DNA of 64,000 bases from Alphaproteobacteria bacterium (GTDB lineage: Bacteria > Pseudomonadota > Alphaproteobacteria > Rhizobiales > GCA-2746425), in contig JANSWZ010000007.1 in NCBI GenBank assembly GCA_024743215.1, forward strand, positions 124,001-188,000. Reading direction: 5' to 3'. The notes beneath the pieces are model-generated. The model ran no database searches. It was not told the DNA's origin and was given only the letters and a program-made list of their open reading frames with translations. The translations under genes and the position numbers were made by a program. Within the stretch, counting starts at the first letter, position 1; each line of letters starts with the position of its first letter. This document shows, piece after piece, positions 1 through 64,000 of this stretch.

Positions 1-212
1 ATGAAGTCAATTTCGAGCTGAACATTGTTGCCAGACGGGGCCTTGTAGGTCGCATTGGCATGTTCCTGCATAAAGCGCGTCGGACCCCAATCAGGCGCCG
101 CCATGCGGATTGTAATATCCTTGGCCCAGGCACTTTCGGCAACCAGAAACGGGGCTGCAGTCAGAGCCAGAACCGACAGGGTTCTTTTAAGTGTCATTGG
201 CTTATGTTCCAT
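1..212 (-). CDS. ABC transporter solute-binding protein, N-terminal fragment
   Basis: The reading frame starts at ATG 212, preceded by a clear GGGAGG ribosome site, and runs off the left edge of the window after 70 codons. The first 30 residues form a classical Sec signal peptide: a basic start (MEHKPMTLKRT), a hydrophobic core, then AESAWA before the mature region. The mature part begins KDITIRMAAPDWGPTRFMQ, as in the extracellular sugar- or polyol-binding proteins of ABC importers. It lies 26 bases downstream of the ABC ATPase gene on the same strand, so it is probably the periplasmic receptor of that importer. The permeases should lie beyond the edge. Substrate cannot be told from this fragment. 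Confidence 0.8.
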   Translation of the reverse strand, partial: MEHKPMTLKRTLSVLALTAAPFLVAESAWAKDITIRMAAPDWGPTRFMQEHANATYKAPSGNNVQLEIDF

Positions 213-237
213 CTTATCCTCCCTAAGTTGATGGCAG

Positions 238-1311
238 TCAGTTTTGAACGGGCGACATATCAAGGCGCAGCCCGGTCTTAGTGTCGAAGTACAAAAGGCG
301 ATTGGCGTCGAAATTCAGCGGCAGAAGATCGCCAGGCTTTGCCTGCCCGACTTGCGCCCCTCTAAGAGCAACCTTCAGTTCATTTCCCGAAGTTTCAACA
401 TCGACAATTTCCAGGTCACCAAGGGGTTCGGTCACAATGACCCGTCCCTGCAGAAGTGCGGTCTTGGCAGTATCCGCAACCTGAATATCAAAGGGCCTCA
501 ACCCCAATGTGAGCGCACCCTGGGCGCGATGATCGGACGGAATTTTCGCAAATCCCAGATCAAGTTCCGCGCCGGTGCCTGTCGCTTCAATGAGATTGAT
601 TGGCGGAGAGCCAACCAAACGCGCAACGCCAATGGAACCCGGCGTTGCATAGAGCGCATCCGGCGTTCCAATTTCAGTAATCTGGCCATTTTGCAAAACG
701 CCAATCGTGTCGGCCATAGTCATGGCTTCCAGCTGATCGGGTGTTGCGTAGACCATGGTGATGCCGAGATCACGATGCAGCCGCTTGAACTCAGCACGCA
801 TCTCGTCGCGCAGCTTGGCATCCAGATTGGTCAATGGCTCATCCAGCAACAACAGTTTTGGCCGTCGGATAAGCGCCCTGCCAATGGCAACACGTTGTTG
901 CTCACCACCGGATAATTGTGTGGTTTTCCGACCCAGCGCATGGCTGATGCGCAACAGTTCTCCCATTTCCCCCACGCGAGACTTGATCTCCGCAGACGGC
1001 AGTCCAGCTTCGCGCAGCGGATAGGCAAGATTCTGTTCGGTGGACAAATGCGGATAAAGGGCAAAGGATTGAAAAACCATTGCCAGATCGCGCCCCTGAA
1101 CCGGTGCCTGTGTCACGTCTTCCCCATCGACAGATACAGTGCCACGATCCGGTCTATCCAAGCCACAGATCGTTCGCAAACAAGTTGTCTTGCCAGCCGC
1201 ACTTGGCCCAAGAAGCGCAAAGAACGCGCCCTCCGGAACATCAAAGCTCAGACCATCAAGCGCTTTCACGCGACCAAAGCTTTTCTCAAGTGATCGGCAA
1301 GACAGTTTCAC
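238..1311 (-). CDS. ABC transporter ATP-binding protein (MalK/UgpC family) with altered H-loop
   Basis: ATPase subunit of a carbohydrate-type (CUT1) importer, about 357 residues. Walker A is GPSAAGKTT near residue 35, the signature is LSGGEQQRVAIGRAL near 135, and Walker B is LLLLDEPLTNLDA. A TOBE/OB regulatory domain fills the C-terminal third. The H-loop reads YATPDQ instead of YVTHDQ: codon 741-739 is CCC, so proline replaces the switch histidine. The second ATPase of this window (10501-11574) keeps the histidine. I chose the GTG start at 1311 because GCAGGAGG lies just upstream; an ATG at 1335 would overlap the upstream gene further. It overlaps or abuts the UPF0261 gene and is followed by the binding-protein gene. 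Activity may be reduced or may need a second ATPase subunit; that is inference. Confidence 0.9.
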   Translation of the reverse strand: MKLSCRSLEKSFGRVKALDGLSFDVPEGAFFALLGPSAAGKTTCLRTICGLDRPDRGTVSVDGEDVTQAPVQGRDLAMVFQSFALYPHLSTEQNLAYPLREAGLPSAEIKSRVGEMGELLRISHALGRKTTQLSGGEQQRVAIGRALIRRPKLLLLDEPLTNLDAKLRDEMRAEFKRLHRDLGITMVYATPDQLEAMTMADTIGVLQNGQITEIGTPDALYATPGSIGVARLVGSPPINLIEATGTGAELDLGFAKIPSDHRAQGALTLGLRPFDIQVADTAKTALLQGRVIVTEPLGDLEIVDVETSGNELKVALRGAQVGQAKPGDLLPLNFDANRLLYFDTKTGLRLDMSPVQN

Positions 1312-1312
1312 A

Positions 1313-2539
1313 TCATGCCTCCTGCTTGTCCGCAATCAGGGCAAGCAAGGCATCCACAGCCTGATCGACAAAAACAGTGTCTTCTGCACCAGCATCGATC
1401 TCAGTCACCTCATGGGAAACATGCTTGTGCAAAGCGGCAATCAGGCGCGCATCAGCCTCATTGTCTTCCAAAGGGCCACCGGGAACAGAATAACTGGACA
1501 GACCCTTGGTCGGCACCAGAACACGTGTCGGCCCTGTTGCATTGCGCAAACGGTCGCCGATCGTCTTGGCCAGTTGCTCCATCTCGTCACCAGATGTGCG
1601 CGGCACCAGAATGACCGGGTTATGAAATGTCACTTTCCGGTCTGCATACTTGTCCGGAACACTGTTTGGCTCATCCACCAATATGCCCAGATGATCAGTG
1701 CCACCTGGAACAACCACCTGCGACAGACCCAAGGCGCCCGCAACCGTCAAACGGTCTTTGTCAGCGGCGCGAATACCGCCGCCAATCTCATCCATCAAAT
1801 CCCCGAGAGCGAAATCAAAGACGGCTTGAATAATACCATCGCGCATCAATTGCTCCATGGCACGACCACCAGAGCCAACAGCGTGAAACACCATGGTTTC
1901 AAAGCCCTGATCAGACAGGCGCTTCATGGCGTGGATGGTGCCCTGTGTCAGAACCCCAAGATTGGTCATCCCGATCACCGGTTTGCCGGGTGTAAAGCTG
2001 ATTGGCCTGGTTGCGTCAGCCATGCCCACAATGGCACCCGCGGCATTTGATAAAATCGTCCGGAAGAATGGGTTCAAACCCAGAATATCACTGACAGAGA
2101 ACATCATGGTGATGTCTTTGATGCCGACGTAACCGGATGTGTCACCGGATGCCATGGTCGACAGCATCAGCTTCGGAAATCCATATGGCAGAGCTTGCAT
2201 GACTTGCGTGCAATTGCTTGTGCCTTGTGTTCCGCCAAGGCTGATCACACCATCCACGTCGCCTGATCCGATAAGCCCGAGCATTTTGGCAATTGCACCC
2301 CGGACCATCACCTCAGATGCAACTTCCCGCGATGGTGCAACGCGCAGGCTGGTCAAAGACGTGCCGCCCGCATCAGCCACGTCGGCAGCGCTGATATCAG
2401 CGGTCAGGTCCGCATCCCCCACCACGCTTATGTCAATCAGAAAGGGCTTGGCCCCAAGCCGGGTAATCTCATCACGCAGATAGGCGCATTCATCGCCCTT
2501 GGTATCCAGCGTCGCAAGAATGGCAATTGTCTTGGTCAT
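1313..2539 (-). CDS. UPF0261 / Tm-1-like ATP-binding domain protein
   Basis: About 408 residues of the UPF0261 family, which matches the N-terminal half of the plant virus-resistance protein Tm-1. The opening KTIAILATLDTKGDECAYLRD is typical of the family. Glycine-rich stretches follow, such as GVISLGGTQGTSNCTQVMQ near 110 and AVGSGGRAMEQLM near 220. The family forms two Rossmann-like subdomains, and ATP binding has been proposed for plant Tm-1; the bacterial reaction is unknown. I favour ATG 2539 over a GTG at 2551 that overlaps the previous stop, because the family motif starts there and GAGAAG precedes it. The next gene upstream encodes the other half of Tm-1 as a separate protein. An ABC importer follows in the same operon, so a role in processing an imported small molecule is likely but unproven. 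Confidence 0.88.
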   Translation of the reverse strand: MTKTIAILATLDTKGDECAYLRDEITRLGAKPFLIDISVVGDADLTADISAADVADAGGTSLTSLRVAPSREVASEVMVRGAIAKMLGLIGSGDVDGVISLGGTQGTSNCTQVMQALPYGFPKLMLSTMASGDTSGYVGIKDITMMFSVSDILGLNPFFRTILSNAAGAIVGMADATRPISFTPGKPVIGMTNLGVLTQGTIHAMKRLSDQGFETMVFHAVGSGGRAMEQLMRDGIIQAVFDFALGDLMDEIGGGIRAADKDRLTVAGALGLSQVVVPGGTDHLGILVDEPNSVPDKYADRKVTFHNPVILVPRTSGDEMEQLAKTIGDRLRNATGPTRVLVPTKGLSSYSVPGGPLEDNEADARLIAALHKHVSHEVTEIDAGAEDTVFVDQAVDALLALIADKQEA

Positions 2540-2547
2540 TGGTCTTC

Positions 2548-3408
2548 TCACGAATTGAATGTCAGGGAGGTGAATTCAGCAGCTGCGGCCGTCACAGCGC
2601 GTTCGATCGGCAGACGTTCGGTTGAGGAACCAGTCCAGAAACCATCGCCTGATGTGTGATCAAGCATGTATTGCGCGTCGTCCGGCGTTTCCATGGCCGC
2701 GCCATGGCCAACGAGAATGATGTTCGGATCGATCTTGCGAACGGCCTGATAGACGTCTTCAGTCTCCCGTGCCGTTTCAGCAATGGTGACACCATTGTCG
2801 TAGCCGGTGCGGCCGCCCTTTGTCGTTCCGGCGTGATAGCAGAATATGTGGGGCCGCGCGCCTTCGACCAGTTCCAGCGCGTCGTCCTTGGTGAAAGTCA
2901 GGCCAATTGTCACCATGCCCATTTCTTCGCGGGCCAGTTTCAACATGTCTATTTCATTCTGAAGAGTAATGCCCGCACTGGTCAGGACATTGAAGATTTC
3001 ACTATCCTTGTCGACATAGCTGATGGAAGGACCGATGTTGGAAACAGAATTCACCCCCATCGCCATGCAATCATTCAGCACCATGCGCATATCGCGCAAC
3101 GGGTCATTGGCATTCAGGCAGGCACAGACAAAGGACTGCCCCTTCAAGGCGGGCATGATGTCCTCTCGCGTGTAAGTCAGGGTTTGATGATTGCTGTCCA
3201 GGATCGGCCACATCATTGACATGGTGCCCATTCCATTGGCCCGCAGCCGCGCGCCGGAAAATGTATTGATGCAATCAACGCCGGATTCTTCAAGGATCTT
3301 GGCCACAAGACCACTCCCCGCACTGGCAATCATGATGGGTTTCTTTGCAGCTCGCTTCGCCTGCAGTTTTTCAAGAATGGCCTCGGTGGAAATACGTTTG
3401 GTGATCAT
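2548..3408 (-). CDS. Phosphoenolpyruvate hydrolase-like TIM-barrel protein (Tm-1 C-terminal-like)
   Basis: 286 residues of the PEP-hydrolase/TIM-barrel signal-transduction family, which resembles the C-terminal half of plant Tm-1. Visible family features are PIMIASAGSGLVAKILEESG near 25, the substrate-site-like stretch FSGARLRANGMGTMSMMWPI near 50, GPSISYVDKDSEIF near 128, CYHAGTTKGGRTGYDN near 190 and ILVGHGAAMETPDDA near 230. It is related to isocitrate-lyase/PEP-mutase-like barrels, but the physiological reaction is unknown. Its stop overlaps the GTG of the UPF0261 frame, and the alpha/beta hydrolase gene lies 11 bases upstream. All are therefore one operon. Confidence 0.88.
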   Translation of the reverse strand: MITKRISTEAILEKLQAKRAAKKPIMIASAGSGLVAKILEESGVDCINTFSGARLRANGMGTMSMMWPILDSNHQTLTYTREDIMPALKGQSFVCACLNANDPLRDMRMVLNDCMAMGVNSVSNIGPSISYVDKDSEIFNVLTSAGITLQNEIDMLKLAREEMGMVTIGLTFTKDDALELVEGARPHIFCYHAGTTKGGRTGYDNGVTIAETARETEDVYQAVRKIDPNIILVGHGAAMETPDDAQYMLDHTSGDGFWTGSSTERLPIERAVTAAAAEFTSLTFNS

Positions 3409-3419
3409 GACGAACCTCT

Positions 3420-4253
3420 TCAGGATGAAACAGTCAGCGCAGTGCTGTGCGTTGAAAGAAACGAATGGAAATGTGTCAGCAGCGCTGAACCGTGAGCCTC
3501 GGCCTCCAGATAGCGCGGCGGCAAATGGGCATAACGGCCCATTTGCAGAGAGCCTGCGATGACACGCGCAATTCTGGATGGATGAAGCGGGTCTGCATTG
3601 TTGCCAAGAACAAGCGACGGACAGTTGATCCCCGCCAGATCCTCAAGCCTGCCAAACGGTTGATCATCAACCAGCGCGGCCAGAATGTGAGGGTTTCGAG
3701 TGATCTGTCGATGCCTGGCAGCATTCAGAACAGACTCTGCAGCAGTGGGAATACCGGAAAACAACTCTTGGAAATCAGCATCAGCGGCCAAAGCTTCGAC
3801 GGCTTTTTCCGGTGTTGTCTCGGCCAGAAGCTGACCCAGTTGAGCAATGACATTCAAATGCGGCCTGGCAGGTTCGGCCAACCATGCAGGCCGGACCAGG
3901 AACAGGCCAAGAGCGCATTTTGGTTGGGCCAAAGCCATGTGCAATGCAATTCCGGACCCCATGGAAATGCCGCCCAGAATGGCTCGCTCAATGTTGAGGT
4001 GGCTCAGGAGGGAGCGCGCAATCCGGCTGTAGGTTTCAAAACCGATCAGGTCACTGGAAGGACCACCAGCATTTGCATGGGTGTCACCATGTCCGGGCAT
4101 ATCGAGCGTGATCAGTTGAATGTTCTGTTCGGAGGCCAGTGTTTGTTGTGCCTGGCCGCGCTCAGCAGCCAAACCGTGCAAAAACAACACTGCAGGACCT
4201 TCTCCGGACACATCATAATGCACGGATAGGCCTTCAAACATGAAAACCGGCAT
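3420..4253 (-). CDS. Alpha/beta hydrolase
   Basis: 277-residue alpha/beta-hydrolase-fold protein, probably an esterase or C-C hydrolase. The oxyanion strand motif FLHGLAAERG lies near residue 25, the nucleophile elbow GGISMGSG near 93, a probable acid Asp in GNNADPLHP near 217, and a probable catalytic His in EAEAHGSAL near 253. GGGAGG stands seven bases before ATG 4253. It is the first gene of the operon that continues with the PEP-hydrolase-like, UPF0261 and ABC genes, so it may act on the imported compound. There is no signal peptide, so it is cytoplasmic. A short inverted repeat (4265-4270 / 4279-4284) lies just before the ribosome site. Substrate unknown. Confidence 0.85.
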   Translation of the reverse strand: MPVFMFEGLSVHYDVSGEGPAVLFLHGLAAERGQAQQTLASEQNIQLITLDMPGHGDTHANAGGPSSDLIGFETYSRIARSLLSHLNIERAILGGISMGSGIALHMALAQPKCALGLFLVRPAWLAEPARPHLNVIAQLGQLLAETTPEKAVEALAADADFQELFSGIPTAAESVLNAARHRQITRNPHILAALVDDQPFGRLEDLAGINCPSLVLGNNADPLHPSRIARVIAGSLQMGRYAHLPPRYLEAEAHGSALLTHFHSFLSTHSTALTVSS

Positions 4254-4347
4254 ATCGTCCTCCCAATCCGATCTTCGCCGGATTATGGAATTAGCCTAGC
4301 GGCATATCGCAGGAGAATGATTTTGCTATTCGAGCCTTTTTTATAAC

Positions 4348-5112
4348 TTATCGCTCATCAGCGCTTGATTGCCACACTTGTCGATACCGTCTCGGAGGCA
4401 TGCCGAAAAAGCCGCGAAATTGCTTTGTGAAGTAGCTTTGATCGCAATAACCACACTTCAGAGCGATGCGCACAAGCGGCATATCAGTCGACGACAACAG
4501 CTTTGCAGCCCGCTGCAACCGGGCACGCAAGATAAATTCCTGTGGCGAAAGCCGGAACAACGCACGAAAGCGCTTCCGAAACTGGCTCTCAGAGAGACAT
4601 GAAATTCGAGCTAAATCACTGATATTTATAGTACTATCAATACTATCCTGAATATGTTGCATGACAGCCTGAAACGGTTGATAGGCTTGTGGCAGATCGT
4701 CCAGTCTGCGCAAGACCTGAGTGGTTCCCACAAGGCCTGCAACACAGCTGTCTTTTCCCATAAGCGGCGTCTTGCTGGTCGAAACCCAAGTCAACAGCCC
4801 GGCTTCATCCACAATCAATTCCGTACGATTTATGATTTTACGATTATTGCGAATTACATCCAGATCATCCGCACGGATCGCATCTGCAATAATTTTCGGG
4901 AAAAAGTCGTGCTCAACTGCGCCATAAACCTCTGAGACACTGGCAAAGTTGAGCAGTCGCAAGCTGGCTTGATTGCAGGTGATCCAGCGCGAGTTGGCGT
5001 CTTTGATGTAAAACAAGATATCCGGCAGATTATCAAAGACATCCATGACCCACGGTTGCTCATGCAACTGGGAAAAGAAGTTCGAGACGGCCTTTGACAT
5101 GAGCATCGGCAT
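4348..5112 (-). CDS. PAS domain-containing AraC-family transcriptional regulator
   Basis: Cytoplasmic sensor-regulator of about 254 residues. The N-terminal 120 residues form a PAS fold (DNLPDILFYIKDANSRWITCN, later EVYGAVEHDFFPK). The C-terminal 100 residues are a double helix-turn-helix of the AraC type, with SDLARISCLSESQFRKRFR, then LVRIALKCGYCDQSYFTKQF. I chose ATG 5112 because GGGAGAG sits seven bases upstream; a GTG at 5130 is also in frame. It is the nearest regulator to the downstream alpha/beta hydrolase-ABC operon on the same strand and probably controls it. A 12-bp inverted repeat lies immediately upstream (5131-5172). The PAS ligand is unknown. Confidence 0.88.
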   Translation of the reverse strand: MPMLMSKAVSNFFSQLHEQPWVMDVFDNLPDILFYIKDANSRWITCNQASLRLLNFASVSEVYGAVEHDFFPKIIADAIRADDLDVIRNNRKIINRTELIVDEAGLLTWVSTSKTPLMGKDSCVAGLVGTTQVLRRLDDLPQAYQPFQAVMQHIQDSIDSTINISDLARISCLSESQFRKRFRALFRLSPQEFILRARLQRAAKLLSSTDMPLVRIALKCGYCDQSYFTKQFRGFFGMPPRRYRQVWQSSADER

Positions 5113-5130
5113 TTTTACTCTCCCAAGCAC

Positions 5131-5172
5131 TCTGTCGAAATCAATCTGAAGAGTGTGACAGATTTCGACAGA
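5131..5172 (-). promoter_or_regulatory. 12-bp inverted repeat in the leader of the PAS-AraC gene
   Basis: The arms TCTGTCGAAATC (5131-5142) and GATTTCGACAGA (5161-5172) are perfect reverse complements separated by 18 bases. They end right where the ribosome-binding region of the PAS-AraC gene begins. The repeat could be a DNA operator, for example for autoregulation, or a 12-bp RNA stem with an 18-base loop in the mRNA leader. On the minus strand CTGTC also occurs as a direct repeat inside it. No other gene lies here. Confidence 0.6.
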
Positions 5173-5337
5173 ACGCCAAAGGGGTCAGCTATGGTCTTAG
5201 CCGGTTCCACCCGATGACACGTGCATCCATAGGGATGATCTGCGCATTGTTGCAAATGGCCGCACGTTCCGCTGAATGGGGATCATGGCAATGCGCCGCG
5301 TCGGATCCTGAAACTTTGTTCTCGGCCCCCTATAGTT

Positions 5338-6270
5338 TCAGACCTTCAAATCTGCTGCGCCCGTATCGATGTAGGGTGCCCAAAAGGCAACAGATTCGGC
5401 AATGTGAGGCACGACTTCGCGATCATTCGGCTCACGTTCCTTGAACGACAGCTCCAGACAGATTTCATTGTCGGTCGCACCACCTTCTGCAAAGGCCGAC
5501 AGCAATGGTTCCGGCCGGATCCGCCCTTTGGCGTTAAATTCCGCAATAAACGGGCGGTGCCCCCCCTTATCCATCAGGGATTGCTTGATATGAATGATTG
5601 GAGATATCTGCGGCACAGTCCTCGCCCAGGCATACGGATCAAAATCATCCGGATTGGCGCTGGTGACATCGCCATGATCGATATCGGCCAACATCCACAT
5701 CGGGATTGCCATATCTTCCTTGGTCAGCCGATCCTGCAATGCCAAAGCTGCTAAAATGGTCTCACCGAATTCTCGCCCGACAGACATCGGCTCCCAGAAC
5801 AGGAACGAAAGACCGGCGCGTTTGGCATGTTCCGCCAGTTCTCCCCAGCACTCAATGGCAATTTTAACCAGATCTTCCCGGCGCTTTAAATCATCAAAAT
5901 CCTTGAAGGTAAAAATCGCGAATTGCATGCCAAGCGATGTTCCGCCCAAATCCCCAATGATATCTGCGAAGGTTTTGAACCAGTCGATGTAATAGCGACG
6001 CACATCCGCATCCGGGTGGCCAAAATGGTTCAGCCGCCCATAGGGTCCGGTCATTCCACTGGTCACGCGCGCACCCGTACGCTGCAGGGCCAGGTCCATT
6101 TGCCTTGTCAGCTGTCTGATGACAGGTGCAGGCCAGCCAGGATTGATGAATTCATGGGTGAGCTGGATGTCCCGCAATTTAATGTCACGGGCAATCGTCT
6201 CGACCAGATCGTCGGGTTCAGCAAACCGATTGACCAGCGGGTTCGTGCTCAGTGAAAGCGTCAATCCCAT
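5338..6270 (-). CDS. Sugar phosphate isomerase/epimerase-like TIM-barrel protein
   Basis: About 310 residues of the xylose-isomerase-like TIM-barrel family, which isomerises or epimerises ketoses, aldoses or their phosphates with a divalent metal. It starts MGLTLSLSTNPLVNRF at ATG 6270, after AGGACAAG; the longer open frame to 6492 overlaps the upstream gene and is rejected. Candidate metal ligands are the Glu in LFWEPMSVGREF, Asp/His in MLADIDHGDV, the His in IIHIKQSLMDKGGHRPF and the Glu in CLELSFKER. It is the last gene of the polyol operon, 13 bases after the HAD gene. A tetrulose- or pentulose-phosphate isomerase role would fit the neighbours, but the substrate is not shown by sequence. 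A 7-bp inverted repeat (5309-5340) straddles the stop codon. Confidence 0.82.
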   Translation of the reverse strand: MGLTLSLSTNPLVNRFAEPDDLVETIARDIKLRDIQLTHEFINPGWPAPVIRQLTRQMDLALQRTGARVTSGMTGPYGRLNHFGHPDADVRRYYIDWFKTFADIIGDLGGTSLGMQFAIFTFKDFDDLKRREDLVKIAIECWGELAEHAKRAGLSFLFWEPMSVGREFGETILAALALQDRLTKEDMAIPMWMLADIDHGDVTSANPDDFDPYAWARTVPQISPIIHIKQSLMDKGGHRPFIAEFNAKGRIRPEPLLSAFAEGGATDNEICLELSFKEREPNDREVVPHIAESVAFWAPYIDTGAADLKV

Positions 6271-6283
6271 AAATCTTGTCCTG

Positions 6284-7123
6284 TCAAAATGCGAAGCGGG
6301 AAAGTAGAAAGTCAGGCCGGGCCTTATGCTGTGCGCAAATGGCTTCAAGGCCTGCAAGCGTTGCACCCTCGTGAATGCCTGTGCGAACAAGGGCTGTGGC
6401 ACAGCCTGCGTCCTGACCACCCCGGACATCGTGTTCAGGGCTGTCCCCGATGCACAACACTTTGGAGGGCATTGGATTGCCAAGCTTTTCAAGGGCTATC
6501 TGATAAATCGGTGGATGCGGCTTGCCAAACCACGCGACCTGACCACCCAATTTCTCATAGAGCATTGCTATGCGCCCTGCCCCATACATAGGGCCGGCTT
6601 TTGTCAGCATGGTCTTGTCCGGATTGCTACACCAGCAAGGCACCAAACGTTCCGCAGCAATTTTGAGCAAAGCTTCATAATGCTCTAATTTGTATTGCTC
6701 TGCCTCGCTGCCAGCAATCAGCAACAAATCGGCTTCATTCATTTGATCGGTGAGCGACAGATCGAGCCCATCAATGGCTGAACGGTCTTCATCCCGAGCA
6801 ATGAGAAACACTTTGGCACCATGGGGCAACGTCTTGCCAACACTTTCCTGCAAAGCAAAATGTGCAGCTTCGCCTGAGGACAGAACGCCCAAAAACGCAT
6901 CGCGCGCAAAACCCCGTTGAACCAGCCTGTGCTCATTTGGAGCTGAGCGCTTGCCCGAATTGGAGAGCAGCAAAATCGGTTTGCCAAGCCCCGCCAATTT
7001 CGCCAGGGCTTCAGGGGCACCTGGATAGACAGCGGGCCCGTTGAGAAGCACGCCGAACTGATCGATCAGAAAGGCATCAAAATTCTCTGCCACATCTTTC
7101 AAGTTGACTTCACGAAATGCCAT
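6284..7123 (-). CDS. HAD superfamily (IIA type) phosphatase
   Basis: About 279 residues. HAD motif I is FLIDQFGVLLNG near residue 15: the nucleophile Asp is followed by Gln-Phe, as in the HAD-IIA subgroup whose motif is DxWGVL or similar. Motif II is LLLSNSGKR near 55, the motif III lysine is in WFGKPHPPIY near 200, and motif IV is CIGDSPEHDVRGG near 228. The start at ATG 7123 (MAFREVNLKD) overlaps the kinase gene by 14 bases, which indicates translational coupling. It is expected to dephosphorylate a small sugar phosphate, possibly to relieve toxic intermediates of the neighbouring kinase/aldolase pathway; that role is inferred from context. Confidence 0.85.
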   Translation of the reverse strand: MAFREVNLKDVAENFDAFLIDQFGVLLNGPAVYPGAPEALAKLAGLGKPILLLSNSGKRSAPNEHRLVQRGFARDAFLGVLSSGEAAHFALQESVGKTLPHGAKVFLIARDEDRSAIDGLDLSLTDQMNEADLLLIAGSEAEQYKLEHYEALLKIAAERLVPCWCSNPDKTMLTKAGPMYGAGRIAMLYEKLGGQVAWFGKPHPPIYQIALEKLGNPMPSKVLCIGDSPEHDVRGGQDAGCATALVRTGIHEGATLAGLEAICAQHKARPDFLLSRFAF

Positions 7124-8384
7124 CAGCACCTCGCTTGGCCAGAAGCGCTGTACCAAAAGCAGCTTCCAGACTTTTTGCAGCCAGAAACGGGACCCCCAAT
7201 CGGCGCTGCCGAATTCGACTCCACACAGTATTCTGTGCACCGCCTCCCACGCTGCGCAGGCTGCGAAGCGCTGGTCCACCAAGCTCCGTCAGCCGCGAAA
7301 ACCCCAGAGCCTCAATGGCAGACATCCCATCAAACAGTCCTTGCAGAAAGACGACATCACTCTCAGGGCGAGGCCTCAATTTGGGAGCAAGTGAAGGATC
7401 GGAAATGGGAAAGCGTTCTCCAGCTTTGCTGAGCGGGTAATAGTCAAGATCAGTTGGGACCTCTGGGGCAATCTCAGCGCTTAGAACTGCGATCTGCTGC
7501 GGTGTAAAAAAGCCCAGAAGCACATTTCCCCCCGTGTTGGACGCGCCACCGGCAAGCCATTGATCGCCCAACCGATGACTGTAGACGCCATATTGGGGTG
7601 CAAAAATCGGTTTGTCTGAAAGTATCTTGAGGGTCAGCGTGGTGCCCAGTGCTGTCACACCATCACCGACGCCAAGAGCGCCGGTCGCCAGAAAGGATGC
7701 GCAGCCATCTGTTGTGCCTGTGACGATCTGACAAGAAATTGGCAAGGAAAAACGAGTTGCCAGATCTTCAGATATCGGACCAACAGACGTTCCCGCTGGC
7801 AGCACATCTGGAAGCAATGACACGGGCAAACCAGCATCAGCCACCCAGGCCGGCCAACACCGATCAACCGGATCATAGCCTGTTTTCAGAGCGTTGTTTT
7901 CATCGCTGACAAAGTGCCCGGACAGTCTGAAGGAGATCCAATCCGCCTGATGAAGAATTTTATGGGCGTCATGATCCTGTGCCAGCCGCAATGCACGGGC
8001 AAGGCCACTGGAGGCACCATGCGCAGCACTGGTCTGCGGTGCGAGCTGCGCAATGCGCTTGAGCAGGTCCTGATCCGTGCATGGATCATTATACATCAGC
8101 GCATCACCCGAAGGCACACCATCTGGATTGACGGCAAGAAGCGTTCCCGATGTTCCGTCAATCGCAAGACCTGCAACGCGTGACGGATCGATCTGGCCCA
8201 GTGCATTGTCCAAAGTCAATTCGAATGCACGCCACCAGATGTGTGGATCACGACCATTTGAGCCAATGGAAGCAAAGGCTGTTTTGGCATGTGCCTGCTC
8301 CACCTCGCGCTTATCGATGATACTGACGCGCACGCCGGATGTGCCGAAATCCACTCCAATAAACAGAGCTTCTTCTTCAGGCAT
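7110..8384 (-). CDS. FGGY-family carbohydrate kinase (short form)
   Basis: 424 residues. Phosphate-loop motifs are GVDFGTSGVRVSIID near residue 9 and AIDGTSGTLLAVNPDG near 75. The central GTTDGCASFLATGALGVGDG lies near 220, and GGASNTGGN is also present. The adenosine motif SVGGGAQNTVWSRIRQ lies near 378, then EAAFGTALLA. It phosphorylates a ketose or polyol with ATP in the cytoplasm. The gene overlaps the aldolase gene by eight bases at its start and the HAD gene at its end, so kinase, aldolase and phosphatase are coupled. In L-fuculose-type pathways such a kinase makes a ketose-1-phosphate for a class II aldolase, which matches this order. A second, longer FGGY kinase lies at 18366-19856. 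Exact sugar unknown. Confidence 0.88.
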   Translation of the reverse strand: MPEEEALFIGVDFGTSGVRVSIIDKREVEQAHAKTAFASIGSNGRDPHIWWRAFELTLDNALGQIDPSRVAGLAIDGTSGTLLAVNPDGVPSGDALMYNDPCTDQDLLKRIAQLAPQTSAAHGASSGLARALRLAQDHDAHKILHQADWISFRLSGHFVSDENNALKTGYDPVDRCWPAWVADAGLPVSLLPDVLPAGTSVGPISEDLATRFSLPISCQIVTGTTDGCASFLATGALGVGDGVTALGTTLTLKILSDKPIFAPQYGVYSHRLGDQWLAGGASNTGGNVLLGFFTPQQIAVLSAEIAPEVPTDLDYYPLSKAGERFPISDPSLAPKLRPRPESDVVFLQGLFDGMSAIEALGFSRLTELGGPALRSLRSVGGGAQNTVWSRIRQRRLGVPFLAAKSLEAAFGTALLAKRGADGIS

Positions 8385-9399
8385 TCATCTGTTGCCGATA
8401 GGTTTCGGCGTCCCAATCCAGCAGCTCATAATCCTGAGCTTGCGTGAAATAGTTCAGCTTGGCAGTTGCTGGAACCCGGACCATGACGTCTGACAGGCAC
8501 CGGGTCATGGTGCGTCCATTTTCAGTAATATCCTTGCGCCATAAAACGCCTGCATCGGGCACAATCAGGAAATGGGGCTTTGTTTCAACCCGGGCACAAT
8601 AAGCATCCGCAGTTTCACCCGGACGGGCTGCATGGGCACCAATGCCACAAAAAATCACATGATCAGGGTAGAGCGTTCCACCGATCGCCTGCTCGATGCG
8701 CACGCGCGCCATGGCAAGTTGATGAACCCGGTCATCCGGCACGGCCGGTTCAAAATCCGCGCCAGCTACCTCCTGCAACCGCGCCAGGTCTACAGGCTTT
8801 TCCGGTGCTGCATCGGCATGAAGCGCAGAACTGACCCGTTCAATCAAATCGGCGGCAGCTTCAACAGTGTCACCCGCAACAAGCAAACCATGATTGCCAA
8901 GAATGATGACCTCCACCCTATCGTTCAGGGCTTTACGAACCAGCTTCGCCAATTGCGCACCGGGTTTCGCATAATCCACATGCGCCCAGTTGAATGCCGT
9001 CAGCCTTTTGTTCAATTCGTCAACGGCATCGGTCCTGATCGCCAGTGCAATGGTGTTGACACAGTGCACGTGCAAAACCACCCGCTTGGAAAAGGCCGCA
9101 TGCAGGCAGGTCTCAATAGAGGGCTTCAGACCATCGGCTTGCAGCAGATAACGCTGTGGCTCGTCGGCGCGCTCGGGATGAGCTGCAGTGTCACCAATCA
9201 TGGTGGTCAGATCGACGGAGACAAAGATATCCTTGTCCATTGCCTCAGAAAGCTGTGTCCCGGACGCCTTGATCCACATCACACCATCTTCTTTGATTGA
9301 TGTATTGCCACCCGCCCCCTGAACCAGCAGCGGGTTGCTGCCAAATTTGCGGGACCATGTTCTCAATAAAGGCAGGTCAACGGGGTCAGCACGTGTCAT
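8377..9399 (-). CDS. Class II aldolase/adducin family protein
   Basis: 340 residues. The N-terminal 220 residues form the class II aldolase fold: GAGGNTSIKEDGVMWIKASG near 28 (phosphate/substrate loop), zinc histidines in VLHVHCVNTIAL near 110, and GNHGLLVAG near 170. About 120 extra C-terminal residues are present (from VDLARLQEVAGADFEP), a longer tail than in FucA or RhaD. It probably cleaves a ketose-phosphate to dihydroxyacetone phosphate and an aldehyde, or acts as an epimerase-like member. It precedes and overlaps the FGGY kinase gene. An imperfect intercistronic hairpin separates it from the upstream dehydrogenase gene. Confidence 0.87.
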   Translation of the reverse strand: MTRADPVDLPLLRTWSRKFGSNPLLVQGAGGNTSIKEDGVMWIKASGTQLSEAMDKDIFVSVDLTTMIGDTAAHPERADEPQRYLLQADGLKPSIETCLHAAFSKRVVLHVHCVNTIALAIRTDAVDELNKRLTAFNWAHVDYAKPGAQLAKLVRKALNDRVEVIILGNHGLLVAGDTVEAAADLIERVSSALHADAAPEKPVDLARLQEVAGADFEPAVPDDRVHQLAMARVRIEQAIGGTLYPDHVIFCGIGAHAARPGETADAYCARVETKPHFLIVPDAGVLWRKDITENGRTMTRCLSDVMVRVPATAKLNYFTQAQDYELLDWDAETYRQQMNA

Positions 9400-9430
9400 G
9401 TCGATCCATGTACTTTCTAGCAGGGAGCTT

Positions 9431-9457
9431 GCAGAGCCCAGCTCTTCGGGGCTGTGC
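9431..9457 (-). other. Intercistronic hairpin between dehydrogenase and aldolase genes
   Basis: GCAGAGCCC (9431-9439) pairs with GGGCTGTGC (9449-9457) with one mismatch and a nine-base loop. It lies immediately after the dehydrogenase stop codon on the minus strand. There is no T-run, so it looks like an mRNA-processing or stability element rather than a terminator. Confidence 0.4.
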
Positions 9458-10498
9458 TCAACCTTTCAATTTTATTTGTATTTTCACATCGGTCGGGCGC
9501 GCTTCGACAGCCCGATCAAATGCCTCAACACTATTTTCAAAATCAAATGTTTCTGAAATCAACGGCTTGAGATCAACCTTGCCCGATGCGATCAGATTGA
9601 TGGCACGATCATAGATATTGGCATAGCGAAACACCGTCTCGATGCGAATTTCCTTAGCCTGTGCTGACACGATGTCAAACGGCACCGGATCAACCGGCAT
9701 TCCCACAAGCACCAGACAGCCGCCAGGACGAATAGAGGCCAAAGCGCTCTTGTAGGCAGGTCCTGCACCGGAACACTCCAGCACAACATCTGCACCCCAA
9801 TTCGCTGTCTCTTTTGCGATGAATGAGGCAACATCCTGTTTAGCTGCATTGATCGGTTCAATGCCGTCATATTGAGCGGCCACGCCCAGTTTTTCGTCCA
9901 CGAGATCTGAAATGAAAACCTTGGCACAGCCTCCGGCCAATGCTGCCAATGCAGTCATGATGCCAATGGGGCCTGCACCAATAACCAATGCGATATCGCC
10001 AGGTTTGATGGCGGCTTTGGCTGCGGACTGCATGCCAATTGCAAACGGCTCGACCATGGCGCCTTCAGCCATGCTGACGTGATCTGGCAATTTGTAAGTA
10101 TAGGCTGCAGGATGAACCACTTCGGGTGTCAGGCAGCCATGAATTGGCGGCGTTGCCCAAAATGTAACAGCTGGATCCACATTATACAGCCCGAGCTTTG
10201 ATGCCCGCGAGGATGGATCGGGAACGCCAGGTTCCATACAGACACGATCACCGACCGCAAGATGAGAGACCGACGCTCCGGTTTCAATTATCGTTCCGGC
10301 AGCTTCATGTCCCAGAACCATCGGTTCGTTTACGACGAAGGGGCCGATCTTTCCATGCGTGTAGTAATGGACATCGCTTCCGCAAACACCGACCGTATCA
10401 ATGGCAATCCGCACATCCTGCGCCCCCATTGTCTGGTCCAGATCGATATCACGGATCTGAATGTTGTTTTTTTCTTCCAGAACAAGCGCTGTTGGCAT
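9458..10498 (-). CDS. Zinc-dependent polyol dehydrogenase (xylitol/sorbitol dehydrogenase-like)
   Basis: 346-residue medium-chain dehydrogenase that oxidises a polyol to a ketose with NAD. Catalytic zinc ligands are Cys in [10 protein letters not shown] near 39 and His/Glu in LGHEAAG near 65; the Rossmann motif is [10 protein letters not shown] near 170. The structural-zinc loop is [21 protein letters not shown], with none of the usual four cysteines. Some bacterial xylitol dehydrogenases share this loss. It stands between the ABC ATPase and the aldolase genes, so it probably catalyses the first oxidation of the imported sugar alcohol. The product ketose would then be phosphorylated by one of the two FGGY kinases nearby. 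Confidence 0.9.
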
Positions 10499-10500
10499 GA

Positions 10501-11574
10501 TTATGTCTTTCGTTTTACGGCCTGATCCGTTTGTGCGTCAAAAACGTGGACATAATCAACAATTGGTTCCAACGAAACAACTTCATCAGCTTTCCAATTC
10601 ATGCGTTCACGAGAAATCGCACAGACATCGTGGCCCGACAAATGACAGAACAGATGTGTTTCTGGTCCGGTCGGCTCGACAACACTGATGGTCGCCTTCA
10701 AGCCGTTCTCGGACGGGATCAAATGTTCGGGTCGAATTCCATAAAGAACTTCCTGACCCACGGTCGCATCCAATCGGTCCGGAAGCGGCAGAAATAATTC
10801 ATTGACCTGACAAACCATCTTGTCGCCCTCCTGAACAATCTTGCCCTTCAGCAGGTTCATCCCGGGTGAGCCGATAAATTCGGCTACAAATAGATTGGAT
10901 GGATTGTCATAAATCTCCATCGGCGTGCCCATTTGCTCGATGTGGCCATCGCGCATGATCACGACGATATCAGCCATCGTCATGGCTTCAATCTGATCAT
11001 GAGTTACATAGACGGTCGTTGTCTTAAGTCGCTGGTGCAACTCTTTAATTTCGGTGCGCATCTGCACACGCAGCTTGGCATCAAGATTGGACAAGGGTTC
11101 ATCAAACAGGAATACATCGGGATCGCGGACAATCGCGCGGCCCATGGCGACACGCTGGCGCTGACCGCCGGAAAGTTCTTTTGGATAGCGGTCGAGATAG
11201 GGTTCCAGACTCAGAATGGAGGCGGCCCAGTTCACACGCTCTTCAATGCGCGCCTTTGGCGTTTTGCTGAGCTGCATCGAGAACGCCATATTGTCGCGAA
11301 CTTTCATATGCGCGTAGAGCGCATAATTCTGAAAAACCATGGCAATATTGCGGTCCTTGGGATGCACGCCATTGACCAGTCGGTCGCCGATGGAAATATC
11401 GCCTGAAGTGGATGATTCCAAACCGGCAATTGTTCGCAAAAGCGTTGATTTTCCGCAACCGGACGGTCCAAGAAGAACGACGAACTGCCCATCTTCTACA
11501 TCAAGATCGATGCTGTGCAGAACCTCCAGATCTCCATATTTCTTGACCAGTTTTTCTACTATTACCGATGCCAT
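10501..11574 (-). CDS. Polyol/sugar ABC transporter ATP-binding protein (CUT1, UgpC/SmoK-like)
   Basis: 357 residues. Walker [10 protein letters not shown] near 37, signature [15 protein letters not shown] near 135, Walker [14 protein letters not shown] near 155 and an intact H-loop [13 protein letters not shown] near 192, followed by a C-terminal TOBE domain. It energises the importer formed with the two permeases and the binding protein encoded upstream. The dehydrogenase gene starts two bases after its stop. The upstream gap (11575-11692) holds two hairpins, which would separate the highly expressed binding-protein message from the ATPase message. Confidence 0.95.
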
Positions 11575-11613
11575 TTGTAGCCTCTGCGATATCCGCCAAT
11601 TGCGGTCTTGATT

Positions 11614-11636
11614 GCCCTTTGAATCAAGGGCTTTTT
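11614..11636 (+). terminator. Hairpin with T-run in the binding protein/ATPase gap
   Basis: GCCCTT (11614-11619) and AAGGGC (11626-11631) form a short stem followed by TTTTT on the plus strand. Overlapping longer pairing CTTGATT/AATCAAG is also possible. No plus-strand gene ends here, so it may serve only as a stem in the minus-strand polycistronic mRNA. Confidence 0.35.
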
Positions 11637-11642
11637 GTAGAA

Positions 11643-11667
11643 GTCACCCGGCCTGTGGCCGGGTGAC
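11643..11667 (-). other. Strong intercistronic hairpin downstream of the binding-protein gene
   Basis: GTCACCCGGCC (11643-11653) and GGCCGGGTGAC (11657-11667) are perfect complements with a three-base loop. The hairpin lies between the stop of the binding-protein gene (11693) and the start of the ATPase gene (11574). GC-rich stems at this place usually protect the upstream message from 3' decay or cause partial termination, as after malE. The same arrangement recurs after three other binding-protein genes in this window. Confidence 0.7.
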
Positions 11668-11692
11668 AGTTTTTGACAGAAGGATCTAACGC

Positions 11693-13219
11693 CTAAAGAA
11701 GATCGGCATCTTTTACCTTTTGATCAACCAGTTTGGCGATCTCGTCCATACAGGCTTGCGCATTGCCATTGTAAGCCTGACCGGTCAGCAATTTGCCGAG
11801 CTCGGTTGGGATTTCATTGTTGGCAACACCGGCCCAGATGGCAACATCAGGCTCAGATGCCATTACATTGTCGATGGTCCACTTAACAGTATCCAGATGA
11901 CGTGTTGTGCCGGAACCGACGCGGTCCTTGCGCTCTACGATCCGCGGATCTGTGTAAGAAGAGTTACGCATTGGTGCAAAGCCGCCAGCAAGGGTGCATC
12001 GTGTCATGATGTCCTTGGAGCAAGCCCATTGCAGGAACAGCCATGCAGCTTCCTGGTTCTTGGAGTAACGGGACAGTGCGATGCTGGATCCACCCTGATG
12101 GCCCCAGTTTGGAATCTCGCCAAATCCAGCCATGTCACGACCACGCAGAGTTGCTGGCCCCTGCAATGGACGGGTCATTTCCCAAAGGCCCTTCACTTCA
12201 GAATCATCGGCATTCCAGCCAGGGAAGAATTCTGCCCAGCTTTGTACCATTGCAACCTGACCAGACGCACCCATCTGCCACTGTCCATCCCAAGTGGATG
12301 CAACAGAGTTGGCTGGTGCGTTGTTCAGCATCCGCATGTACCACTCAAGACCTTCTACACCGGCAGAATCATTGCCGGAGAACTTCTTGTCGGCACCGAA
12401 GATTGAGCCGCCATGACCCCAAACAGCCTGACTCCAGTCACACTCCAGAGAATAGTGACCAGATTTGGCCTGCAGACCTGTTCCGAAGATACCGTTTTCT
12501 TTTTCGGCAGCAGTGATGAGTTCAACAGCAGCTGTGAATTCCTCATAAGTCGTTGGTACTGCAATACCATGTTTTTCAAGCAGATCTTTACGGTACATCA
12601 AGGTGAAGATCGGAATGTCGAATGGCAAGCCAATCCACTTATTGTCATAAAGGCAGATGCCTTCGACCAGAGGGTCCGAGAAATCATCAAAGTCAAAGTC
12701 AGGCATCGCCAGATCTGGTTTGGACTCGTACAATTCACGCGGGTCAACAGTGTCCCGGGCGAATGTCGCAGTCCAGGCCTGATCAAGATAATAGATGTCA
12801 TAGGTGCCAAGTTCGCCCTGAACATCCTGTGTCGCTTTTGCCAACACCTGCTCAAGTGGGACAATCTCGATTTCGACATTGATACCGGTCAGCTCGGTGA
12901 ACTCACTTTTCAGTTGGTTCAGCACAACTGTCGGCGGTGTTGATTCAGATGTATAGCGAATGGTGGTGCCGGCATATGGTTTGCCCGCTTCACGCAGGAA
13001 ATTGGCTACATCTTCCGGTGTGCCACCATGGGACGCTGCATGGGCCATATTGCCGTGAAACGGCCGTGAACCACCCAGAACACCTGTTGCAAAAGCGGAC
13101 ATGCCGATACCGGCCATCCCCATATTGCGCAGGAAGTCTCGTTTGGACATCTTTCGGTTTGTAAAAGCGTTGGCAGTATCAATTATGAATTTCTGCCTGT
13201 CGTGGTTTTTGAAGCTCAT
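11693..13219 (-). CDS. Polyol/sugar ABC transporter substrate-binding protein
   Basis: 508 residues, periplasmic. The start ATG 13219 follows GGAGG; the longer frame to 13384 runs into the permease gene and is rejected. The N-terminus is long, with KMSKRDFLRNMGMAGIGMSA near residue 23 resembling a Tat signal (K-R in place of R-R), then a hydrophobic segment and cleavage near AHAASHGG. The mature part (TTIRYTSESTPPTVVLNQLK, then ITAAEKENGIFGTGLQ) fits large CUT1 binding proteins of 450-500 residues. It is encoded just downstream of the two permeases, with the ATPase gene following after a hairpin. It should bind the sugar alcohol used by this locus. Confidence 0.9.
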   Translation of the reverse strand: MSFKNHDRQKFIIDTANAFTNRKMSKRDFLRNMGMAGIGMSAFATGVLGGSRPFHGNMAHAASHGGTPEDVANFLREAGKPYAGTTIRYTSESTPPTVVLNQLKSEFTELTGINVEIEIVPLEQVLAKATQDVQGELGTYDIYYLDQAWTATFARDTVDPRELYESKPDLAMPDFDFDDFSDPLVEGICLYDNKWIGLPFDIPIFTLMYRKDLLEKHGIAVPTTYEEFTAAVELITAAEKENGIFGTGLQAKSGHYSLECDWSQAVWGHGGSIFGADKKFSGNDSAGVEGLEWYMRMLNNAPANSVASTWDGQWQMGASGQVAMVQSWAEFFPGWNADDSEVKGLWEMTRPLQGPATLRGRDMAGFGEIPNWGHQGGSSIALSRYSKNQEAAWLFLQWACSKDIMTRCTLAGGFAPMRNSSYTDPRIVERKDRVGSGTTRHLDTVKWTIDNVMASEPDVAIWAGVANNEIPTELGKLLTGQAYNGNAQACMDEIAKLVDQKVKDADLL

Positions 13220-13269
13220 GGTATCCTCCAATGTTAGAGCCGTCATCCTGCACACCGCTTGGCATGCAG

Positions 13270-14160
13270 CTAGTCTTTGATTGCACCCATAGTCAGACCG
13301 CGAACCAAATGGTTCTGGACCAACAGAATGAATATGAATCCTGGAATAATGGCCGATGTGCCAAGCGCGGAAATATAGCCCCACTCAGACCCGGTAGACG
13401 TTACGAACGTTGTGATTTTAACTGGAATTGTGCGGATCGAACTGGTCAGAAACAGCGACAGCAGGAACTCCGTCCAGGAGAAGATAAAGCAAAGCACCGC
13501 TGTGGCCGCCATGCCGCCCTTGGCCATCGGCATGATGACTTTCCAGAAAACCTGCAAGCGCGTGGCACCGTCAATCATCGCCGCTTCATCAATGTCGCGC
13601 GGAATGTCATCTATGAACGATTTCATCAGCAGAACGGCAATCGGAACATTGATCAAGGTATGCGCTATGATCAGTCCCAGATGCGTATCCCGCAAACCAA
13701 GATCCCGGAAAATGAACACCATGGGAATAATGATGGCGATTGGTGGCAGAAACCGCTGGGATAATATCCAGTGCAGCATGCCCTGAGACCCGCGGAACCG
13801 AAGCCGGGACAGACCATAGGCAGCCAGAATGCCAATCCCGGTTGCCAGGATCGTCGACCCGATTGCAACGATAAGCGACGATATGATGGACCCGCGTCCA
13901 TCATAGGAATTGCCACCGCTTGTGCCGAAGTCCGACCGTGAATTCTCGCTCACATCAATGGATTGCTGACCAAACAGAGTAACCCGATAGTTCTCGTAAG
14001 TCGGCACAAAGTCAAAGACGACGACACCATCCTTGTCGAAAATCGCTGAAATCGGCTTGATCGACGTCAGGGCAAACCAGGCAATCGGGAACACGAACAG
14101 TGCGACAATCACAATGGAGAGAACATAGCGTGCAAAAATGCTGAAACGTGAGCTTTCCAT
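13270..14160 (-). CDS. Carbohydrate ABC transporter permease (MalG-like)
   Basis: 296-residue inner-membrane permease of a CUT1 importer with about six membrane segments, the first at residues 10-30. The cytoplasmic EAA loop is DEAAMIDGATRLQVFWKVIMP near residue 195, which docks with the ATPase. The gene starts at ATG 14160, sharing one base with the stop of the MalF-like gene. The binding-protein gene follows after 50 bases. Together the four genes make a complete importer. Confidence 0.95.
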   Translation of the reverse strand: MESSRFSIFARYVLSIVIVALFVFPIAWFALTSIKPISAIFDKDGVVVFDFVPTYENYRVTLFGQQSIDVSENSRSDFGTSGGNSYDGRGSIISSLIVAIGSTILATGIGILAAYGLSRLRFRGSQGMLHWILSQRFLPPIAIIIPMVFIFRDLGLRDTHLGLIIAHTLINVPIAVLLMKSFIDDIPRDIDEAAMIDGATRLQVFWKVIMPMAKGGMAATAVLCFIFSWTEFLLSLFLTSSIRTIPVKITTFVTSTGSEWGYISALGTSAIIPGFIFILLVQNHLVRGLTMGAIKD

Positions 14161-15089
14161 CAGAATCGCACCTTGAAAACCTTGATAAACACATTGGCAA
14201 TAATGAGGACCGTCAGAAGCGTGAAGATCGCCACTGTCGATGCATAGGGAAAGTCGGCGCTTTTGAAATAAACCGTACCCGTGTAGGCCGTCAGAGTTTC
14301 AGTTGCGGTGCCCGGCCCGCTATCGGTCATCACTTTCACATAATCGTAAATACGGAACAGATCGATGCCGCGGATCAGAACGGCCAGCGCGATAATTTTT
14401 GACATCATAGGCAGAGTCAGGCGGAAGAACGCCTGAATATCTGTGGCCCCATCAATGGCCGCGGCCTCAAACGGATCTTTGGGCAATGCACGCAGACCCG
14501 CAAGCATGATCAGCACCATGAAGGGCGTCCACTGCCAAACATCCACGATGATGACGGACATCAATGCAGTTGAACCGGTCGCCAGAAGAGGCGCATTGGG
14601 AGAGATGATCCCCAGATCGTACAGAACATGGCTGATGACGCCAAATGAGCCATCATACATCAGCAGGAACATCATGCCGGTAACCGCAGGCGGAACCACA
14701 AGCGGCAAAGTCATCAAGGCCCGCAAAACACCATAACCGCGTCGGTCGCTATCCAGCAACAATGCAATCAGCATTCCAAGAGCAAGCTGAATTACCAAAG
14801 CAACGGATGTATATGTCAGCGTAACAACAACAGCATCCCAGACCCGATCATCCTCGATTAACTTGGACCAGTTCCAGGATGGCTGAAACTTTTCAACCCG
14901 CGTGGCCGGGTTACGTTTGAAAAACGACAGCCACAAGGAATAGAGAACCGGATAGATTCCAAAGACAACGAGCATGGCCGTTGCAGGAAAAAGCCAGGGG
15001 AACGGATGCTCAGATGTCAGCCACTGTGGAAATGCCAGCAGCTTTCGACCGCCGCGCCTGTCCTGTTGATTGATCTGTGCTTCATTCAC
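14160..15089 (-). CDS. Sugar ABC transporter permease (MalF-like)
   Basis: 309 residues with about six membrane spans; the first is near residue 35 (LFPATAMLVVFGIYPVLYS). The EAA loop is FEAAAIDGATDIQAFFRLTLP near residue 210. It pairs with the MalG-like protein encoded next. It is the first gene of the nine-gene minus-strand polyol operon (ABC importer, dehydrogenase, aldolase, kinase, HAD, isomerase). The promoter should lie in the AT-rich divergent region 15090-15474. Confidence 0.95.
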   Translation of the reverse strand: MNEAQINQQDRRGGRKLLAFPQWLTSEHPFPWLFPATAMLVVFGIYPVLYSLWLSFFKRNPATRVEKFQPSWNWSKLIEDDRVWDAVVVTLTYTSVALVIQLALGMLIALLLDSDRRGYGVLRALMTLPLVVPPAVTGMMFLLMYDGSFGVISHVLYDLGIISPNAPLLATGSTALMSVIIVDVWQWTPFMVLIMLAGLRALPKDPFEAAAIDGATDIQAFFRLTLPMMSKIIALAVLIRGIDLFRIYDYVKVMTDSGPGTATETLTAYTGTVYFKSADFPYASTVAIFTLLTVLIIANVFIKVFKVRF

Positions 15090-15474
15090 TTAGAAATCAC
15101 CCATGGTGCGTTTGTGTCAGCAGGTTTAACCCATCCAACCACAAAGGGCAGCCACCTCCAATTTTTCCTCTCCGAGAAAATTAGCAAACAGTTCCGCCTC
15201 TTACAATAGCGTCTCTCAATTCTGACAAAAAAATATTACAGTTCTTTATATCATTGATTTTAAACGATTTAATGGCATAAATTCAAAAAAAATTCGATTT
15301 TATCGATCAAAAAAATCACATGCCGATTGATTTTAGAAATATACAAATGCAATTTCGCTTTTGAAATTGTATGATACATGGGCATCAAAAAGCGAAATTG
15401 CGCTGGCCGTCGTGACCTGCAAAAATGCGATTCACGCCATCACTTTTTCACTGAATTAAATGGGAGATAAATTC
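15090..15474. promoter_or_regulatory. Divergent, AT-rich control region of the polyol locus
   Basis: This 385-base stretch without genes separates the minus-strand importer operon from the plus-strand SDR gene. It is notably AT-rich from about 15220 to 15400. It contains a perfect 14-bp inverted repeat (15349-15362 / 15388-15401). An overlapping motif ACAAATGC-N10-TTGAAA-N-TGTA (15343-15371) is found again upstream of the glycerol-1-phosphate-dehydrogenase-like gene. A possible -10 element TATGAT lies at 15370-15375 for the plus strand. These are candidate SorC-regulator sites; binding is inferred. Confidence 0.65.
15349..15401. repeat. 14-bp perfect inverted repeat (candidate operator)
   Basis: GCAATTTCGCTTTT at 15349-15362 and AAAAGCGAAATTGC at 15388-15401 are exact reverse complements with a 25-base spacer, so the centres are about four helical turns apart. 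Such spacing suits a tetrameric repressor that binds both arms or makes a small DNA loop; SorC-family proteins are tetramers. Confidence 0.65.
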
Positions 15475-16200
15475 ATGACCAAAAAACCACTTATTGCTGT
15501 GACCGGTGCAAGCTCCGGTATCGGCGCCGCAACTGCTGAAGCGTTCTCCAAGGCTGGACATCCTGTCCTGATGATGGCGCGGCGCACCGCGCCCATGGAA
15601 GAAATGGGCCTGCCCAACTCTGTTATTGCCGAAGTAGATGTGCGTGATCGCCAGCAGCTTGCAGAGGCCGTCACCAAAGGCGAAGCCGCGCACGGACCGA
15701 TTGATATGATGTTTGTAAATGCCGGGATAGCCCGCCTTGCCGATATCGGACGTCAGCCCCCCGAAGAATGGGACGAGATGATCGATATCAACACAAAGGG
15801 CGTGATGAACACCGTTCATGCTGTCATGAACGGCATGATGGAACGACGTACCGGCACTTTGGTCATGATGAGTTCCATTGCCGGGCGCAAAGTCTATGCG
15901 GACCATACGGTTTATTGTGGAACAAAATATTTTGTCCATGCTGTGTCGGAATCGCTTCGCGAATATTTGTCGGATTACAATGTTCGTGTCATCGTCCTCT
16001 CACCCGGCGTCATCGAGACCGATGTTCTGTCAGGCGTTCTGGATGAGCAGACTTTAGCTTCCTATAAGGAGAACAAGGCCAAGATGGGCGGCGGCATTGG
16101 CGCAGACATCGTGGCTGATCTGATCCTCAACGCCTATCAATTGCCTCAGCAGGCTCTTGTCCAGGAAATCTGCCTGACGCCAACACGTCAAAAATTTTAA
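15475..16200 (+). CDS. Short-chain dehydrogenase/reductase (SDR)
   Basis: About 241 residues. Cofactor motif TGASSGIG near residue 11, NAG motif FVNAGIARLAD near 83, catalytic Ser in MMSSIAGRK near 135 and the active-site YCGTK near 148, all intact. ATG 15475 follows GGGAG at a good distance; an in-frame ATG at 15460 lacks a ribosome site. It is the first gene of a plus-strand pair with the aldolase-SDR fusion, divergent from the importer operon. It probably oxidises a polyol or reduces an aldehyde in the same pathway. Substrate not evident. Confidence 0.9.
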   Translation: MTKKPLIAVTGASSGIGAATAEAFSKAGHPVLMMARRTAPMEEMGLPNSVIAEVDVRDRQQLAEAVTKGEAAHGPIDMMFVNAGIARLADIGRQPPEEWDEMIDINTKGVMNTVHAVMNGMMERRTGTLVMMSSIAGRKVYADHTVYCGTKYFVHAVSESLREYLSDYNVRVIVLSPGVIETDVLSGVLDEQTLASYKENKAKMGGGIGADIVADLILNAYQLPQQALVQEICLTPTRQKF

Positions 16201-16224
16201 CTCACTCAGGAAAGCACGTACATC

Positions 16225-18273
16225 ATGAAGTCACGCTGGTCAGATGCCGACGCGAAATCCCTTGTCGACCAATATAAGTCTGATGGGATCAACGAAGACA
16301 TTGCCATTCGCACCTACACCACACGCATATTGGGCCAGGAACCACGCCTTGTACTGCATGGCGGCGGAAATACATCCGTCAAGACCAGTGTCACCGATCC
16401 CCTTGGTGACACATATGAGGTGCTGTGTGTCAAAGGCTCGGGCTGGGATATGGGGGTCATTGAACCTGCCGGCCTCCCCGCTGTTCAACTGGCGCCACTT
16501 GCAGCATTGGCAGATCTGGAAAGCCTCAGCGATGAAAACCTTGTCGCGGCCCAGCGACGCATGCTGATCGATCCCTATGCGCCCAACCCGTCAATTGAGG
16601 CTGTCTTGCACGCCATCGTTCCGCACAAGCATGTGGATCACACCCATGCCGATGCCATTATTGCCCTGTCGAACCAGCCAGATGGCAATGCGATCATCAA
16701 AGATCTGTTCCCCGACACGACCATCATTCCCTATGTGATGCCGGGTTTCATCCTGTCCAAAGTCTGCCGGGAGGCCTTGCTCAAAGAGCCAGACTCCAAA
16801 CACATGATCCTGATGAACCACGGCATCTTCACATATAATGATGATCCCCGTCAGGCTTATGACGACATGATCAACATGGTGGATATGGCTGAAAAACGCC
16901 TGGAGAAAGGCAATTCCAGACCCTTCACCGGCATCGACCTGCCTGCCAAATTGGCAGCACCAGCAGAGATTGCTCCCATCATTCGCGGGTTGCTGGCGCA
17001 AGAGGGCAAGATTGAAGGCAAGCCCGATCGATGGATTCTCGATCACCGCGCGAGTGACCAAATCCTGCATTTCGTAAACGGAGAAAATGCGTCTGACTAT
17101 GCCATGCGTGGCAATGCAGCCCCTGACCATTCGATCCGCATCAAGCGTTTCGGGGCCGTACTTCCCGCCCCCATTGCCGGTGAACTGGATGCGTTTCGTG
17201 AGGGCACAGAAGCAGCTCTTGCAGCCTTTGCCGATCAATACAAAGCCTATTTTGACCGCAACAACAGCCGCCACGGTGGCAGCCTGACCATACTCGACCC
17301 AGCGCCACGCATTATCTATGTACCAGGCGTTGGCCTGTTCGGCGTCGGCAAAACCGCCAAGGAAGCCGCAATCTGCGCTGACATTGCAGAGGCGACGGTG
17401 AATGTGATCACCATGGCCGAAGGCATCGGTCAGTTCGTCGCCTTGCCAGAAAGCGATCTGTTCGACATTGAATATTGGTCCCTTGAGCAGGCAAAGCTGG
17501 CCAAGTCCGTCGAAAAACCATTGACCCGTCAGGTTGCGATTGTAACCGGTGCAGGCAGTGGCCTGGGCCTGGAAGTTGCCAGAACCCTGGCCCGAGAAGG
17601 TGCAGCCGTTGCGGTTTTTGACATTGACGAAAAAGCCGCACAGGCAGCTGCCAAAAGCATCGGCGGCCTGGCGGTCACATGTGACGTCACCAATGAGGCA
17701 GCGGTCCAGGAAGCCGTTAACTCGGTGGTCGATGTCTTTGGGGGTGTCGATGTCTTGATTTCCAACGCCGGTGCAGCCTTCCAGGGGCGTATGCTGGAAG
17801 TAGATCAGGCGCTGTTTGAAAAAGCCTTCGCTCTGAATTTCTGGGGTCATCATTTCATGGCGAAAGCCTGTGTCAAAGTAATGGAAGCCCAGCGCAGCGG
17901 CGGCGCACTTGTCTTCAACGTCACAAAACAGGTTCTCAATCCCGGACCTGAATTCGGACCTTATGGCACATCAAAATCAGCCCTTATGGCCTTGATGCGT
18001 CAATACGCCATTGAACATGGTGCTTCCGGCATCACGGCCAATGCGGTTAATGCAGACCGCATTCGCACCAATCTGCTGACCGACGATTTCATTGCTGAAC
18101 GTGCCAATGCGCGCGGCATTACGCCTCATGAATATATGCGTGGCAATCTGGTGAAGCGTGAAGTCACTACGCAGGATGTGGCCGATGCGTTCGTTCATCT
18201 GGTCAAGGCCACTAAAACCAGCGGTGCCGTGCTGACCGTTGACGGTGGCAATGTGGCGGCAATGGTACGCTAG
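16225..18273 (+). CDS. Bifunctional class II aldolase / short-chain dehydrogenase
   Basis: 682-residue fusion of the type annotated as bifunctional rhamnulose-1-phosphate aldolase/alcohol dehydrogenase. The N-terminal aldolase half has LHGGGNTSVKT near 47, VKGSGWDM near 72, zinc ligands HVDHTHADAI near 138 and NHGIFTY near 195. The C-terminal SDR half starts near 430: TGAGSGLGLEVA, SNAG near 515 and the catalytic Y-x-x-x-K as YGTSK near 575. The SDR serine position reads NVTKQ, so threonine or another residue may replace it. The aldolase would release DHAP and an aldehyde, which the SDR half oxidises or reduces. It follows the SDR gene by 24 bases and ends at a strong terminator. Its second aldolase activity in one locus suggests a branched pathway. 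Confidence 0.9.
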   Translation: MKSRWSDADAKSLVDQYKSDGINEDIAIRTYTTRILGQEPRLVLHGGGNTSVKTSVTDPLGDTYEVLCVKGSGWDMGVIEPAGLPAVQLAPLAALADLESLSDENLVAAQRRMLIDPYAPNPSIEAVLHAIVPHKHVDHTHADAIIALSNQPDGNAIIKDLFPDTTIIPYVMPGFILSKVCREALLKEPDSKHMILMNHGIFTYNDDPRQAYDDMINMVDMAEKRLEKGNSRPFTGIDLPAKLAAPAEIAPIIRGLLAQEGKIEGKPDRWILDHRASDQILHFVNGENASDYAMRGNAAPDHSIRIKRFGAVLPAPIAGELDAFREGTEAALAAFADQYKAYFDRNNSRHGGSLTILDPAPRIIYVPGVGLFGVGKTAKEAAICADIAEATVNVITMAEGIGQFVALPESDLFDIEYWSLEQAKLAKSVEKPLTRQVAIVTGAGSGLGLEVARTLAREGAAVAVFDIDEKAAQAAAKSIGGLAVTCDVTNEAAVQEAVNSVVDVFGGVDVLISNAGAAFQGRMLEVDQALFEKAFALNFWGHHFMAKACVKVMEAQRSGGALVFNVTKQVLNPGPEFGPYGTSKSALMALMRQYAIEHGASGITANAVNADRIRTNLLTDDFIAERANARGITPHEYMRGNLVKREVTTQDVADAFVHLVKATKTSGAVLTVDGGNVAAMVR

Positions 18274-18307
18274 CCCGCACCCGTCAATTTACCAAACCGG
18301 CCTTTTG

Positions 18308-18338
18308 AACCGGCCCCACAAAATGGGGCCGGTTTTTT
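18308..18338 (+). terminator. Rho-independent terminator after the aldolase-SDR gene
   Basis: AACCGGCCCCA (18308-18318) and TGGGGCCGGTT (18324-18334) form an 11-bp perfect GC-rich stem with a CAAAA loop, running directly into a T-run (18333-18338). It ends the plus-strand SDR/aldolase transcript and separates it from the convergent kinase gene. Confidence 0.92.
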
Positions 18339-18365
18339 CACAAGATCATCCACTTGGAAGCGGCA

Positions 18366-19856
18366 TCAGGACAGTGTCTCATTGTGACAGCAAAATGCGT
18401 TGAATGCCTGCTGGCGCTCCAGAAGCACTTTCCATTCTTTGTGGGCAACAGGGTCCGGTTGATAGGTTTCGCCGACTGCGCTCATGGCTTGTGACGCTTC
18501 GTCAAAACTCTCAAACCAACCAGCGCCCACAGCCGCGATCATGGCTGCACCAAGCGACGAAGCCTCCAATGACTTGCTTAAGGTCAGCGGAATACCTGTT
18601 GCATCCACCAGCATCTGTCGCCACAGCGGCGAGTTTGCACCGCCCCCCACACCGATTATCTCGGTCACTTTCAGGCCTTGATCGCGCATATCAAAAATGG
18701 TGCGGGCAATGTCCCCGGTTAACCCCTCCATCGAGGCGCGATAGAGATAGGATGTGTCATGAGCTGGACTGATCCCATAAATCGCAGCTTTGGCATTCGC
18801 GTCCCAAAATGGGTTCATGCAACCGGACAAATAGGGACAGACCAACAGACCGTCAGACCCGATCGGCAGATCCATTGCCTTTGCATGCAAGGCTTCGTGA
18901 GCAGCACTGCCCTCATCTGGTGCGATGTAATGCTTCACCATCCAGTCGAGGAAATACGTGCCGCCGCGCATAACTCCTTCCAGAAAATAGCCATCCCCGG
19001 TGGGCGATAACATGGTGCGCCATGAATTCGATATGTTGGGCGTCTGCGACCATAGCCCGGTAACAATGGCCGTGCCCAAATTGAGATAGACCCGCCCCTC
19101 TTTCGCTGCATCCACACCCAGTCCGGCACATTGGCCATCACCCGCGCCAGCAAAGATCGGTGTGCCGGCTTTCAGACCAGTGACATCCGCGACAGCGTCA
19201 CTAAGTCCACCAACGCGCGTGCCCGGCGGCACTGGATTGGCAAACTGATCACTGGTGGCACCGACAACCGACAAGATTTCAGCCGACCATTCCTTGCGTT
19301 CAATATCGAACATGCCTGTGGGGTCAGCGCTTGCCCAACTCACAGCGTTCGCACCGGCGAGACGCCCGTGCAAATAGCTGCCGACTTCGCGAACCTGGCT
19401 TGCTGGGGTGAAGAGATCGGGACGGTTCTTACGCACCCACATAACGCTCGAATTGCTGGGGATGGGATCTTTCGGTTTACCGCTGATCGTGTGCAGGCGC
19501 TCAAGACCTACACGCTCGTAGAGTTCATCGGCTTCAATGCTGGAACGGCTATCGAGCCACACAATTGCCGGATGCACCGGGTTTAGGTCAGCATCAAAAA
19601 AGCCAATTGTTTCGCGCTGGTTTGAGATAGCCATCCCATCGACCAGCGACACATCAATCTGCTGCGCCAATTGTTTCATGGCTGTAACGGCAGCGTCCCA
19701 CCAGTCATTTGGGTCCTGCTCACAATAATCCATCTGCGGCGTCTGCATAGGGATATCAGCGCGCCCTTCCGCGACGAGTTCCCCGCTCTTTGTCCAGGCT
19801 ATCGCCTTGGTTGATTGGGTAGAGCTGTCGAGACCGATAATCAATCTTTCCGCCAT
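18366..19856 (-). CDS. FGGY-family carbohydrate kinase (xylulokinase-like)
   Basis: About 496 residues, the usual length for xylulokinase/glycerol-kinase-type enzymes. The phosphate loop is IIGLDSSTQSTKAIAW near residue 5. Others are AISNQRETIGFFD near 78, VWLDSRS near 100, GAGDGQCAGLGVDAAKEG near 240, NLGTAIVTG near 263 and IIGVGGGANSPLWRQM near 400. GGAGG precedes ATG 19856, which I prefer to the in-frame ATG at 19868. The gene lies 22 bases after the SorC regulator gene on the same strand, so regulator and kinase are cotranscribed. It probably makes a ketose phosphate from the dehydrogenase product; D-xylulose is the family's commonest substrate but is not proven here. Confidence 0.9.
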   Translation of the reverse strand: MAERLIIGLDSSTQSTKAIAWTKSGELVAEGRADIPMQTPQMDYCEQDPNDWWDAAVTAMKQLAQQIDVSLVDGMAISNQRETIGFFDADLNPVHPAIVWLDSRSSIEADELYERVGLERLHTISGKPKDPIPSNSSVMWVRKNRPDLFTPASQVREVGSYLHGRLAGANAVSWASADPTGMFDIERKEWSAEILSVVGATSDQFANPVPPGTRVGGLSDAVADVTGLKAGTPIFAGAGDGQCAGLGVDAAKEGRVYLNLGTAIVTGLWSQTPNISNSWRTMLSPTGDGYFLEGVMRGGTYFLDWMVKHYIAPDEGSAAHEALHAKAMDLPIGSDGLLVCPYLSGCMNPFWDANAKAAIYGISPAHDTSYLYRASMEGLTGDIARTIFDMRDQGLKVTEIIGVGGGANSPLWRQMLVDATGIPLTLSKSLEASSLGAAMIAAVGAGWFESFDEASQAMSAVGETYQPDPVAHKEWKVLLERQQAFNAFCCHNETLS

Positions 19857-19878
19857 ATATTCCTCCACAGAATCGGTC

Positions 19879-20841
19879 CTATTTTTTTGCCTTCAACAAA
19901 CGCTTGGCTGTCTGCTCGTCGGTCACAAGATGGGTCGCAAACCCGCCGCGCAGGGCAGCAGCAGCAGCAGCAATTTTATCCTTCCCTCCACAAACCGCCA
20001 GGCGTATGGGAATTGACCGTGCTGTCTTCAGATCGATGGCAACAGTTCTGTTCAGCAAGGGGCCGTCAATTTCATTCCCCTCCGCGTCAATAAAACGCCC
20101 CATAACCACACTGGCAGCGCCAAGCTTCATGTAGTGGTCACGCAGATCATCATTGTAGAAGTATTCTTCATTGAGATAAAAACGCGTGTGTTTGTTCAAC
20201 TCTCCAATGCCAAAAATCATCAAGTCGGTTTCGTTGAACAGTCTGAATTGTCGCTGCAGGGTCGGTTCTGCCAGCAAGTCCCGTGTCAGGGATTCGGTGG
20301 ACAAATAGGCCGGCGCAAACAAATTTACACATTCAGCCGATAATTTACCCGCTATGAGCGTCGCACAGGCTTCCGGCGAGGTATCGGACCCGCCAAGTGA
20401 ACATCCAGCGACTTGCACCACCGTCGTTTTGGGTTGGTTGGAACTGGGCATCAGCATGCCAACGCGAAATATAGTCCGCCCGAAAGCAACGCCAATCGTG
20501 TCACCATTGCGCACAAGGCTGTCAAGAACCTGACCACCAGCGTGACCCAACCGCTTGAACAGCTGACTCTCGGATTTTGGTGTGGGAACAATATGAACGG
20601 CTTCAAGCCCATACAATTCAGCCAATGCAGTGGCGGAGGTCTGTCGCGACAGAATATCCGGGCGCAACTCAATCCGAACCATGTCTTTCGCTACGGCTTC
20701 ATTCAGATAATTTGCGACGGTCTGTCGGCTGACTTCCAATTCTTCAGCGATATCGTTTTGAGTGAGCCCCTCTACATGATAAAGCCACGCAGTCCATAAG
20801 AGAAGATCACCCGCAAAACCGGCTGGCACACGTTTCGCCAT
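19879..20841 (-). CDS. SorC-family sugar-binding transcriptional regulator
   Basis: 320 residues. The N-terminal helix-turn-helix GLTQNDIAEELEVSRQTVANYL lies near residues 25-45. The rest is the SorC sugar-phosphate-binding domain, with NGDTIGVAFGRTIF near 112 and GCSLGGSDTSPEAC near 145. Towards the C-terminus comes a run of alanines (IAAAAAALRGG) encoded by five GCT repeats. It is likely to sense a phosphorylated intermediate and control the polyol locus. The gene is divergent from the glycerol-1-phosphate-dehydrogenase-like gene. Their shared promoter region carries the same spaced motif as the importer/SDR region, which supports one regulon. Confidence 0.93.
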   Translation of the reverse strand: MAKRVPAGFAGDLLLWTAWLYHVEGLTQNDIAEELEVSRQTVANYLNEAVAKDMVRIELRPDILSRQTSATALAELYGLEAVHIVPTPKSESQLFKRLGHAGGQVLDSLVRNGDTIGVAFGRTIFRVGMLMPSSNQPKTTVVQVAGCSLGGSDTSPEACATLIAGKLSAECVNLFAPAYLSTESLTRDLLAEPTLQRQFRLFNETDLMIFGIGELNKHTRFYLNEEYFYNDDLRDHYMKLGAASVVMGRFIDAEGNEIDGPLLNRTVAIDLKTARSIPIRLAVCGGKDKIAAAAAALRGGFATHLVTDEQTAKRLLKAKK

Positions 20842-20970
20842 TTCAAAAATCCTCGCCAGACCCTAACTAAACGCCACTTTTCAACCAAATAGCACGTTGA
20901 AACGAATCCTCCAACCTTGACAAATGCTAATCACATATTGAAAATGTAAAAATATGATGATGGATTTTAC
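20842..20970. promoter_or_regulatory. Divergent promoter region of SorC regulator and G1P dehydrogenase genes
   Basis: It contains ACAAATGC-N10-TTGAAA-N-TGTA at 20920-20948, with the same spacing as at 15343-15371. TTGACA at 20917-20922 could be a -35 element, and TATGAT occurs at 20953-20958. TGTAAAA (20945-20951) and TTTTACA (20964-20970) are an additional inverted pair next to the start codon. These are candidate SorC operator and promoter elements. Confidence 0.55.
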
Positions 20971-22317
20971 ATGACCATAATGCCAAATATATTACCCGGC
21001 GAAAAAGGCTGGACACACCTGATTGATGACATTTGCGAAGGGCGCTGGATCAGCCCTCTTAACGGCAAGCAATACCCAGCTGCGCCCTATGACAAGATTG
21101 TCATGGAGCCATCCTTGAAAGGTAAAGAAGCTGAATTGGTTACCAGTTTGGGCTTTGAGCCACCTTTCGCTGTGGTGTGCGATGCCAGCACTCATAAGGC
21201 CATGGGAGAACGCGTTGCCCGGGCACTGGCCGAAATCGGTCCGGTAACCGAAATCATTCTTGATAACCCCCATGCCGACATGGCAGGCGTCCGTGACCTG
21301 ACGGAAAAGCTGAAAGATTTCAAATCGGCTGTAGCCGTTGGCTCGGGAACGATCAATGATTTGACGAAATACGCCACGTTCCAGAACAACCGCAGCTACA
21401 CTGTATTTGCAACAGCCGGTTCAATGAACGGCTACACATCTTCCACAGCATCCATAACGCTGGACAGCGGACTGAAGGTGTCTTTGCCAGCTCAGGTGCC
21501 AGCAGGCTTCTTTGTCGATTTGGAAGTGTGTGCGGCAGCCCCCGCCTATCTCAACGCTGCCGGTTTTGGCGATTGCCTGTGCCGACCGGTCGCACAGATT
21601 GACTGGTGGATGTCCCACCGCCTTCTGGACACCGTTTATTATCACGACCCCTATGTCATCGAAATTCCTGATGAAATCGAGTTGATGCAACGCGCCAAGG
21701 GCATTGCCGAGGGCGATCTGGAGGCCGTTGGCTATCTCTTCCGTGTTCTGACCTTGTGTGGTCTGGGCATATCTTTCACCAAGATTTCCAATCACGGCTC
21801 AATGGGAGAGCACCAGATTTCACACTATATCGACTGCTTTGCCGGGGATCGCCATCCAGGTTCCTTGCACGGGCAGCAAGTAGGTGTGGCAACGCTGACC
21901 ATGGCACGCATCCAGTCGGCTCTGCTGTCCTCAAATAGCGCCCCGGAAATGGCCCCCACCAAAATCGACTTTGACAGCATGGTGGCGCGCATGGGTAAGG
22001 ATGTGGCGACCCAGTGTCTGGACGAGTTGAACAAGAAAGCCTTTGACGCTCAGGCCGTGGACACAGTGAATACGAAACTGGAGCAATTGTGGCCGGAGTT
22101 GCGGCAGCAATGTCTGGATATCGCCATTCCCGTGGATACCCTGCAAAACCTGCTCGCGACATCCAGCGCGCCGACCACTGCTAAAGAGCTTGGCCTGAAC
22201 GTGGATTTCTATCGCGAAGCTGTATGCCATGCCCATGAAATGCGCAATCGCTTTTCATTCACTGACATTGCTGATCACACTGGCCAGCTTCAAACCATAG
22301 CTGCCAGAGAGACCTGA
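20971..22317 (+). CDS. sn-Glycerol-1-phosphate dehydrogenase-like (EgsA/AraM family)
   Basis: 448-residue member of the iron-containing-alcohol-dehydrogenase-fold family that includes archaeal G1P dehydrogenase and Bacillus AraM. Cofactor motif AVGSGTINDLTKY lies near residue 120, ATAGSMNGYTSSTASIT near 145, a metal-site region GFGDCLCR near 197, and histidines GSMGEHQISHY near 275 and GSLHGQQVGV near 295. The known reaction is DHAP to sn-glycerol-1-phosphate with NAD(P)H. In a polyol locus it may instead oxidise or reduce a longer polyol phosphate. The HAD-IIB phosphatase gene starts four bases downstream. Archaea-type membrane lipid synthesis is not suggested by the neighbours. Confidence 0.88.
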   Translation: MTIMPNILPGEKGWTHLIDDICEGRWISPLNGKQYPAAPYDKIVMEPSLKGKEAELVTSLGFEPPFAVVCDASTHKAMGERVARALAEIGPVTEIILDNPHADMAGVRDLTEKLKDFKSAVAVGSGTINDLTKYATFQNNRSYTVFATAGSMNGYTSSTASITLDSGLKVSLPAQVPAGFFVDLEVCAAAPAYLNAAGFGDCLCRPVAQIDWWMSHRLLDTVYYHDPYVIEIPDEIELMQRAKGIAEGDLEAVGYLFRVLTLCGLGISFTKISNHGSMGEHQISHYIDCFAGDRHPGSLHGQQVGVATLTMARIQSALLSSNSAPEMAPTKIDFDSMVARMGKDVATQCLDELNKKAFDAQAVDTVNTKLEQLWPELRQQCLDIAIPVDTLQNLLATSSAPTTAKELGLNVDFYREAVCHAHEMRNRFSFTDIADHTGQLQTIAARET

Positions 22318-22320
22318 TTG

Positions 22321-23124
22321 ATGAAAAATATTGGCGCTATGCCAGACCATGTTGCAGCCAGGATACAGGTTGTGCTGGCGGATATTGATGACACCATCAC
22401 AACTGAGGGGCGATTGACAGCCCGCGCCTATGGCGCTTTGGAAGCGCTGAAAAACATCGGCATCAATGTCGCTCCGGTCACCGGCCGTCCCGCTGGCTGG
22501 TGTGATATGATCGCCCGCTTCTGGCCCGTTGATGGGGTCATTGGCGAAAATGGCGCGTTTTACTATTCCTATGATGCCAATACCCGTCAGATGATCCGCA
22601 AATATCATCCGGCCATGGAAGAGCACATCAACAATCCGGCCCGCTTTGACCGCATCAGGGAACGCCTGAAGACAGAAGTTCCCGGCGCGGATATTTCAGC
22701 CGACCAGCCTTTCCGCATGGCTGATCTTGCTGTGGATTTTTGCGAGGATGTTCCGCCACTGAATGAGGCTGACATCAAACGCATCAAGGACATCTTCGAA
22801 GAAGAGGGTGGTGTTGCCAAAATCTCGTCCATTCATGTCAATGGATGGTTTGGAAACTACGATAAAATGTCCATGTCACGCGCCTTTGTGAAGGACCGGC
22901 TTGGCATGGATATCGACTCCCAGAATGACGCCTTTGTGTTTGTCGGTGACAGCCCGAATGACGCCCCCATGTTTGCCGCTTTCAACCAGTCTTGCGGCGT
23001 CGCAAATGTCATGGATTTCAAGGGGACCCTGCCCGCTGAGCCGACATGGGTTGCCAGCCACAAAGGCGGCGAAGGATTTGTCGAGATCGCCGAAAAAATC
23101 ATCGCTGCCAGAAGAGCGGCATGA
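22321..23124 (+). CDS. HAD-IIB family phosphatase
   Basis: 267 residues. Motif I ADIDDTITTEG near residue 18, motif II VTGRPAG near 54, cap region in the middle and motif IV VGDSPNDAPMF near 205. ATG 22321 lies four bases after the dehydrogenase stop, with GAGAG upstream; an in-frame TTG at 22318 is less likely. It is cotranscribed with the G1P-dehydrogenase-like gene and may dephosphorylate its product, for example a polyol phosphate. That pairing is the main clue to its substrate. It resembles sucrose-phosphate/mannosyl-glycerate phosphatase-like HADs in motif layout only. Confidence 0.88.
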   Translation: MKNIGAMPDHVAARIQVVLADIDDTITTEGRLTARAYGALEALKNIGINVAPVTGRPAGWCDMIARFWPVDGVIGENGAFYYSYDANTRQMIRKYHPAMEEHINNPARFDRIRERLKTEVPGADISADQPFRMADLAVDFCEDVPPLNEADIKRIKDIFEEEGGVAKISSIHVNGWFGNYDKMSMSRAFVKDRLGMDIDSQNDAFVFVGDSPNDAPMFAAFNQSCGVANVMDFKGTLPAEPTWVASHKGGEGFVEIAEKIIAARRAA

Positions 23125-23200
23125 GCCCAACTGGTTGCTGGACGTCCTGTTGCGATAGCGACAAACATCCTGAACAGGCACAAAGTTTAGAATCAATCCG

Positions 23201-24514
23201 TCAGCGCCACATCAAAGCCGGAAGCCACAGCGACAGGATCGGGAACGCGACAAGAAGCAGCAGTGTCAGAACATCCATCACAAGAAACCAGGTGACACCC
23301 TGAAATATCTTCTGAATTGGAACGCTCGAACCAAGCGCGCCTTTGATCACATAAACATTCAATCCAATGGGCGGTGTAATCAATCCAATTTCAAGCAGTT
23401 TGATGACGATAATGCCAAACCAGATCAGGTTCATATCCGCACCATTCACCAAAGGCAGCAGAATGGGGAGCGTCAGCAGCATGAGCCCTATCGATTCCAC
23501 AAACATGCCCAGAATGATGTAGATGACCGACACACCGAGAATGATCAGATAGGGGTTTCCCCCTGTGGCAGCCAAGACAAAGTCGGACATCTCTGTTGGC
23601 AGACGGCTGAGAGCCAGAAAGCGGGTGAAAAACAGCGTTCCGATAAGAATGGCAAAGATACTTGAAGTGCCAATAACAGTGTGAACGACGGCTTGTCTGA
23701 AGGCGGGCCAGGTCAGCTGATTACGGGTAAATGCGATAAACAAAGATACCAGAGCACCAATGGCTCCCGCCTCGGTTGGTGAAAAGAGCCCGGCGAAGAT
23801 CCCCCCAAGAACTGAGAAAATAAGAACCGGCAGCGGCCAGACTTCGCGCAAGGCATGAAGCTTCTCGCGGGTGGAATAGGTTTCATTTGATGCTCCGGCA
23901 AGGCTGGGTTTCAGCCAACAGCGCATAACGATCATGCTGATGTAGATACCCGCAGACAGCAGCCCCGGTATGAAACCGGCAAGAAAAAGCTGACCAATGG
24001 AAACCTCGGCGTAAATGCCATACAGCACCATCAAAATGCTGGGTGGGATCAGCGAACCCAACGTTCCCGATGCTGCAATGACCCCGCTGGCAAGACCTGA
24101 GTCATATTTGTGTTTGAGCATTTCCGGCACCGCAATGCGGGCCATGGCAGATGCCGTTGCAACACTGGAACCGGACGCAGAAGCAAACAATGCACAGGCA
24201 GCGACCCCGGTAACGGCAAGACCGCCCGGCAGACGCGCCAAAAATATGCGCATCGCTCGGAACAAACCATTGGTCAGCCCTGTCGTTGTGCAAACATACC
24301 CCATCAGCAGGAACATCGGCACAGCAGTCAAAGACCAATTGCCAATGAAGTTGAAGGGTGTGCTTGAGATCACGCCAAGTGCCGCCTTCGGACTCGTGAT
24401 CTCCATAATACCAATCAGGGAAACGCTGCCCAGTGCCACAGCAATCGGCACCCGCAGGACCAGCAAAAGCAAAGCGGCTCCAACGCCAATAAACCCGATT
24501 GTGATGGATGTCAT
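23201..24514 (-). CDS. TRAP transporter large permease (DctM), system 1
   Basis: 437 residues, a very hydrophobic 12-13-span protein of the TRAP DctM family. It carries the typical glycine/serine-rich segment AACALFASASGSSVATASAMARIAVPEM near residue 110 and IPPSILMVLYGIYAEVSIGQLF near 157. It drives import with a sodium or proton gradient. Its start overlaps the DctQ stop by four bases (ATGA), so the two permease subunits are coupled. It is the last gene of the minus-strand TRAP array and converges with the HAD-IIB gene. Confidence 0.95.
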   Translation of the reverse strand: MTSITIGFIGVGAALLLLVLRVPIAVALGSVSLIGIMEITSPKAALGVISSTPFNFIGNWSLTAVPMFLLMGYVCTTTGLTNGLFRAMRIFLARLPGGLAVTGVAACALFASASGSSVATASAMARIAVPEMLKHKYDSGLASGVIAASGTLGSLIPPSILMVLYGIYAEVSIGQLFLAGFIPGLLSAGIYISMIVMRCWLKPSLAGASNETYSTREKLHALREVWPLPVLIFSVLGGIFAGLFSPTEAGAIGALVSLFIAFTRNQLTWPAFRQAVVHTVIGTSSIFAILIGTLFFTRFLALSRLPTEMSDFVLAATGGNPYLIILGVSVIYIILGMFVESIGLMLLTLPILLPLVNGADMNLIWFGIIVIKLLEIGLITPPIGLNVYVIKGALGSSVPIQKIFQGVTWFLVMDVLTLLLLVAFPILSLWLPALMWR

Positions 24515-25056
24515 TTGATGATGTCCCTGTCATCAGCCATCTGCGGCGCACGCAGCGTAAGAATGCATTTGACCATATTCAGCAAGATCGCAAGAACCAG
24601 TGCCCCGCTGCCCAGAGAGAGCGACCAACGGCTGGGCCAGACATAAAACAGGATGTTCGACATGACGGTTTCCTGCTCGGCGGTGGCCTTGAGTGCATCC
24701 ACGGTGGTCTGGTAGCAGAACACACCGTAGTACAGCACCGAAACAAGACAGCCAAAAACGTAGACACACACTTGCAAGGAGTTGGGAAAATTCTGGAAAA
24801 ACAAATCGACCGCAACGTGTTCGTGCCGCAATTCCAAAAACGCCAGAGGAAGGAAAACAATGCTGACCATGTAGTAATAGGAAACCGTTTCCAGCGTTCC
24901 GATAATGGGCGCATTGGCCACCAGTTTCATGAAGATATCCGCCCCCACATGGACCATCATCAGCACCAGAAACACCCCGGCAAGAGCCATCTTGGCCGTA
25001 GCCAGTTTCTGGATGAGGAATTCAACCCGATCTGTATGTGCGATGGCTGCTGTCAT
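24511..25056 (-). CDS. TRAP transporter small permease (DctQ), system 1
   Basis: 181 residues with four predicted membrane segments, as expected for DctQ (for example MALAGVFLVLMMVHVGADIFMK near residue 23). It joins DctM in the membrane. The start overlaps the TetR-family regulator stop by four bases and the stop overlaps the DctM start by four bases, so regulator and permeases are translated as a unit. Confidence 0.92.
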   Translation of the reverse strand: MTAAIAHTDRVEFLIQKLATAKMALAGVFLVLMMVHVGADIFMKLVANAPIIGTLETVSYYYMVSIVFLPLAFLELRHEHVAVDLFFQNFPNSLQVCVYVFGCLVSVLYYGVFCYQTTVDALKATAEQETVMSNILFYVWPSRWSLSLGSGALVLAILLNMVKCILTLRAPQMADDRDIIK

Positions 25057-25694
25057 TTCACGACCCGAATCCCGGACATTGGCACTGCGTCTTTAAGCGT
25101 CTCACGCAAATGGCGCTTCCAGTAATCAGTGATCGAATCGAAATACAGACTGTCAGACCTGACGATACTCTGCACACCCATCCCGCGCATCAGACACAGC
25201 GTTGTGTTCAGCAACAACTCGATTTCAGCTGGTTTGCTGCCCTTGGTGACAAAAAACTGCGACCAGATTTCATTCAGCGAATTATGGAACCCCAGACTGT
25301 GCGGAACTATTGCCTCGCGAAGGGCAGGATCTGTCCGAGCCGATGATAAAAAGTCGATTGTGATCATGAACAGACGCCCTGAAAACCGGTCCCAGAGAAA
25401 ATCGACAAAATCATCAATGGTCAGTTCATGATTGTGATAGGCATCCGCCTTTTCGCGCACCAGCGCAATTTCATCCACCAGCAGCATCCCGACTGATGCA
25501 GCGATCAACGACTCCTTTGTGGGAAAATGATGCAGCAGCGCCCCGCGCGAAATCTTGGCGTGCCTGACCACGACATTCGTGGAAACATTCTGAAATCCAT
25601 AGTCATAGATACAGTCCAAAGTGGCGGTCAGGATTCTCTCCTGCATCAGGGCTGATCGTTCTGCCTGACTTTTGCGTTCTGACTTGGTCGACAT
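25053..25694 (-). CDS. TetR-family transcriptional regulator within the TRAP operon
   Basis: 213 residues. The N-terminal DNA-binding domain spans residues 18-65: ILTATLDCIYDYGFQNVSTNVVVRHAKISRGALLHHFPTKESL. The C-terminal ligand domain has no recognisable motif. It is unusual that this regulator sits inside a TRAP operon, between the binding-protein gene (DctP) and DctQ, with an ATGA overlap to DctQ. It may regulate the operon in response to the imported ligand. Its operator was not identified. Confidence 0.9.
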   Translation of the reverse strand: MSTKSERKSQAERSALMQERILTATLDCIYDYGFQNVSTNVVVRHAKISRGALLHHFPTKESLIAASVGMLLVDEIALVREKADAYHNHELTIDDFVDFLWDRFSGRLFMITIDFLSSARTDPALREAIVPHSLGFHNSLNEIWSQFFVTKGSKPAEIELLLNTTLCLMRGMGVQSIVRSDSLYFDSITDYWKRHLRETLKDAVPMSGIRVVK

Positions 25695-25775
25695 CTAGTA
25701 CCCCTGTTCCAAATAAAATCCGGAATCGATTGATACATGCTCCATGTGTAACAAGTCAGCCTCCTTTATAAATAG

Positions 25776-25800
25776 TCCGGACCGCAACGGGCGGTCCGGA
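25776..25800 (-). other. Intercistronic hairpin after the DctP gene, system 1
   Basis: TCCGGACCGC (25776-25785) and GCGGTCCGGA (25791-25800) form a perfect 10-bp GC-rich stem with a five-base loop, ten bases past the DctP stop on the minus strand. No U-run follows, so it is more likely a message-stabilising stem than a full terminator. Confidence 0.65.
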
Positions 25801-25809
25801 ACACTTGCT

Positions 25810-26946
25810 TCAGTTCACCCCATATGTCGCGACATCAATATTATCAAAAAGATTGGCGCGCAGGATTGCCGCGATGGCACTGGCATCAGAACGATCTACA
25901 TCGGCATAAAGTGCTTCCCACTTCTTGACGGTGTCATCGAATGCACCAAGCACTTCTTCAGGATTTCCAATCCCATATTTCTCGCGAACGGTCGTATAGA
26001 CATTGCTGACATTCTCTTCGGCGAAGGCAGCAATATTGCCCAGAAATGCTTCATCAGGTTGATAGACAGTCACTCCATGCTCTGCCGCTTCTTCAAGAGC
26101 GGTTGTTACCGCACCGGCATAGCCCACATAGAGTTTGCCAAGTGCTTCGGCGTTTGCATTCAGAACCAGACGGCGGTCATCTTCGGAAAGGCCTTCCCAG
26201 AAATCCGGATTGAACGCCCACATCGGACCAGACCAATACATGCCCAACGGCGCCATTGTCGTGTGTTTCGCAACATCCCAAAGGCTGCGCGATTTCAGAT
26301 CACTGGCAACATTCACTGCACAGTCAAGCGTACCCTTTTCAACGCCCTGATACATTTCGCTTGAGGGAACATTGACGGGAACAGCTCCAATGGTTTCAGC
26401 CCAGCGTGACAGAGCTGCACCTGATGTGCGGACGCGCTTACCCTTCAAATCCTCAATCGACTTGATCGGAGCATTGCACATCAAATTATAGGGAGGTGTG
26501 CTGTATCCACCGCCATAAATGACACCAGCGCTTTTCCACTGCGCCAACGCGGCCGGGTAATTCATGTTGAAATCTGATGCTGCAGAGACCATCACCAGCG
26601 GATCGTCATAGTTGAAACCAAGCTCCTGAATGGCATTGGAAATTGGAAGCTCTGCTGGCGTATAGGTGCCTGCGGCATAACCAACCTGAGCCAGACCATC
26701 GCGCACACCTGAAAGGCCGGACCGGGCTGGCAACAAAACAGTACCGGTATAGAGATTAGCATCGAGACGCCCGTCAGTGGCCGCCTTCACCGCATCTGCC
26801 CACTCGACATAGCCATGTTTGGCCAGCGGGTGCTGGTCGGGGAAGAAGATGTTGGCATTGAAGCTTTCGGCAAAGGCCGATTGGGTCAGGAGGCTGGCAC
26901 CACACATTGCAACTGCCAGACCCAATACTTTCGTCACTTTTTGCAT
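25810..26946 (-). CDS. TRAP transporter substrate-binding protein (DctP), system 1
   Basis: About 378 residues, periplasmic. Signal peptide MQKVTKVLGLAVAMCGASLL ends near AFA-ES. DctP features include FFPDQHPLAKHGYVEWADAV near residue 35 and the conserved region IEDLKGKRVRTSGAALSRW near 165, whose Arg contacts the carboxylate in this family. ATG 26946 follows GGAG; an in-frame ATG at 26958 encloses that ribosome site. The amidohydrolase gene lies 38 bases upstream, so the ligand may be related to the amidohydrolase substrate or product. Confidence 0.93.
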   Translation of the reverse strand: MQKVTKVLGLAVAMCGASLLTQSAFAESFNANIFFPDQHPLAKHGYVEWADAVKAATDGRLDANLYTGTVLLPARSGLSGVRDGLAQVGYAAGTYTPAELPISNAIQELGFNYDDPLVMVSAASDFNMNYPAALAQWKSAGVIYGGGYSTPPYNLMCNAPIKSIEDLKGKRVRTSGAALSRWAETIGAVPVNVPSSEMYQGVEKGTLDCAVNVASDLKSRSLWDVAKHTTMAPLGMYWSGPMWAFNPDFWEGLSEDDRRLVLNANAEALGKLYVGYAGAVTTALEEAAEHGVTVYQPDEAFLGNIAAFAEENVSNVYTTVREKYGIGNPEEVLGAFDDTVKKWEALYADVDRSDASAIAAILRANLFDNIDVATYGVN

Positions 26947-26984
26947 TTCAGTCTCCATCGTTGAGGTAAAATTGCAGCAGCCGG

Positions 26985-28217
26985 CTACAGCCGCTCTTTG
27001 AAAAGGTTTCCACCTTTCATGACCAGATCGAGATAACGATCCGGGTCCTGAAGTATTTCAATGTCTTCCAGCGGATTGCCCTGAAGCGCGATCAGGTCTG
27101 CGTGCGCATCGACAGCCACTACGCCAACCTCACCGGTCATCTGAAACAATTCAGCCGCCGTGGTCGTGGCCGAGCGAATGACTTCCGCCGGGGTTTGAAA
27201 TTCGCTGCGGATCTTGAATTCAAGCAATTGATGGCGATGCATTGGCCCCAGCAGATCGGTGCCAAATACCATTTTCACACCGCGCGAATGGGCATGGGCA
27301 TGGGTGATGCGACCTGCATCGACAATCTCATGAACCTTGTCGCACATTTGTTGCGGCATTCCGCCGGCAACGCCCTCGGTAGCAAGAACAGCATGAGTGG
27401 ACATGGTGGGCACCAGAAAAGCATCTTTTTCCAGAAGCAGATCCATGGTGCTGTCATCAATCAGATTGCCATGTTCAATGGACCGCACACCGCATTCCAA
27501 CACGCGGTTGGCGGCACGCGCCGTATAGACATGGGCCGCAACATAGGTCTCTGCAGCCTCGGCCTCTTCGACAGCTGCTGTCACCTCATCCAGAGCAAAT
27601 TGCGTGCTTGAAATGCGATCGGTCGGGGATGCAACACCGCCTGATGCCATGATCTTGATAAAGTCTGCACCCTTGCGAATTTCTTCCCGGCAGGCCCGGC
27701 GCACTTCCGGCACGCCATCTGCAATCCGGCCCAGTCCTGCACAACAGGTGCAGCTGTCAACATCCTCGTTTTTGTCTCGCATGTCACCATGGCCGCCGGT
27801 CTGTGAAATGGCATGGCCTGCAAAAAGGACGCGTGGACCAATCAGGTAACCTTCCGCAACAGCCTGCGCAATTCCAAAGTCCGCCCCACCGCAATCGCGG
27901 ACAGTAGTAAACCCGCGCGACAGCATGCCAGATAGAATCTGACCCGCCCGCGCCGTCACATACATCGGCGACCAGCGCATCAGGTCCGGAAAGCTTGCGG
28001 TTGCAGCCACAACATGCACATGGCCATCGCAAAGGCCCGGCATCAATGTGCGCCCATTCAACTCCAGCACCTTGTCACCCTCGGTCACCGGTCCGGTTGA
28101 GATTTCCCGGATGATGCCACCCTCGATGAACACATTGTGCTCGCCGAGCAACGCACCCGCTGCCGCGTCCAGAATGTTTGCGTTTTTAAGGGTTACGGTT
28201 TGCTTGTCCTGTGTCAT
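26985..28217 (-). CDS. Amidohydrolase-family metal-dependent hydrolase (prolidase-like)
   Basis: 410 residues. It has a beta-sandwich plus TIM barrel with binuclear-metal ligands: PGLCDGHVHVVA near 64, a probable carboxylated Lys in ADFIKIMASGG near 188, His in YVAAHVYTARAA near 230, EHGNLIDD near 250 and Asp in MVFGTDLLGP near 325. This layout fits the imidazolonepropionase/Sgx9260-type group that hydrolyses N-acyl amino acids or Xaa-Pro-like dipeptides. There is no signal peptide. It is located between two TRAP systems in one operon, so it probably hydrolyses the imported amide or peptide. Exact substrate unknown. Confidence 0.9.
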   Translation of the reverse strand: MTQDKQTVTLKNANILDAAAGALLGEHNVFIEGGIIREISTGPVTEGDKVLELNGRTLMPGLCDGHVHVVAATASFPDLMRWSPMYVTARAGQILSGMLSRGFTTVRDCGGADFGIAQAVAEGYLIGPRVLFAGHAISQTGGHGDMRDKNEDVDSCTCCAGLGRIADGVPEVRRACREEIRKGADFIKIMASGGVASPTDRISSTQFALDEVTAAVEEAEAAETYVAAHVYTARAANRVLECGVRSIEHGNLIDDSTMDLLLEKDAFLVPTMSTHAVLATEGVAGGMPQQMCDKVHEIVDAGRITHAHAHSRGVKMVFGTDLLGPMHRHQLLEFKIRSEFQTPAEVIRSATTTAAELFQMTGEVGVVAVDAHADLIALQGNPLEDIEILQDPDRYLDLVMKGGNLFKERL

Positions 28218-28245
28218 TCAAAAAGCCTGGATTAAATGAAAATGA

Positions 28246-28740
28246 TTACTCGAGAAGAAGTGCCGGGCTGAGAAGACCAGCTATGACCTGCCCCAACTCC
28301 AGATGTGATTGTGTATAGTGTCCCGGTCCAGCCGTGAGGTTCAGTGTAATCAGCGTTTTGCCGGCGCTTACCATTGGCAAATTGATGGCAGTCTCAAACC
28401 CCATACCGATTAGGGTCTCATGATCAAAATAGGCCCACCGGATAGCGTCCGCATCTTGCCCCAGCCATGGCTGCCCTCTGGTCAGAACCAGATCACCCCA
28501 AGGGGTTTCCCCCATCGGCTTGCGCCCGCCCACCGGATAGGCATCAGGACGATTTGAATAAAGCCGCGCCACTTCGCCACTGGCGGGAACATGCTCCAGA
28601 ACTGTGAACATCAATTGACCCAGCATTTGTGAAAATGCCTCATCGGCTATTTGCCAGACCTGGTTCGCGGTTGGCGCAACAGCAACGGCAAGGGTCAGTG
28701 AGCGCAATTTTTCAATTGTTTCCGTGGATATCTGGACCAT
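28246..28740 (-). CDS. GAF domain-containing protein
   Basis: 164 residues that consist almost wholly of one GAF-like domain. Recognisable parts are MFTVLEHVPASGEVARLYSNRPDAYPVGGRKPMGETPWGDLVL in the middle and MGFETAINLPMVSAGKTLITLNLTA near the end. I chose ATG 28740, two bases after the DctM stop (28743); the longer open frame overlaps DctM. Such stand-alone GAF proteins often accompany amidohydrolase or hydantoinase operons in proteobacteria. A ligand-binding or regulatory role is inferred. Confidence 0.82.
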   Translation of the reverse strand: MVQISTETIEKLRSLTLAVAVAPTANQVWQIADEAFSQMLGQLMFTVLEHVPASGEVARLYSNRPDAYPVGGRKPMGETPWGDLVLTRGQPWLGQDADAIRWAYFDHETLIGMGFETAINLPMVSAGKTLITLNLTAGPGHYTQSHLELGQVIAGLLSPALLLE

Positions 28741-28742
28741 GG

Positions 28743-30059
28743 TCACCGCCCCGACAATTGTTGGGGCAGCCATAGAGCGATCTGAGGAAACGCCGTGAGC
28801 AGAACCACACCGATACACATCAATACGAAGAACGGAGCTGATACTTTTGCGACCTGGCCAATGGAATGATTGGTGAGGCCCTGAAGCACAAACAAATTGA
28901 AACCAACCGGTGGCGTGATCGTGGCAAGCTCGACCATCAGGATCAGAAAAATGCCGAACCACAATGGATCAAAACCCGCCTGAACAATCAAAGGCAGCGT
29001 GATTGGAAGGGTCATGACCGTAATCGATATGCCCTCCAGGAACATGCCCAGCAATATGTAGAAAGCGGCCAGCGCAACGATCAGACCATAGGGCGACAAT
29101 TCCAGGCCTGCGATAAAGCCGGCAACGCTCTGTGGCAATTGCAGATAGCCCATTGTGGTCGACAGAAGTGCCGCTGCCAGAACCAGCGTAACAACCATGG
29201 CTGACATGCGCACCGCGCTCTGTAAGGATTCCATGGCGATCCGAAATGAAAACTGACCAATACAGATCGTCACGATCAAGGTTGCGACAACGCCGATGGC
29301 AGCAGCCTCTGAGGGAGTTGCAATGCCGGAATAAATGGCGCCCAGAACGATACCGATCAGTATGAAGACCGGCAGCAGATCAACAAAGCAGCGCCAAGTG
29401 ACGGGCGGTATGGGGTTGTCCGGGTCGGGAATTCCGGTCAATTCCGGGTTCATGGTGGCCCGCACTGCGATGTAGGTGGAATACAGCCCTGCAATCATCA
29501 AGCCGGGCAGAATACCGGCCGCAAAGATCGCTATGATCGAAACTTCGGCCAAAATGCCATAGACAATCATCACGATCGACGGCGGGATCAATAGCCCTAG
29601 ACTGCCCGCTCCGGCAAGTGACCCGACGGAAATGCCCCTGTTGTAACCACGAGCTTCAAGTTCACCGAGTGAGATTTTTCCAACTGTTATGGTCGTCGCT
29701 GTACTGGATCCGCTCACGGCGGCAAACAAAGTGCATCCGATTACATTAGTGTGCAGCAATCTGCCCGGGATCTTGTTGACGATTGGTGCCAGCCCGTTGA
29801 ACAGACGTTGGGAAATGTCTGTTCGAAAAATCATGTCTCCCATCCAGATGAACATGGGAATGGCGGAAAGCTCCCAGGAGTTGGCACTGCGTAACAAGAT
29901 ACGCGCTGCGATGGTTCCGATCTTGTCGAGCGGAAACCCCGACAGGAAGAATTGCGAAGTGACTGAGACCAGCAACAGACCGACAAACACCCAGACGCCC
30001 ATCCCCAGAAAGAGAAAGACCAGAAGCAGAATGATGATCCCGGCGGTAAGTGCGGTCAT
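28743..30059 (-). CDS. TRAP transporter large permease (DctM), system 2
   Basis: 438 residues, typical DctM with about 12 spans. Characteristic segments are NVIGCTLFAAVSGSSTATTITVGKI near residue 105 and LLIPPSIVMIVYGILAEVSIIAIF near 155. It starts ten bases after the DctQ stop and ends two bases before the GAF protein start. It is the membrane engine of the second TRAP system. Confidence 0.95.
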   Translation of the reverse strand: MTALTAGIIILLLVFLFLGMGVWVFVGLLLVSVTSQFFLSGFPLDKIGTIAARILLRSANSWELSAIPMFIWMGDMIFRTDISQRLFNGLAPIVNKIPGRLLHTNVIGCTLFAAVSGSSTATTITVGKISLGELEARGYNRGISVGSLAGAGSLGLLIPPSIVMIVYGILAEVSIIAIFAAGILPGLMIAGLYSTYIAVRATMNPELTGIPDPDNPIPPVTWRCFVDLLPVFILIGIVLGAIYSGIATPSEAAAIGVVATLIVTICIGQFSFRIAMESLQSAVRMSAMVVTLVLAAALLSTTMGYLQLPQSVAGFIAGLELSPYGLIVALAAFYILLGMFLEGISITVMTLPITLPLIVQAGFDPLWFGIFLILMVELATITPPVGFNLFVLQGLTNHSIGQVAKVSAPFFVLMCIGVVLLTAFPQIALWLPQQLSGR

Positions 30060-30068
30060 ACCATTGGC

Positions 30069-30572
30069 CTACAATTCCTTCTGGACGTGGACTATGGGAG
30101 CACCGCGCAAATAACCGATGCTGAGCGTCGCGAATTGCAGAACGAAAATTATCAGTCCGACAGCCATAATTGCCTCTGGAATCCACAGCGGAACCTCTGC
30201 AATCGAATTGCTGACGGTGCCACGCGAAAAGTCACGCGCCACGATTTTCAAAAAATAGAATGTCAGAAAGCTGAACAGCAGAACGCCGGCCAGATGGGAA
30301 GCAACTTCCACCACTCTGCGTGGCCTTTCGGGAAGGTTTGCCAGCAACAGATTGACACGAATGAACACCTGAGATTTCAAGGCTGATCCCAGTGACAGGA
30401 ACGTCATGCTGGCAACGCCATAACCAACGAATTCATCGAGCACGAAAGTGGATGTATCAAGCACGGTACGCATGAATATTTCGACGCAGATCAATCCGGC
30501 CATCGCGACCAGAATGGCGCATGCCACCAATGCCGCGAAACGGGACAAATGATCTGAAATCGCTGCGATCAT
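30069..30572 (-). CDS. TRAP transporter small permease (DctQ), system 2
   Basis: 167 residues with four membrane spans (first: FAALVACAILVAMAGLICVEIFM near residue 12) and the DctQ pattern DEFVGYGVASMTFLSLGSALK near 45. It lies between the DctP hairpin and the DctM gene, in the usual P-Q-M order. Confidence 0.92.
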   Translation of the reverse strand: MIAAISDHLSRFAALVACAILVAMAGLICVEIFMRTVLDTSTFVLDEFVGYGVASMTFLSLGSALKSQVFIRVNLLLANLPERPRRVVEVASHLAGVLLFSFLTFYFLKIVARDFSRGTVSNSIAEVPLWIPEAIMAVGLIIFVLQFATLSIGYLRGAPIVHVQKEL

Positions 30573-30610
30573 GCAGAATGTCCTCTGGGTAAAATGTCGG
30601 TGGATAGAGC

Positions 30611-30635
30611 GCCGCTTCGCCAGAGGCGAAGCGGC
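30611..30635 (-). other. Intercistronic hairpin after the DctP gene, system 2
   Basis: GCCGCTTCGCC (30611-30621) and GGCGAAGCGGC (30625-30635) form a perfect 11-bp stem with a three-base loop between the DctP stop (30664) and the DctQ start (30572). It repeats the position seen after the other binding-protein genes. Confidence 0.7.
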
Positions 30636-30663
30636 TGGGAGGAGGAGAGTTTATCTGTTCGGC

Positions 30664-31683
30664 TTACATCTTGCCAAAGGCTTCAATAACGGCCGTTCCG
30701 CGTTCGCCAGATTTGCCGAGCCACTCTTCAAGGACACCGTCGCCGGCGGTACCAAGTTCGGCCAGAAACGTATCACTCAGTTCTGTAATGATCGTGCCGC
30801 CATCGGCACCAAGCACATCATAGTTTTTCTGCGTGCGTGCAACGACTTCTTTCCAGTTCCGCTCAGATGCCTCAGCAGCAGCGTCCATAACGGCCTTCTG
30901 CATCTCGGGTGTCAGGCCATCGAAAATCTCTTTGTTCATATGAACAAAATTGAGCGGCAACGCATAATTGATCTCGGTGAAATAGGGTGTGTGCTCGACA
31001 AAACTCTGCGTCACACCACCTTCGGCAGAGGTCAACACCGCTGAAATTCCGCCGGTCGCCAGTTGGGGAACAACGTCAGCCCAACCCAACTGGATGGGCG
31101 ATGCTCCAATGGCCTGAAAGGCTCTGGTACTGCTTGAATCGAATGTTCTTATCTTGACATTGGCAAGGTCACTGGCGGATTTCACCGGTGTTTTCGCCCA
31201 TATGCCTGATGCTGGCCACGGTGAGGCATAAAGCACAACCTGACCATTGCTTTCAAAAATCTTCTCATATTCCGGCATGGCTACTTCCATCAGATCACGA
31301 GCCTGATCAACCGTATTGGCCAGGAATGGAAGGGCTGACAAAAGCAGGAAGGAGTCTATACCGCCAAGGAAATTACCTGGTGTATCGGCAATTTCCACAG
31401 CGCCATCGGCAACTGCGTCAAAGTGATCACCCGATGCGTAGCCAAGTGCGCCACCTGGATGCAGTGTCACAGTAATTTCGCCGCCACTGTTGCGCGCCAG
31501 CGCTTCGGCAAAGACCACATTGCCTTCGCCGTGAATGCTGTTTGCCGCATAGGCATTCGACAGATTCCAGTTTTCAGCTGCATTTGCAACGGTAACCGAC
31601 GACACGGCCAGGGCAGCCGAAGCCAGCACTAACGAGAAGCGGCCAAGCAGTTGCGGGGCCGAAAAATTCTTGGTGAAATTCAT
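30664..31683 (-). CDS. TRAP transporter substrate-binding protein (DctP), system 2
   Basis: About 339 residues. Signal peptide MNFTKNFSAPQLLGRFSLVLA to about ANA-AENW. DctP landmarks are HGEGNVVFAEALARNSGGEITVTLHPGGALG near 40 and SASDLANVKIRTFDSSSTRAFQAIGASP near 150. ATG 31683 follows GGAG; the in-frame ATG at 31695 carries the ribosome site within it, the same ATGGAGACTG leader seen at the system 1 DctP. It heads the minus-strand TRAP/amidohydrolase array and is divergent from the GntR regulator gene. Confidence 0.93.
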   Translation of the reverse strand: MNFTKNFSAPQLLGRFSLVLASAALAVSSVTVANAAENWNLSNAYAANSIHGEGNVVFAEALARNSGGEITVTLHPGGALGYASGDHFDAVADGAVEIADTPGNFLGGIDSFLLLSALPFLANTVDQARDLMEVAMPEYEKIFESNGQVVLYASPWPASGIWAKTPVKSASDLANVKIRTFDSSSTRAFQAIGASPIQLGWADVVPQLATGGISAVLTSAEGGVTQSFVEHTPYFTEINYALPLNFVHMNKEIFDGLTPEMQKAVMDAAAEASERNWKEVVARTQKNYDVLGADGGTIITELSDTFLAELGTAGDGVLEEWLGKSGERGTAVIEAFGKM

Positions 31684-32064
31684 GACAGTCTCCATGGTTG
31701 GGCTGGCAAAAGCTAACAGGCAGAAATACAAACAGTCAATACTGCTTGTAATTTGGGTGCAGCCAGATTGAGGCATATCATGTTGTTTTCATGCACTTAT
31801 ACAAAGAGTATTTTGAAATCAGCGAGTAAAAACACACACTTCAGCGCATCGCGCTGCATCAATTTCTACCGCTCTATTGCGATGCTGGAGGATAGCGCCG
31901 GTAGCGTGATTGGAGCGCCACATGCAGATATGCGATGTCGCAGAATTGGCAAAACCGCAATCAGAAACCAGTCAGGAATACAACCAGAAATGACGGTGAT
32001 TGGCCGGTTCGACTTGAAGCCCTCACATACATTTCGTATGTGTTGCAACCCAAGGGAGTGCAAC
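31684..32064. promoter_or_regulatory. Divergent control region between TRAP system 2 and GntR regulator
   Basis: This 381-base region has no convincing gene, although a frame upstream of the GntR start stays open. It contains TACAAACAG (31727-31735) / CTGCTTGTA (31742-31750), an 8-of-9 inverted repeat close to the TRAP operon start. It also has CACATAC (32034-32040) / GTATGTG (32046-32052), a perfect 7-bp inverted repeat just before the regulator's ribosome site. Both are plausible GntR-type operators. Confidence 0.5.
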
Positions 32065-32769
32065 ATGGCTGCCGTGACGACACCAAAACAAAACCGTCGC
32101 AGACGCGGATCAGGGGTCACGCTGGTCTACCAGGTATTGCGGGATGAAATCATTGACCTGGTACTGCCACCTGGCAGCTCCATAGACGAAATTGAACTGG
32201 CAACACGTTTTGATATGTCACGCACGCCAATTCGCGAGGCGCTGGTCCGGCTGGCTGCTGAAGGCCTGGTAACCACACTTCCCAACCGGTCCTCTGTTGT
32301 ATCCAACATTGATTTTCTGAACCTCAGTGCGTTTTTTGATGCGCTGTCACTGATGCACCGCGTCACCACACGGTTGGCTGCCCAGCATAGAACCGACCAC
32401 GATTTGGAAGATATAAGGGCCAACCAGGCGGCCTTCGCACAGGCCGTTGAGGCGCAGAATGCACTGGCCATGATCGCAACGAACAGAGATTTTCATGCCG
32501 CGATCGCTGCCGCAGCTCGCAACACTTACTTCGAAACCCTCTTCAACCGTTTGCTGGATGAAGGCCGACGCATCTTACGTTTGTATTACTCATCCTTCGA
32601 TGATCGCTTACCCGCGCACTATCTGAAAGAGCATGACCATATGATCGATGCAATTGCAGCAGGAGATGTTGAAACCGCTGACCAGATCGCAAGCGCGCAC
32701 GCAGACCAGATCGTAAAACAGATCCAGCAATTGATCGCCAGCGACAGACGACAGAAAATTCCGCTATAG
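32065..32769 (+). CDS. GntR-family (FCD) transcriptional regulator
   Basis: About 234 residues. The winged helix at residues 15-80 (VYQVLRDEIIDLVLPPGSSIDEIELATRFDMSRTPIREAL) is the GntR signature. It is followed by an all-helical FCD ligand domain with metal-type residues such as NRDFHAAIAAAARN near 140 and EHDHMIDAIAAGD near 192. GGGAG precedes ATG 32065; the open frame continues upstream to 31753 but that part overlaps the divergent TRAP leader. It probably controls the TRAP/amidohydrolase array in response to an organic acid or amino acid ligand. Confidence 0.92.
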   Translation: MAAVTTPKQNRRRRGSGVTLVYQVLRDEIIDLVLPPGSSIDEIELATRFDMSRTPIREALVRLAAEGLVTTLPNRSSVVSNIDFLNLSAFFDALSLMHRVTTRLAAQHRTDHDLEDIRANQAAFAQAVEAQNALAMIATNRDFHAAIAAAARNTYFETLFNRLLDEGRRILRLYYSSFDDRLPAHYLKEHDHMIDAIAAGDVETADQIASAHADQIVKQIQQLIASDRRQKIPL

Positions 32770-32828
32770 CCCTTTGTAGATTGCATCCTGTCATCATATA
32801 GATACACACTTACCTGGATGGATAAGAC

Positions 32829-33728
32829 ATGCCTTTGATTTCCGTTGGAATGCCGGTTCTGAATGCCGAAAAAACAGTGGGCGTGGCAATCCAGAATCTG
32901 TTGGCGCAAACCTTCCAGGATTTCGAGCTCGTTGTATGCGACAATGCCAGCGAAGACAGCACGCCCAAAACTGTCGAGGCTTTTGCCAAACAGGACCCCC
33001 GTGTGCGCCTCGTCAGATTTGAAGAACGCGTCGACATTCGGCTGAGCTTCAAGAGAGCCTTTGAGAACACTTCTGCACCCTACTTCATGTTCGCCCCTGC
33101 GGATGACCGTTGGTACCCTGAATTCATGGAAGAGACATTGGAAGTCCTTCAGTCTGATGCAGGCATATTGGCCTGTACGGGCAAGGTAGCGTTTTTTGAA
33201 GAGGACCAATTCAGTCACATTTCAAAGGGCACGGCACCTTTGATGGAAGAAAGCAGCAAAAATCTTGTGCGCTATCTGACCGATCCGGTGGAAAATGCGC
33301 GCGCATTCTCGCTGATACGCCGTGAAGCTTTGATCAACGCATTCCCGGACCTGACCTATCCCGGCTGGGACTTCCAGTTGATTGCGCGCACCATGAAACA
33401 CGGCAAATATTTCGAGATTGATAAAGTGCTGGCGGAAAGGGATATCACCTCGCTTGAGGCTTACATTGTCCAGGCTGAAAATTCCCACAAATACGCACTG
33501 CAAAAGGCATTTCCCCTGTATCGCCTGCTGACCGAAATTCGGAACGACAAACAAATTCCAAAGGTGCCCGGCCTCTACCGCGCATTGGTCAATCTGGTCT
33601 GGCGCTCACACGTAAACTATGCCGCCTATCGCATGCCGCGTTGGTTCAGGGTGATTGGAGTTTACGAGTCCGTTTTTTCGACCAAACCGAGCCTTTGGTC
33701 CATCAGAGATGAAGAAGCCATACCTTAA
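32829..33728 (+). CDS. Family 2 glycosyltransferase
   Basis: 299 residues. The GT-A nucleotide-sugar domain begins at once: ISVGMPVLNAEKTVGVAIQNLL, CDNASEDST near 38, and PADDRW near 90 as the DxD-like metal site. The acceptor region has LTYPGWDFQLIA near 175. It is soluble or membrane-associated and adds a sugar during surface polysaccharide synthesis. It converges with the four-gene sugar-nucleotide operon; a perfect palindrome TTGGCGCCAA (33729-33738) lies between the two stops. Confidence 0.88.
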   Translation: MPLISVGMPVLNAEKTVGVAIQNLLAQTFQDFELVVCDNASEDSTPKTVEAFAKQDPRVRLVRFEERVDIRLSFKRAFENTSAPYFMFAPADDRWYPEFMEETLEVLQSDAGILACTGKVAFFEEDQFSHISKGTAPLMEESSKNLVRYLTDPVENARAFSLIRREALINAFPDLTYPGWDFQLIARTMKHGKYFEIDKVLAERDITSLEAYIVQAENSHKYALQKAFPLYRLLTEIRNDKQIPKVPGLYRALVNLVWRSHVNYAAYRMPRWFRVIGVYESVFSTKPSLWSIRDEEAIP

Positions 33729-33739
33729 TTGGCGCCAAC

Positions 33740-35011
33740 TCAGACAGGACCTAATCGGTCAATACCCGCCCCATCAACAATGCGAAACTGGGGCAAGGGA
33801 ATGATAAACTGACCACCAGCTGCCGCGAAGTCTTTTTGCTGACTCATGATTTCGTCTGCAAGATTCCAGGGCAAGATAATCAGATAGTCCGGCGGATGGC
33901 TTTCAAGCACGTCCCGCGACACAATAGGTATTCGCACGCCAGGCATCAGCCTGCCCTGTTTTTCAGTATTTTGATCAACAATGTAATCCAACACTGCAGC
34001 ATCAAGTTTCGCCGCATTCAAAAGCATGGCGCCCTTCGCGGCAGCACCATAACAGGCAAGTTTAGCTCCGTCCGCCTTGAGCTGTCGCAGACGGGTTGAT
34101 ATCTGCGAAACCAGCTCAATCACCCTGCTCGAAAAATCGTTCAGCAATCGACCATCAGCCACACCCAGCTCAGCTTCGAAAACCAGCCTATCGCGAACAC
34201 TCTCAGCCTGCTTTGGCGAAGAGCTTTGATGCTTGGCGAAGATGCGCAATGATCCGCCCTGCGCCACGATAGTTTCGGCATGAAATATCTCAAGCCCGTT
34301 GCGCTCAAACAGAGGGATCAATGCTGTCAGGCTGAAATAGCAGTGATGCTCATGATAAATCGTATCAAATGCCAGCTTTTCCAACAGATCAATCAGATAC
34401 CCAAAATCCAGTGAGGCAATGCCGTCTGCTTTGAGCAGATGCCGAATACCCGACACAAACCCATTCAGATCGGGCACATGAGCCAAAACATTATTGGCGA
34501 CGATCAAATCCGCCTGTTGGCCTTCATCAACAAGTGCCTTTGCCAGATTTTCGGAAAAGAAATCCTGAATGGTTGGTACACCAATGTCCCGCGCCTTTGC
34601 GGCGGCCATCGGCGTTGGCTCGACGCCAAATGCCGGAATTCCCATGCGCAGAAAATTCTGAAGCAGATAGCCATCATTGCTGGCAATCTCAATCACCTGT
34701 GACCTTTCTGACAAGCCGTATTGTGCAACAATATTTTCAGAAAAGTCTCTGGATGCATCCAACAATGTCTGCGAAACGGAGGAGAAATACGGATAGTTCT
34801 CATCGAAAATTACGGCTGGTGATGGGGTGTCACGAATCTGCACCAATGTGCATTGCCTGCAACTCATCAACTCCATCTCAAACAGCGTCTCCGCTTCGAC
34901 CGGATCAGATGGCTTAGGAAAACATGCGGTCAAAGGCACTTTTCCAAAACTGATAATTTCAGCCAGCGCCGCCGATCCGCAGGAACGGCATAGGGGTTGC
35001 TGCGGTTTCAA
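33740..35011 (-). CDS. SAM-dependent sugar C-methyltransferase-like protein (zinc-binding type)
   Basis: 423 residues with the three-part layout of NDP-hexose C-methyltransferases. It has an N-terminal zinc-binding domain with CRSC near 8 and CRQC near 51, a central SAM domain with VIEIASNDGYLLQNF near 106, and a C-terminal Rossmann domain starting near 305 (LACYGAAAKGAMLLNA). The DTIYHEHHCYFSLTAL segment near 215 is also typical and contains the probable base. Known relatives methylate carbon 3 of a keto-sugar nucleotide. It overlaps the epimerase gene by four bases. Confidence 0.88.
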   Translation of the reverse strand: MKPQQPLCRSCGSAALAEIISFGKVPLTACFPKPSDPVEAETLFEMELMSCRQCTLVQIRDTPSPAVIFDENYPYFSSVSQTLLDASRDFSENIVAQYGLSERSQVIEIASNDGYLLQNFLRMGIPAFGVEPTPMAAAKARDIGVPTIQDFFSENLAKALVDEGQQADLIVANNVLAHVPDLNGFVSGIRHLLKADGIASLDFGYLIDLLEKLAFDTIYHEHHCYFSLTALIPLFERNGLEIFHAETIVAQGGSLRIFAKHQSSSPKQAESVRDRLVFEAELGVADGRLLNDFSSRVIELVSQISTRLRQLKADGAKLACYGAAAKGAMLLNAAKLDAAVLDYIVDQNTEKQGRLMPGVRIPIVSRDVLESHPPDYLIILPWNLADEIMSQQKDFAAAGGQFIIPLPQFRIVDGAGIDRLGPV

Positions 35012-36066
35012 ACCGACTTGCCCGCCGGATGCACATGCCGCAATGCGGGCGTCAGTTCCCCGGCCAGAATTCGAGATTTTAGGTGAGCAAGGCGCTGAAA
35101 CCTGGAGCCTTCGAATTCCTCGGGCACAACTTTTGTCGCGGTGAGCGCGGCATGAAGCTCAGCAATACCGTCTTCCAGAGCATAACGGGTCCAGTTCGGG
35201 CCCATCACAGTTTCAAGTTTTTTTCCGCTAACCTTGTAGTTTCTGTTGTCGCTGCTGGCCGAAGTTTCGAACACGATATTCGAATTTGGTATCTGTGCCT
35301 GAATCTTCGCCGCAATATCTCGGATTTGATAGTTTTCAGTATCAGCAACCACATTGAACGCCTGCAAATGCATGTCTTGTCGATCAATCTCCAGCATGGT
35401 GACAAAGGCTCTGGCCACATCCCGAAGATGGATAATCGGACGCCAGGCAAGCCCATCGCTCTTGAGAAATATCTCACCGGTATTGACCGTCCAGGCCATC
35501 AGATTGTTGACAACCAGATCAAACCGCATGCGTGGCGATAACCCATAAACGGTCCCGCTGCGCATAAAAACCGGCGAGAATGAATGATCGGCAAGCGCCG
35601 CAATGTCCTGCTCCATTTTCAACTTGGACCAGGCATAAGCTGTAACCGGAGCATAGCCAGACCCCTCGTCAAGAAAGGTACCATCACTGGCACCATACAC
35701 CGAACATGTGGAGGCAAGCACAAGCCGGTTTACCCCATTCTGCTGGCACAATTGTGCCAGACGAACTGACGTTTCATGATTGATTTCATAGGTCAGTTTC
35801 GGGTCGAATTCGCCCAGAGGATCGTTCGACAGGCCAGCAAGGTGAATGACCGCATCCTGCCCTGAAACATGCTCGGCCCGCACGTCACGCACATCCATAG
35901 CCATCTCAGTGATGGATGGATTGCCCTTTGCAGGCTCAGCATAGGCATAAACACAGGTTTCGAATAAATTGGTATCCAGTCCTGTTACCTCATGCCCCTT
36001 TGATAACAATTCATCTGTCACAGCGGCACCCAAATAGCCTTTATGCCCTGTCACCAATACCCGCAT
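35008..36066 (-). CDS. NAD-dependent sugar epimerase/dehydratase
   Basis: 352-residue extended SDR. NAD motif VTGHKGYLG near 5, catalytic Thr/Ser in LASTCSVYGAS near 118, active site YAWSK near 142. It modifies an NDP-sugar (epimerisation, reduction or 4,6-dehydration). It starts one base after the nucleotidyltransferase stop and overlaps the methyltransferase gene by four bases. In this context it acts on the activated sugar made by the nucleotidyltransferase. Confidence 0.9.
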   Translation of the reverse strand: MRVLVTGHKGYLGAAVTDELLSKGHEVTGLDTNLFETCVYAYAEPAKGNPSITEMAMDVRDVRAEHVSGQDAVIHLAGLSNDPLGEFDPKLTYEINHETSVRLAQLCQQNGVNRLVLASTCSVYGASDGTFLDEGSGYAPVTAYAWSKLKMEQDIAALADHSFSPVFMRSGTVYGLSPRMRFDLVVNNLMAWTVNTGEIFLKSDGLAWRPIIHLRDVARAFVTMLEIDRQDMHLQAFNVVADTENYQIRDIAAKIQAQIPNSNIVFETSASSDNRNYKVSGKKLETVMGPNWTRYALEDGIAELHAALTATKVVPEEFEGSRFQRLAHLKSRILAGELTPALRHVHPAGKSV

Positions 36067-36795
36067 TTACGCACGTCCCCGTTTTGAAATCTGCAGCCAT
36101 TGTGCATTGCCACCTTCCCAGATGTCATTCAACAGTTCCGCATCTTTCAATGTATCCATCGACTGCCAGAAGCCATGATGCCGATAGGCCATCAATTCAT
36201 TTTTGGCAGCCAGAAGCGGTAGTGTGTCAACTTCCCAACTTGCATCATCGCTGGTCAGATGGTCGAATATTTCCGGTTCCAGCACAAAGATTCCTGCACT
36301 CACCCAGACATCATCCAGTCGCGGCTTTTCGATCATGCTTGTGACCTGATCTCCGTTCAGACCAAGCAAGCCATATGGCAAACGCGGTTGGACAGTCACA
36401 ACTGTTGCAATGCGCTTGTGGGCTCGGTGAAAGCGCAACAGGTCAGATAAATCCACATCCCAAACCCCATCGCACCAGGCCAGAATAAATGTCTCTTCCT
36501 CCAGCAAATATTTTAACCGGAAAACACGCCCGCCCGTATCGGTGTTCTCGCCCGTATCGACAGGTACAATGCTGACAGGTGATTGCTGCTGTGAGAAAAA
36601 CGCGCGCATAGCACCTTTGAAATGTCCAAGCGCGACGATAAAATCTGCAAAGCCCTGCCTGGCAAAACCATCAATGACATGGCCAATAATCGGTTTTCCA
36701 CCAATTGGCGTCAGTGGTTTTGGCGGGCTGTCGCCCCGCTGAATTCGGCTCCCCTTGCCGCCAGCAAGCACAACTACTTTTTCGCGATTACTCAT
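36067..36795 (-). CDS. Sugar-1-phosphate nucleotidyltransferase
   Basis: About 242 residues. Nucleotide-binding signature VVVLAGGKGSRIQ near 8, PKPLTPIGGKPII near 24, metal/sugar site LAWCDGVWDVD near 105 and MIEKPR near 150. The layout resembles glucose-1-phosphate cytidylyltransferase (RfbF). The ATG at 36795 overlaps the upstream methyltransferase stop as ATGA, which fixes the start. It activates a hexose-1-phosphate for the epimerase and methyltransferases of the same operon. CTP versus other NTP use is not resolved. Confidence 0.88.
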   Translation of the reverse strand: MSNREKVVVLAGGKGSRIQRGDSPPKPLTPIGGKPIIGHVIDGFARQGFADFIVALGHFKGAMRAFFSQQQSPVSIVPVDTGENTDTGGRVFRLKYLLEEETFILAWCDGVWDVDLSDLLRFHRAHKRIATVVTVQPRLPYGLLGLNGDQVTSMIEKPRLDDVWVSAGIFVLEPEIFDHLTSDDASWEVDTLPLLAAKNELMAYRHHGFWQSMDTLKDAELLNDIWEGGNAQWLQISKRGRA

Positions 36796-38054
36796 GCGCA
36801 CAAACCCGGATTGTCGTCTGGGTGTGGAAAGCCGAGCACGCGGATATCGGCAAGCACGGAAAGCTCAGCCAATGCATCCCTGATTTCAGATACATAAGCA
36901 GGGTTCATGATGATGATGAATTCCGGAGCAAGATCAACCAGTTCAGACGGCGAAACCACACAATGCCCCGATCCTGCCAGAAAAGAGTTCTGCTTGTCAG
37001 GATTGATATCCACAACCCCCGCAACTTGGCTCTTCAATCCAAGTGACGTCAGAAAAGCAACAGCTTTTGATCCACTGCCCCACAACATCACGGTTCCGGG
37101 TGACTTGTCTCCAAACCAGTTGCGCCACTGTTGCAATTGTTTCTCCAGACGGGATGATAGGCGTGCGGACAGTTCGTCCATGTCCTGAGAAATTCGAACC
37201 GCTCCGACGACAGGACCAACGCTTGAATTCACAGCCGTTAGATAGGCTGTTGCGCAGACATACTGGCCATCAAATTCAGTATGAATATCCTGTGTCATGA
37301 AACCATTTTGAGCCAACACATTTTGCAAGCTTTCGGAGGTAAAATAATGGCAATGCTCATAATATACATCCCAGAAAGCCCCCTCATCCGCAATGCGCGA
37401 TGTGTCAGGCACATCCACATAAAACGGAATATCAGTCCGTCCCTGCATGAGCCCGGAAACGTGTTGTAATATCTCATCAATCTGGAAAACATGTTCCAGC
37501 GTATGACGGCAAATTATCAGGTCCGGTTCCAGCCCATAATGCTGTGTCCCAAGGAACTCTGACAAAAAAAACACAGTGCCTTCTGCATTTCTTGGCCGTT
37601 TGGGATTTTTGTCCTGACCAATACTGGGGTCGATCCCAGTTCCTCTGGCACCCGAAATCTCACACAATCCCTTCAGAAAGGAGCCGTCCCCACATCCGAT
37701 TTCGACGATATGCTTGCCACGCAAATCATGCTTTTCCGCCAGCCTTCTGGACAGATCTGCCGCATAGTGCCCGAAATGCGGCGACCCATGTTGTGACCCG
37801 TTATATTTGTCTGAAAAACATTGCGTTGAACTGTCAAAAGCGGCGTTGGAAATCAGGCCCGTCCGCTTGTCTTGCACAAGCCTGATATCGCCGCACCCCA
37901 ACGCTCGGGCAGTAGCCCGCTCTCCAAATATCTCACAACTGTTGATCGGAACGCTTTTCTGAAGATAGATATCAGAATCTGGCTCCGCTGCGAGCCCTGG
38001 ACGATGCATATCTGGTGCCCCCGGTGCTGTGATAATCGTCTGGTCGAAACCCAA
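36792..38054 (-). CDS. Class I SAM-dependent methyltransferase with C-terminal sugar-binding-like domain
   Basis: 420 residues. The SAM motif is HIVEIGCGDGSFLKGL near residue 112. ICRHTLEHVFQIDEIL lies near 180 and the tyrosine/histidine-rich WDVYYEHCHYFTSESLQNVL near 228. The C-terminal third (VMLWGSGSKAVAFLTS near 318) is similar in design to the C-methyltransferase encoded at 33740-35011. Unlike that protein it lacks the N-terminal CxxC zinc motifs. It is the first gene of the four-gene operon. It may methylate or otherwise modify the same NDP-sugar. Confidence 0.85.
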   Translation of the reverse strand: MGFDQTIITAPGAPDMHRPGLAAEPDSDIYLQKSVPINSCEIFGERATARALGCGDIRLVQDKRTGLISNAAFDSSTQCFSDKYNGSQHGSPHFGHYAADLSRRLAEKHDLRGKHIVEIGCGDGSFLKGLCEISGARGTGIDPSIGQDKNPKRPRNAEGTVFFLSEFLGTQHYGLEPDLIICRHTLEHVFQIDEILQHVSGLMQGRTDIPFYVDVPDTSRIADEGAFWDVYYEHCHYFTSESLQNVLAQNGFMTQDIHTEFDGQYVCATAYLTAVNSSVGPVVGAVRISQDMDELSARLSSRLEKQLQQWRNWFGDKSPGTVMLWGSGSKAVAFLTSLGLKSQVAGVVDINPDKQNSFLAGSGHCVVSPSELVDLAPEFIIIMNPAYVSEIRDALAELSVLADIRVLGFPHPDDNPGLCA

Positions 38055-38140
38055 CGACGCGCCTGCATTTGCAGTGTGCTGCTCAGTAGAACGTTTGCCA
38101 AGCTGTTACAATCATCCTTCTCGATGCGCCGTCACTCAGC

Positions 38141-38170
38141 CGGAAAATCACGGTTTTCCGTTGTTTTTTG
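38141..38170 (+). other. Small hairpin with T-run upstream of the methyltransferase gene
   Basis: CGGAAAA (38141-38147) and TTTTCCG (38154-38160) pair with a six-base loop and are followed by a T-rich tract. No plus-strand gene ends here, so its role as a terminator is doubtful. It lies in the 246-base gap between the minus-strand methyltransferase gene and the plus-strand barrel gene. Confidence 0.3.
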
Positions 38171-38300
38171 GCAACAGTTCGGATGGTTAATGGCCTGAAA
38201 AGCCGTTACAATCACTGGTCGCTTGTTGCCCCGGCAATGCCAGAGTAGAGTTATTATGAATCGATATTTCTACATATGACATCATCAGTTTGGGGCCGAT

Positions 38301-39902
38301 ATGAGCTTAAAATCCGTAGAGTTTACTTCCGAGATGAAATCTCGCCTGGCACAGGCTTGCGCGGCATCCGCCGCACGCAGTCACTTGGTAACTGCCAAAC
38401 GCGACGCGTTTGGCCGGACAATTGTGACAGCACACACTGTTAAATCAGTGGCGTCCCGCAAGGATAACAAGGCATTGCTTGCTGAGTTGAAAGCAAGCGG
38501 CCTGAATGCAACAGTCAAAGTCCGGTCTCATGCAGACCGCAAGATTGCCAGCGCAAAGTCCCTGCAGAGCCTGCTTGCACGCTATGAAGGTTCAGACTTC
38601 CTCCATGATCCAACAGGCGCATTTGGTCGCTCCGCAGAGTTGGTGGATTTCGCACAGAACATCCGCGCGTCCTTGAGTGATAAGGTTGCAGGCATCTATT
38701 GGAACACACAGTTGCGCACAGCTTTTGTAGTTCTGAACCACACAAAATTCTTCGCCGATAAAAAGGTCAAAATTGCTGATCTTGCGGAAACTGAAAACGC
38801 AGTCAGAAATGCCTATCGCGCTGTCATGCCGGACAATTCGTCCTTGTTCGTACATGCCCTGCGCATTGGCTTTGAAATTCCGGCAATGAGCCTTGTTCCG
38901 GTTGACGCAGCCTCCGTCGTGGCATCAGATTCATTCCTCTCCGGCCTCTCAAAATTCGCCAAGGCACCTGCATTTGCTGCGATGGTCGGCCTCGGCGGCG
39001 CGATGGTCGCAGGTCAGGCAGCAGCAGCAGATCCAGCATCCGAAAACCCTATGATGGGCAGTTACCCTGCAGTTTCCGGTCTTAACTTCAAAATCGGCAT
39101 TGCCGGTGGGCTTCAGGACGGTGGAGTATTTTTCGACGATGAAGCGACTGACAGAGATTCGAGCCAAACATTTGTGGGCACAGCCTCTGTAACGACGCCG
39201 ATCCTGCACTCCTTTGGTTTCCAGTTGGATGGTTTGCTCGGATATATTAATCGCGATGACGATGTTTCAGGCATCAATGGAAGTGGGTCCAGCGACGAAG
39301 TAGATGGCGAATTTGTGTATGGTGTCGGTGGACATTTGTTCTGGCGCGATCCAATGAAGGGTCTTGTTGGCCTCACAGCGTCCTATGTTGAGTTGCAAGG
39401 CGACGATGATTCTTTTGACAATGCCTCGCAGCAAGAATTCGCGCCGGGACTGTCTATCACCCGTGTGGGCGCTGAAGGTGAGTTGTATCTGGAACAGTTT
39501 ACGGTAGCCGCAGGAGCCGGTTATCAGTTCATCAACTTCACTGGTGATTTTGAGCCATATCCTGAGTCTGATTTCGAGGAAGACGGCCTGTATGCTCAGT
39601 TGGACCTGTCGTGGTATGCGACTGACAATCTCGTCTTGTCAATTGGGGCAGCAACCGACCCGAACGCCGACATACTCGGGACAGCAGGCGTAGAGTGGGC
39701 TCCTGCCATTGAATCCTTTAACGGATTGTCCCTGTTTGCGGACGGCATCGTAGGCGAAGACGATTATGTCAGCGCTTCGCTTGGCGTGAGGTTCTACTTC
39801 GGCGAAGGAACGACTTTGAAAACGCGTCATCGCTTCGACGATCCAGTTGACAATCTTCCTGGAGCCGCACTTGCAACTGGTGCCGGTAACCTGGGGTACT
39901 AA
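38301..39902 (+). CDS. Outer-membrane beta-barrel protein with long N-terminal domain and internal signal-like segment
   Basis: 533 residues, not recognised as a named family. Residues 1-220 are a basic/polar domain (MSLKSVEFTSEMKSRLAQAC onward). Residues about 215-243 look just like a Sec signal peptide: lysines in LSKFAKAP, hydrophobic AAMVGLGGAMVAGQ, then AAAA before DPASENP. Residues 244-510 alternate hydrophobic and polar residues with many glycines and aspartates, like a beta-barrel, ending GVRFYFG with a 30-residue tail. I see no ribosome site before internal ATGs, so one polypeptide is expected. It sits among polysaccharide genes and is followed by a strong terminator. Function unknown; an extended export leader or a self-processing protein are both possible. 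Confidence 0.7.
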   Translation: MSLKSVEFTSEMKSRLAQACAASAARSHLVTAKRDAFGRTIVTAHTVKSVASRKDNKALLAELKASGLNATVKVRSHADRKIASAKSLQSLLARYEGSDFLHDPTGAFGRSAELVDFAQNIRASLSDKVAGIYWNTQLRTAFVVLNHTKFFADKKVKIADLAETENAVRNAYRAVMPDNSSLFVHALRIGFEIPAMSLVPVDAASVVASDSFLSGLSKFAKAPAFAAMVGLGGAMVAGQAAAADPASENPMMGSYPAVSGLNFKIGIAGGLQDGGVFFDDEATDRDSSQTFVGTASVTTPILHSFGFQLDGLLGYINRDDDVSGINGSGSSDEVDGEFVYGVGGHLFWRDPMKGLVGLTASYVELQGDDDSFDNASQQEFAPGLSITRVGAEGELYLEQFTVAAGAGYQFINFTGDFEPYPESDFEEDGLYAQLDLSWYATDNLVLSIGAATDPNADILGTAGVEWAPAIESFNGLSLFADGIVGEDDYVSASLGVRFYFGEGTTLKTRHRFDDPVDNLPGAALATGAGNLGY

Positions 39903-39953
39903 AACAAACAAACGCAGCGCAGATTCCATACAAGCGATCTGACAAGCGCACTA

Positions 39954-40002
39954 ATGCGGCACCATGTTTCTGGGATGGAAACTGGTGCCGCATTTATTTT
40001 TG
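39954..40002 (+). terminator. Terminator after the beta-barrel gene
   Basis: ATGCGGCACCA (39954-39964) pairs with TGGTGCCGCAT (39983-39993). Inside it, GTTTC (39966-39970) pairs with GAAAC (39978-39982), leaving a one-base bulge and a seven-base loop. TTATTTTTG follows. This is a strong rho-independent terminator for the plus strand. Confidence 0.85.
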
Positions 40003-40016
40003 ATTGATACTAAGTC

Positions 40017-41201
40017 ATGAAAAAAATACTTTTTGTATCGGAACTCGGCGCTGGACTGGGCCATGTCGCCCCTCTTAAAGCCGTAGCGGATCAGGTACTG
40101 GCACAACAATCCGGTGCCGACCAATATGAGTGCATTTTCTCGGTCAAAGACAGTATCGGCGCGCATCAGGCATTCACCGGTGCTGCCTTTCCAATCCTTC
40201 CCGCCCCCGTTTCAGAACCATCCCAGACAGCCATAACCAGAACATCCAGCTACAGTGAAGTTCTGGAACAAATCGGCTATCTGAAAAAGGACCGGCTTAC
40301 ATCAATCCTGTCTGCCTGGGATGATGTGCTTACTCTGCTCAAGCCTGACCTGATCGTCGCAGATCACAGCCCAAGCCTGTGCCTTGCAGCACGTGGCAGA
40401 ATTCCGGTTGCCCTTATCGGCAGCGCTCACACAATGCCACCGGTTGGTATGCCGAGATATCCGTCTTTGCGTGCCGGTGTGGCACCTGCCCAATATCAGG
40501 AAGCGATGCTATGCAACATCAATACCGTACTGGCAGAGCGAGGCCAGTCAGCGCTCTCGGCGTTGCCCGAGTTGCTGAACACAGAAAAGCGGTTTGTATT
40601 TTCTTTGCCGCAAGCAGACCCCTACGTCGGCCTTCGGAATGAAGAATTGCTGGGTTCGTACAATGACGGCCTTCGCAGAACAGACTTGCCGGATGAGCCA
40701 CATCTGTTTCTCTATGCTGGTGCAGTACCGGAATATCTGGATCCGATCATTCAGGCTGTCTCTCAAACAAAAGCAAAAATCTCGGCCTATCTTGGAAATA
40801 CGAATACGGCGGCTGCCCAGTTTCTAAAGCTTCGTGGGGGGCACATTTATGCAAAGCCACCAGAACTCTCTGAAGTCTTACCCACGGTAACGGCCGTCAT
40901 GTCACATGGCGGCGCCGGGCTTTCTCAAGCGGCGATGATTGCTGGCCGGCCACAACTCATTGTGCCCATTCATTTTGAGTCAGAAGCGACAGCGGGTCGC
41001 TTGGAAGGTCTGGGTGTCGGCAAAGGAATTCGATCTGCCAACGTAGATGATTTGAAGAATGCGGTATCAGCAATTATGGAAGTTCGCCGCTTCAGCGAAA
41101 ACGCACAGAAAGTGGCCAGGACGATTGCTGACATGAACTTACCTGAGAGCGCAACGCATCTGGTTGCGAAGGGCGTATTGGAGCTTCTTGAGAGCACTTA
41201 A
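40017..41201 (+). CDS. GT1-type glycosyltransferase (MGT/UGT-like)
   Basis: 394 residues with the GT-B fold. The N-terminal acceptor domain begins ILFVSELGAGLGHVAPLKAVADQVL, and the C-terminal donor domain holds MSHGGAGLSQAAMIAGRPQLIVP near residue 295, the UDP/TDP-sugar signature of family GT1. It is cytoplasmic and would glycosylate a lipid or small molecule. It starts just after the barrel gene's terminator, so it needs its own promoter. It converges with the family 2 glycosyltransferase gene at 41239. Confidence 0.88.
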   Translation: MKKILFVSELGAGLGHVAPLKAVADQVLAQQSGADQYECIFSVKDSIGAHQAFTGAAFPILPAPVSEPSQTAITRTSSYSEVLEQIGYLKKDRLTSILSAWDDVLTLLKPDLIVADHSPSLCLAARGRIPVALIGSAHTMPPVGMPRYPSLRAGVAPAQYQEAMLCNINTVLAERGQSALSALPELLNTEKRFVFSLPQADPYVGLRNEELLGSYNDGLRRTDLPDEPHLFLYAGAVPEYLDPIIQAVSQTKAKISAYLGNTNTAAAQFLKLRGGHIYAKPPELSEVLPTVTAVMSHGGAGLSQAAMIAGRPQLIVPIHFESEATAGRLEGLGVGKGIRSANVDDLKNAVSAIMEVRRFSENAQKVARTIADMNLPESATHLVAKGVLELLEST

Positions 41202-41238
41202 GGGGCGACTGGATTTGGCCTTATCCTGATACCGTAGC

Positions 41239-42255
41239 TCACACGCCCAAAGCGTGTTGCTGCACGCGCTCATCCGAAAAATTGACGGCCACTTTTGCCA
41301 TATCCGGCTGCTGCGGGAGGTCACACTCATAAGCTTTCGAGAATTTTCGCAAGCCTGCATTCCATCCACGTTCAAACTGAACCGATTTCAAAACACTGAT
41401 CGCCGTAAATCCAAGCGTCATAACCCAGGATTGGCCCAGTTCGCGACACTCAGCCCATTGGGCTTTGACCTTGCGCCTTATCGTTTTAAGCCCCCCGGCA
41501 AAAGTGCCATCCGAACACATCTCCGCCAACACCCAATCCTGCTCCAGCAGAGTATACTGGACGGACCCAAAGCCATAGTTGAACGCACGCTTGGCAATCT
41601 CTCGAAGGCTTGTCTCTGCCTTGTGGCCAATCAACCAGTTCCAGGCCACAAGATATCGGCCACCGGCCCTGATCGCACGCTGAGTCAAACAGCAATCCTC
41701 GGCAGCAACATTCAACGCCCGCTCATAACCGCCAATTTGTTCAAACAAGGTTCGCCGGAAGGCAGCATTGGCACCAACCGCCGTCAGCAAACCATGATCT
41801 GAAACGACTGGCCCTGGATAATTACTCCGCGCAGCCATTGACGTTGCACACACACTTGGCTTGCTGTGCCAAACCGGCTCGACCTGACCCGCAATCACAT
41901 CAATATCCGGATCTGCGGCGATGATCGCTTCCAGATAGTCCAGCCAGTCCGGCCCTGGAATGCAGTCATCATCAGTCATGACCAGGAAGTCTTCCTCAGC
42001 ACCAGAAAAAGCCTCCTGCCGCGCCATGGCAGGACCGGCATTTTGCGGCATGACACGATACTCGAACAATCCATCATGCTGCTCGACCAGCCTCTGATAG
42101 GCATCATCATGGCTGGCATCGTTGACGATCACGAGACGGACATTCGGCTTGCGAAGCAATTGGGACTTGATGGCAACAATAAACCGCTGAAGGTCATCCG
42201 CGCGTTTGTAGGTCGGGACCCCGATGCAAAAGGTTGGTGCAGCCATCAAAGACAT
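41239..42255 (-). CDS. Family 2 glycosyltransferase
   Basis: 338 residues. FCIGVPTYKRADDLQRF at the start, VNDASHDDA near 46, DxD site VMTDDDCIPGPDWLDYL near 93 and acceptor region NVAAEDCCLTQRAIRAG near 178. It transfers a sugar from an NDP-donor to a surface glycan or lipid. ATG 42255 follows GGAATTGG; an in-frame ATG at 42246 is the alternative. The peroxiredoxin-like gene ends 17 bases upstream, so the two may be cotranscribed. Confidence 0.88.
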   Translation of the reverse strand: MSLMAAPTFCIGVPTYKRADDLQRFIVAIKSQLLRKPNVRLVIVNDASHDDAYQRLVEQHDGLFEYRVMPQNAGPAMARQEAFSGAEEDFLVMTDDDCIPGPDWLDYLEAIIAADPDIDVIAGQVEPVWHSKPSVCATSMAARSNYPGPVVSDHGLLTAVGANAAFRRTLFEQIGGYERALNVAAEDCCLTQRAIRAGGRYLVAWNWLIGHKAETSLREIAKRAFNYGFGSVQYTLLEQDWVLAEMCSDGTFAGGLKTIRRKVKAQWAECRELGQSWVMTLGFTAISVLKSVQFERGWNAGLRKFSKAYECDLPQQPDMAKVAVNFSDERVQQHALGV

Positions 42256-42272
42256 CCAATTCCAAAAACCGC

Positions 42273-42791
42273 TCAGACAGTCCCGCGGGCAGGTCTGTTA
42301 TGGGCAATATTGAATTTCATACCGTCCAGCAATTCACTCAGTTCTGGGCGCGCGGCAGGTCCGTTGGAGATGCAGACCAACTGAATAATGCCATCAGGAC
42401 GCACACAGAAAATTCCGGGTTCTGCAAATCTGCGATCTGTCTCATCAGGTGACAGCGGGTCCGAAATATAAACACCAAGGCCAAGCATCTGCTCTTCACT
42501 CAGATCATAGCCGACATCGAAACTCCAGCCGAATTCGTCTACGTCCGCCTTTGCCTTTTCCCTCGGATCAGCCGATACGACAACCAGGTCAAATCCGGCC
42601 TCTTCCCAGTCAGATTTCAATCCTTCAAGCGTAGCCAGGTATTTCTTGCAACGTCCGCAATGCTTTCCCCGATACACCACCAACAGCGTGTGACGTTCCG
42701 TGGCACCGCCAATGCTGAGCGTTCCGCCACCAAGTTTCGGGAAACTCATTTGCGGCAAAGCCCCGCCTGCTTCCGGTTTTGTATTCATCAT
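42273..42791 (-). CDS. Peroxiredoxin-like (AhpC/TSA) protein
   Basis: 172 residues with a thioredoxin fold. The active-site region VVYRGKHCGRCKKYLATL near residue 40 has a CxxC pair, where classical peroxiredoxins have PxxxTxxC. VVVSADPREKAKADVDEFGW near 75 matches the AhpC/TSA core. It probably reduces peroxides or acts as a thiol-disulfide oxidoreductase. It is divergent from the DUF4336 gene; the gap contains a palindrome CTGATATCAG (42876-42885). Confidence 0.82.
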   Translation of the reverse strand: MMNTKPEAGGALPQMSFPKLGGGTLSIGGATERHTLLVVYRGKHCGRCKKYLATLEGLKSDWEEAGFDLVVVSADPREKAKADVDEFGWSFDVGYDLSEEQMLGLGVYISDPLSPDETDRRFAEPGIFCVRPDGIIQLVCISNGPAARPELSELLDGMKFNIAHNRPARGTV

Positions 42792-42989
42792 CGGGAATGC
42801 CTTTCTGCGTTTGTATGGAACCCACCCTCACCGGGACATGGGCCTGCTTCAAATCCTGTAGAACACTGAGCTTATCTGATATCAGCCCGGCAAAGCATGT
42901 TTGGTAATTTTCTAGTCCAAAAGTGATTTTCAATCATCACATATCTTTGGCAATTCTTACATCCATATGTGGAAGATTCGGGAGCGAAT

Positions 42990-43685
42990 ATGCTGAATTC
43001 ATTTGGACATGATATTTGGATTGCTGACGGATCGGGCGCGGTTGCAGTCGCAGGTTTCAATTATCCAACGCGAATGGCTGTCATAAGATTATCCAATGAC
43101 GCCTTGTTTGTCTGGTCGCCGATACCGCTCACGGACGAACTCCATGAACAGGTGACGGCGTTGGGAAGCGTTGAGCACCTGATTGCACCGAACACGCTTC
43201 ATCACTTGTATTTGGCCGAATGGAAACGCGCGTTCCCCCATGCCAGAATACATGCAGCGCCGGGTTTGCAAAAAAAGCGCCCCGATTTGAATCTGGATGA
43301 AGACCTTGGAGACACACCGCACCCAAATTGGGTCGGTGAGATTGATCAAATTATCATGCGCGGCAACGCGATTACGACTGAATTGGTTTTCTTTCACAGC
43401 AAAAGCGGAACTGTCCTGTTTACCGATCTGTTGCAACACTTTCCGGCAAACTGGTTTTCGGGCTGGCGAAAACTTGTCGCTAAACTGGATCTCATGACGG
43501 AACAGGAACCATCAGTCCCACGCAAATTCCGCCTAGCCTTCACCGACCGCAAGGCTGCGCGCGCCGCACTGGACCACATTATGAGATGGCCGGTAGAGAA
43601 AGTGCTGATGGCCCACGGCACACCCATCACCGAAAATGGCCATGCATTCCTCAAGCGCGCATTTCGCTGGCTGGGGAGATGGTGA
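42990..43685 (+). CDS. DUF4336 family protein (metallo-beta-lactamase-like fold)
   Basis: About 231 residues. Family markers are IAPNTLHHLYLAEWKRAFPHARIHAAPGL near residue 60, VFFHSKSGTVLFTDLLQH near 130 and VEKVLMAHGTPITENGHAFL near 205. The histidines at these places resemble those of metallo-hydrolases, but the function of DUF4336 is unknown. The ATG after GGGAGCGAAT is preferred to an in-frame GTG seven codons upstream. Confidence 0.82.
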   Translation: MLNSFGHDIWIADGSGAVAVAGFNYPTRMAVIRLSNDALFVWSPIPLTDELHEQVTALGSVEHLIAPNTLHHLYLAEWKRAFPHARIHAAPGLQKKRPDLNLDEDLGDTPHPNWVGEIDQIIMRGNAITTELVFFHSKSGTVLFTDLLQHFPANWFSGWRKLVAKLDLMTEQEPSVPRKFRLAFTDRKAARAALDHIMRWPVEKVLMAHGTPITENGHAFLKRAFRWLGRW

Positions 43686-43723
43686 GACCAGCGGCGTTTC
43701 CAGGAGATATTGAATGCGACGAT

Positions 43724-45484
43724 CTATTCGCTGGCTTTTGCAGCCCTCAATGCTTCGCTGGGGGTCTCGGAAAACTCCCGCCGGTACAATTTGGCAAAAT
43801 GGCTGACACTGGAAAACCCGGTTGCATAGGCCACTTCGGCAACAGTGCTGTGTTGCCTCAGCACGATGAGGTCGCGGGCAACTGTCAGACGAATGGATCT
43901 TATGAAGGCGGCTGGTGACAATCCCAAAGAGGTTTTCAGACGCCGACCCAGAGTCTTTTCACTGGTGCCCAGAATTTGCGCAAGCTCACGCGCTCCGAAA
44001 CCCACAATCTCAATGTTTTCCAGCACGGCTTTGGTAGCCTTGTCGACAATCTGCTTTTCAGCCGGCGGCAGCAAAGTGGATACAGGATCATCCCGAACCA
44101 GTGCTTCCAACGCCTGAATGCGGGCTTCGGCTGATTTTTGCTGCGCCACAGTCTCGTTTTCAAACTGAGCCAGATTGCTGCGCAAATGGGCCGCTTCTGC
44201 AACTGCTGCCTCCTGCCGTTTGCCAATGGCACGCACCACAGCCGACAGAGCAATCATCATGCAGATAGGCTCTACAAAAAGCGCCACAATATACCCCAAA
44301 TTCAACGGGCGCATGAACACCAGCTCCAAATTTGATGTCGTCGTGGTAATGGCAACAGGAAACAGAAATCCCAAAACCGAGAGCGACAGGCCGAACATCA
44401 GGGCGGCAAGGCCGGCACAAATCCACTTTGCGTGGATCATGCCATTTTTGTACTTCACGACAGACACAACAAACAGCACAAAGGGTGTAAGGCTGTTGAA
44501 AAGGAACAGGGGAACAAGCAGCTTTTGAGGGCTCAAAACAGTAACGGCGATAATCACCGTTCCAACAGCCAGCAACATCCAGAATATCAGTTTTTCCCAC
44601 CTTGAAAGCGTATCGGTGGAAAACAGGGCAAAACAAAACAAGATAACGGCCAGCGTGGAGCCGCCACCGATAAATTGTGTAACGCGAACACTGGCGTCGA
44701 TCGGGACAATGATCCCGGATGCTTTGGCAAACCAATCATTGTAAAACAAAACAAAGACAAACCGGCTGACCATGTACAACACGTAGTACCAACAGAAACG
44801 TGGTTCGATATGGCGAAAGAAAATCAGGCTGAACAGGGCCATCATCGCGAAAAAGCAGAGCATCAATGTGCCCATGATCGTCAGTATGGCTGACCAATTC
44901 GCAAAAAATGCTTCAGACACAAGCACCGGAGTTGCAGTTTGCGCCAACATACCTGACACACGCAGATAAAACTGCTTGCTCTCGCCCGCGCCAATGTCAA
45001 CCGGCACCGCTATTCTCACAGCTCTGACCGGTCGTTCTTGCGGTGGGACAGTGCGGCCATTGCGCGCAACAAGTGACAGACGTCCCTCTGATGCGCTTTC
45101 ATACAAAAGAAGCTCGCCCACAAAGACTTCGACAATGCCAATAATCCATGTCTGGGAATCGGCATGCGAATTTGTGACTTCAAACCGCAACCACAGTGCG
45201 CCACCGACCGCAGGGACAGGAAAGGATGTGTGACAAAAATCGTTGAGAAACGTTTGACCGGCGATACCGGCGGTATCAACCAGCCCGGTTTCATCCACAA
45301 AGTAAGCGCTGGACAACGGCCTCAATTCGCTCTGGTGCGTGACAGTCAGCGTATTTGCAAATGTATGGGACTGGTCATCACCGGCACAGGTATTGGCCTG
45401 GTCAGGTTGAGTAAAACCCGTGGACAGGCTTGCCGGACCCAGCAACCAGAAGACAAGAAATATTGCGCTCAGCATTAGTCTCAT
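43724..45484 (-). CDS. Membrane-bound AraC-type regulator with 7TM-DISM sensor
   Basis: 586 residues with an unusual layout. A signal peptide is followed by an extracellular 7TMR-DISM-type domain to about residue 185 (LWLRFEVTNSHADSQTWIIG near 95 is typical). Seven membrane helices run from about 190 to 410, then a short coiled-coil (AVAEAAHLRSNLAQFENETV). The end is a cytoplasmic AraC helix-turn-helix at 480-580 (ARELAQILGTSEKTLGRRL, then VAEVAYATGFSSVSHFAKLYRREF). It should sense a periplasmic carbohydrate-like ligand and bind DNA directly from the membrane. It lies downstream of the SulP-family gene on the same strand, with a 194-base gap that shows no gene. Confidence 0.9.
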   Translation of the reverse strand: MRLMLSAIFLVFWLLGPASLSTGFTQPDQANTCAGDDQSHTFANTLTVTHQSELRPLSSAYFVDETGLVDTAGIAGQTFLNDFCHTSFPVPAVGGALWLRFEVTNSHADSQTWIIGIVEVFVGELLLYESASEGRLSLVARNGRTVPPQERPVRAVRIAVPVDIGAGESKQFYLRVSGMLAQTATPVLVSEAFFANWSAILTIMGTLMLCFFAMMALFSLIFFRHIEPRFCWYYVLYMVSRFVFVLFYNDWFAKASGIIVPIDASVRVTQFIGGGSTLAVILFCFALFSTDTLSRWEKLIFWMLLAVGTVIIAVTVLSPQKLLVPLFLFNSLTPFVLFVVSVVKYKNGMIHAKWICAGLAALMFGLSLSVLGFLFPVAITTTTSNLELVFMRPLNLGYIVALFVEPICMMIALSAVVRAIGKRQEAAVAEAAHLRSNLAQFENETVAQQKSAEARIQALEALVRDDPVSTLLPPAEKQIVDKATKAVLENIEIVGFGARELAQILGTSEKTLGRRLKTSLGLSPAAFIRSIRLTVARDLIVLRQHSTVAEVAYATGFSSVSHFAKLYRREFSETPSEALRAAKASE

Positions 45485-45678
45485 TTAAGCCGCTTATCCG
45501 AATTCGTGCGCCGAATATCTGAGTAAAAATTCCTGAAAATCATGTCGCTGATGTGATTGTGCAATATCTACCCGCCACTCAGAATGCAGCCAGACACCCT
45601 TGTCCACCGATACTTCTGATCAGCGTTACTGGCAGCTCAATTTAGAATAGAAATATCGAGTGGAACAAGATGGAAATT

Positions 45679-47982
45679 TCAGTGAGTGAGTGAGTGTACC
45701 AATTGGTTGGATTGACTTAGGCGCTCAGCCATGATGCGAGAAAGATAGGCCTGGAAAGCGGCTGAAAGTGTCGGCTCCGCGCCACTCAGACGCGTCAATT
45801 CAGAATGATGGAGCGACCACATTATTGTGCGTGTATCCGCCACCACGGATGCAATGCGCGATCGCATGAGGCAAAAGGATATCTCGCCAACTATCGTACC
45901 CGGCCCAAGGGTCCTGAGCCGCTTGAGGTCACCATCGGCGGTTTCCAATTGAACACTGACCTGACCTTGCTCGATGAAGAACACAGCCTCAGATGGTGCG
46001 CCCTGACGTATAAATGTGGCGTGAGGCTCCAGTTCCAGCCTCTCAAGATAGGGTGTCACAATTTCAAAGGCATCTGGATGATTAAACATTCTGGAAAACT
46101 GTTCCCTTATGCAGAACTCCCGACACGCTTCCACCCGGTCATTATGCCCCTCCAGAATACGCTCTTCGCACCACACCAGAGCCTGATCCAATTCATCAAA
46201 ATGGTGCAATAGCATTTTGCAGTTCAGGCCATTTTCCTGAAATCCGAATGAATGCATGATTGTGGGACAAAGATTGGTGAGGATTAGGGTTCCACCGGAT
46301 TTGTGAACCATTTCACGGATTTTCTCAAATCCCAGAACGGCAGAAGAATCCAGCCCGCTGACATCGCGGCAGTCCAATATCAGGTTGTGGACTTTAGGTG
46401 CGTCACCAGCCTCAAACCGAGCACATACGAATTTGTGCAACCGGTGCACACTGCCAAAGAAAACAAACCCCTGCAGCCGCAGTACAAGTGTGTGTTTCCC
46501 ATGATGAGACAAAAGGCGCCTTGTTTCATCACCATGTTCAAAGCTGCTATGCAGGTTTTCTGCAGTCATTGCATATTTGATGATTTCCACCCGGCTATAC
46601 TCGATGACGAAAAAAATAGCCGCTGCAAAGACGCCAACCAATAGCCCCTCAAGCAAACCCACACTGGCAATCAGCAGCACAATGAGCAGAACAATCCCGT
46701 ATTCACGGCGGGACACTTTGGACGTAATCGTCACAAGCCAATCATAAAGCAGAGAGCCACCAATCCAGAACAATAATCCCCCAAACAATGGAATGGGAAT
46801 ATAACTCAGCAGAGAGGCACCATAAATCAGGACAACAGCACACGTGACAGCGACACACAGACCAACGACGCGATAAGGGGCGCCCAGATGGTTTCCCAGC
46901 AGGGTCAATCCCAATCCTTGAAAACCAGCCGCGCCGCCACCAAACCCTGCCGTCAGGTTGGCAGCCCCTGCTGCGCGTAATTCCTGATCCAGATCAACGT
47001 CACGCTGTAAAGACAGTCCGATCCCGCTGGACGCAAACAGCACCGATGTTGCAGTCACCGCAACCATCGCCAACAATTTGGGTGCCTCACCCCAGATGAC
47101 CGCCCACTGCACACCCTCGAACGGATGGCCAGTGAAAGGGGTCCAGATTTGCCCATCCTGTGGCGGCTGAAATACCCACCCCTCATGTTGGAGGGTGGTC
47201 AGGGATAATCCCATGATCCAGACAATTGCATGGAACAGACAGAGCGCAACCACAACTGCAACAGGCAGAACAACAGAGCCACCCATATGCCGTGACAGTC
47301 CGCCAACAAGCCAGGCGAAGCCGACTGCCGGAAGCCATTTGGCGATCATTGCAGGCTCCAACAATGTGTGAACCGTTCCAAGACTGGGCGTCTCGCCAAG
47401 AATAACGGTCATGGCACCAAAAACAATCAACCAGCCCATACCGGCCAGAAAGCCGCCAATCACCGGATAGGGAATGAAACGGATCAGCCGCCCAAGCCGC
47501 AGAACACCCAGCCCAAACAACGCAAGCCCTGTAAGCGACGTTGCCAGCCCAACCATGACAATGATGGTTGCAACAATATCACGCTCTCCGTGCACTCCGC
47601 TCATGGTCGCATATATTGAGCTTGCAACAACTGCGAGCGTCACCATGGTGATTTCCTGCGAGAGAGACACCATTCCGGGATAAGAACTGGAAAGCGCGAT
47701 AACAGTGCTGAGAATGATCGTCCCAATCAGACACATGCCGATGCCAACGGAAATATGACTGCTCAGTTCAGCGGAAAACAACAAGGCTGCAGCCGAAATG
47801 GAAAACAGCGCTGCCAACAACCCACAAATGATACCAGCTACCACAACCGTCAATATTCGTCGTGCCCGGTCTCGGGCAGATGGCTGCGAACCAGCAATGG
47901 GCAATAGTTTTGTTGGCGCTGTGACGCCGGTAAAACCTGCACCCTCTGTTGCGCTGTCATAGCTACGAACGAGATTGTCCAT
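45679..47982 (-). CDS. SulP-family anion transporter with STAS and cyclic-nucleotide-binding domains
   Basis: About 767 residues. Residues 40-450 are a SulP membrane domain with the typical LTAGFGGGAAGFQGLGLTLLG near 375. A STAS domain follows (LILDCRDVSGLDSSAVLGFEKI near 560). A C-terminal Crp-like domain at 650-745 holds GPGTIVGEISFCLMRSRIASVVAD, which has the Gly-Glu and Arg of the cAMP-binding cassette. It probably moves sulfate, bicarbonate or a similar anion, gated by cAMP or cGMP. ATG 47982 follows AGGCAAGG; the frame is open to 48231 but that extension is unlikely. Four tandem CACT units form the last codons (HSLTH), a possible slippage site. Confidence 0.88.
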   Translation of the reverse strand: MDNLVRSYDSATEGAGFTGVTAPTKLLPIAGSQPSARDRARRILTVVVAGIICGLLAALFSISAAALLFSAELSSHISVGIGMCLIGTIILSTVIALSSSYPGMVSLSQEITMVTLAVVASSIYATMSGVHGERDIVATIIVMVGLATSLTGLALFGLGVLRLGRLIRFIPYPVIGGFLAGMGWLIVFGAMTVILGETPSLGTVHTLLEPAMIAKWLPAVGFAWLVGGLSRHMGGSVVLPVAVVVALCLFHAIVWIMGLSLTTLQHEGWVFQPPQDGQIWTPFTGHPFEGVQWAVIWGEAPKLLAMVAVTATSVLFASSGIGLSLQRDVDLDQELRAAGAANLTAGFGGGAAGFQGLGLTLLGNHLGAPYRVVGLCVAVTCAVVLIYGASLLSYIPIPLFGGLLFWIGGSLLYDWLVTITSKVSRREYGIVLLIVLLIASVGLLEGLLVGVFAAAIFFVIEYSRVEIIKYAMTAENLHSSFEHGDETRRLLSHHGKHTLVLRLQGFVFFGSVHRLHKFVCARFEAGDAPKVHNLILDCRDVSGLDSSAVLGFEKIREMVHKSGGTLILTNLCPTIMHSFGFQENGLNCKMLLHHFDELDQALVWCEERILEGHNDRVEACREFCIREQFSRMFNHPDAFEIVTPYLERLELEPHATFIRQGAPSEAVFFIEQGQVSVQLETADGDLKRLRTLGPGTIVGEISFCLMRSRIASVVADTRTIMWSLHHSELTRLSGAEPTLSAAFQAYLSRIMAERLSQSNQLVHSLTH

Positions 47983-48473
47983 TGTTGATGAACCTTGCCT
48001 AGAGTTCGTATCCCAAACTCTCAAACGATTTAGTCGAAGAGCCGTTGCAGGTTTTGTTCCCAAACTGAACAGGCGCCAGAGTGATTGGCCGATACGCGGG
48101 CATCTTTGTCCGAAATGAAGGGGTGCCAGCGCTTCCCGCACAATCGGCAGCAGGCATTGCCATGCCCCGACGCATGGCCGCGCCAAGCATGCCTCAAGGC
48201 ACCAGAACGGCTGAATTGAAGTGGCTCCCAAACAGCATCATAAGAATTAGTTATTGTCGGAGAGCGACAAAATATTGGACGGGATTGAAAAAGTCAGGCC
48301 CCTTAAGGACCATAAGGTCAGTTCCAAATGAACCACGAGCCTGGGGAGGCTTCCGTTACGCAATGGACCGCATTTTCCAATCGAAACGCGGATCATCGAT
48401 ACTGAACCACCAAATAATCCGACCAGCGGTCCACCAATTGGCACACCGCGCTTGCAGTTTTGAAAGGCATATC
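47983..48473. promoter_or_regulatory. Divergent control region of SulP gene and crotonase operon
   Basis: In this 491-base region I see no convincing gene; both flanking frames stay open into it but lack ribosome sites. TTGTCG (48254-48259) and CGACAA (48265-48270) form a 17-base inverted repeat. CCTTA (48301-48305) and TAAGG (48313-48317) form another. Either could be an operator for the crotonase-sulfatase-TTT operon. Confidence 0.4.
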
Positions 48474-49325
48474 ATGGCGATTAACTCATACTATCCCGTT
48501 CCCAAGCTCGAAGAATACGCGGAACGGTTCAAGGACTTCTTCAAATTCAAGCGCGAAAACGGCATTCTTGAAGTCCGCATGCACACCAATGACGGACCGG
48601 TCAAATGGAGCTATCAGTTTCACCATGCTCTGGCCGAATTATGGACGGTGATTGGCCACGACAAGGAAAACGAAGTTCTGATCCTGACGGGAACCGACCC
48701 ATACTGGATCAATGAATGGGACACCGCCTCCTTTGCCGAAGTGGAGCAGTCCCCCGATGATGACCAACGCTACGACGTGCAGATTTCCGACACACTGAAA
48801 ATTGTTGAGAATTTTGTCAACGACATTGAGATCCCCACCATTGCCGCCATCAATGGCAAGGGCATTCATTGGGAAATGTGCATGATGAGTGACATCACCA
48901 TCTGCACCCCTGATTTCATTTTGAAGGATGATCACTTCGGCATGGATTCAGGCCATGTGCCGGGCGATGGCATGGGCATGTGTCTTCAGGAAATCCTCGG
49001 CATCAAGCGCGGCAACTACATGATGCTGACCTGTGATTCCATGGACGCAAAAACCTGTCTGGACATGGGCATTGTCAATGAAGTCGTCGAGCGCGACGCC
49101 ATTGTGGATCGCGCCTGGGAACTGGCGCGTGACATCATGAAGAAAAGCCGGTCGTGCCGCCGCCTCACCCATTACATCTGCGTCCGCCCCTGGAAAGCCC
49201 TCATCGAACGGGATTTCCGCATTCATGTCCTGTCTGAAATGTACTCCTTCAACATGTCCAACTCGGCTCATGATTTTGAATACATCCAGTATGATGAAGA
49301 CGGAAACCAGAAGACACCTGAATAG
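48474..49325 (+). CDS. Enoyl-CoA hydratase/isomerase family protein (crotonase)
   Basis: About 283 residues. The crotonase fold is shown by LEVRMHTNDGPVKWS near 30, VLILTGTDPYWINEWD near 65, PTIAAINGKGIHWEMCMMSDITI near 120 and DMGIVNEVV near 190. The GGG loop reads KGIHWE and the second catalytic position reads MDSGHVPGDG, so active-site residues differ from mitochondrial hydratase. Some crotonases of this type cleave C-C bonds of diketones rather than hydrate enoyl-CoA. ATG 48474 follows AAAGG. The sulfatase gene starts 33 bases downstream. With the dehydrogenase, FAH and SDR genes it forms a degradation pathway. Confidence 0.83.
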   Translation: MAINSYYPVPKLEEYAERFKDFFKFKRENGILEVRMHTNDGPVKWSYQFHHALAELWTVIGHDKENEVLILTGTDPYWINEWDTASFAEVEQSPDDDQRYDVQISDTLKIVENFVNDIEIPTIAAINGKGIHWEMCMMSDITICTPDFILKDDHFGMDSGHVPGDGMGMCLQEILGIKRGNYMMLTCDSMDAKTCLDMGIVNEVVERDAIVDRAWELARDIMKKSRSCRRLTHYICVRPWKALIERDFRIHVLSEMYSFNMSNSAHDFEYIQYDEDGNQKTPE

Positions 49326-49358
49326 CTCTCCAAGTCACAATGGACCATAATTCACACA

Positions 49359-50984
49359 ATGACTGACCGCCCCAGACCGGATCGACCAAACTTTCTGTTC
49401 ATCACCACAGATCAGCAACGCGCTGATCATCTGGGGTGTTATGGAAACGACATCGTCCAGACGCCAGCCATCGACGGGCTGGCGGCCAAAGGCGTTCAGT
49501 TTGAAAATTTCTATGTGGCCTGTCCCATCTGCATGCCGAACCGGGTCGCCATTCTCACAGGGCGCATGCCAAGTGTGAATGGCACCCGCCACAATGGCAT
49601 TCCCCTGCCACTGGATGCCGTCACATTCGTCGATATTTTGCGGGCCGGTGGCTATCACACAGGGTTGGTGGGAAAATCCCACGCGCAAAACATCACTGGA
49701 CACCCGGTTGAAAACCGCGACATCTTCCCACGTAATGCAAAGGGCACACCGCCCCCACCGCATCTGGCAGATGTGTTTTCGACACCCCGCACCGGGCCAG
49801 CCTATGAAGCCGAGTTGATGCCATTATGGCATCAGGACCCGGATCGGGCCGACCCGCCCTTACCCTATTACGGCTATGATTTTGTCCGCTTTGCCAATGG
49901 GCATGCAGACCATGTGCAAGGTCACTACACCAAATGGCTGGCTGAAAGGTCAGACGATCCCGACGGCCTGCGCGGTCCGAACAATGCCTTGCCCGCACCT
50001 GACCTTGTCGCGCCGCAGGCCTGGCGCACGGCCATGCCAGAAGACCTGCACCCAACGAGCTACATTGCTGAAACAACGCGCTTCTTTATCGACCAGCATC
50101 TTGAAGACCGCCCGGAAGATCCGTTTTTTGTGCATTGTTCCTTCACCGATCCGCATCACCCTTTCACACCGCCCGGCCGCTTTTTCGATATGTACAACGC
50201 TGACGCCATGCCTTTGCCAGCATCCTTTGACTGCATCGATCCGCATGAACCACCCATGCTCAAAAAGCTGCGCGAACGGCACGTCGATGGCTCGGCTCAG
50301 ATGAATGGTCCAACGCCATTTTGTGTTGATGCAAAGCAGACACAACAGATACTGGCCCTGACCTATGGCATGATCTCAATGGTCGATGAAGCTGTGGCCG
50401 GATTGCTGAAACACCTTGAAGAGCAAGGCATACTCGACAATACGGTCGTGATCTTCACTTCAGACCATGGCGACTTCATGGGAGACCATGGCCTCATGCT
50501 GAAACACGGTTTGCATTATGAAGGCGTGCTGCGTGTGCCATTCATTTGGTCGGACCCCACATTGCCCAGCCCGGCAACAACTCACACACCCGGCAGTTCG
50601 ATAGATATCAGTGCCACCATTCTTGCACGCGCCGGACTTGCACCCAACAATGGCAATCAGGGTCTGGATCTTATTGGTCAGGCCTTACGGGACGAACCAT
50701 CTCCGCGTGAAGGCATCCTGATTGAGGAAGATGAGCTTGGGGCACATCTTGGAACCGAGCAGGGCTTGCGAACGCGAACATTCATCATGGAAGGCTGGCG
50801 CCTGACCCTGTGGCAAGGCATGACAGATGGGCAATTGTTCAACCGCAGCACCGACCCGCATGAGCTGAAAAACCTTTGGTTTGACGCCCAATGTGCTGCC
50901 AAAAAGCACGAAATGATGGAGGCCATGTTGCGCGAGATGATCCGACTTGAGGATACTGGTCCCTATGCAACACACCTTGCTTAG
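49359..50984 (+). CDS. Sulfatase-family hydrolase (arylsulfatase / phosphonate monoester hydrolase type)
   Basis: 541 residues of the alkaline-phosphatase-like fold. Metal-site Asp in FITTDQQRADHLGC near residue 17, catalytic motif ICMPNRVAILTGR near 54 and C-terminal metal site FTSDHGDFMGDHGLMLKHG near 365. The CxPxR core is intact, so Cys-55 is the probable formylglycine. HCSFTDPHHPF near 250 is also conserved. No signal peptide, so it is cytoplasmic and would act after uptake. It releases sulfate, or another oxyanion, from the compound brought in by the adjacent TTT transporter. A dedicated maturation enzyme was not seen in the window. Confidence 0.9.
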   Translation: MTDRPRPDRPNFLFITTDQQRADHLGCYGNDIVQTPAIDGLAAKGVQFENFYVACPICMPNRVAILTGRMPSVNGTRHNGIPLPLDAVTFVDILRAGGYHTGLVGKSHAQNITGHPVENRDIFPRNAKGTPPPPHLADVFSTPRTGPAYEAELMPLWHQDPDRADPPLPYYGYDFVRFANGHADHVQGHYTKWLAERSDDPDGLRGPNNALPAPDLVAPQAWRTAMPEDLHPTSYIAETTRFFIDQHLEDRPEDPFFVHCSFTDPHHPFTPPGRFFDMYNADAMPLPASFDCIDPHEPPMLKKLRERHVDGSAQMNGPTPFCVDAKQTQQILALTYGMISMVDEAVAGLLKHLEEQGILDNTVVIFTSDHGDFMGDHGLMLKHGLHYEGVLRVPFIWSDPTLPSPATTHTPGSSIDISATILARAGLAPNNGNQGLDLIGQALRDEPSPREGILIEEDELGAHLGTEQGLRTRTFIMEGWRLTLWQGMTDGQLFNRSTDPHELKNLWFDAQCAAKKHEMMEAMLREMIRLEDTGPYATHLA

Positions 50985-51150
50985 CTGGGCACCAAGTGGC
51001 CGTGAATGCCTTACCAGATGCTGTAACCTATCCAACCGGGATATGGCGACATAATCAAATGTTATGCTAATCGCGCAAACCCGTATTGGACCGCGCCCAA
51101 ATTCTGGAAGACATTACGTTCAATGAAAATAGAAGCTTTGGGAGGAACCA

Positions 51151-52182
51151 ATGAGTATTTTTTCTTTGACACGTCGGGTAATTCTGTCTGGCGCAGCTGC
51201 GGCCATTGCATCGATCGGTCTGTCCGGTACAGCATTTGCCGAAGACCATATCAGTTTTGAAGGTGAAACTGTTACAATCGTCAGCTTTGGCGCTCCGGGC
51301 TCACCTCCCGATGTCTGGTATCGTTCCCTTGCGCCTTATCTGAAAAGACATCTGCCCGGAAATCCGGATATTGATTTCATCAACAAGCCTGGCGCTGGCT
51401 CTATGATATCTGCCAATTACACCGCGCAAGCTGTCAAGCCGGACGGGTTTACAGTTGGAACGTTCAATGCAATCGCGATGACGAAGGCTGCCAAAGGCGA
51501 CCCAAGCGCAAAATTCAATTTGCGTGAAATGCAAATTCTGGGTGCCAACCAGTTGACCCGTGTAATCCCGGTGAAACTCGATGGCGTTTCAAACATCGAC
51601 GAACTGATAGCACGTGAGGGTGAACTCATCATCGGTATGGAATCTGATGCCACACCTTACTTCTCCAGTTTCTTCAAACTGGCGGGCATTGATGGTCGCA
51701 TCATTTCATCCTATCAGCGCTTCCCGGACACGCTTCAGGCTTTCCGCTCTGGCGAAGTCGACGCCATGCCCATGTCCAACATCGAATGGCTGACATTTGG
51801 TCCTGATCTGTCTCAGAACGGTGTCGAAGCCATCTGGCAGTTCGGATACATCAAGGATGGTGAAGTTACCGCCGTCGAAAAACCCGACGTGCCAACGGGT
51901 CATGACGTCATTCGACGCATCAACCCCGATGCGGTCGGAGGAGACGACTGGAACGAGATGCTTGTGGCGGTTGCCGGGCAATCCGTGTCCAACGAAATCT
52001 GGGCACCAGCAGGAACTCCCCCTGAATATGCCGCTGTCTGGGCGCAAGCCTTCTTTGACGCCGTCAACGATCCGGAATTCCAGGCTGAACATGAGAAAGC
52101 CTATGGCATTCCGGCAAGCTGGACTGATGCTGCAACGGCCCGCGCCATTGTGGACAGCGTACTCGAAGTATATGGCAACTGA
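51151..52182 (+). CDS. Tripartite tricarboxylate transporter substrate-binding protein (TctC), system 1
   Basis: 343 residues, periplasmic. Signal peptide MSIFSLTRRVILSGAAAAIA to TAFA-ED, with a Tat-like double arginine. The Bug/TctC fold is indicated by VTIVSFGAPGSPPDVWYRSLAPYLKRHL near 40 and NKPGAGSMISANYTA near 78. Many Bug proteins bind carboxylates. GGGAGG precedes ATG 51151. A large structured element follows the stop, before the TctA gene. It should deliver the substrate that the sulfatase/crotonase pathway degrades. Confidence 0.9.
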   Translation: MSIFSLTRRVILSGAAAAIASIGLSGTAFAEDHISFEGETVTIVSFGAPGSPPDVWYRSLAPYLKRHLPGNPDIDFINKPGAGSMISANYTAQAVKPDGFTVGTFNAIAMTKAAKGDPSAKFNLREMQILGANQLTRVIPVKLDGVSNIDELIAREGELIIGMESDATPYFSSFFKLAGIDGRIISSYQRFPDTLQAFRSGEVDAMPMSNIEWLTFGPDLSQNGVEAIWQFGYIKDGEVTAVEKPDVPTGHDVIRRINPDAVGGDDWNEMLVAVAGQSVSNEIWAPAGTPPEYAAVWAQAFFDAVNDPEFQAEHEKAYGIPASWTDAATARAIVDSVLEVYGN

Positions 52183-52190
52183 TACCAGAC

Positions 52191-52261
52191 TGGCCGGAAT
52201 TTGAGGCAACTCAAGGTCTGAACCCAATTCGGAGATTGGGTTCAGACCTAAATTCCGGCCA
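52191..52261 (+). ncRNA. Three-way-junction-like RNA element between tctC and tctA
   Basis: An outer 12-bp stem P1 pairs TGGCCGGAATTT (52191-52202) with AAATTCCGGCCA (52250-52261). Inside it are two hairpins. P2 is GAG-GCAA-CTC (52203-52212), a GNRA-type tetraloop that can extend by two pairs. P3 is a perfect 15-bp stem (52214-52228 / 52235-52249) with loop TCGGAG. No U-run follows, so it is not a standard terminator. It lies nine bases past the TctC stop and 47 before the TctA start. It may stabilise the binding-protein message or act as a regulatory junction; function is inferred. Confidence 0.7.
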
Positions 52262-52265
52262 TTCG

Positions 52266-52287
52266 CATTGGTCAACCACATTGGTCA
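52266..52287 (+). repeat. 9-base direct repeat before tctA
   Basis: CATTGGTCA occurs at 52266-52274 and 52279-52287, a 13-base period, between the junction element and the TctA ribosome site GGGGAGG. Its meaning is unclear. Confidence 0.4.
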
Positions 52288-52308
52288 GTCTTACGGGGAG
52301 GACGTATC

Positions 52309-53853
52309 ATGGATGAAATGACGATCATTTTTTCGGCATTCTTGAATGGCATGGGTATTGTATTCACAGTGCCCGTGTTTTCCGCAATGATGATCGGCAT
52401 CGTGGCAGGCATGATTGTCGGATTGATCCCCGGCCTTGGTGGCCTGGTTGCACACATTTTGCTGATACCGTTTGCCCTCCAATTGGGCGACCCGCTGGCC
52501 GCCATTGCAATGTTGTTGGGTGTCTATGCGGTCACATCGCAAACCGACTCCATTCCCGCGGTCATGCTGGGCGTTCCGGGTACCGCCGCAGCGCTTGCCA
52601 CATCGCTCGATGGCTATCCCATGGCGAAACGCGGTGAAGCCGGACGGGCACTGTCCGCCTCATATTTCGCCAGTATTTTCGGCACGCTCGTGGCAACCGT
52701 GATTTTCATTCTGTTCCTGCCATTGCTGCGAGCACTGGTAACAAAATTCTCTTCTCCTGAATTCTTCATGATGGTTGTGCTGGGCCTTGTCATGGCAGCA
52801 AGCCTGTCCGGGCGCTCACAAGCACGCGGCCTGTTGATGGCGGGTCTTGGCCTGATCCTGTCCACTGTCGGGCAGGCACCCGGTACAGGCGATCCCCGCT
52901 TCATCGGGCCTTTTCTTTATCTATGGGAAGGCGTGCCGATTATTCCGGTTCTTCTCGGCCTGTTCGGTGTGCCGGAAATCATTGATCTGGCAGCCCGTAA
53001 CAGAAGCATTGCAACCTCGGCACCTGTTAAAAAAGTGTCCGGTCTCTGGTTAGGCATGGTGGACTGTGTGAAAGACTGGTGGCTGATCTTGCGCTGCTCG
53101 GTCATCGGCGTTGTAACCGGCTTTATTCCAGGCCTTGGCGGCACTGTGGCCGAATGGATGTGCTACGCCAACGCGGTCGCGTCCGACAAGGACAAGGACT
53201 CATTCGGCAAGGGCAATGTACGGGGCATCATCGCACCGGAAACCGGAACAGCTGCCCATCTGCCCGGGGCCGTCATTCCGACCGTTGCCTTTGGTGTACC
53301 GGGCAATCCACCTATGGCGGTTCTGCTGGGTGTTTTCGTTATTCTGGGCGTACGTCCCGGCCAGGAAATGCTGACTTACAAGCTCGATGAAACCTTCATG
53401 ATGGTCAACGTCATCACGGTCGGCAACATTATTGCAGCAGCCCTTTGTCTGGTCTTCCAGAAATACCTCGTTAAACTATGCTATGTCCGCGCCAGCCTGA
53501 TGGTGCCATTCATACTGGCCGCCATGGTGATCGGAGCCGGTTTCTCACGCCTCTCCCTTGGAGACATCGCGTTTTTCGCCGGTGCAGGCATTGCAGGTTA
53601 TGTCTTCAAGCATCTGGACTGGCCGCGTGTGCCATTGGTTATGGGCCTGATTCTGGGCGGCATTGCAGAACCCTATTTCTTCGCCTCTATCGACCGCTAC
53701 GGCATCAGCTGGCTCTATGCCCGCCCCATCGTATTGGTGCTGGAAGTCATGATCATCTTCATGTTGTTCTCCACTCCGATCAAGGCGTTTGCTGCGCGGT
53801 TGTGGAAATCTGGTGTCAGATCGGAAGGGTCAAAACATGGCGATAACACCTGA
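52309..53853 (+). CDS. Tripartite tricarboxylate transporter large permease (TctA), system 1
   Basis: 514 residues and about 11-12 membrane spans. Family signatures are IVGLIPGLGGLVAHILLIPF near residue 40, GVPGTAAALATSLDGYPMAKRGEAGRAL near 85 and GFIPGLGGTVAEWMCYANA near 272. It uses an ion gradient to import the TctC ligand. GGGGAGG precedes ATG 52309. It overlaps TctB by 17 bases. Confidence 0.95.
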   Translation: MDEMTIIFSAFLNGMGIVFTVPVFSAMMIGIVAGMIVGLIPGLGGLVAHILLIPFALQLGDPLAAIAMLLGVYAVTSQTDSIPAVMLGVPGTAAALATSLDGYPMAKRGEAGRALSASYFASIFGTLVATVIFILFLPLLRALVTKFSSPEFFMMVVLGLVMAASLSGRSQARGLLMAGLGLILSTVGQAPGTGDPRFIGPFLYLWEGVPIIPVLLGLFGVPEIIDLAARNRSIATSAPVKKVSGLWLGMVDCVKDWWLILRCSVIGVVTGFIPGLGGTVAEWMCYANAVASDKDKDSFGKGNVRGIIAPETGTAAHLPGAVIPTVAFGVPGNPPMAVLLGVFVILGVRPGQEMLTYKLDETFMMVNVITVGNIIAAALCLVFQKYLVKLCYVRASLMVPFILAAMVIGAGFSRLSLGDIAFFAGAGIAGYVFKHLDWPRVPLVMGLILGGIAEPYFFASIDRYGISWLYARPIVLVLEVMIIFMLFSTPIKAFAARLWKSGVRSEGSKHGDNT

Positions 53854-54385
53854 AAATAATCTTCAACCGGTAGACCGCAATCAAAGCATAGCTTTTGGCC
53901 GTCGTGTGGACTGGATTGTTTCGATGATCATTCTGATCATCGGAATTGCCTTCATCATCATGCTGCAATCCCTGCCCGGTCGAGCCACCATCTTTCCCTG
54001 GTTCATTACCATCAGCATCGTGTTCATTACCGCGACCTATGTGTACGGAAAATACCGCAACAAGGCCGTCTGGGACGAGCTTTATGACCCAGATACCAAG
54101 GACGGCGATGAGATGGCCGATACGGGTCCCGCCTTCGTATTGGCCCATCGCCGTGGTGTGTTGATCTCATTGGGCAGTTTTCTGCTGGTGGTTGCCATGA
54201 CCATGGTTTTGGGCCCTGAATACGCAGTTCCCCTGTTTGTGTTTGGTTCGCTCCTTGCGCGTAAGGAAAACTGGATACTGGCCGTGCTCTCCGGCATTGG
54301 TTTATGGGTCATCATTCATTTTGTGTTTGGCGACATGATGCGCATCAATGTGCCTGTCGGGTTTTTGTTTGGCGGGTTTAATTAG
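53837..54385 (+). CDS. Tripartite tricarboxylate transporter small permease (TctB-like), system 1
   Basis: About 182 residues with four membrane segments (VDWIVSMIILIIGIAFIIML near 25; FLFG end). The layout and place after TctA identify it as TctB, though the sequence is poorly conserved as usual. ATG 53837 follows GGAAGGG and overlaps the TctA stop; an earlier in-frame start at 53789 has no ribosome site. Confidence 0.82.
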   Translation: MAITPENNLQPVDRNQSIAFGRRVDWIVSMIILIIGIAFIIMLQSLPGRATIFPWFITISIVFITATYVYGKYRNKAVWDELYDPDTKDGDEMADTGPAFVLAHRRGVLISLGSFLLVVAMTMVLGPEYAVPLFVFGSLLARKENWILAVLSGIGLWVIIHFVFGDMMRINVPVGFLFGGFN

Positions 54386-54388
54386 AGC

Positions 54389-55366
54389 ATGGTTTACAAA
54401 GCGCAGGACATGAGCATCGCCGCCGTAATCGGATTTGGCACTATGGGTCTCGGCATTGCCCAGAATTTCGCCGAAGGTGGATTGAGCGTTCATGTTGTGG
54501 ATCGGGATGCAGATGCACTTACACGTGGTCTGACACAAATCAGGGCCAATCTTGCAATCGGACAGGAACAGGGTGTGGTTGATGATCCCGACACCATTCA
54601 TGCCCGTATCACCGGTTTCACCTGGGATGAGTTTGAGGCAGCGACGGTCGGCATTCAACTGGCCGTGGAAACAGTGCCGGAAGTCATGGACATCAAAAAA
54701 GAAGTCTTTGCCCGCCTGGACAAACTGCCGCCGGATGTCCTGATCGGCTCCAACACCAGCAGCTTCACGGTCTCACAAATGACCGGTGACATGACAACAG
54801 CTGACCGCGTTGTTGGCCTGCACTATTTCAACCCGGCACATCTCATCCCGGCGGTGGAAATCCACCACGGCTCGAAGACCAGCGAAGATGCGATCACACA
54901 AATGATTGCCATCATGACTCGTGTGGGAAAAGTGCCCATACGCGTGCGCAAGGAAATACCCGGTTTCATCATCAATCGCCTCACCGGCGCATTGGAACGT
55001 GAGATTGATCTTCTGCTGGATCAGGGCGTGGTAACGCCGGAGGATCTGGACGCCGCAGTCAAGGCAAGCCTCGGCTTTCGCCTCGCCTGTATAGGTCCGA
55101 TGGAAGCTGAGGATTTCATCGGCCTCGACACGGCCTACAGGGTGTCGAACAATGTATTCAAAGATCTCAGCAATGCCACAAAGGCCTCGCCGGAACTCGG
55201 GGAAAAAGTGGAACGGGGCGAATTGGGCATCAAATCCGGGAGGGGCTGGTACGATTACAGCCAGACCACGACCGAAGAGGTTTTCGCCGCCCGTGACCGC
55301 AAATTACTGCAGCAATTGGCGCTTTATAAATCCAACACACCCCGCACACCCAAGGCAGAGGACTAG
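54389..55366 (+). CDS. 3-Hydroxyacyl-CoA dehydrogenase family protein
   Basis: 325 residues. NAD motif VIGFGTMGLGIAQNFAEGG near residue 13, SNTSSFTVSQM near 125, catalytic His in GLHYFNPAHLIPAVE near 145 and VPIRVRKEIPGFIINRL near 182, then the helical dimerisation domain. It oxidises a hydroxyacyl-CoA or a hydroxy acid such as L-gulonate, since short family members act on free acids. It begins three bases after TctB. An in-frame ATG at 54410 is an alternative start. Confidence 0.9.
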   Translation: MVYKAQDMSIAAVIGFGTMGLGIAQNFAEGGLSVHVVDRDADALTRGLTQIRANLAIGQEQGVVDDPDTIHARITGFTWDEFEAATVGIQLAVETVPEVMDIKKEVFARLDKLPPDVLIGSNTSSFTVSQMTGDMTTADRVVGLHYFNPAHLIPAVEIHHGSKTSEDAITQMIAIMTRVGKVPIRVRKEIPGFIINRLTGALEREIDLLLDQGVVTPEDLDAAVKASLGFRLACIGPMEAEDFIGLDTAYRVSNNVFKDLSNATKASPELGEKVERGELGIKSGRGWYDYSQTTTEEVFAARDRKLLQQLALYKSNTPRTPKAED

Positions 55367-55369
55367 ACC

Positions 55370-56353
55370 TTGAAACTTGTGACCTTTGAACTGGCAACGC
55401 TGGTAGGCCCGATCCAACGGATCGGAGCCATGATCGACGACACTGTTGTTGATCTGAATTTCGCATGTCGGGCTCATCTGGCCGCAGGCGGTCAAACTGG
55501 CCGTGCTGCCGAAATCGCGGACGCATTGGTTCCGCCAGACATGATTGCATTTCTGGCCGGTGGCCACATGTCTCGCAAGGCCGCAGATGACGCGCTCAAC
55601 TTCCTTGCTGAAACGGGCCAGGAACAAACCACTGATGGTGCAGCCCTGATCCACCAGACAGATAAACTCACATTGCTCGCACCGATCCCTCGCCCCAATT
55701 CAATCCGCGATACACTGTCGTTTGAAGGGCACATGATCAACTTTGAGCGCCGCACCGGCAAACCAACGCCGCCGCGCTGGTACGAGACCCCAATTTACTA
55801 CAAGGGCAATACCAGAAGCGTGATCGGCACTGGCGCGCCTGTCATCTGGCCAGACTACACCGAGAAACTCGATTATGAGCTGGAATTCGGTGTGTTCATT
55901 GGAAAACAGGGCACCAATATCAGTGTTGAAAACGCCCGCGAACACATCGCCGGTTACACCATTTTCAACGACATCAGCGCACGCGACGTAATCCCCGGCG
56001 AAGTCTCGATGTTTCTGGGTCCTGCCAAGGGCAAGGATATGGATACCGGCAATGTTCTGGGCCCCTGCCTCGTCACGCCGGACGCGTTGGACGTTTCCAG
56101 CCTGGATATGAAAGCATGCGTCAATGGTGAGGTCTGGAGCCACAGCAATACCGATGACATGTATTGGAGCTTCGAGCAGATCATCGCATTCATATCGCGG
56201 TTTGAAACACTCTATCCAGGTGATTTCATCGGCTCTGGAACCGTCGCAAATGGCTGCGGTGATGAGCTGGAACGCTGGATCAAGCCGGGCGATGTGGTTG
56301 AGCTGGAAGTTGAGGGCATCGGCATTCTAAGAAATACGATTGTAAGGGCATAA
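55370..56353 (+). CDS. Fumarylacetoacetate hydrolase (FAH) family protein
   Basis: 327 residues. Metal-site motifs of the FAH fold are DYELEFGVFIGKQG near 166 and FNDISARDVIPGE near 195, and IGSGTVANGCGDELERWIKPGDVVELEVEGIG closes the protein. These enzymes hydrolyse or decarboxylate beta-diketo or oxo acids. It probably starts at TTG 55370, four bases after the previous stop, since no ATG or GTG fits (MKLVTFELATLVG is the typical family start). Together with the crotonase it suggests C-C cleavage of the imported compound. Confidence 0.9.
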   Translation: MKLVTFELATLVGPIQRIGAMIDDTVVDLNFACRAHLAAGGQTGRAAEIADALVPPDMIAFLAGGHMSRKAADDALNFLAETGQEQTTDGAALIHQTDKLTLLAPIPRPNSIRDTLSFEGHMINFERRTGKPTPPRWYETPIYYKGNTRSVIGTGAPVIWPDYTEKLDYELEFGVFIGKQGTNISVENAREHIAGYTIFNDISARDVIPGEVSMFLGPAKGKDMDTGNVLGPCLVTPDALDVSSLDMKACVNGEVWSHSNTDDMYWSFEQIIAFISRFETLYPGDFIGSGTVANGCGDELERWIKPGDVVELEVEGIGILRNTIVRA

Positions 56354-56358
56354 GCAAA

Positions 56359-57147
56359 ATGATGGATATCAAAAACCTGTTCGACCTGACCGGAAAGTCA
56401 GCCCTTATAACAGGCGCAACGGGCGCCCTTGGCAGCGCGTCTGCAGCAGCGCTGGCCGCTGCTGGTGCCCATGTCACACTGGCAGGTGGCAATGCTGAAA
56501 AACTCAAAACCATTGCCGAGGCCCTGACAGCAGATGGCGCAAGCGTCAGCACAATTGCTGAACGGCCATCCAGTGAAGAGACTTGCGAACGCATCGTAGA
56601 CGCGGCCTGCGCCGATGGGCGCGGGTTGGATATCCTCATCTCGGCCTCGGGCACGGCAGCTGTGGCACCGGCATTGGAAATGCCGGTTGAAACCTGGGAT
56701 GAAGTCATGGATGCCAATGTCCGCCAGACCTGGCTTCTGTGCCGCGCTGCCGGACGTGTCATGGTGGATCAGGACCGTGGCGGGGCCATTGTCAATGTCT
56801 CTTCCGTCCGCGCCCGCTTCGCAACGCCCAAAGGCACCAGCGCTTATGGCCCTTCCAAATCCGCCATCGATATGATCACCCGTTCGCTGGCAACCGAATG
56901 GGGCCAATACAATATTCGCGTCAATGCCATTGCCCCGACGGTTTTTCGATCCGAACTGACAAGCTGGCTTTTCGAAGATACAGAAGAAGGCCGCTTCGCA
57001 CGCAAAAACGTGCTGGCGCGCATTCCACTGGGCCGCCTGGCAGAAGCCGACGATTTTGCCGGTGTCATTGTGTTTCTGACCTCACAGGCTTCAGCCATCA
57101 TAACCGGCGAGATCATCAATGTGGATGGCGGGTTTTCGGCGAATTAA
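56359..57147 (+). CDS. Short-chain dehydrogenase/reductase (SDR)
   Basis: 262 residues, classical SDR. ALITGATGALGSASA near 15, SASGTAAVAPALEMP near 93 (NAG motif altered to SAS), catalytic Ser in VNVSSVRARF near 143, active-site YGPSK near 158, and the C-terminal GEIINVDGG. It is the last plus-strand gene of the crotonase-sulfatase-TTT operon and converges with the second TTT operon. It probably oxidises a hydroxy intermediate. Confidence 0.88.
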   Translation: MMDIKNLFDLTGKSALITGATGALGSASAAALAAAGAHVTLAGGNAEKLKTIAEALTADGASVSTIAERPSSEETCERIVDAACADGRGLDILISASGTAAVAPALEMPVETWDEVMDANVRQTWLLCRAAGRVMVDQDRGGAIVNVSSVRARFATPKGTSAYGPSKSAIDMITRSLATEWGQYNIRVNAIAPTVFRSELTSWLFEDTEEGRFARKNVLARIPLGRLAEADDFAGVIVFLTSQASAIITGEIINVDGGFSAN

Positions 57148-57156
57148 GGCCAGAAC

Positions 57157-58650
57157 TCACGCCAGCTTCTGTTTCCGGGCACGCCCTGGAAGCATGGCCC
57201 AGATCAGCAGAATGACGCTGACACCAAGCAGTGCAGCACTGCCCGGCCGTTCCAGGAAAACCAGCGGATCCCCGCGGGACAACAGCATGGCACGGCGGAA
57301 AAATTCTTCCATCATCGGCCCAAGCACGAAGCCGATGAGAAGCGGAGCAGGTTCGAATTTGTAAAGGCGCATGAAGTAGCCCAGCAAACCAAAGCCCAAG
57401 GTAACCCAAATATCAAAGACACTGTTGTCGATGGAGTAAACACCCACACAGATCAGCACGATCACCGCCGGATAAAGATAGAAATGCGGCACCTGAAGCA
57501 GCTTCACCCAAAGCCCGATCAGCGGGATGTTGAGGATCAGCAGAAACAGATTGCCGAACAGAAAGCTGACAATCAGCCCCCAGAACAGTTCCGGGCGTTC
57601 TGTGATCAGCCGTGGACCTGGCGTAATTCCGTGAATCATCAATGCGCCCAGCATCAAAGCCATGGTTGCACTGCCGGGAATGCCAAGGGTCAGTGTTGGA
57701 ATGAAGGCTGTTTGCGCAGCCGCATTATTGGCCGATTCCGGAACCACCACCCCTTCAATGGCCCCCTTGCCAAAGTTATCCCGGTTTCGCGATATACGTT
57801 TTTCCAGCGCGTAGCCCACAAAGGAGGCGACCGTTTGCCCGGTTCCGGGCAGGGTTCCAAAGAAGGAACCAACAGAAGCGCCCCTGAAAGCAGGTGCAAT
57901 GGAGCGCAGCCATTCCGCTCCCGTCGGCAGAAACTGCTTCAATGAAATTTTTGCGGTGGCATAAGACCGAGTGGCTCCGCGTGCCGAAGTAATGACTTCC
58001 GATATCCCGAACAGGCCCATCGCAACGACGACGAGGTTGACGCCATCACGCAATTCGGCAATGCCGCCCGTGAACCGCGTTTCGCCGGAGTTGACATCAA
58101 CCCCCACAGTGCCAAGAAGAATGCCAAGACAAACCATCATGATGCCGCGCAGCGCGCCGTGATTACTGACCACGGATGCTGCAACCAGTCCCAGAACCAT
58201 CACCGAAAAATACTCTGCCGGTCCAAACAAAAGCGCAAACTCTGCCAAAGCGGGCGACAGCAAAACCATCACAACGACGCCAAACATCGCGCCAAAAAAG
58301 GATGCAATGGCCGTAACAAAAAGAGCAACTCCGGCTCGGCCCTGCTGTGCCATGGGATAGCCGTCAAGGCAGGTCACCGAAGCGGAAGGTGTGCCTGGGA
58401 TATTCAGCAAAATGGAGGCAATCGAGCCGCCATATTCAGCGCCATAATAAACGCCTGCCAGCATCACCAAAGCCGTTTCCGGCGGCAGATAGAACGAGAC
58501 GGGCAGTAGCATGGCAACGGCAGCCAGCGGTCCGACCCCCGGCAAGACACCAATGAATGTGCCAAGAAAAACACCCGCAAAGCAGTACATCAAATTCATG
58601 GGGGTCGCTGCGGTTGAAAAGCCGAGCGCGAGATTGGCCAGAATATCCAT
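57157..58650 (-). CDS. Tripartite tricarboxylate transporter large permease (TctA), system 2
   Basis: About 497 residues, with typical TctA motifs VFLGTFIGVLPGVGPLAAVAMLLP near 28, LLNIPGTPSASVTCLDGYPMAQQG near 80 and FFGTLPGTGQTVASFVGYALEK near 275. The start ATG 58650 shares a base with the TctB stop (TGATG). It is the last gene of the minus-strand TTT operon. Confidence 0.95.
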   Translation of the reverse strand: MDILANLALGFSTAATPMNLMYCFAGVFLGTFIGVLPGVGPLAAVAMLLPVSFYLPPETALVMLAGVYYGAEYGGSIASILLNIPGTPSASVTCLDGYPMAQQGRAGVALFVTAIASFFGAMFGVVVMVLLSPALAEFALLFGPAEYFSVMVLGLVAASVVSNHGALRGIMMVCLGILLGTVGVDVNSGETRFTGGIAELRDGVNLVVVAMGLFGISEVITSARGATRSYATAKISLKQFLPTGAEWLRSIAPAFRGASVGSFFGTLPGTGQTVASFVGYALEKRISRNRDNFGKGAIEGVVVPESANNAAAQTAFIPTLTLGIPGSATMALMLGALMIHGITPGPRLITERPELFWGLIVSFLFGNLFLLILNIPLIGLWVKLLQVPHFYLYPAVIVLICVGVYSIDNSVFDIWVTLGFGLLGYFMRLYKFEPAPLLIGFVLGPMMEEFFRRAMLLSRGDPLVFLERPGSAALLGVSVILLIWAMLPGRARKQKLA

Positions 58651-59096
58651 CACAATCCTCGTATGGCAACAAATGGCATTTGCAGGCCCAGCAGGAAGAT
58701 AACCCAAACTCCAACAGCAACCGCAAAGGCCAAACAGAGCCGCAACAACCAGGTCACTTCTCGATTTGCCGAACTGCTGAACAGAACAGACAGAAACACA
58801 GCAGGAAGAACGCCCAAAACCGGTGTCAAAAACGCAAAGGCGGCCACACCGCTGCCAATCATCAAAAGCGCAGTCCAGTCAGGTGCAGACCAGGACATCT
58901 CGGTCCGCAAATTCTGGATGAGCACGATCATGCTCAGCACCGCCAACAAACCGCCAACCATCAAGGGAAATGCGCCCGGACCCAGACGTCGCGCTGTTCC
59001 CAGATCAAGTGTCACCAAAGCGCTGACAATGAAAAACAGTGCAATGGCCAAAATCGCCAGAAGACCCAATTGTCCTGTCAGGCGCTGTTTGAGCAT
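58650..59096 (-). CDS. Tripartite tricarboxylate transporter small permease (TctB), system 2
   Basis: 148 residues with four membrane segments (LAILAIALFFIVSALVTL near 12; LGPGAFPLMVGGLLAVLSMIVLI near 38, a typical TctB pattern). It overlaps the BMP-family gene by 19 bases at its start and abuts TctA. Confidence 0.92.
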   Translation of the reverse strand: MLKQRLTGQLGLLAILAIALFFIVSALVTLDLGTARRLGPGAFPLMVGGLLAVLSMIVLIQNLRTEMSWSAPDWTALLMIGSGVAAFAFLTPVLGVLPAVFLSVLFSSSANREVTWLLRLCLAFAVAVGVWVIFLLGLQMPFVAIRGL

Positions 59097-60010
59097 GATG
59101 CCTCCGCCAGCACATATTCTGCGCCCAGATAGTCTGTTGGGACGACCACAGAACCCGTTCTGATCTGATCTGCGGTATGCGCAATCTCAACTTTGATGTG
59201 TTGTGACACAGAGCTGTTTGTCGTCAGGCTGACATAGTCTCCATCACCAAGACCGAAATGCACGACCGCACCTGGCGTCCTGCCAGCCAGCATATCTTCG
59301 ACTGCTGTCACCACGCCCTGGTCTATTCGGGCAAGAGCCGATCCGACGAAAATTTTCGGATCGCGGGCACACCAATCCAACGCATTGCCGATCTGAAGCA
59401 CGTCATGTTCGCGGCAAGCGTCTATCGCACCCTGCCGCGCTCCATTCAGCATCGTGAACAGGATGTCCGCACCTGCAGAGAACATGTCGCCCGCCCAGAT
59501 GCGGGTCACATTATTATCGTCCTGTGTTCCGCAAAAGCCGGTCAAAACCTCAACCGATGGCTCAGTATGTTTGACACCCCCGACAAAGGCCGCGCGGCCC
59601 TTCAATCCCGGTCGGACCCGGTGGCCGGATAAATGGGATACAATGCCGGAACGGGTCAGTTTGGCAGCAAGACACCCGGCCAGAAACGCGGATTCTTCCT
59701 GCATGACATCATAGGCGGCAAGATTGGAGCCGACTTGTTGCCCTTGAATAACAGCGAACTTTTTCGACGGATTGTCCAAAGCTATCGCGGGCATGGCAAT
59801 GTCACCCTGTCCGCCAATAAAAATCACGCCATCCACCAGTGCGGTGACCTGTTGCAGGCGATCCCGGATGTCTTCCTGATCGTAGCGCACGTCACTTATG
59901 ACTTGAATGTCCACGCCAAATTGTTGTCTGGCGACCTCAACCCCAGCAAGTGCGCTGGAGTTGAAGCCGTCATCATTCAGTTCTCCGACAAAGAAAACAG
60001 CAAGTTTCAT
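59078..60010 (-). CDS. BMP/PnrA-family ligand-binding protein lacking a signal peptide
   Basis: 310 residues of the BMP family (basic membrane lipoprotein / nucleoside-binding). Recognisable parts are LAVFFVGELNDDGFNSSALAGVE at the very start, GVIFIGGQGDIAMPAIALDNP near 62, EESAFLAGCLAAKLTRSG near 105 and DMFSAGADILFTMLNGARQGAIDACRE near 175. Family members are usually periplasmic receptors with a lipoprotein leader; here the fold begins at residue 3, with no leader or lipobox, so the protein should be cytosolic. It overlaps TctC (ATGA) and TctB, so it is coupled to the transporter subunits. It may sense the imported ligand inside the cell. Its role is unknown. Confidence 0.82.
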   Translation of the reverse strand: MKLAVFFVGELNDDGFNSSALAGVEVARQQFGVDIQVISDVRYDQEDIRDRLQQVTALVDGVIFIGGQGDIAMPAIALDNPSKKFAVIQGQQVGSNLAAYDVMQEESAFLAGCLAAKLTRSGIVSHLSGHRVRPGLKGRAAFVGGVKHTEPSVEVLTGFCGTQDDNNVTRIWAGDMFSAGADILFTMLNGARQGAIDACREHDVLQIGNALDWCARDPKIFVGSALARIDQGVVTAVEDMLAGRTPGAVVHFGLGDGDYVSLTTNSSVSQHIKVEIAHTADQIRTGSVVVPTDYLGAEYVLAEASCSNSA

Positions 60011-60987
60011 TTATCAGATGCTTTCATCACCAAAGGCTTCCAGTCCGTAAATTGACTGGCCACATAATCGGTGAACTCTTCGGTGGTCTTGGTGGAACGG
60101 ATAATCCCCCAGGTATCAAATTGTGCATCGACCGCTGGCAATGCCATGACGTCCTGCATGGTTGCATCCATCTTGGCCGAAATTTCCGGGTCAATATCCG
60201 CTGGTGCGCTGATACCAAGCCAGTTCTCGGCAACGATGTCATAGCCAAGTTCACGGAATGTGGGCGTATCAGGCAAGGTTGCAATGCGTTCGGTTGCGGA
60301 AACTGCCAGCGGGATCGCTTCTTTGTCAGCAACAGCAGGCAAGTTTTGCGGGATTGCGTCAAACATGGCCCCCACAACATCGGCCCTGAAATCAAGCCGC
60401 ATCGGGCCAGAGCCCTTATAGGGAATATGCACCAGTTGCGTTTCTGTCTTATCCGTGAAGTCCACGCTGACGATATGTCCCCAGGAGCCAACGCCCGAAG
60501 TCCCGTAGTCGATGTTGTCGGGATCATCCTTGGCCATGGCGATAAAGCTTTCAAGATCGCTCGCCCCTGCACCCGGACGCACAAACAGGCCCAGATGCAC
60601 AGTTCCGATATAGGAAACATGGGTGAAATCGGTCAGCGGATCATAGGGCGTGTCGGGAAACCGTGTTGGTGCAACGCTGAAAGGTGTCAGATTTGACAAC
60701 ATGAAGGTGTAACCGTCATTGGCAGCTTCTTTCAGCGCCATCGCAGCCACAGTTCCGGCGGCGCCCGGCTTGTTCTCGACAACAAATTGCTGGCCCAGTT
60801 TTTCACCCAACTCCTTGGCCAGCAACCGCGCCACCAGATCACTGGAGCCGCCCGGCGGGAAGGAAACCAGAATGCGCACCGGCTTTTCGGGCCAGTCAGA
60901 TGCGGCCTCAACACTGGTCGAGCCAGCCGTAATGCCAACAGCCGCGGCCAGTCCGAGAAGGCTGAGCATGTGTCTTCGATTGATCAT
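60007..60987 (-). CDS. Tripartite tricarboxylate transporter substrate-binding protein (TctC), system 2
   Basis: About 326 residues. Signal peptide MINRRHMLSLLGLAAAVGIT to VEA-ASDWPEKPVRILVSFPPGGSSD, the classical Bug/TctC start; VVENKPGAAGTVAAMAL follows near 75. ATG 60987 follows CAGGAG; the open frame continues to 61056 across a candidate RpiR operator and is rejected. It is the first gene of the minus-strand TTT operon and shares ATGA with the BMP gene. Confidence 0.92.
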   Translation of the reverse strand: MINRRHMLSLLGLAAAVGITAGSTSVEAASDWPEKPVRILVSFPPGGSSDLVARLLAKELGEKLGQQFVVENKPGAAGTVAAMALKEAANDGYTFMLSNLTPFSVAPTRFPDTPYDPLTDFTHVSYIGTVHLGLFVRPGAGASDLESFIAMAKDDPDNIDYGTSGVGSWGHIVSVDFTDKTETQLVHIPYKGSGPMRLDFRADVVGAMFDAIPQNLPAVADKEAIPLAVSATERIATLPDTPTFRELGYDIVAENWLGISAPADIDPEISAKMDATMQDVMALPAVDAQFDTWGIIRSTKTTEEFTDYVASQFTDWKPLVMKASDK

Positions 60988-61039
60988 TGTGCCGTAACTC
61001 CTGAATAGATTTATCTCTGTAAAATCATTTGCAATCATA

Positions 61040-61055
61040 TGAAACTGTGTTTTCA
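61040..61055. promoter_or_regulatory. Candidate RpiR operator upstream of tctC (TGAAA-N6-TTTCA)
   Basis: TGAAA-CTGTGT-TTTCA, 53 bases before the TctC start codon on the minus strand. It is a perfect 5-bp dyad with a 6-base centre, identical in design to the site at 61311. Confidence 0.6.
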
Positions 61056-61310
61056 CAAAGGGCGCAACAGGAAATTTGAATTTGATGAAACTATAGTCAC
61101 ACTATTTTTGGTTTGCGAAAATTCTGTGCAGAAATTCTGAACTTTCCACCTCGCGTGACACAAAAATGTGCAGCCGGACACACATGAAACCGCAGAATAC
61201 GGTGACAAAATCTTCGATTTGGAGAAGCTGCATTCATTTTCCAACACATAGAGCAACGAAGTTTGGCACCGGACTTGCCATCACCCCAAGTGATATGAAA
61301 TAGACAATCA

Positions 61311-61326
61311 TGAAATTGTAGTTTCA
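61311..61326. promoter_or_regulatory. Candidate RpiR operator at the regulator's own start (TGAAA-N6-TTTCA)
   Basis: TGAAA-TTGTAG-TTTCA ends where the ribosome site AGGAG of the RpiR gene begins. Binding here would block transcription or ribosome access, which suggests autoregulation. Confidence 0.6.
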
Positions 61327-61336
61327 GGAGTTTTCG

Positions 61337-62176
61337 GTGACACAGGAATCCTTTCTCACCAAAGTCAAAGAGGCCCTGCCCGATCTGCATCCAGCAGAAC
61401 GGCGGCTTGCTGAATTCCTGATCGATTTTCCAGGTGAAATTGCCAGCTACGACGCTCAGGAACTGGCAGGCCTGTGCAAGGTCTCCAAGGCCACAGTGTC
61501 CCGCTTTGTGCGCCGTCTCGGCTTCGACAATTACGATCATGCCCGCAAGGCTGTGCGTGAGGAAAGTCAGACCGGGTCCAGACTGTTTTTTGGTCATGCC
61601 GAAACCGAAGCTGGTGCATCGACACACGGCATTGATCTAGCCGAGGAACGCGAGCTGACAGAATGGACCTTCCAGCGCATTGATCCCGCCGAGTTGAACG
61701 CTGTGGCCGAAGCCATTCTTTCGGCGCGCAAGGTATGGATTATAGGGCAACGCATCGGCCATTCCTTTGCCACTTACCTGTATTGGCAACTGACCAAGGT
61801 CATTGCCAACAGTGCAGTTGTTCCGCAAGCGGGCGAGACCCTTGGCGAACACATTGCGGCTATGGAGCCCGATGATCTGGTGATTTTTGTTGCCCTGCGC
61901 CGCCGCATGAAGGGCACCGAAGATGTGCTGAGCGAAATCCGGCAGGTGGGCGCAAAAATCGCTCTGATTTCTGACGAAGGCATGACTTACAACACCAGTT
62001 CAACCTGGCATTTCCGATGCCGCACCCAGACATCAAGCCCCCAATTCAACCACACGGCTGTGATGTCGCTCTGTCACCAGCTAGTGGTCCAGGCCATGTT
62101 GAAATCCGGCCATGACAGCCGGGCCAGATTGCTGGCCGTGGACAGCATCAACGAACGGCTGGGCTTTTACGACTAA
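61337..62176 (+). CDS. MurR/RpiR-family transcriptional regulator
   Basis: 279 residues. N-terminal HTH domain: LHPAERRLAEFLIDFPGEIA near 17 and LAGLCKVSKATVSRFVRRLGF near 43. C-terminal SIS sugar-phosphate-binding domain: KVWIIGQRIGHSFATYLYWQL near 130 and DDLVIFVALRRRMKGTEDVLSEI near 182. The start is GTG 61337 after AGGAG. It is divergent from the second TTT operon and likely controls it; its candidate operators flank the gap. The SIS domain usually binds a phosphosugar, unlike typical TTT carboxylate ligands, so the effector is uncertain. Confidence 0.92.
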   Translation: MTQESFLTKVKEALPDLHPAERRLAEFLIDFPGEIASYDAQELAGLCKVSKATVSRFVRRLGFDNYDHARKAVREESQTGSRLFFGHAETEAGASTHGIDLAEERELTEWTFQRIDPAELNAVAEAILSARKVWIIGQRIGHSFATYLYWQLTKVIANSAVVPQAGETLGEHIAAMEPDDLVIFVALRRRMKGTEDVLSEIRQVGAKIALISDEGMTYNTSSTWHFRCRTQTSSPQFNHTAVMSLCHQLVVQAMLKSGHDSRARLLAVDSINERLGFYD

Positions 62177-62208
62177 CGCAAGAGCCTTCAGCTTTAAACA
62201 AACTGCAT

Positions 62209-62868
62209 CTAATTGAGAGCCTGTCGCCGTGTCCGCAGCGGTTTGACCACACGCAGATGCAGCACCACTGCAACTGTGGCCACAAGGATGCAGACACACA
62301 GGATCACTTTGGACAGATTACCCATTGATCCTTCGATCATCCAGGCATGCACAATACTCGATACCACTACAACCACCGCCAAATAGTTGTGAATGATCCG
62401 CCAGACCCCGTAACGTAGACCGATGCGCAACCGCACCGCCACAAGCAGAACTGTCAGCACAAGGCTCCAAAGGCCGATCACCCCATAGACTGAAAACAGG
62501 GTTGGCGAGACCAGAAGAAGCGCATCAATGGTGTCAGGCGGGCTGGTAATAAAAAGGCCACCGACATGCAGTAACACAGCGATAAAGATGCCGCTGCCGA
62601 GCCAACGGTGCCACCGACGCTCCTGCATCACATGCAAACCGGGCAGATATCCCGCGGCCAACAGCGGTTGCAAAAGCAGCAGGGCCAGAGCCGTAACACC
62701 GGCAATGCCTGAAACCAGGTAAGCGGCGTCGCGACCAACCAGCACAGGGCTGGTTGCGGCAATCGCAATAGGCCCGAGTACTGCAGCGGCCAGAACGAGC
62801 CAGACCAGCAACGTTAGCGGACGCCCGACATCAAGTCGGTGCCCACTGCGCGCAGTTGGGCGCGACAT
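62209..62868 (-). CDS. Ferric reductase-like transmembrane heme protein
   Basis: 219 residues with about six membrane helices, matching the ferric-reductase-like transmembrane domain. Probable heme-ligand histidines are in PGLHVMQERRWHRWLG near 75, VLLHVGGLF near 100, WRIIHNYLAVVV near 158 and SIVHAWMIEG near 172. There is no NAD(P)H or flavin domain, so a partner must supply electrons. The downstream neighbour on the chromosome, transcribed just before it, encodes a Tat-exported dioxygenase-like protein only four bases away, so the two probably work together at the membrane. Confidence 0.82.
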   Translation of the reverse strand: MSRPTARSGHRLDVGRPLTLLVWLVLAAAVLGPIAIAATSPVLVGRDAAYLVSGIAGVTALALLLLQPLLAAGYLPGLHVMQERRWHRWLGSGIFIAVLLHVGGLFITSPPDTIDALLLVSPTLFSVYGVIGLWSLVLTVLLVAVRLRIGLRYGVWRIIHNYLAVVVVVSSIVHAWMIEGSMGNLSKVILCVCILVATVAVVLHLRVVKPLRTRRQALN

Positions 62869-62872
62869 GCGG

Positions 62873-63370
62873 TTAAGCTGGTGTCAGAACGAAATCGGCC
62901 TGAAGGCTGGTGTCAGTTCTGCTGTTCATGACAGGGCGCAGGAACACTGTTTCAAACTCCGCATCATCATAAGCCAGATGGCCATGAGGCTGACCAAAAT
63001 GAGGCACGATCTGCGACATTTCCAACTGATACGTGCCGTCTGCTGCGGTCATCACGCTGCCATGATTGCTTGGCTCACGTTCTCCGCCACGCGGCGTCGC
63101 CGCCCAGATTTGAATGCGCACATTCGACAATGGCTCACCCGTGCCGGCTCTTAGTACCGTTCCGGACATCAGAAAGCCTGTGCCAAGATTTGCCACAAGC
63201 GGCGCATTGGGCCTGTAATTGTTAGATCCACCGCGCATGGTCTGGGTTGGCGCATATTCAGATTTGGCCTGCGCCGGCACCAATAGGCCAGCAGTTCCGG
63301 TCACCAAAGCAGCGCCGGAAACACCGGCACCGATCAAAAGGGAACGACGGTTAAAAGCAGGGCGGTTCAT
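62873..63370 (-). CDS. Tat-exported intradiol ring-cleavage dioxygenase-like protein
   Basis: About 165 residues. Tat signal MNRPAFNRRSLLIGAGVSGA with RRSLLIG and a hydrophobic core, cleaved near AQA-KSEY. The mature part contains the dioxygenase-type beta-sandwich region: LSNVRIQIWAATPRGGEREPSNHG near 95 and GTYQLEMSQIVPHFGQPHGHLAYDD near 125 (the His-rich iron site). It is shorter than protocatechuate dioxygenase subunits and I cannot place both tyrosine iron ligands, so catalysis is uncertain. AGGAGAG precedes ATG 63370. The membrane heme protein gene follows at four bases. Confidence 0.75.
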   Translation of the reverse strand: MNRPAFNRRSLLIGAGVSGAALVTGTAGLLVPAQAKSEYAPTQTMRGGSNNYRPNAPLVANLGTGFLMSGTVLRAGTGEPLSNVRIQIWAATPRGGEREPSNHGSVMTAADGTYQLEMSQIVPHFGQPHGHLAYDDAEFETVFLRPVMNSRTDTSLQADFVLTPA

Positions 63371-63694
63371 ATCAATCTCTCCTATTTGAGCTGTGCCAGC
63401 TGCGCGCAAATTTCAGTAGTACTCATCCACTGTCTGTCAGTGCGGTCTTGATACCTGCTACGACAACCACTTACTGCATACATAGGCAGCATATCCAATC
63501 TGGCAATCTCAAGCAGATTTATGCTTCACCAAGAGCATACAACGGAACCAGTCTGTTCCGTGCTTAAATTTTGGCAATATGAGTTCCAGGACTGCTTTGC
63601 CCGAAAGGGGTAGCGTCTAAAAACTCAGAGCGTGGCCGCCGCCCAGCACAGCCTGATCGATAGACGTCACAATCAAGCAACGGCCAGCAAAGAC
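63371..63694. other. Gene-free stretch between the Tat protein and the amino-acid ABC ATPase
   Basis: In these 324 bases I see no gene. ACGGAAC (63542-63548) and GTTCCGT (63555-63561) form a 7-bp hairpin with a six-base loop; it could end the ABC operon transcript or act as an operator. Otherwise nothing was recognised. Confidence 0.35.
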
Positions 63695-64000
63695 CTAATG
63701 ATTGAGAATTTTGGACAAAAAGTCCTTGGCACGGTCACTTTCAGGATTTGAGAAGAAAGCCTGCGTTTCCCGATCTTCGACAATGGCACCCTCATCCATG
63801 AAAATAACCCGGTCAGCGACTTTTCTGGCAAACCCCATTTCATGGGTCACCACCATCATGGTCATGCCGTCCTTTGCCAGTCCCACCATGACATCAAGAA
63901 CTTCATTGATCATTTCCGGGTCCAGCGCCGAGGTTGGCTCATCAAACAGCATCGCAATGGGATCCATAGCCAAAGAACGGGCTATGGCGACACGTTGCTG
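63695..64000 (-). CDS. Polar amino-acid ABC transporter ATP-binding protein, C-terminal fragment
   Basis: The last 101 residues of a GlnQ/HisP-type ATPase; the start lies beyond the window. The visible part runs from [14 protein letters not shown] (end of the signature helix) through Walker [17 protein letters not shown]-loop and an intact H-loop [26 protein letters not shown]. The tail [19 protein letters not shown] is typical of the polar amino-acid family. It would energise an importer for glutamine, glutamate or a similar amino acid. Confidence 0.92.

Follow-up and report, generated by a model that had tools for sequence, protein, structure and literature searches.

Genes and fold of the tctC-tctA gap

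The window, by which we mean the whole 64,000-nt stretch of alphaproteobacterial DNA analysed, carries a tctC-like gene followed on the same strand by tctA (Table 1). The stop codon of the first ends at position 52182 and the ATG of the second lies at 52309, leaving the gap of 126 bases in which a preliminary description of this DNA had placed a 71-nt structured RNA. The tctC-like product matched Pfam TctC at E 5.9e-4 with 19.9 bits, which does not reach the cut-off of 27, and by its sequence it is best classed as a divergent TctC member. Between 52100 and 52400, no terminator-like site (a stem followed by a T run) was found on either strand, in agreement with the earlier remark that no U-run follows the fold, and Rfam gave no match at E ≤ 1 across 51900-52600. 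Immediately 5' of tctA lies a promoter-like site (52282-52310) that matches 9 of 12 consensus bases; two sites of that grade occurred in 301 bases, compared with a mean of 0.3 in shuffles.

Table 1 Features in and around the tctC-tctA gap (positions within the window).
Feature	Position	Strand	Basis
tctC-like gene, divergent; tripartite tricarboxylate transporter solute-binding protein	51151-52182	+	343-aa ORF; Pfam TctC
P1 5' arm, host hairpin (12 bases; 11 pairs at minimum energy)	52191-52202	+	Fold
P2, TGAG-GCAA-CTCA: upper stem of host hairpin and GNRA loop	52202-52213	+	Fold; stacks on P1 after excision of P3
Left flank TCAA, possible decayed target copy	52211-52214	+	Sibling copies favour CTAG/TTAG
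P3, very likely inserted 34-bp palindrome corresponding to both ends of a ~269-bp MITE	52215-52248	+	Family search, nine-row alignment, ends of L014
Right flank TAA, possible decayed target copy	52249-52251	+	Flank reading
P1 3' arm, host hairpin	52250-52261	+	Fold
tctA, membrane subunit	52309-53853	+	514-aa ORF; Pfam TctA E 3.4e-115

The 71-mer at 52191-52261 folds at -47.0 kcal/mol, well below the energies of 200 shuffles (mean -18.73, sd 3.23; z -8.75), of which 0 were as good, and the fold is retained within the entire 126-base gap (-57.2, z -6.80). Its minimum-energy structure consists of P1 with 11 pairs (12 if T52202 is assigned to P1), P2 with 4 pairs and a GCAA loop, and P3 with 16 pairs, 15 of them Watson-Crick and one G-U, which meet at a junction with one unpaired base. 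The sequence is as first described, namely a 12-bp closing stem around a GCAA hairpin and a perfect 15-bp hairpin. Seven perfect inverted repeats with arms of 10 or more and loops of 3-14 occur in the window, and P3, with an arm of 15, is the longest. It speaks against a special GNRA arm that bases 52191-52214, which hold P2, folded no better than shuffles when taken alone (-4.1, z -0.66).

So stable a fold, with a GNRA loop and almost no unpaired bases, would suit a selected three-way junction that arose and was kept as a unit, either as a processing/stability element or as a small RNA. Against that reading stand the empty Rfam search and the only related gap that we found. Searches with the TctC protein returned the window's own genome alone, both at E ≤ 1e-40 in 385 genomes of the class and at E ≤ 1e-60 in the five genomes of the family, all of which belong to a single genus in the searched collection. 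A scan of genome contigs yielded L013 as the sole relative of the gene pair, with a TctC 65% identical to that of the window and slightly under the Pfam cut-off, and with a clear TctA match. The L013 gap contains stems (z -2.37) and lacks the three-way junction; it cannot be aligned with the window gap, and this relative is too distant to show the empty site of the window. On thin data, this one gap points against a selected junction, since absence of the pairing from related tctC-tctA gaps had been named as grounds for refuting it.

P3 and a dispersed repeat family

When 120 bases around the site were searched against the window's own genome, the matches were the site itself, its other strand and a 30-base stretch on contig C13, which proved to be terminal in an element of 269 bases whose ends are inverted repeats. 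Three 269-bp copies are present in this genome, 100, 96 (contig C12) and 87% (contig C15) identical to the query, among 36 matches in total at E ≤ 0.1. Their ends read TAGGGTCTGAAC.. and ..CAGACCCTAG, and we took these elements, putatively non-coding on a reading of their sequence, for MITEs. If the left end of the full copy L014, as far as base 20-23, is fused directly to the right end, the product differs at 2 of 34 positions from the 34-mer that forms P3. The joint falls in a short run shared by the two, which would fit an internal deletion of the MITE at a short repeat.

The end pattern (at most 3 mismatches) occurs at 28 sites in this genome, the window site included, and at 88 sites across the five genomes of the genus (28, 6, 5, 37 and 12); the reversed pattern used as a control gave 0 in each. 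With as many as 5 mismatches allowed, the window contains no further copy. Among 297 genomes of the order, 10 matched the MITE at E ≤ 1e-6, namely the five of the genus, one of which (G002) did so by partial matches only, and five others, in which 39-101 bases were matched. Six loci in the latter have inverted ends by eye; these are TAGGGTCAG-like except in L048, where they diverge more. These loci (L047, L048, L049, L050, L051 and L055) come from other families of the order and span some 250-290 bases with a core that resembles the genus MITE. Together they appear to make up one widespread, structured mini-transposon family, present in all five genus genomes searched and represented by remoter relatives in other parts of the order. 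The plasmid collection contained no match to the genus MITE, and four of its records matched the distant relative from L055. Two mir-6790 matches that Rfam returned in L015 scored 31.3 and 24.9 against a gathering threshold of 78 and were taken as chance. A literature search returned no title or abstract beginning that names the repeat, which does not in itself prove that it is unpublished.

Non-coding sequence, inverted ends, intergenic dispersal and, possibly, short target copies are features that the window element shares with bacterial MITEs and their truncated forms, such as Correia, ERIC and the QMITE of Coxiella. According to a review, truncated QMITE copies resemble palindromic repeats (PMC10969869). 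The window element differs from these elements in its sequence, in its length of only 34 bp, in having both ends joined and in that its parent transposase was not found.

Short copies, flanks and empty sites

We read 74 of the 88 end-pattern sites (28 in the window's own genome and 46 in the others) and scored 21 as short copies, twelve of which are 34 bp long; L069, L074, L075 and L102 measure 39 bp. L129 in G003, scored as two 'solo' sites, looks by eye like a single 26-base palindrome with the same ends (GGTCTGAACTCAATTGAGTCCAGACC). Nine 34-bp copies, namely the window copy, L059, L063, L076 and L079 from the same genome, L105, L112 and L122 from G003, and L130 from G004, aligned without gaps at a mean column identity of 90%. 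Left out were L082, L101 and L111 (34 bp long, their right ends carrying 4-5 mismatches) as well as L108, L119, L131 and L137 (other lengths, 4-5 mismatches). In the nine rows, 94.4% of cells are paired (4 of 500 shuffles as high), four pairs are changed on both sides (6 of 500) and the covariation score is 0.206 (1 of 500). These statistics are not evidence of RNA function, because terminal repeats read by a transposase would give the same. P3 by itself is a dispersed element that is found elsewhere without P1 or P2, which led us to reject the selected junction as the main reading.

For an empty-site test, we looked in the genus for the flanks of four short sibling copies. G003 and G002 both lack the C4 copy (L086) and show clean empty sites, and a C13 copy (L090) is missing from G003, whose empty site is CTAG as against CTAG..CGAG, with one change, in the filled state. 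Of the remaining two, L093 on C12 seems to be partly present in G003; for L096, the other C13 copy, there seems to be a remnant in G002, and the flank differs in G003 and G004. The empty sites at L086 and L090 therefore mark at least two sibling copies as insertions. L130 lies between two CTAG copies and L105 between TTAG and CTAA, most other short copies have less clean flanks, and the window copy, between TCAA and TAAA, has no clean target duplication. We infer that the window copy also arrived by insertion, through a transposase acting in trans on its ends, at CTAG/TTAG-like targets.

MITEs often outlive their parent transposon, and in the window's own genome we saw no full element with the MITE ends and no parent transposase in a search with PF01609. 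Two related PF01609 insertion sequences of that genome, L139 on C5 and L140 on C3, each have one TGA stop in the matched stretch. Their inverted ends, (C/T)TAGGTCATGT, begin (C/T)TAGGTC. Elements of the IS5 family target YTAR, which the CTAG and TTAG flanks fit. On account of these ends and flanks, our best guess is that an IS5-like enzyme mobilized the element in trans; the remainder of the L139 and L140 ends is unlike the MITE ends, so that any relationship between them is a guess.

The probable host hairpin and its possible role

Excision of 37 bases (the 34-mer plus TAA) leaves TGGCCGGAATTTGAG-GCAA-CTCAAATTCCGGCCA, a perfect 15-bp hairpin of -27.0 kcal/mol. With a 2-base model, one bulge remains (-23.2), and with CTTAAATTCC as the target the hairpin pairs throughout (-24.8); the latter would fit a CTAG/TTAG-type target with later changes. 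Before insertion, the 3' arm would have read CTCAAATTCCGGCCA or CTTAAATTCCGGCCA. P1 and P2 without P3 are one plain, normal intercistronic stem. We regard it as very likely that P3 is a MITE-derived 34-bp palindrome, the joined ends of the ~269-bp element, and that it was inserted into an ordinary intercistronic hairpin, within its 3' arm; the fold at 52191-52261 is probably a composite rather than one selected junction. Because the inserted element is itself a near-perfect inverted repeat, the transcript forms a three-way junction in which hardly any base is unpaired, and the host stem is unbroken because the pairing of P1 and P2 persists to both sides of the insert. The good shuffle score came out in favour of the first reading, but nested palindromes explain it equally well. 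With P3 dispersed on its own and P1 and P2 reduced to a plain hairpin after its excision, we now consider a junction or small RNA selected as a unit, as initially proposed, highly improbable. A striking, near-perfect multi-arm RNA fold can arise from a palindrome nested in a palindrome, which is a trap for structure-based RNA discovery.

The order of events could also have been different, in that P1 and P3 once formed one hairpin of ~27 pairs and the 11-base segment with P2 (GAGGCAACTCA) was added later. P1 would then either flank the element or belong to a hairpin whose top contains it. P1 (12 pairs) stacks equally well on P3 (15 pairs) and on P2, and excising P2 with part of P3 gives 14 pairs as compared with 15. 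We kept this history as a rival because the upper four pairs of the host hairpin rest on little sequence; an empty site reading CTCAAATTCC or CTTAAATTCC would be incompatible with it. It is nevertheless very unlikely, as the ends of P3 are exactly those of the sibling copies and searches with the gap sequence gave no other copy containing P1. Insertion of P3 into a P1-P2 hairpin remains our preferred reading. We do not claim that the short element prefers hairpins in general: among 14 short copies tested after excision, z fell below -3 only in the window and L059 and lay between -1.1 and 2.0 at the other 12.

Intercistronic stems behind binding-protein genes, for example between malE and malF, raise the share of binding protein. 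The host hairpin has the same place after a binding-protein gene and is likewise a strong stem without a T run; it differs in being interrupted by an inserted palindrome, and its function is proposed by analogy. Acting as a barrier to 3'-to-5' decay or as a processing point, it could keep the tctC message more abundant than that of tctA, with a corresponding excess of TctC over TctA protein. Whether it does protect or tune the tctC message we regard as about evenly balanced. The added arm may be tolerated or may slightly strengthen the host hairpin. By analogy with Correia elements, which according to the same review are cut by RNase III in messages (PMC10969869), the long perfect P3 arm could also attract that enzyme.

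Another short copy of the same genome, the C4 copy (L086), lies between genes for TctC (E 2.7e-58) and TctB (E 4e-12), where it follows a hairpin by 1-2 bases and is present only in this genome. Its position and that of the window copy, both directly 3' of tctC-type genes, would suit a protein-binding operator for tct genes. We give this idea next to no credence: the palindrome has the sequence of the MITE ends, the C4 copy is missing from this tct gap in relatives, and several other copies, in a non-systematic reading, have no tct gene in their flanking bases. It is also unlikely that the 34-bp joined-end form is itself mobile, which would place it among the smallest bacterial transposable elements, and that its insertion in or beside tct intercistronic hairpins was co-opted to tune transporter stoichiometry. 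Repeated internal deletion of inserted 269-bp copies at short repeats is the alternative to such a mobile form. The two tct gaps are a natural pair for asking if inserted palindromes alter message stability. The first suggestion of a processing or stability element, which is not supported for the junction as such, may hold for the host hairpin; in the L086 gap, the hairpin is kept in two relatives without the copy. Compared by eye in the three genomes, its fourth pair reads G-U, A-U and G-C and its sixth G-U, G-C and G-C, which lends slight support to the pairing, as there are three sequences and one double change.
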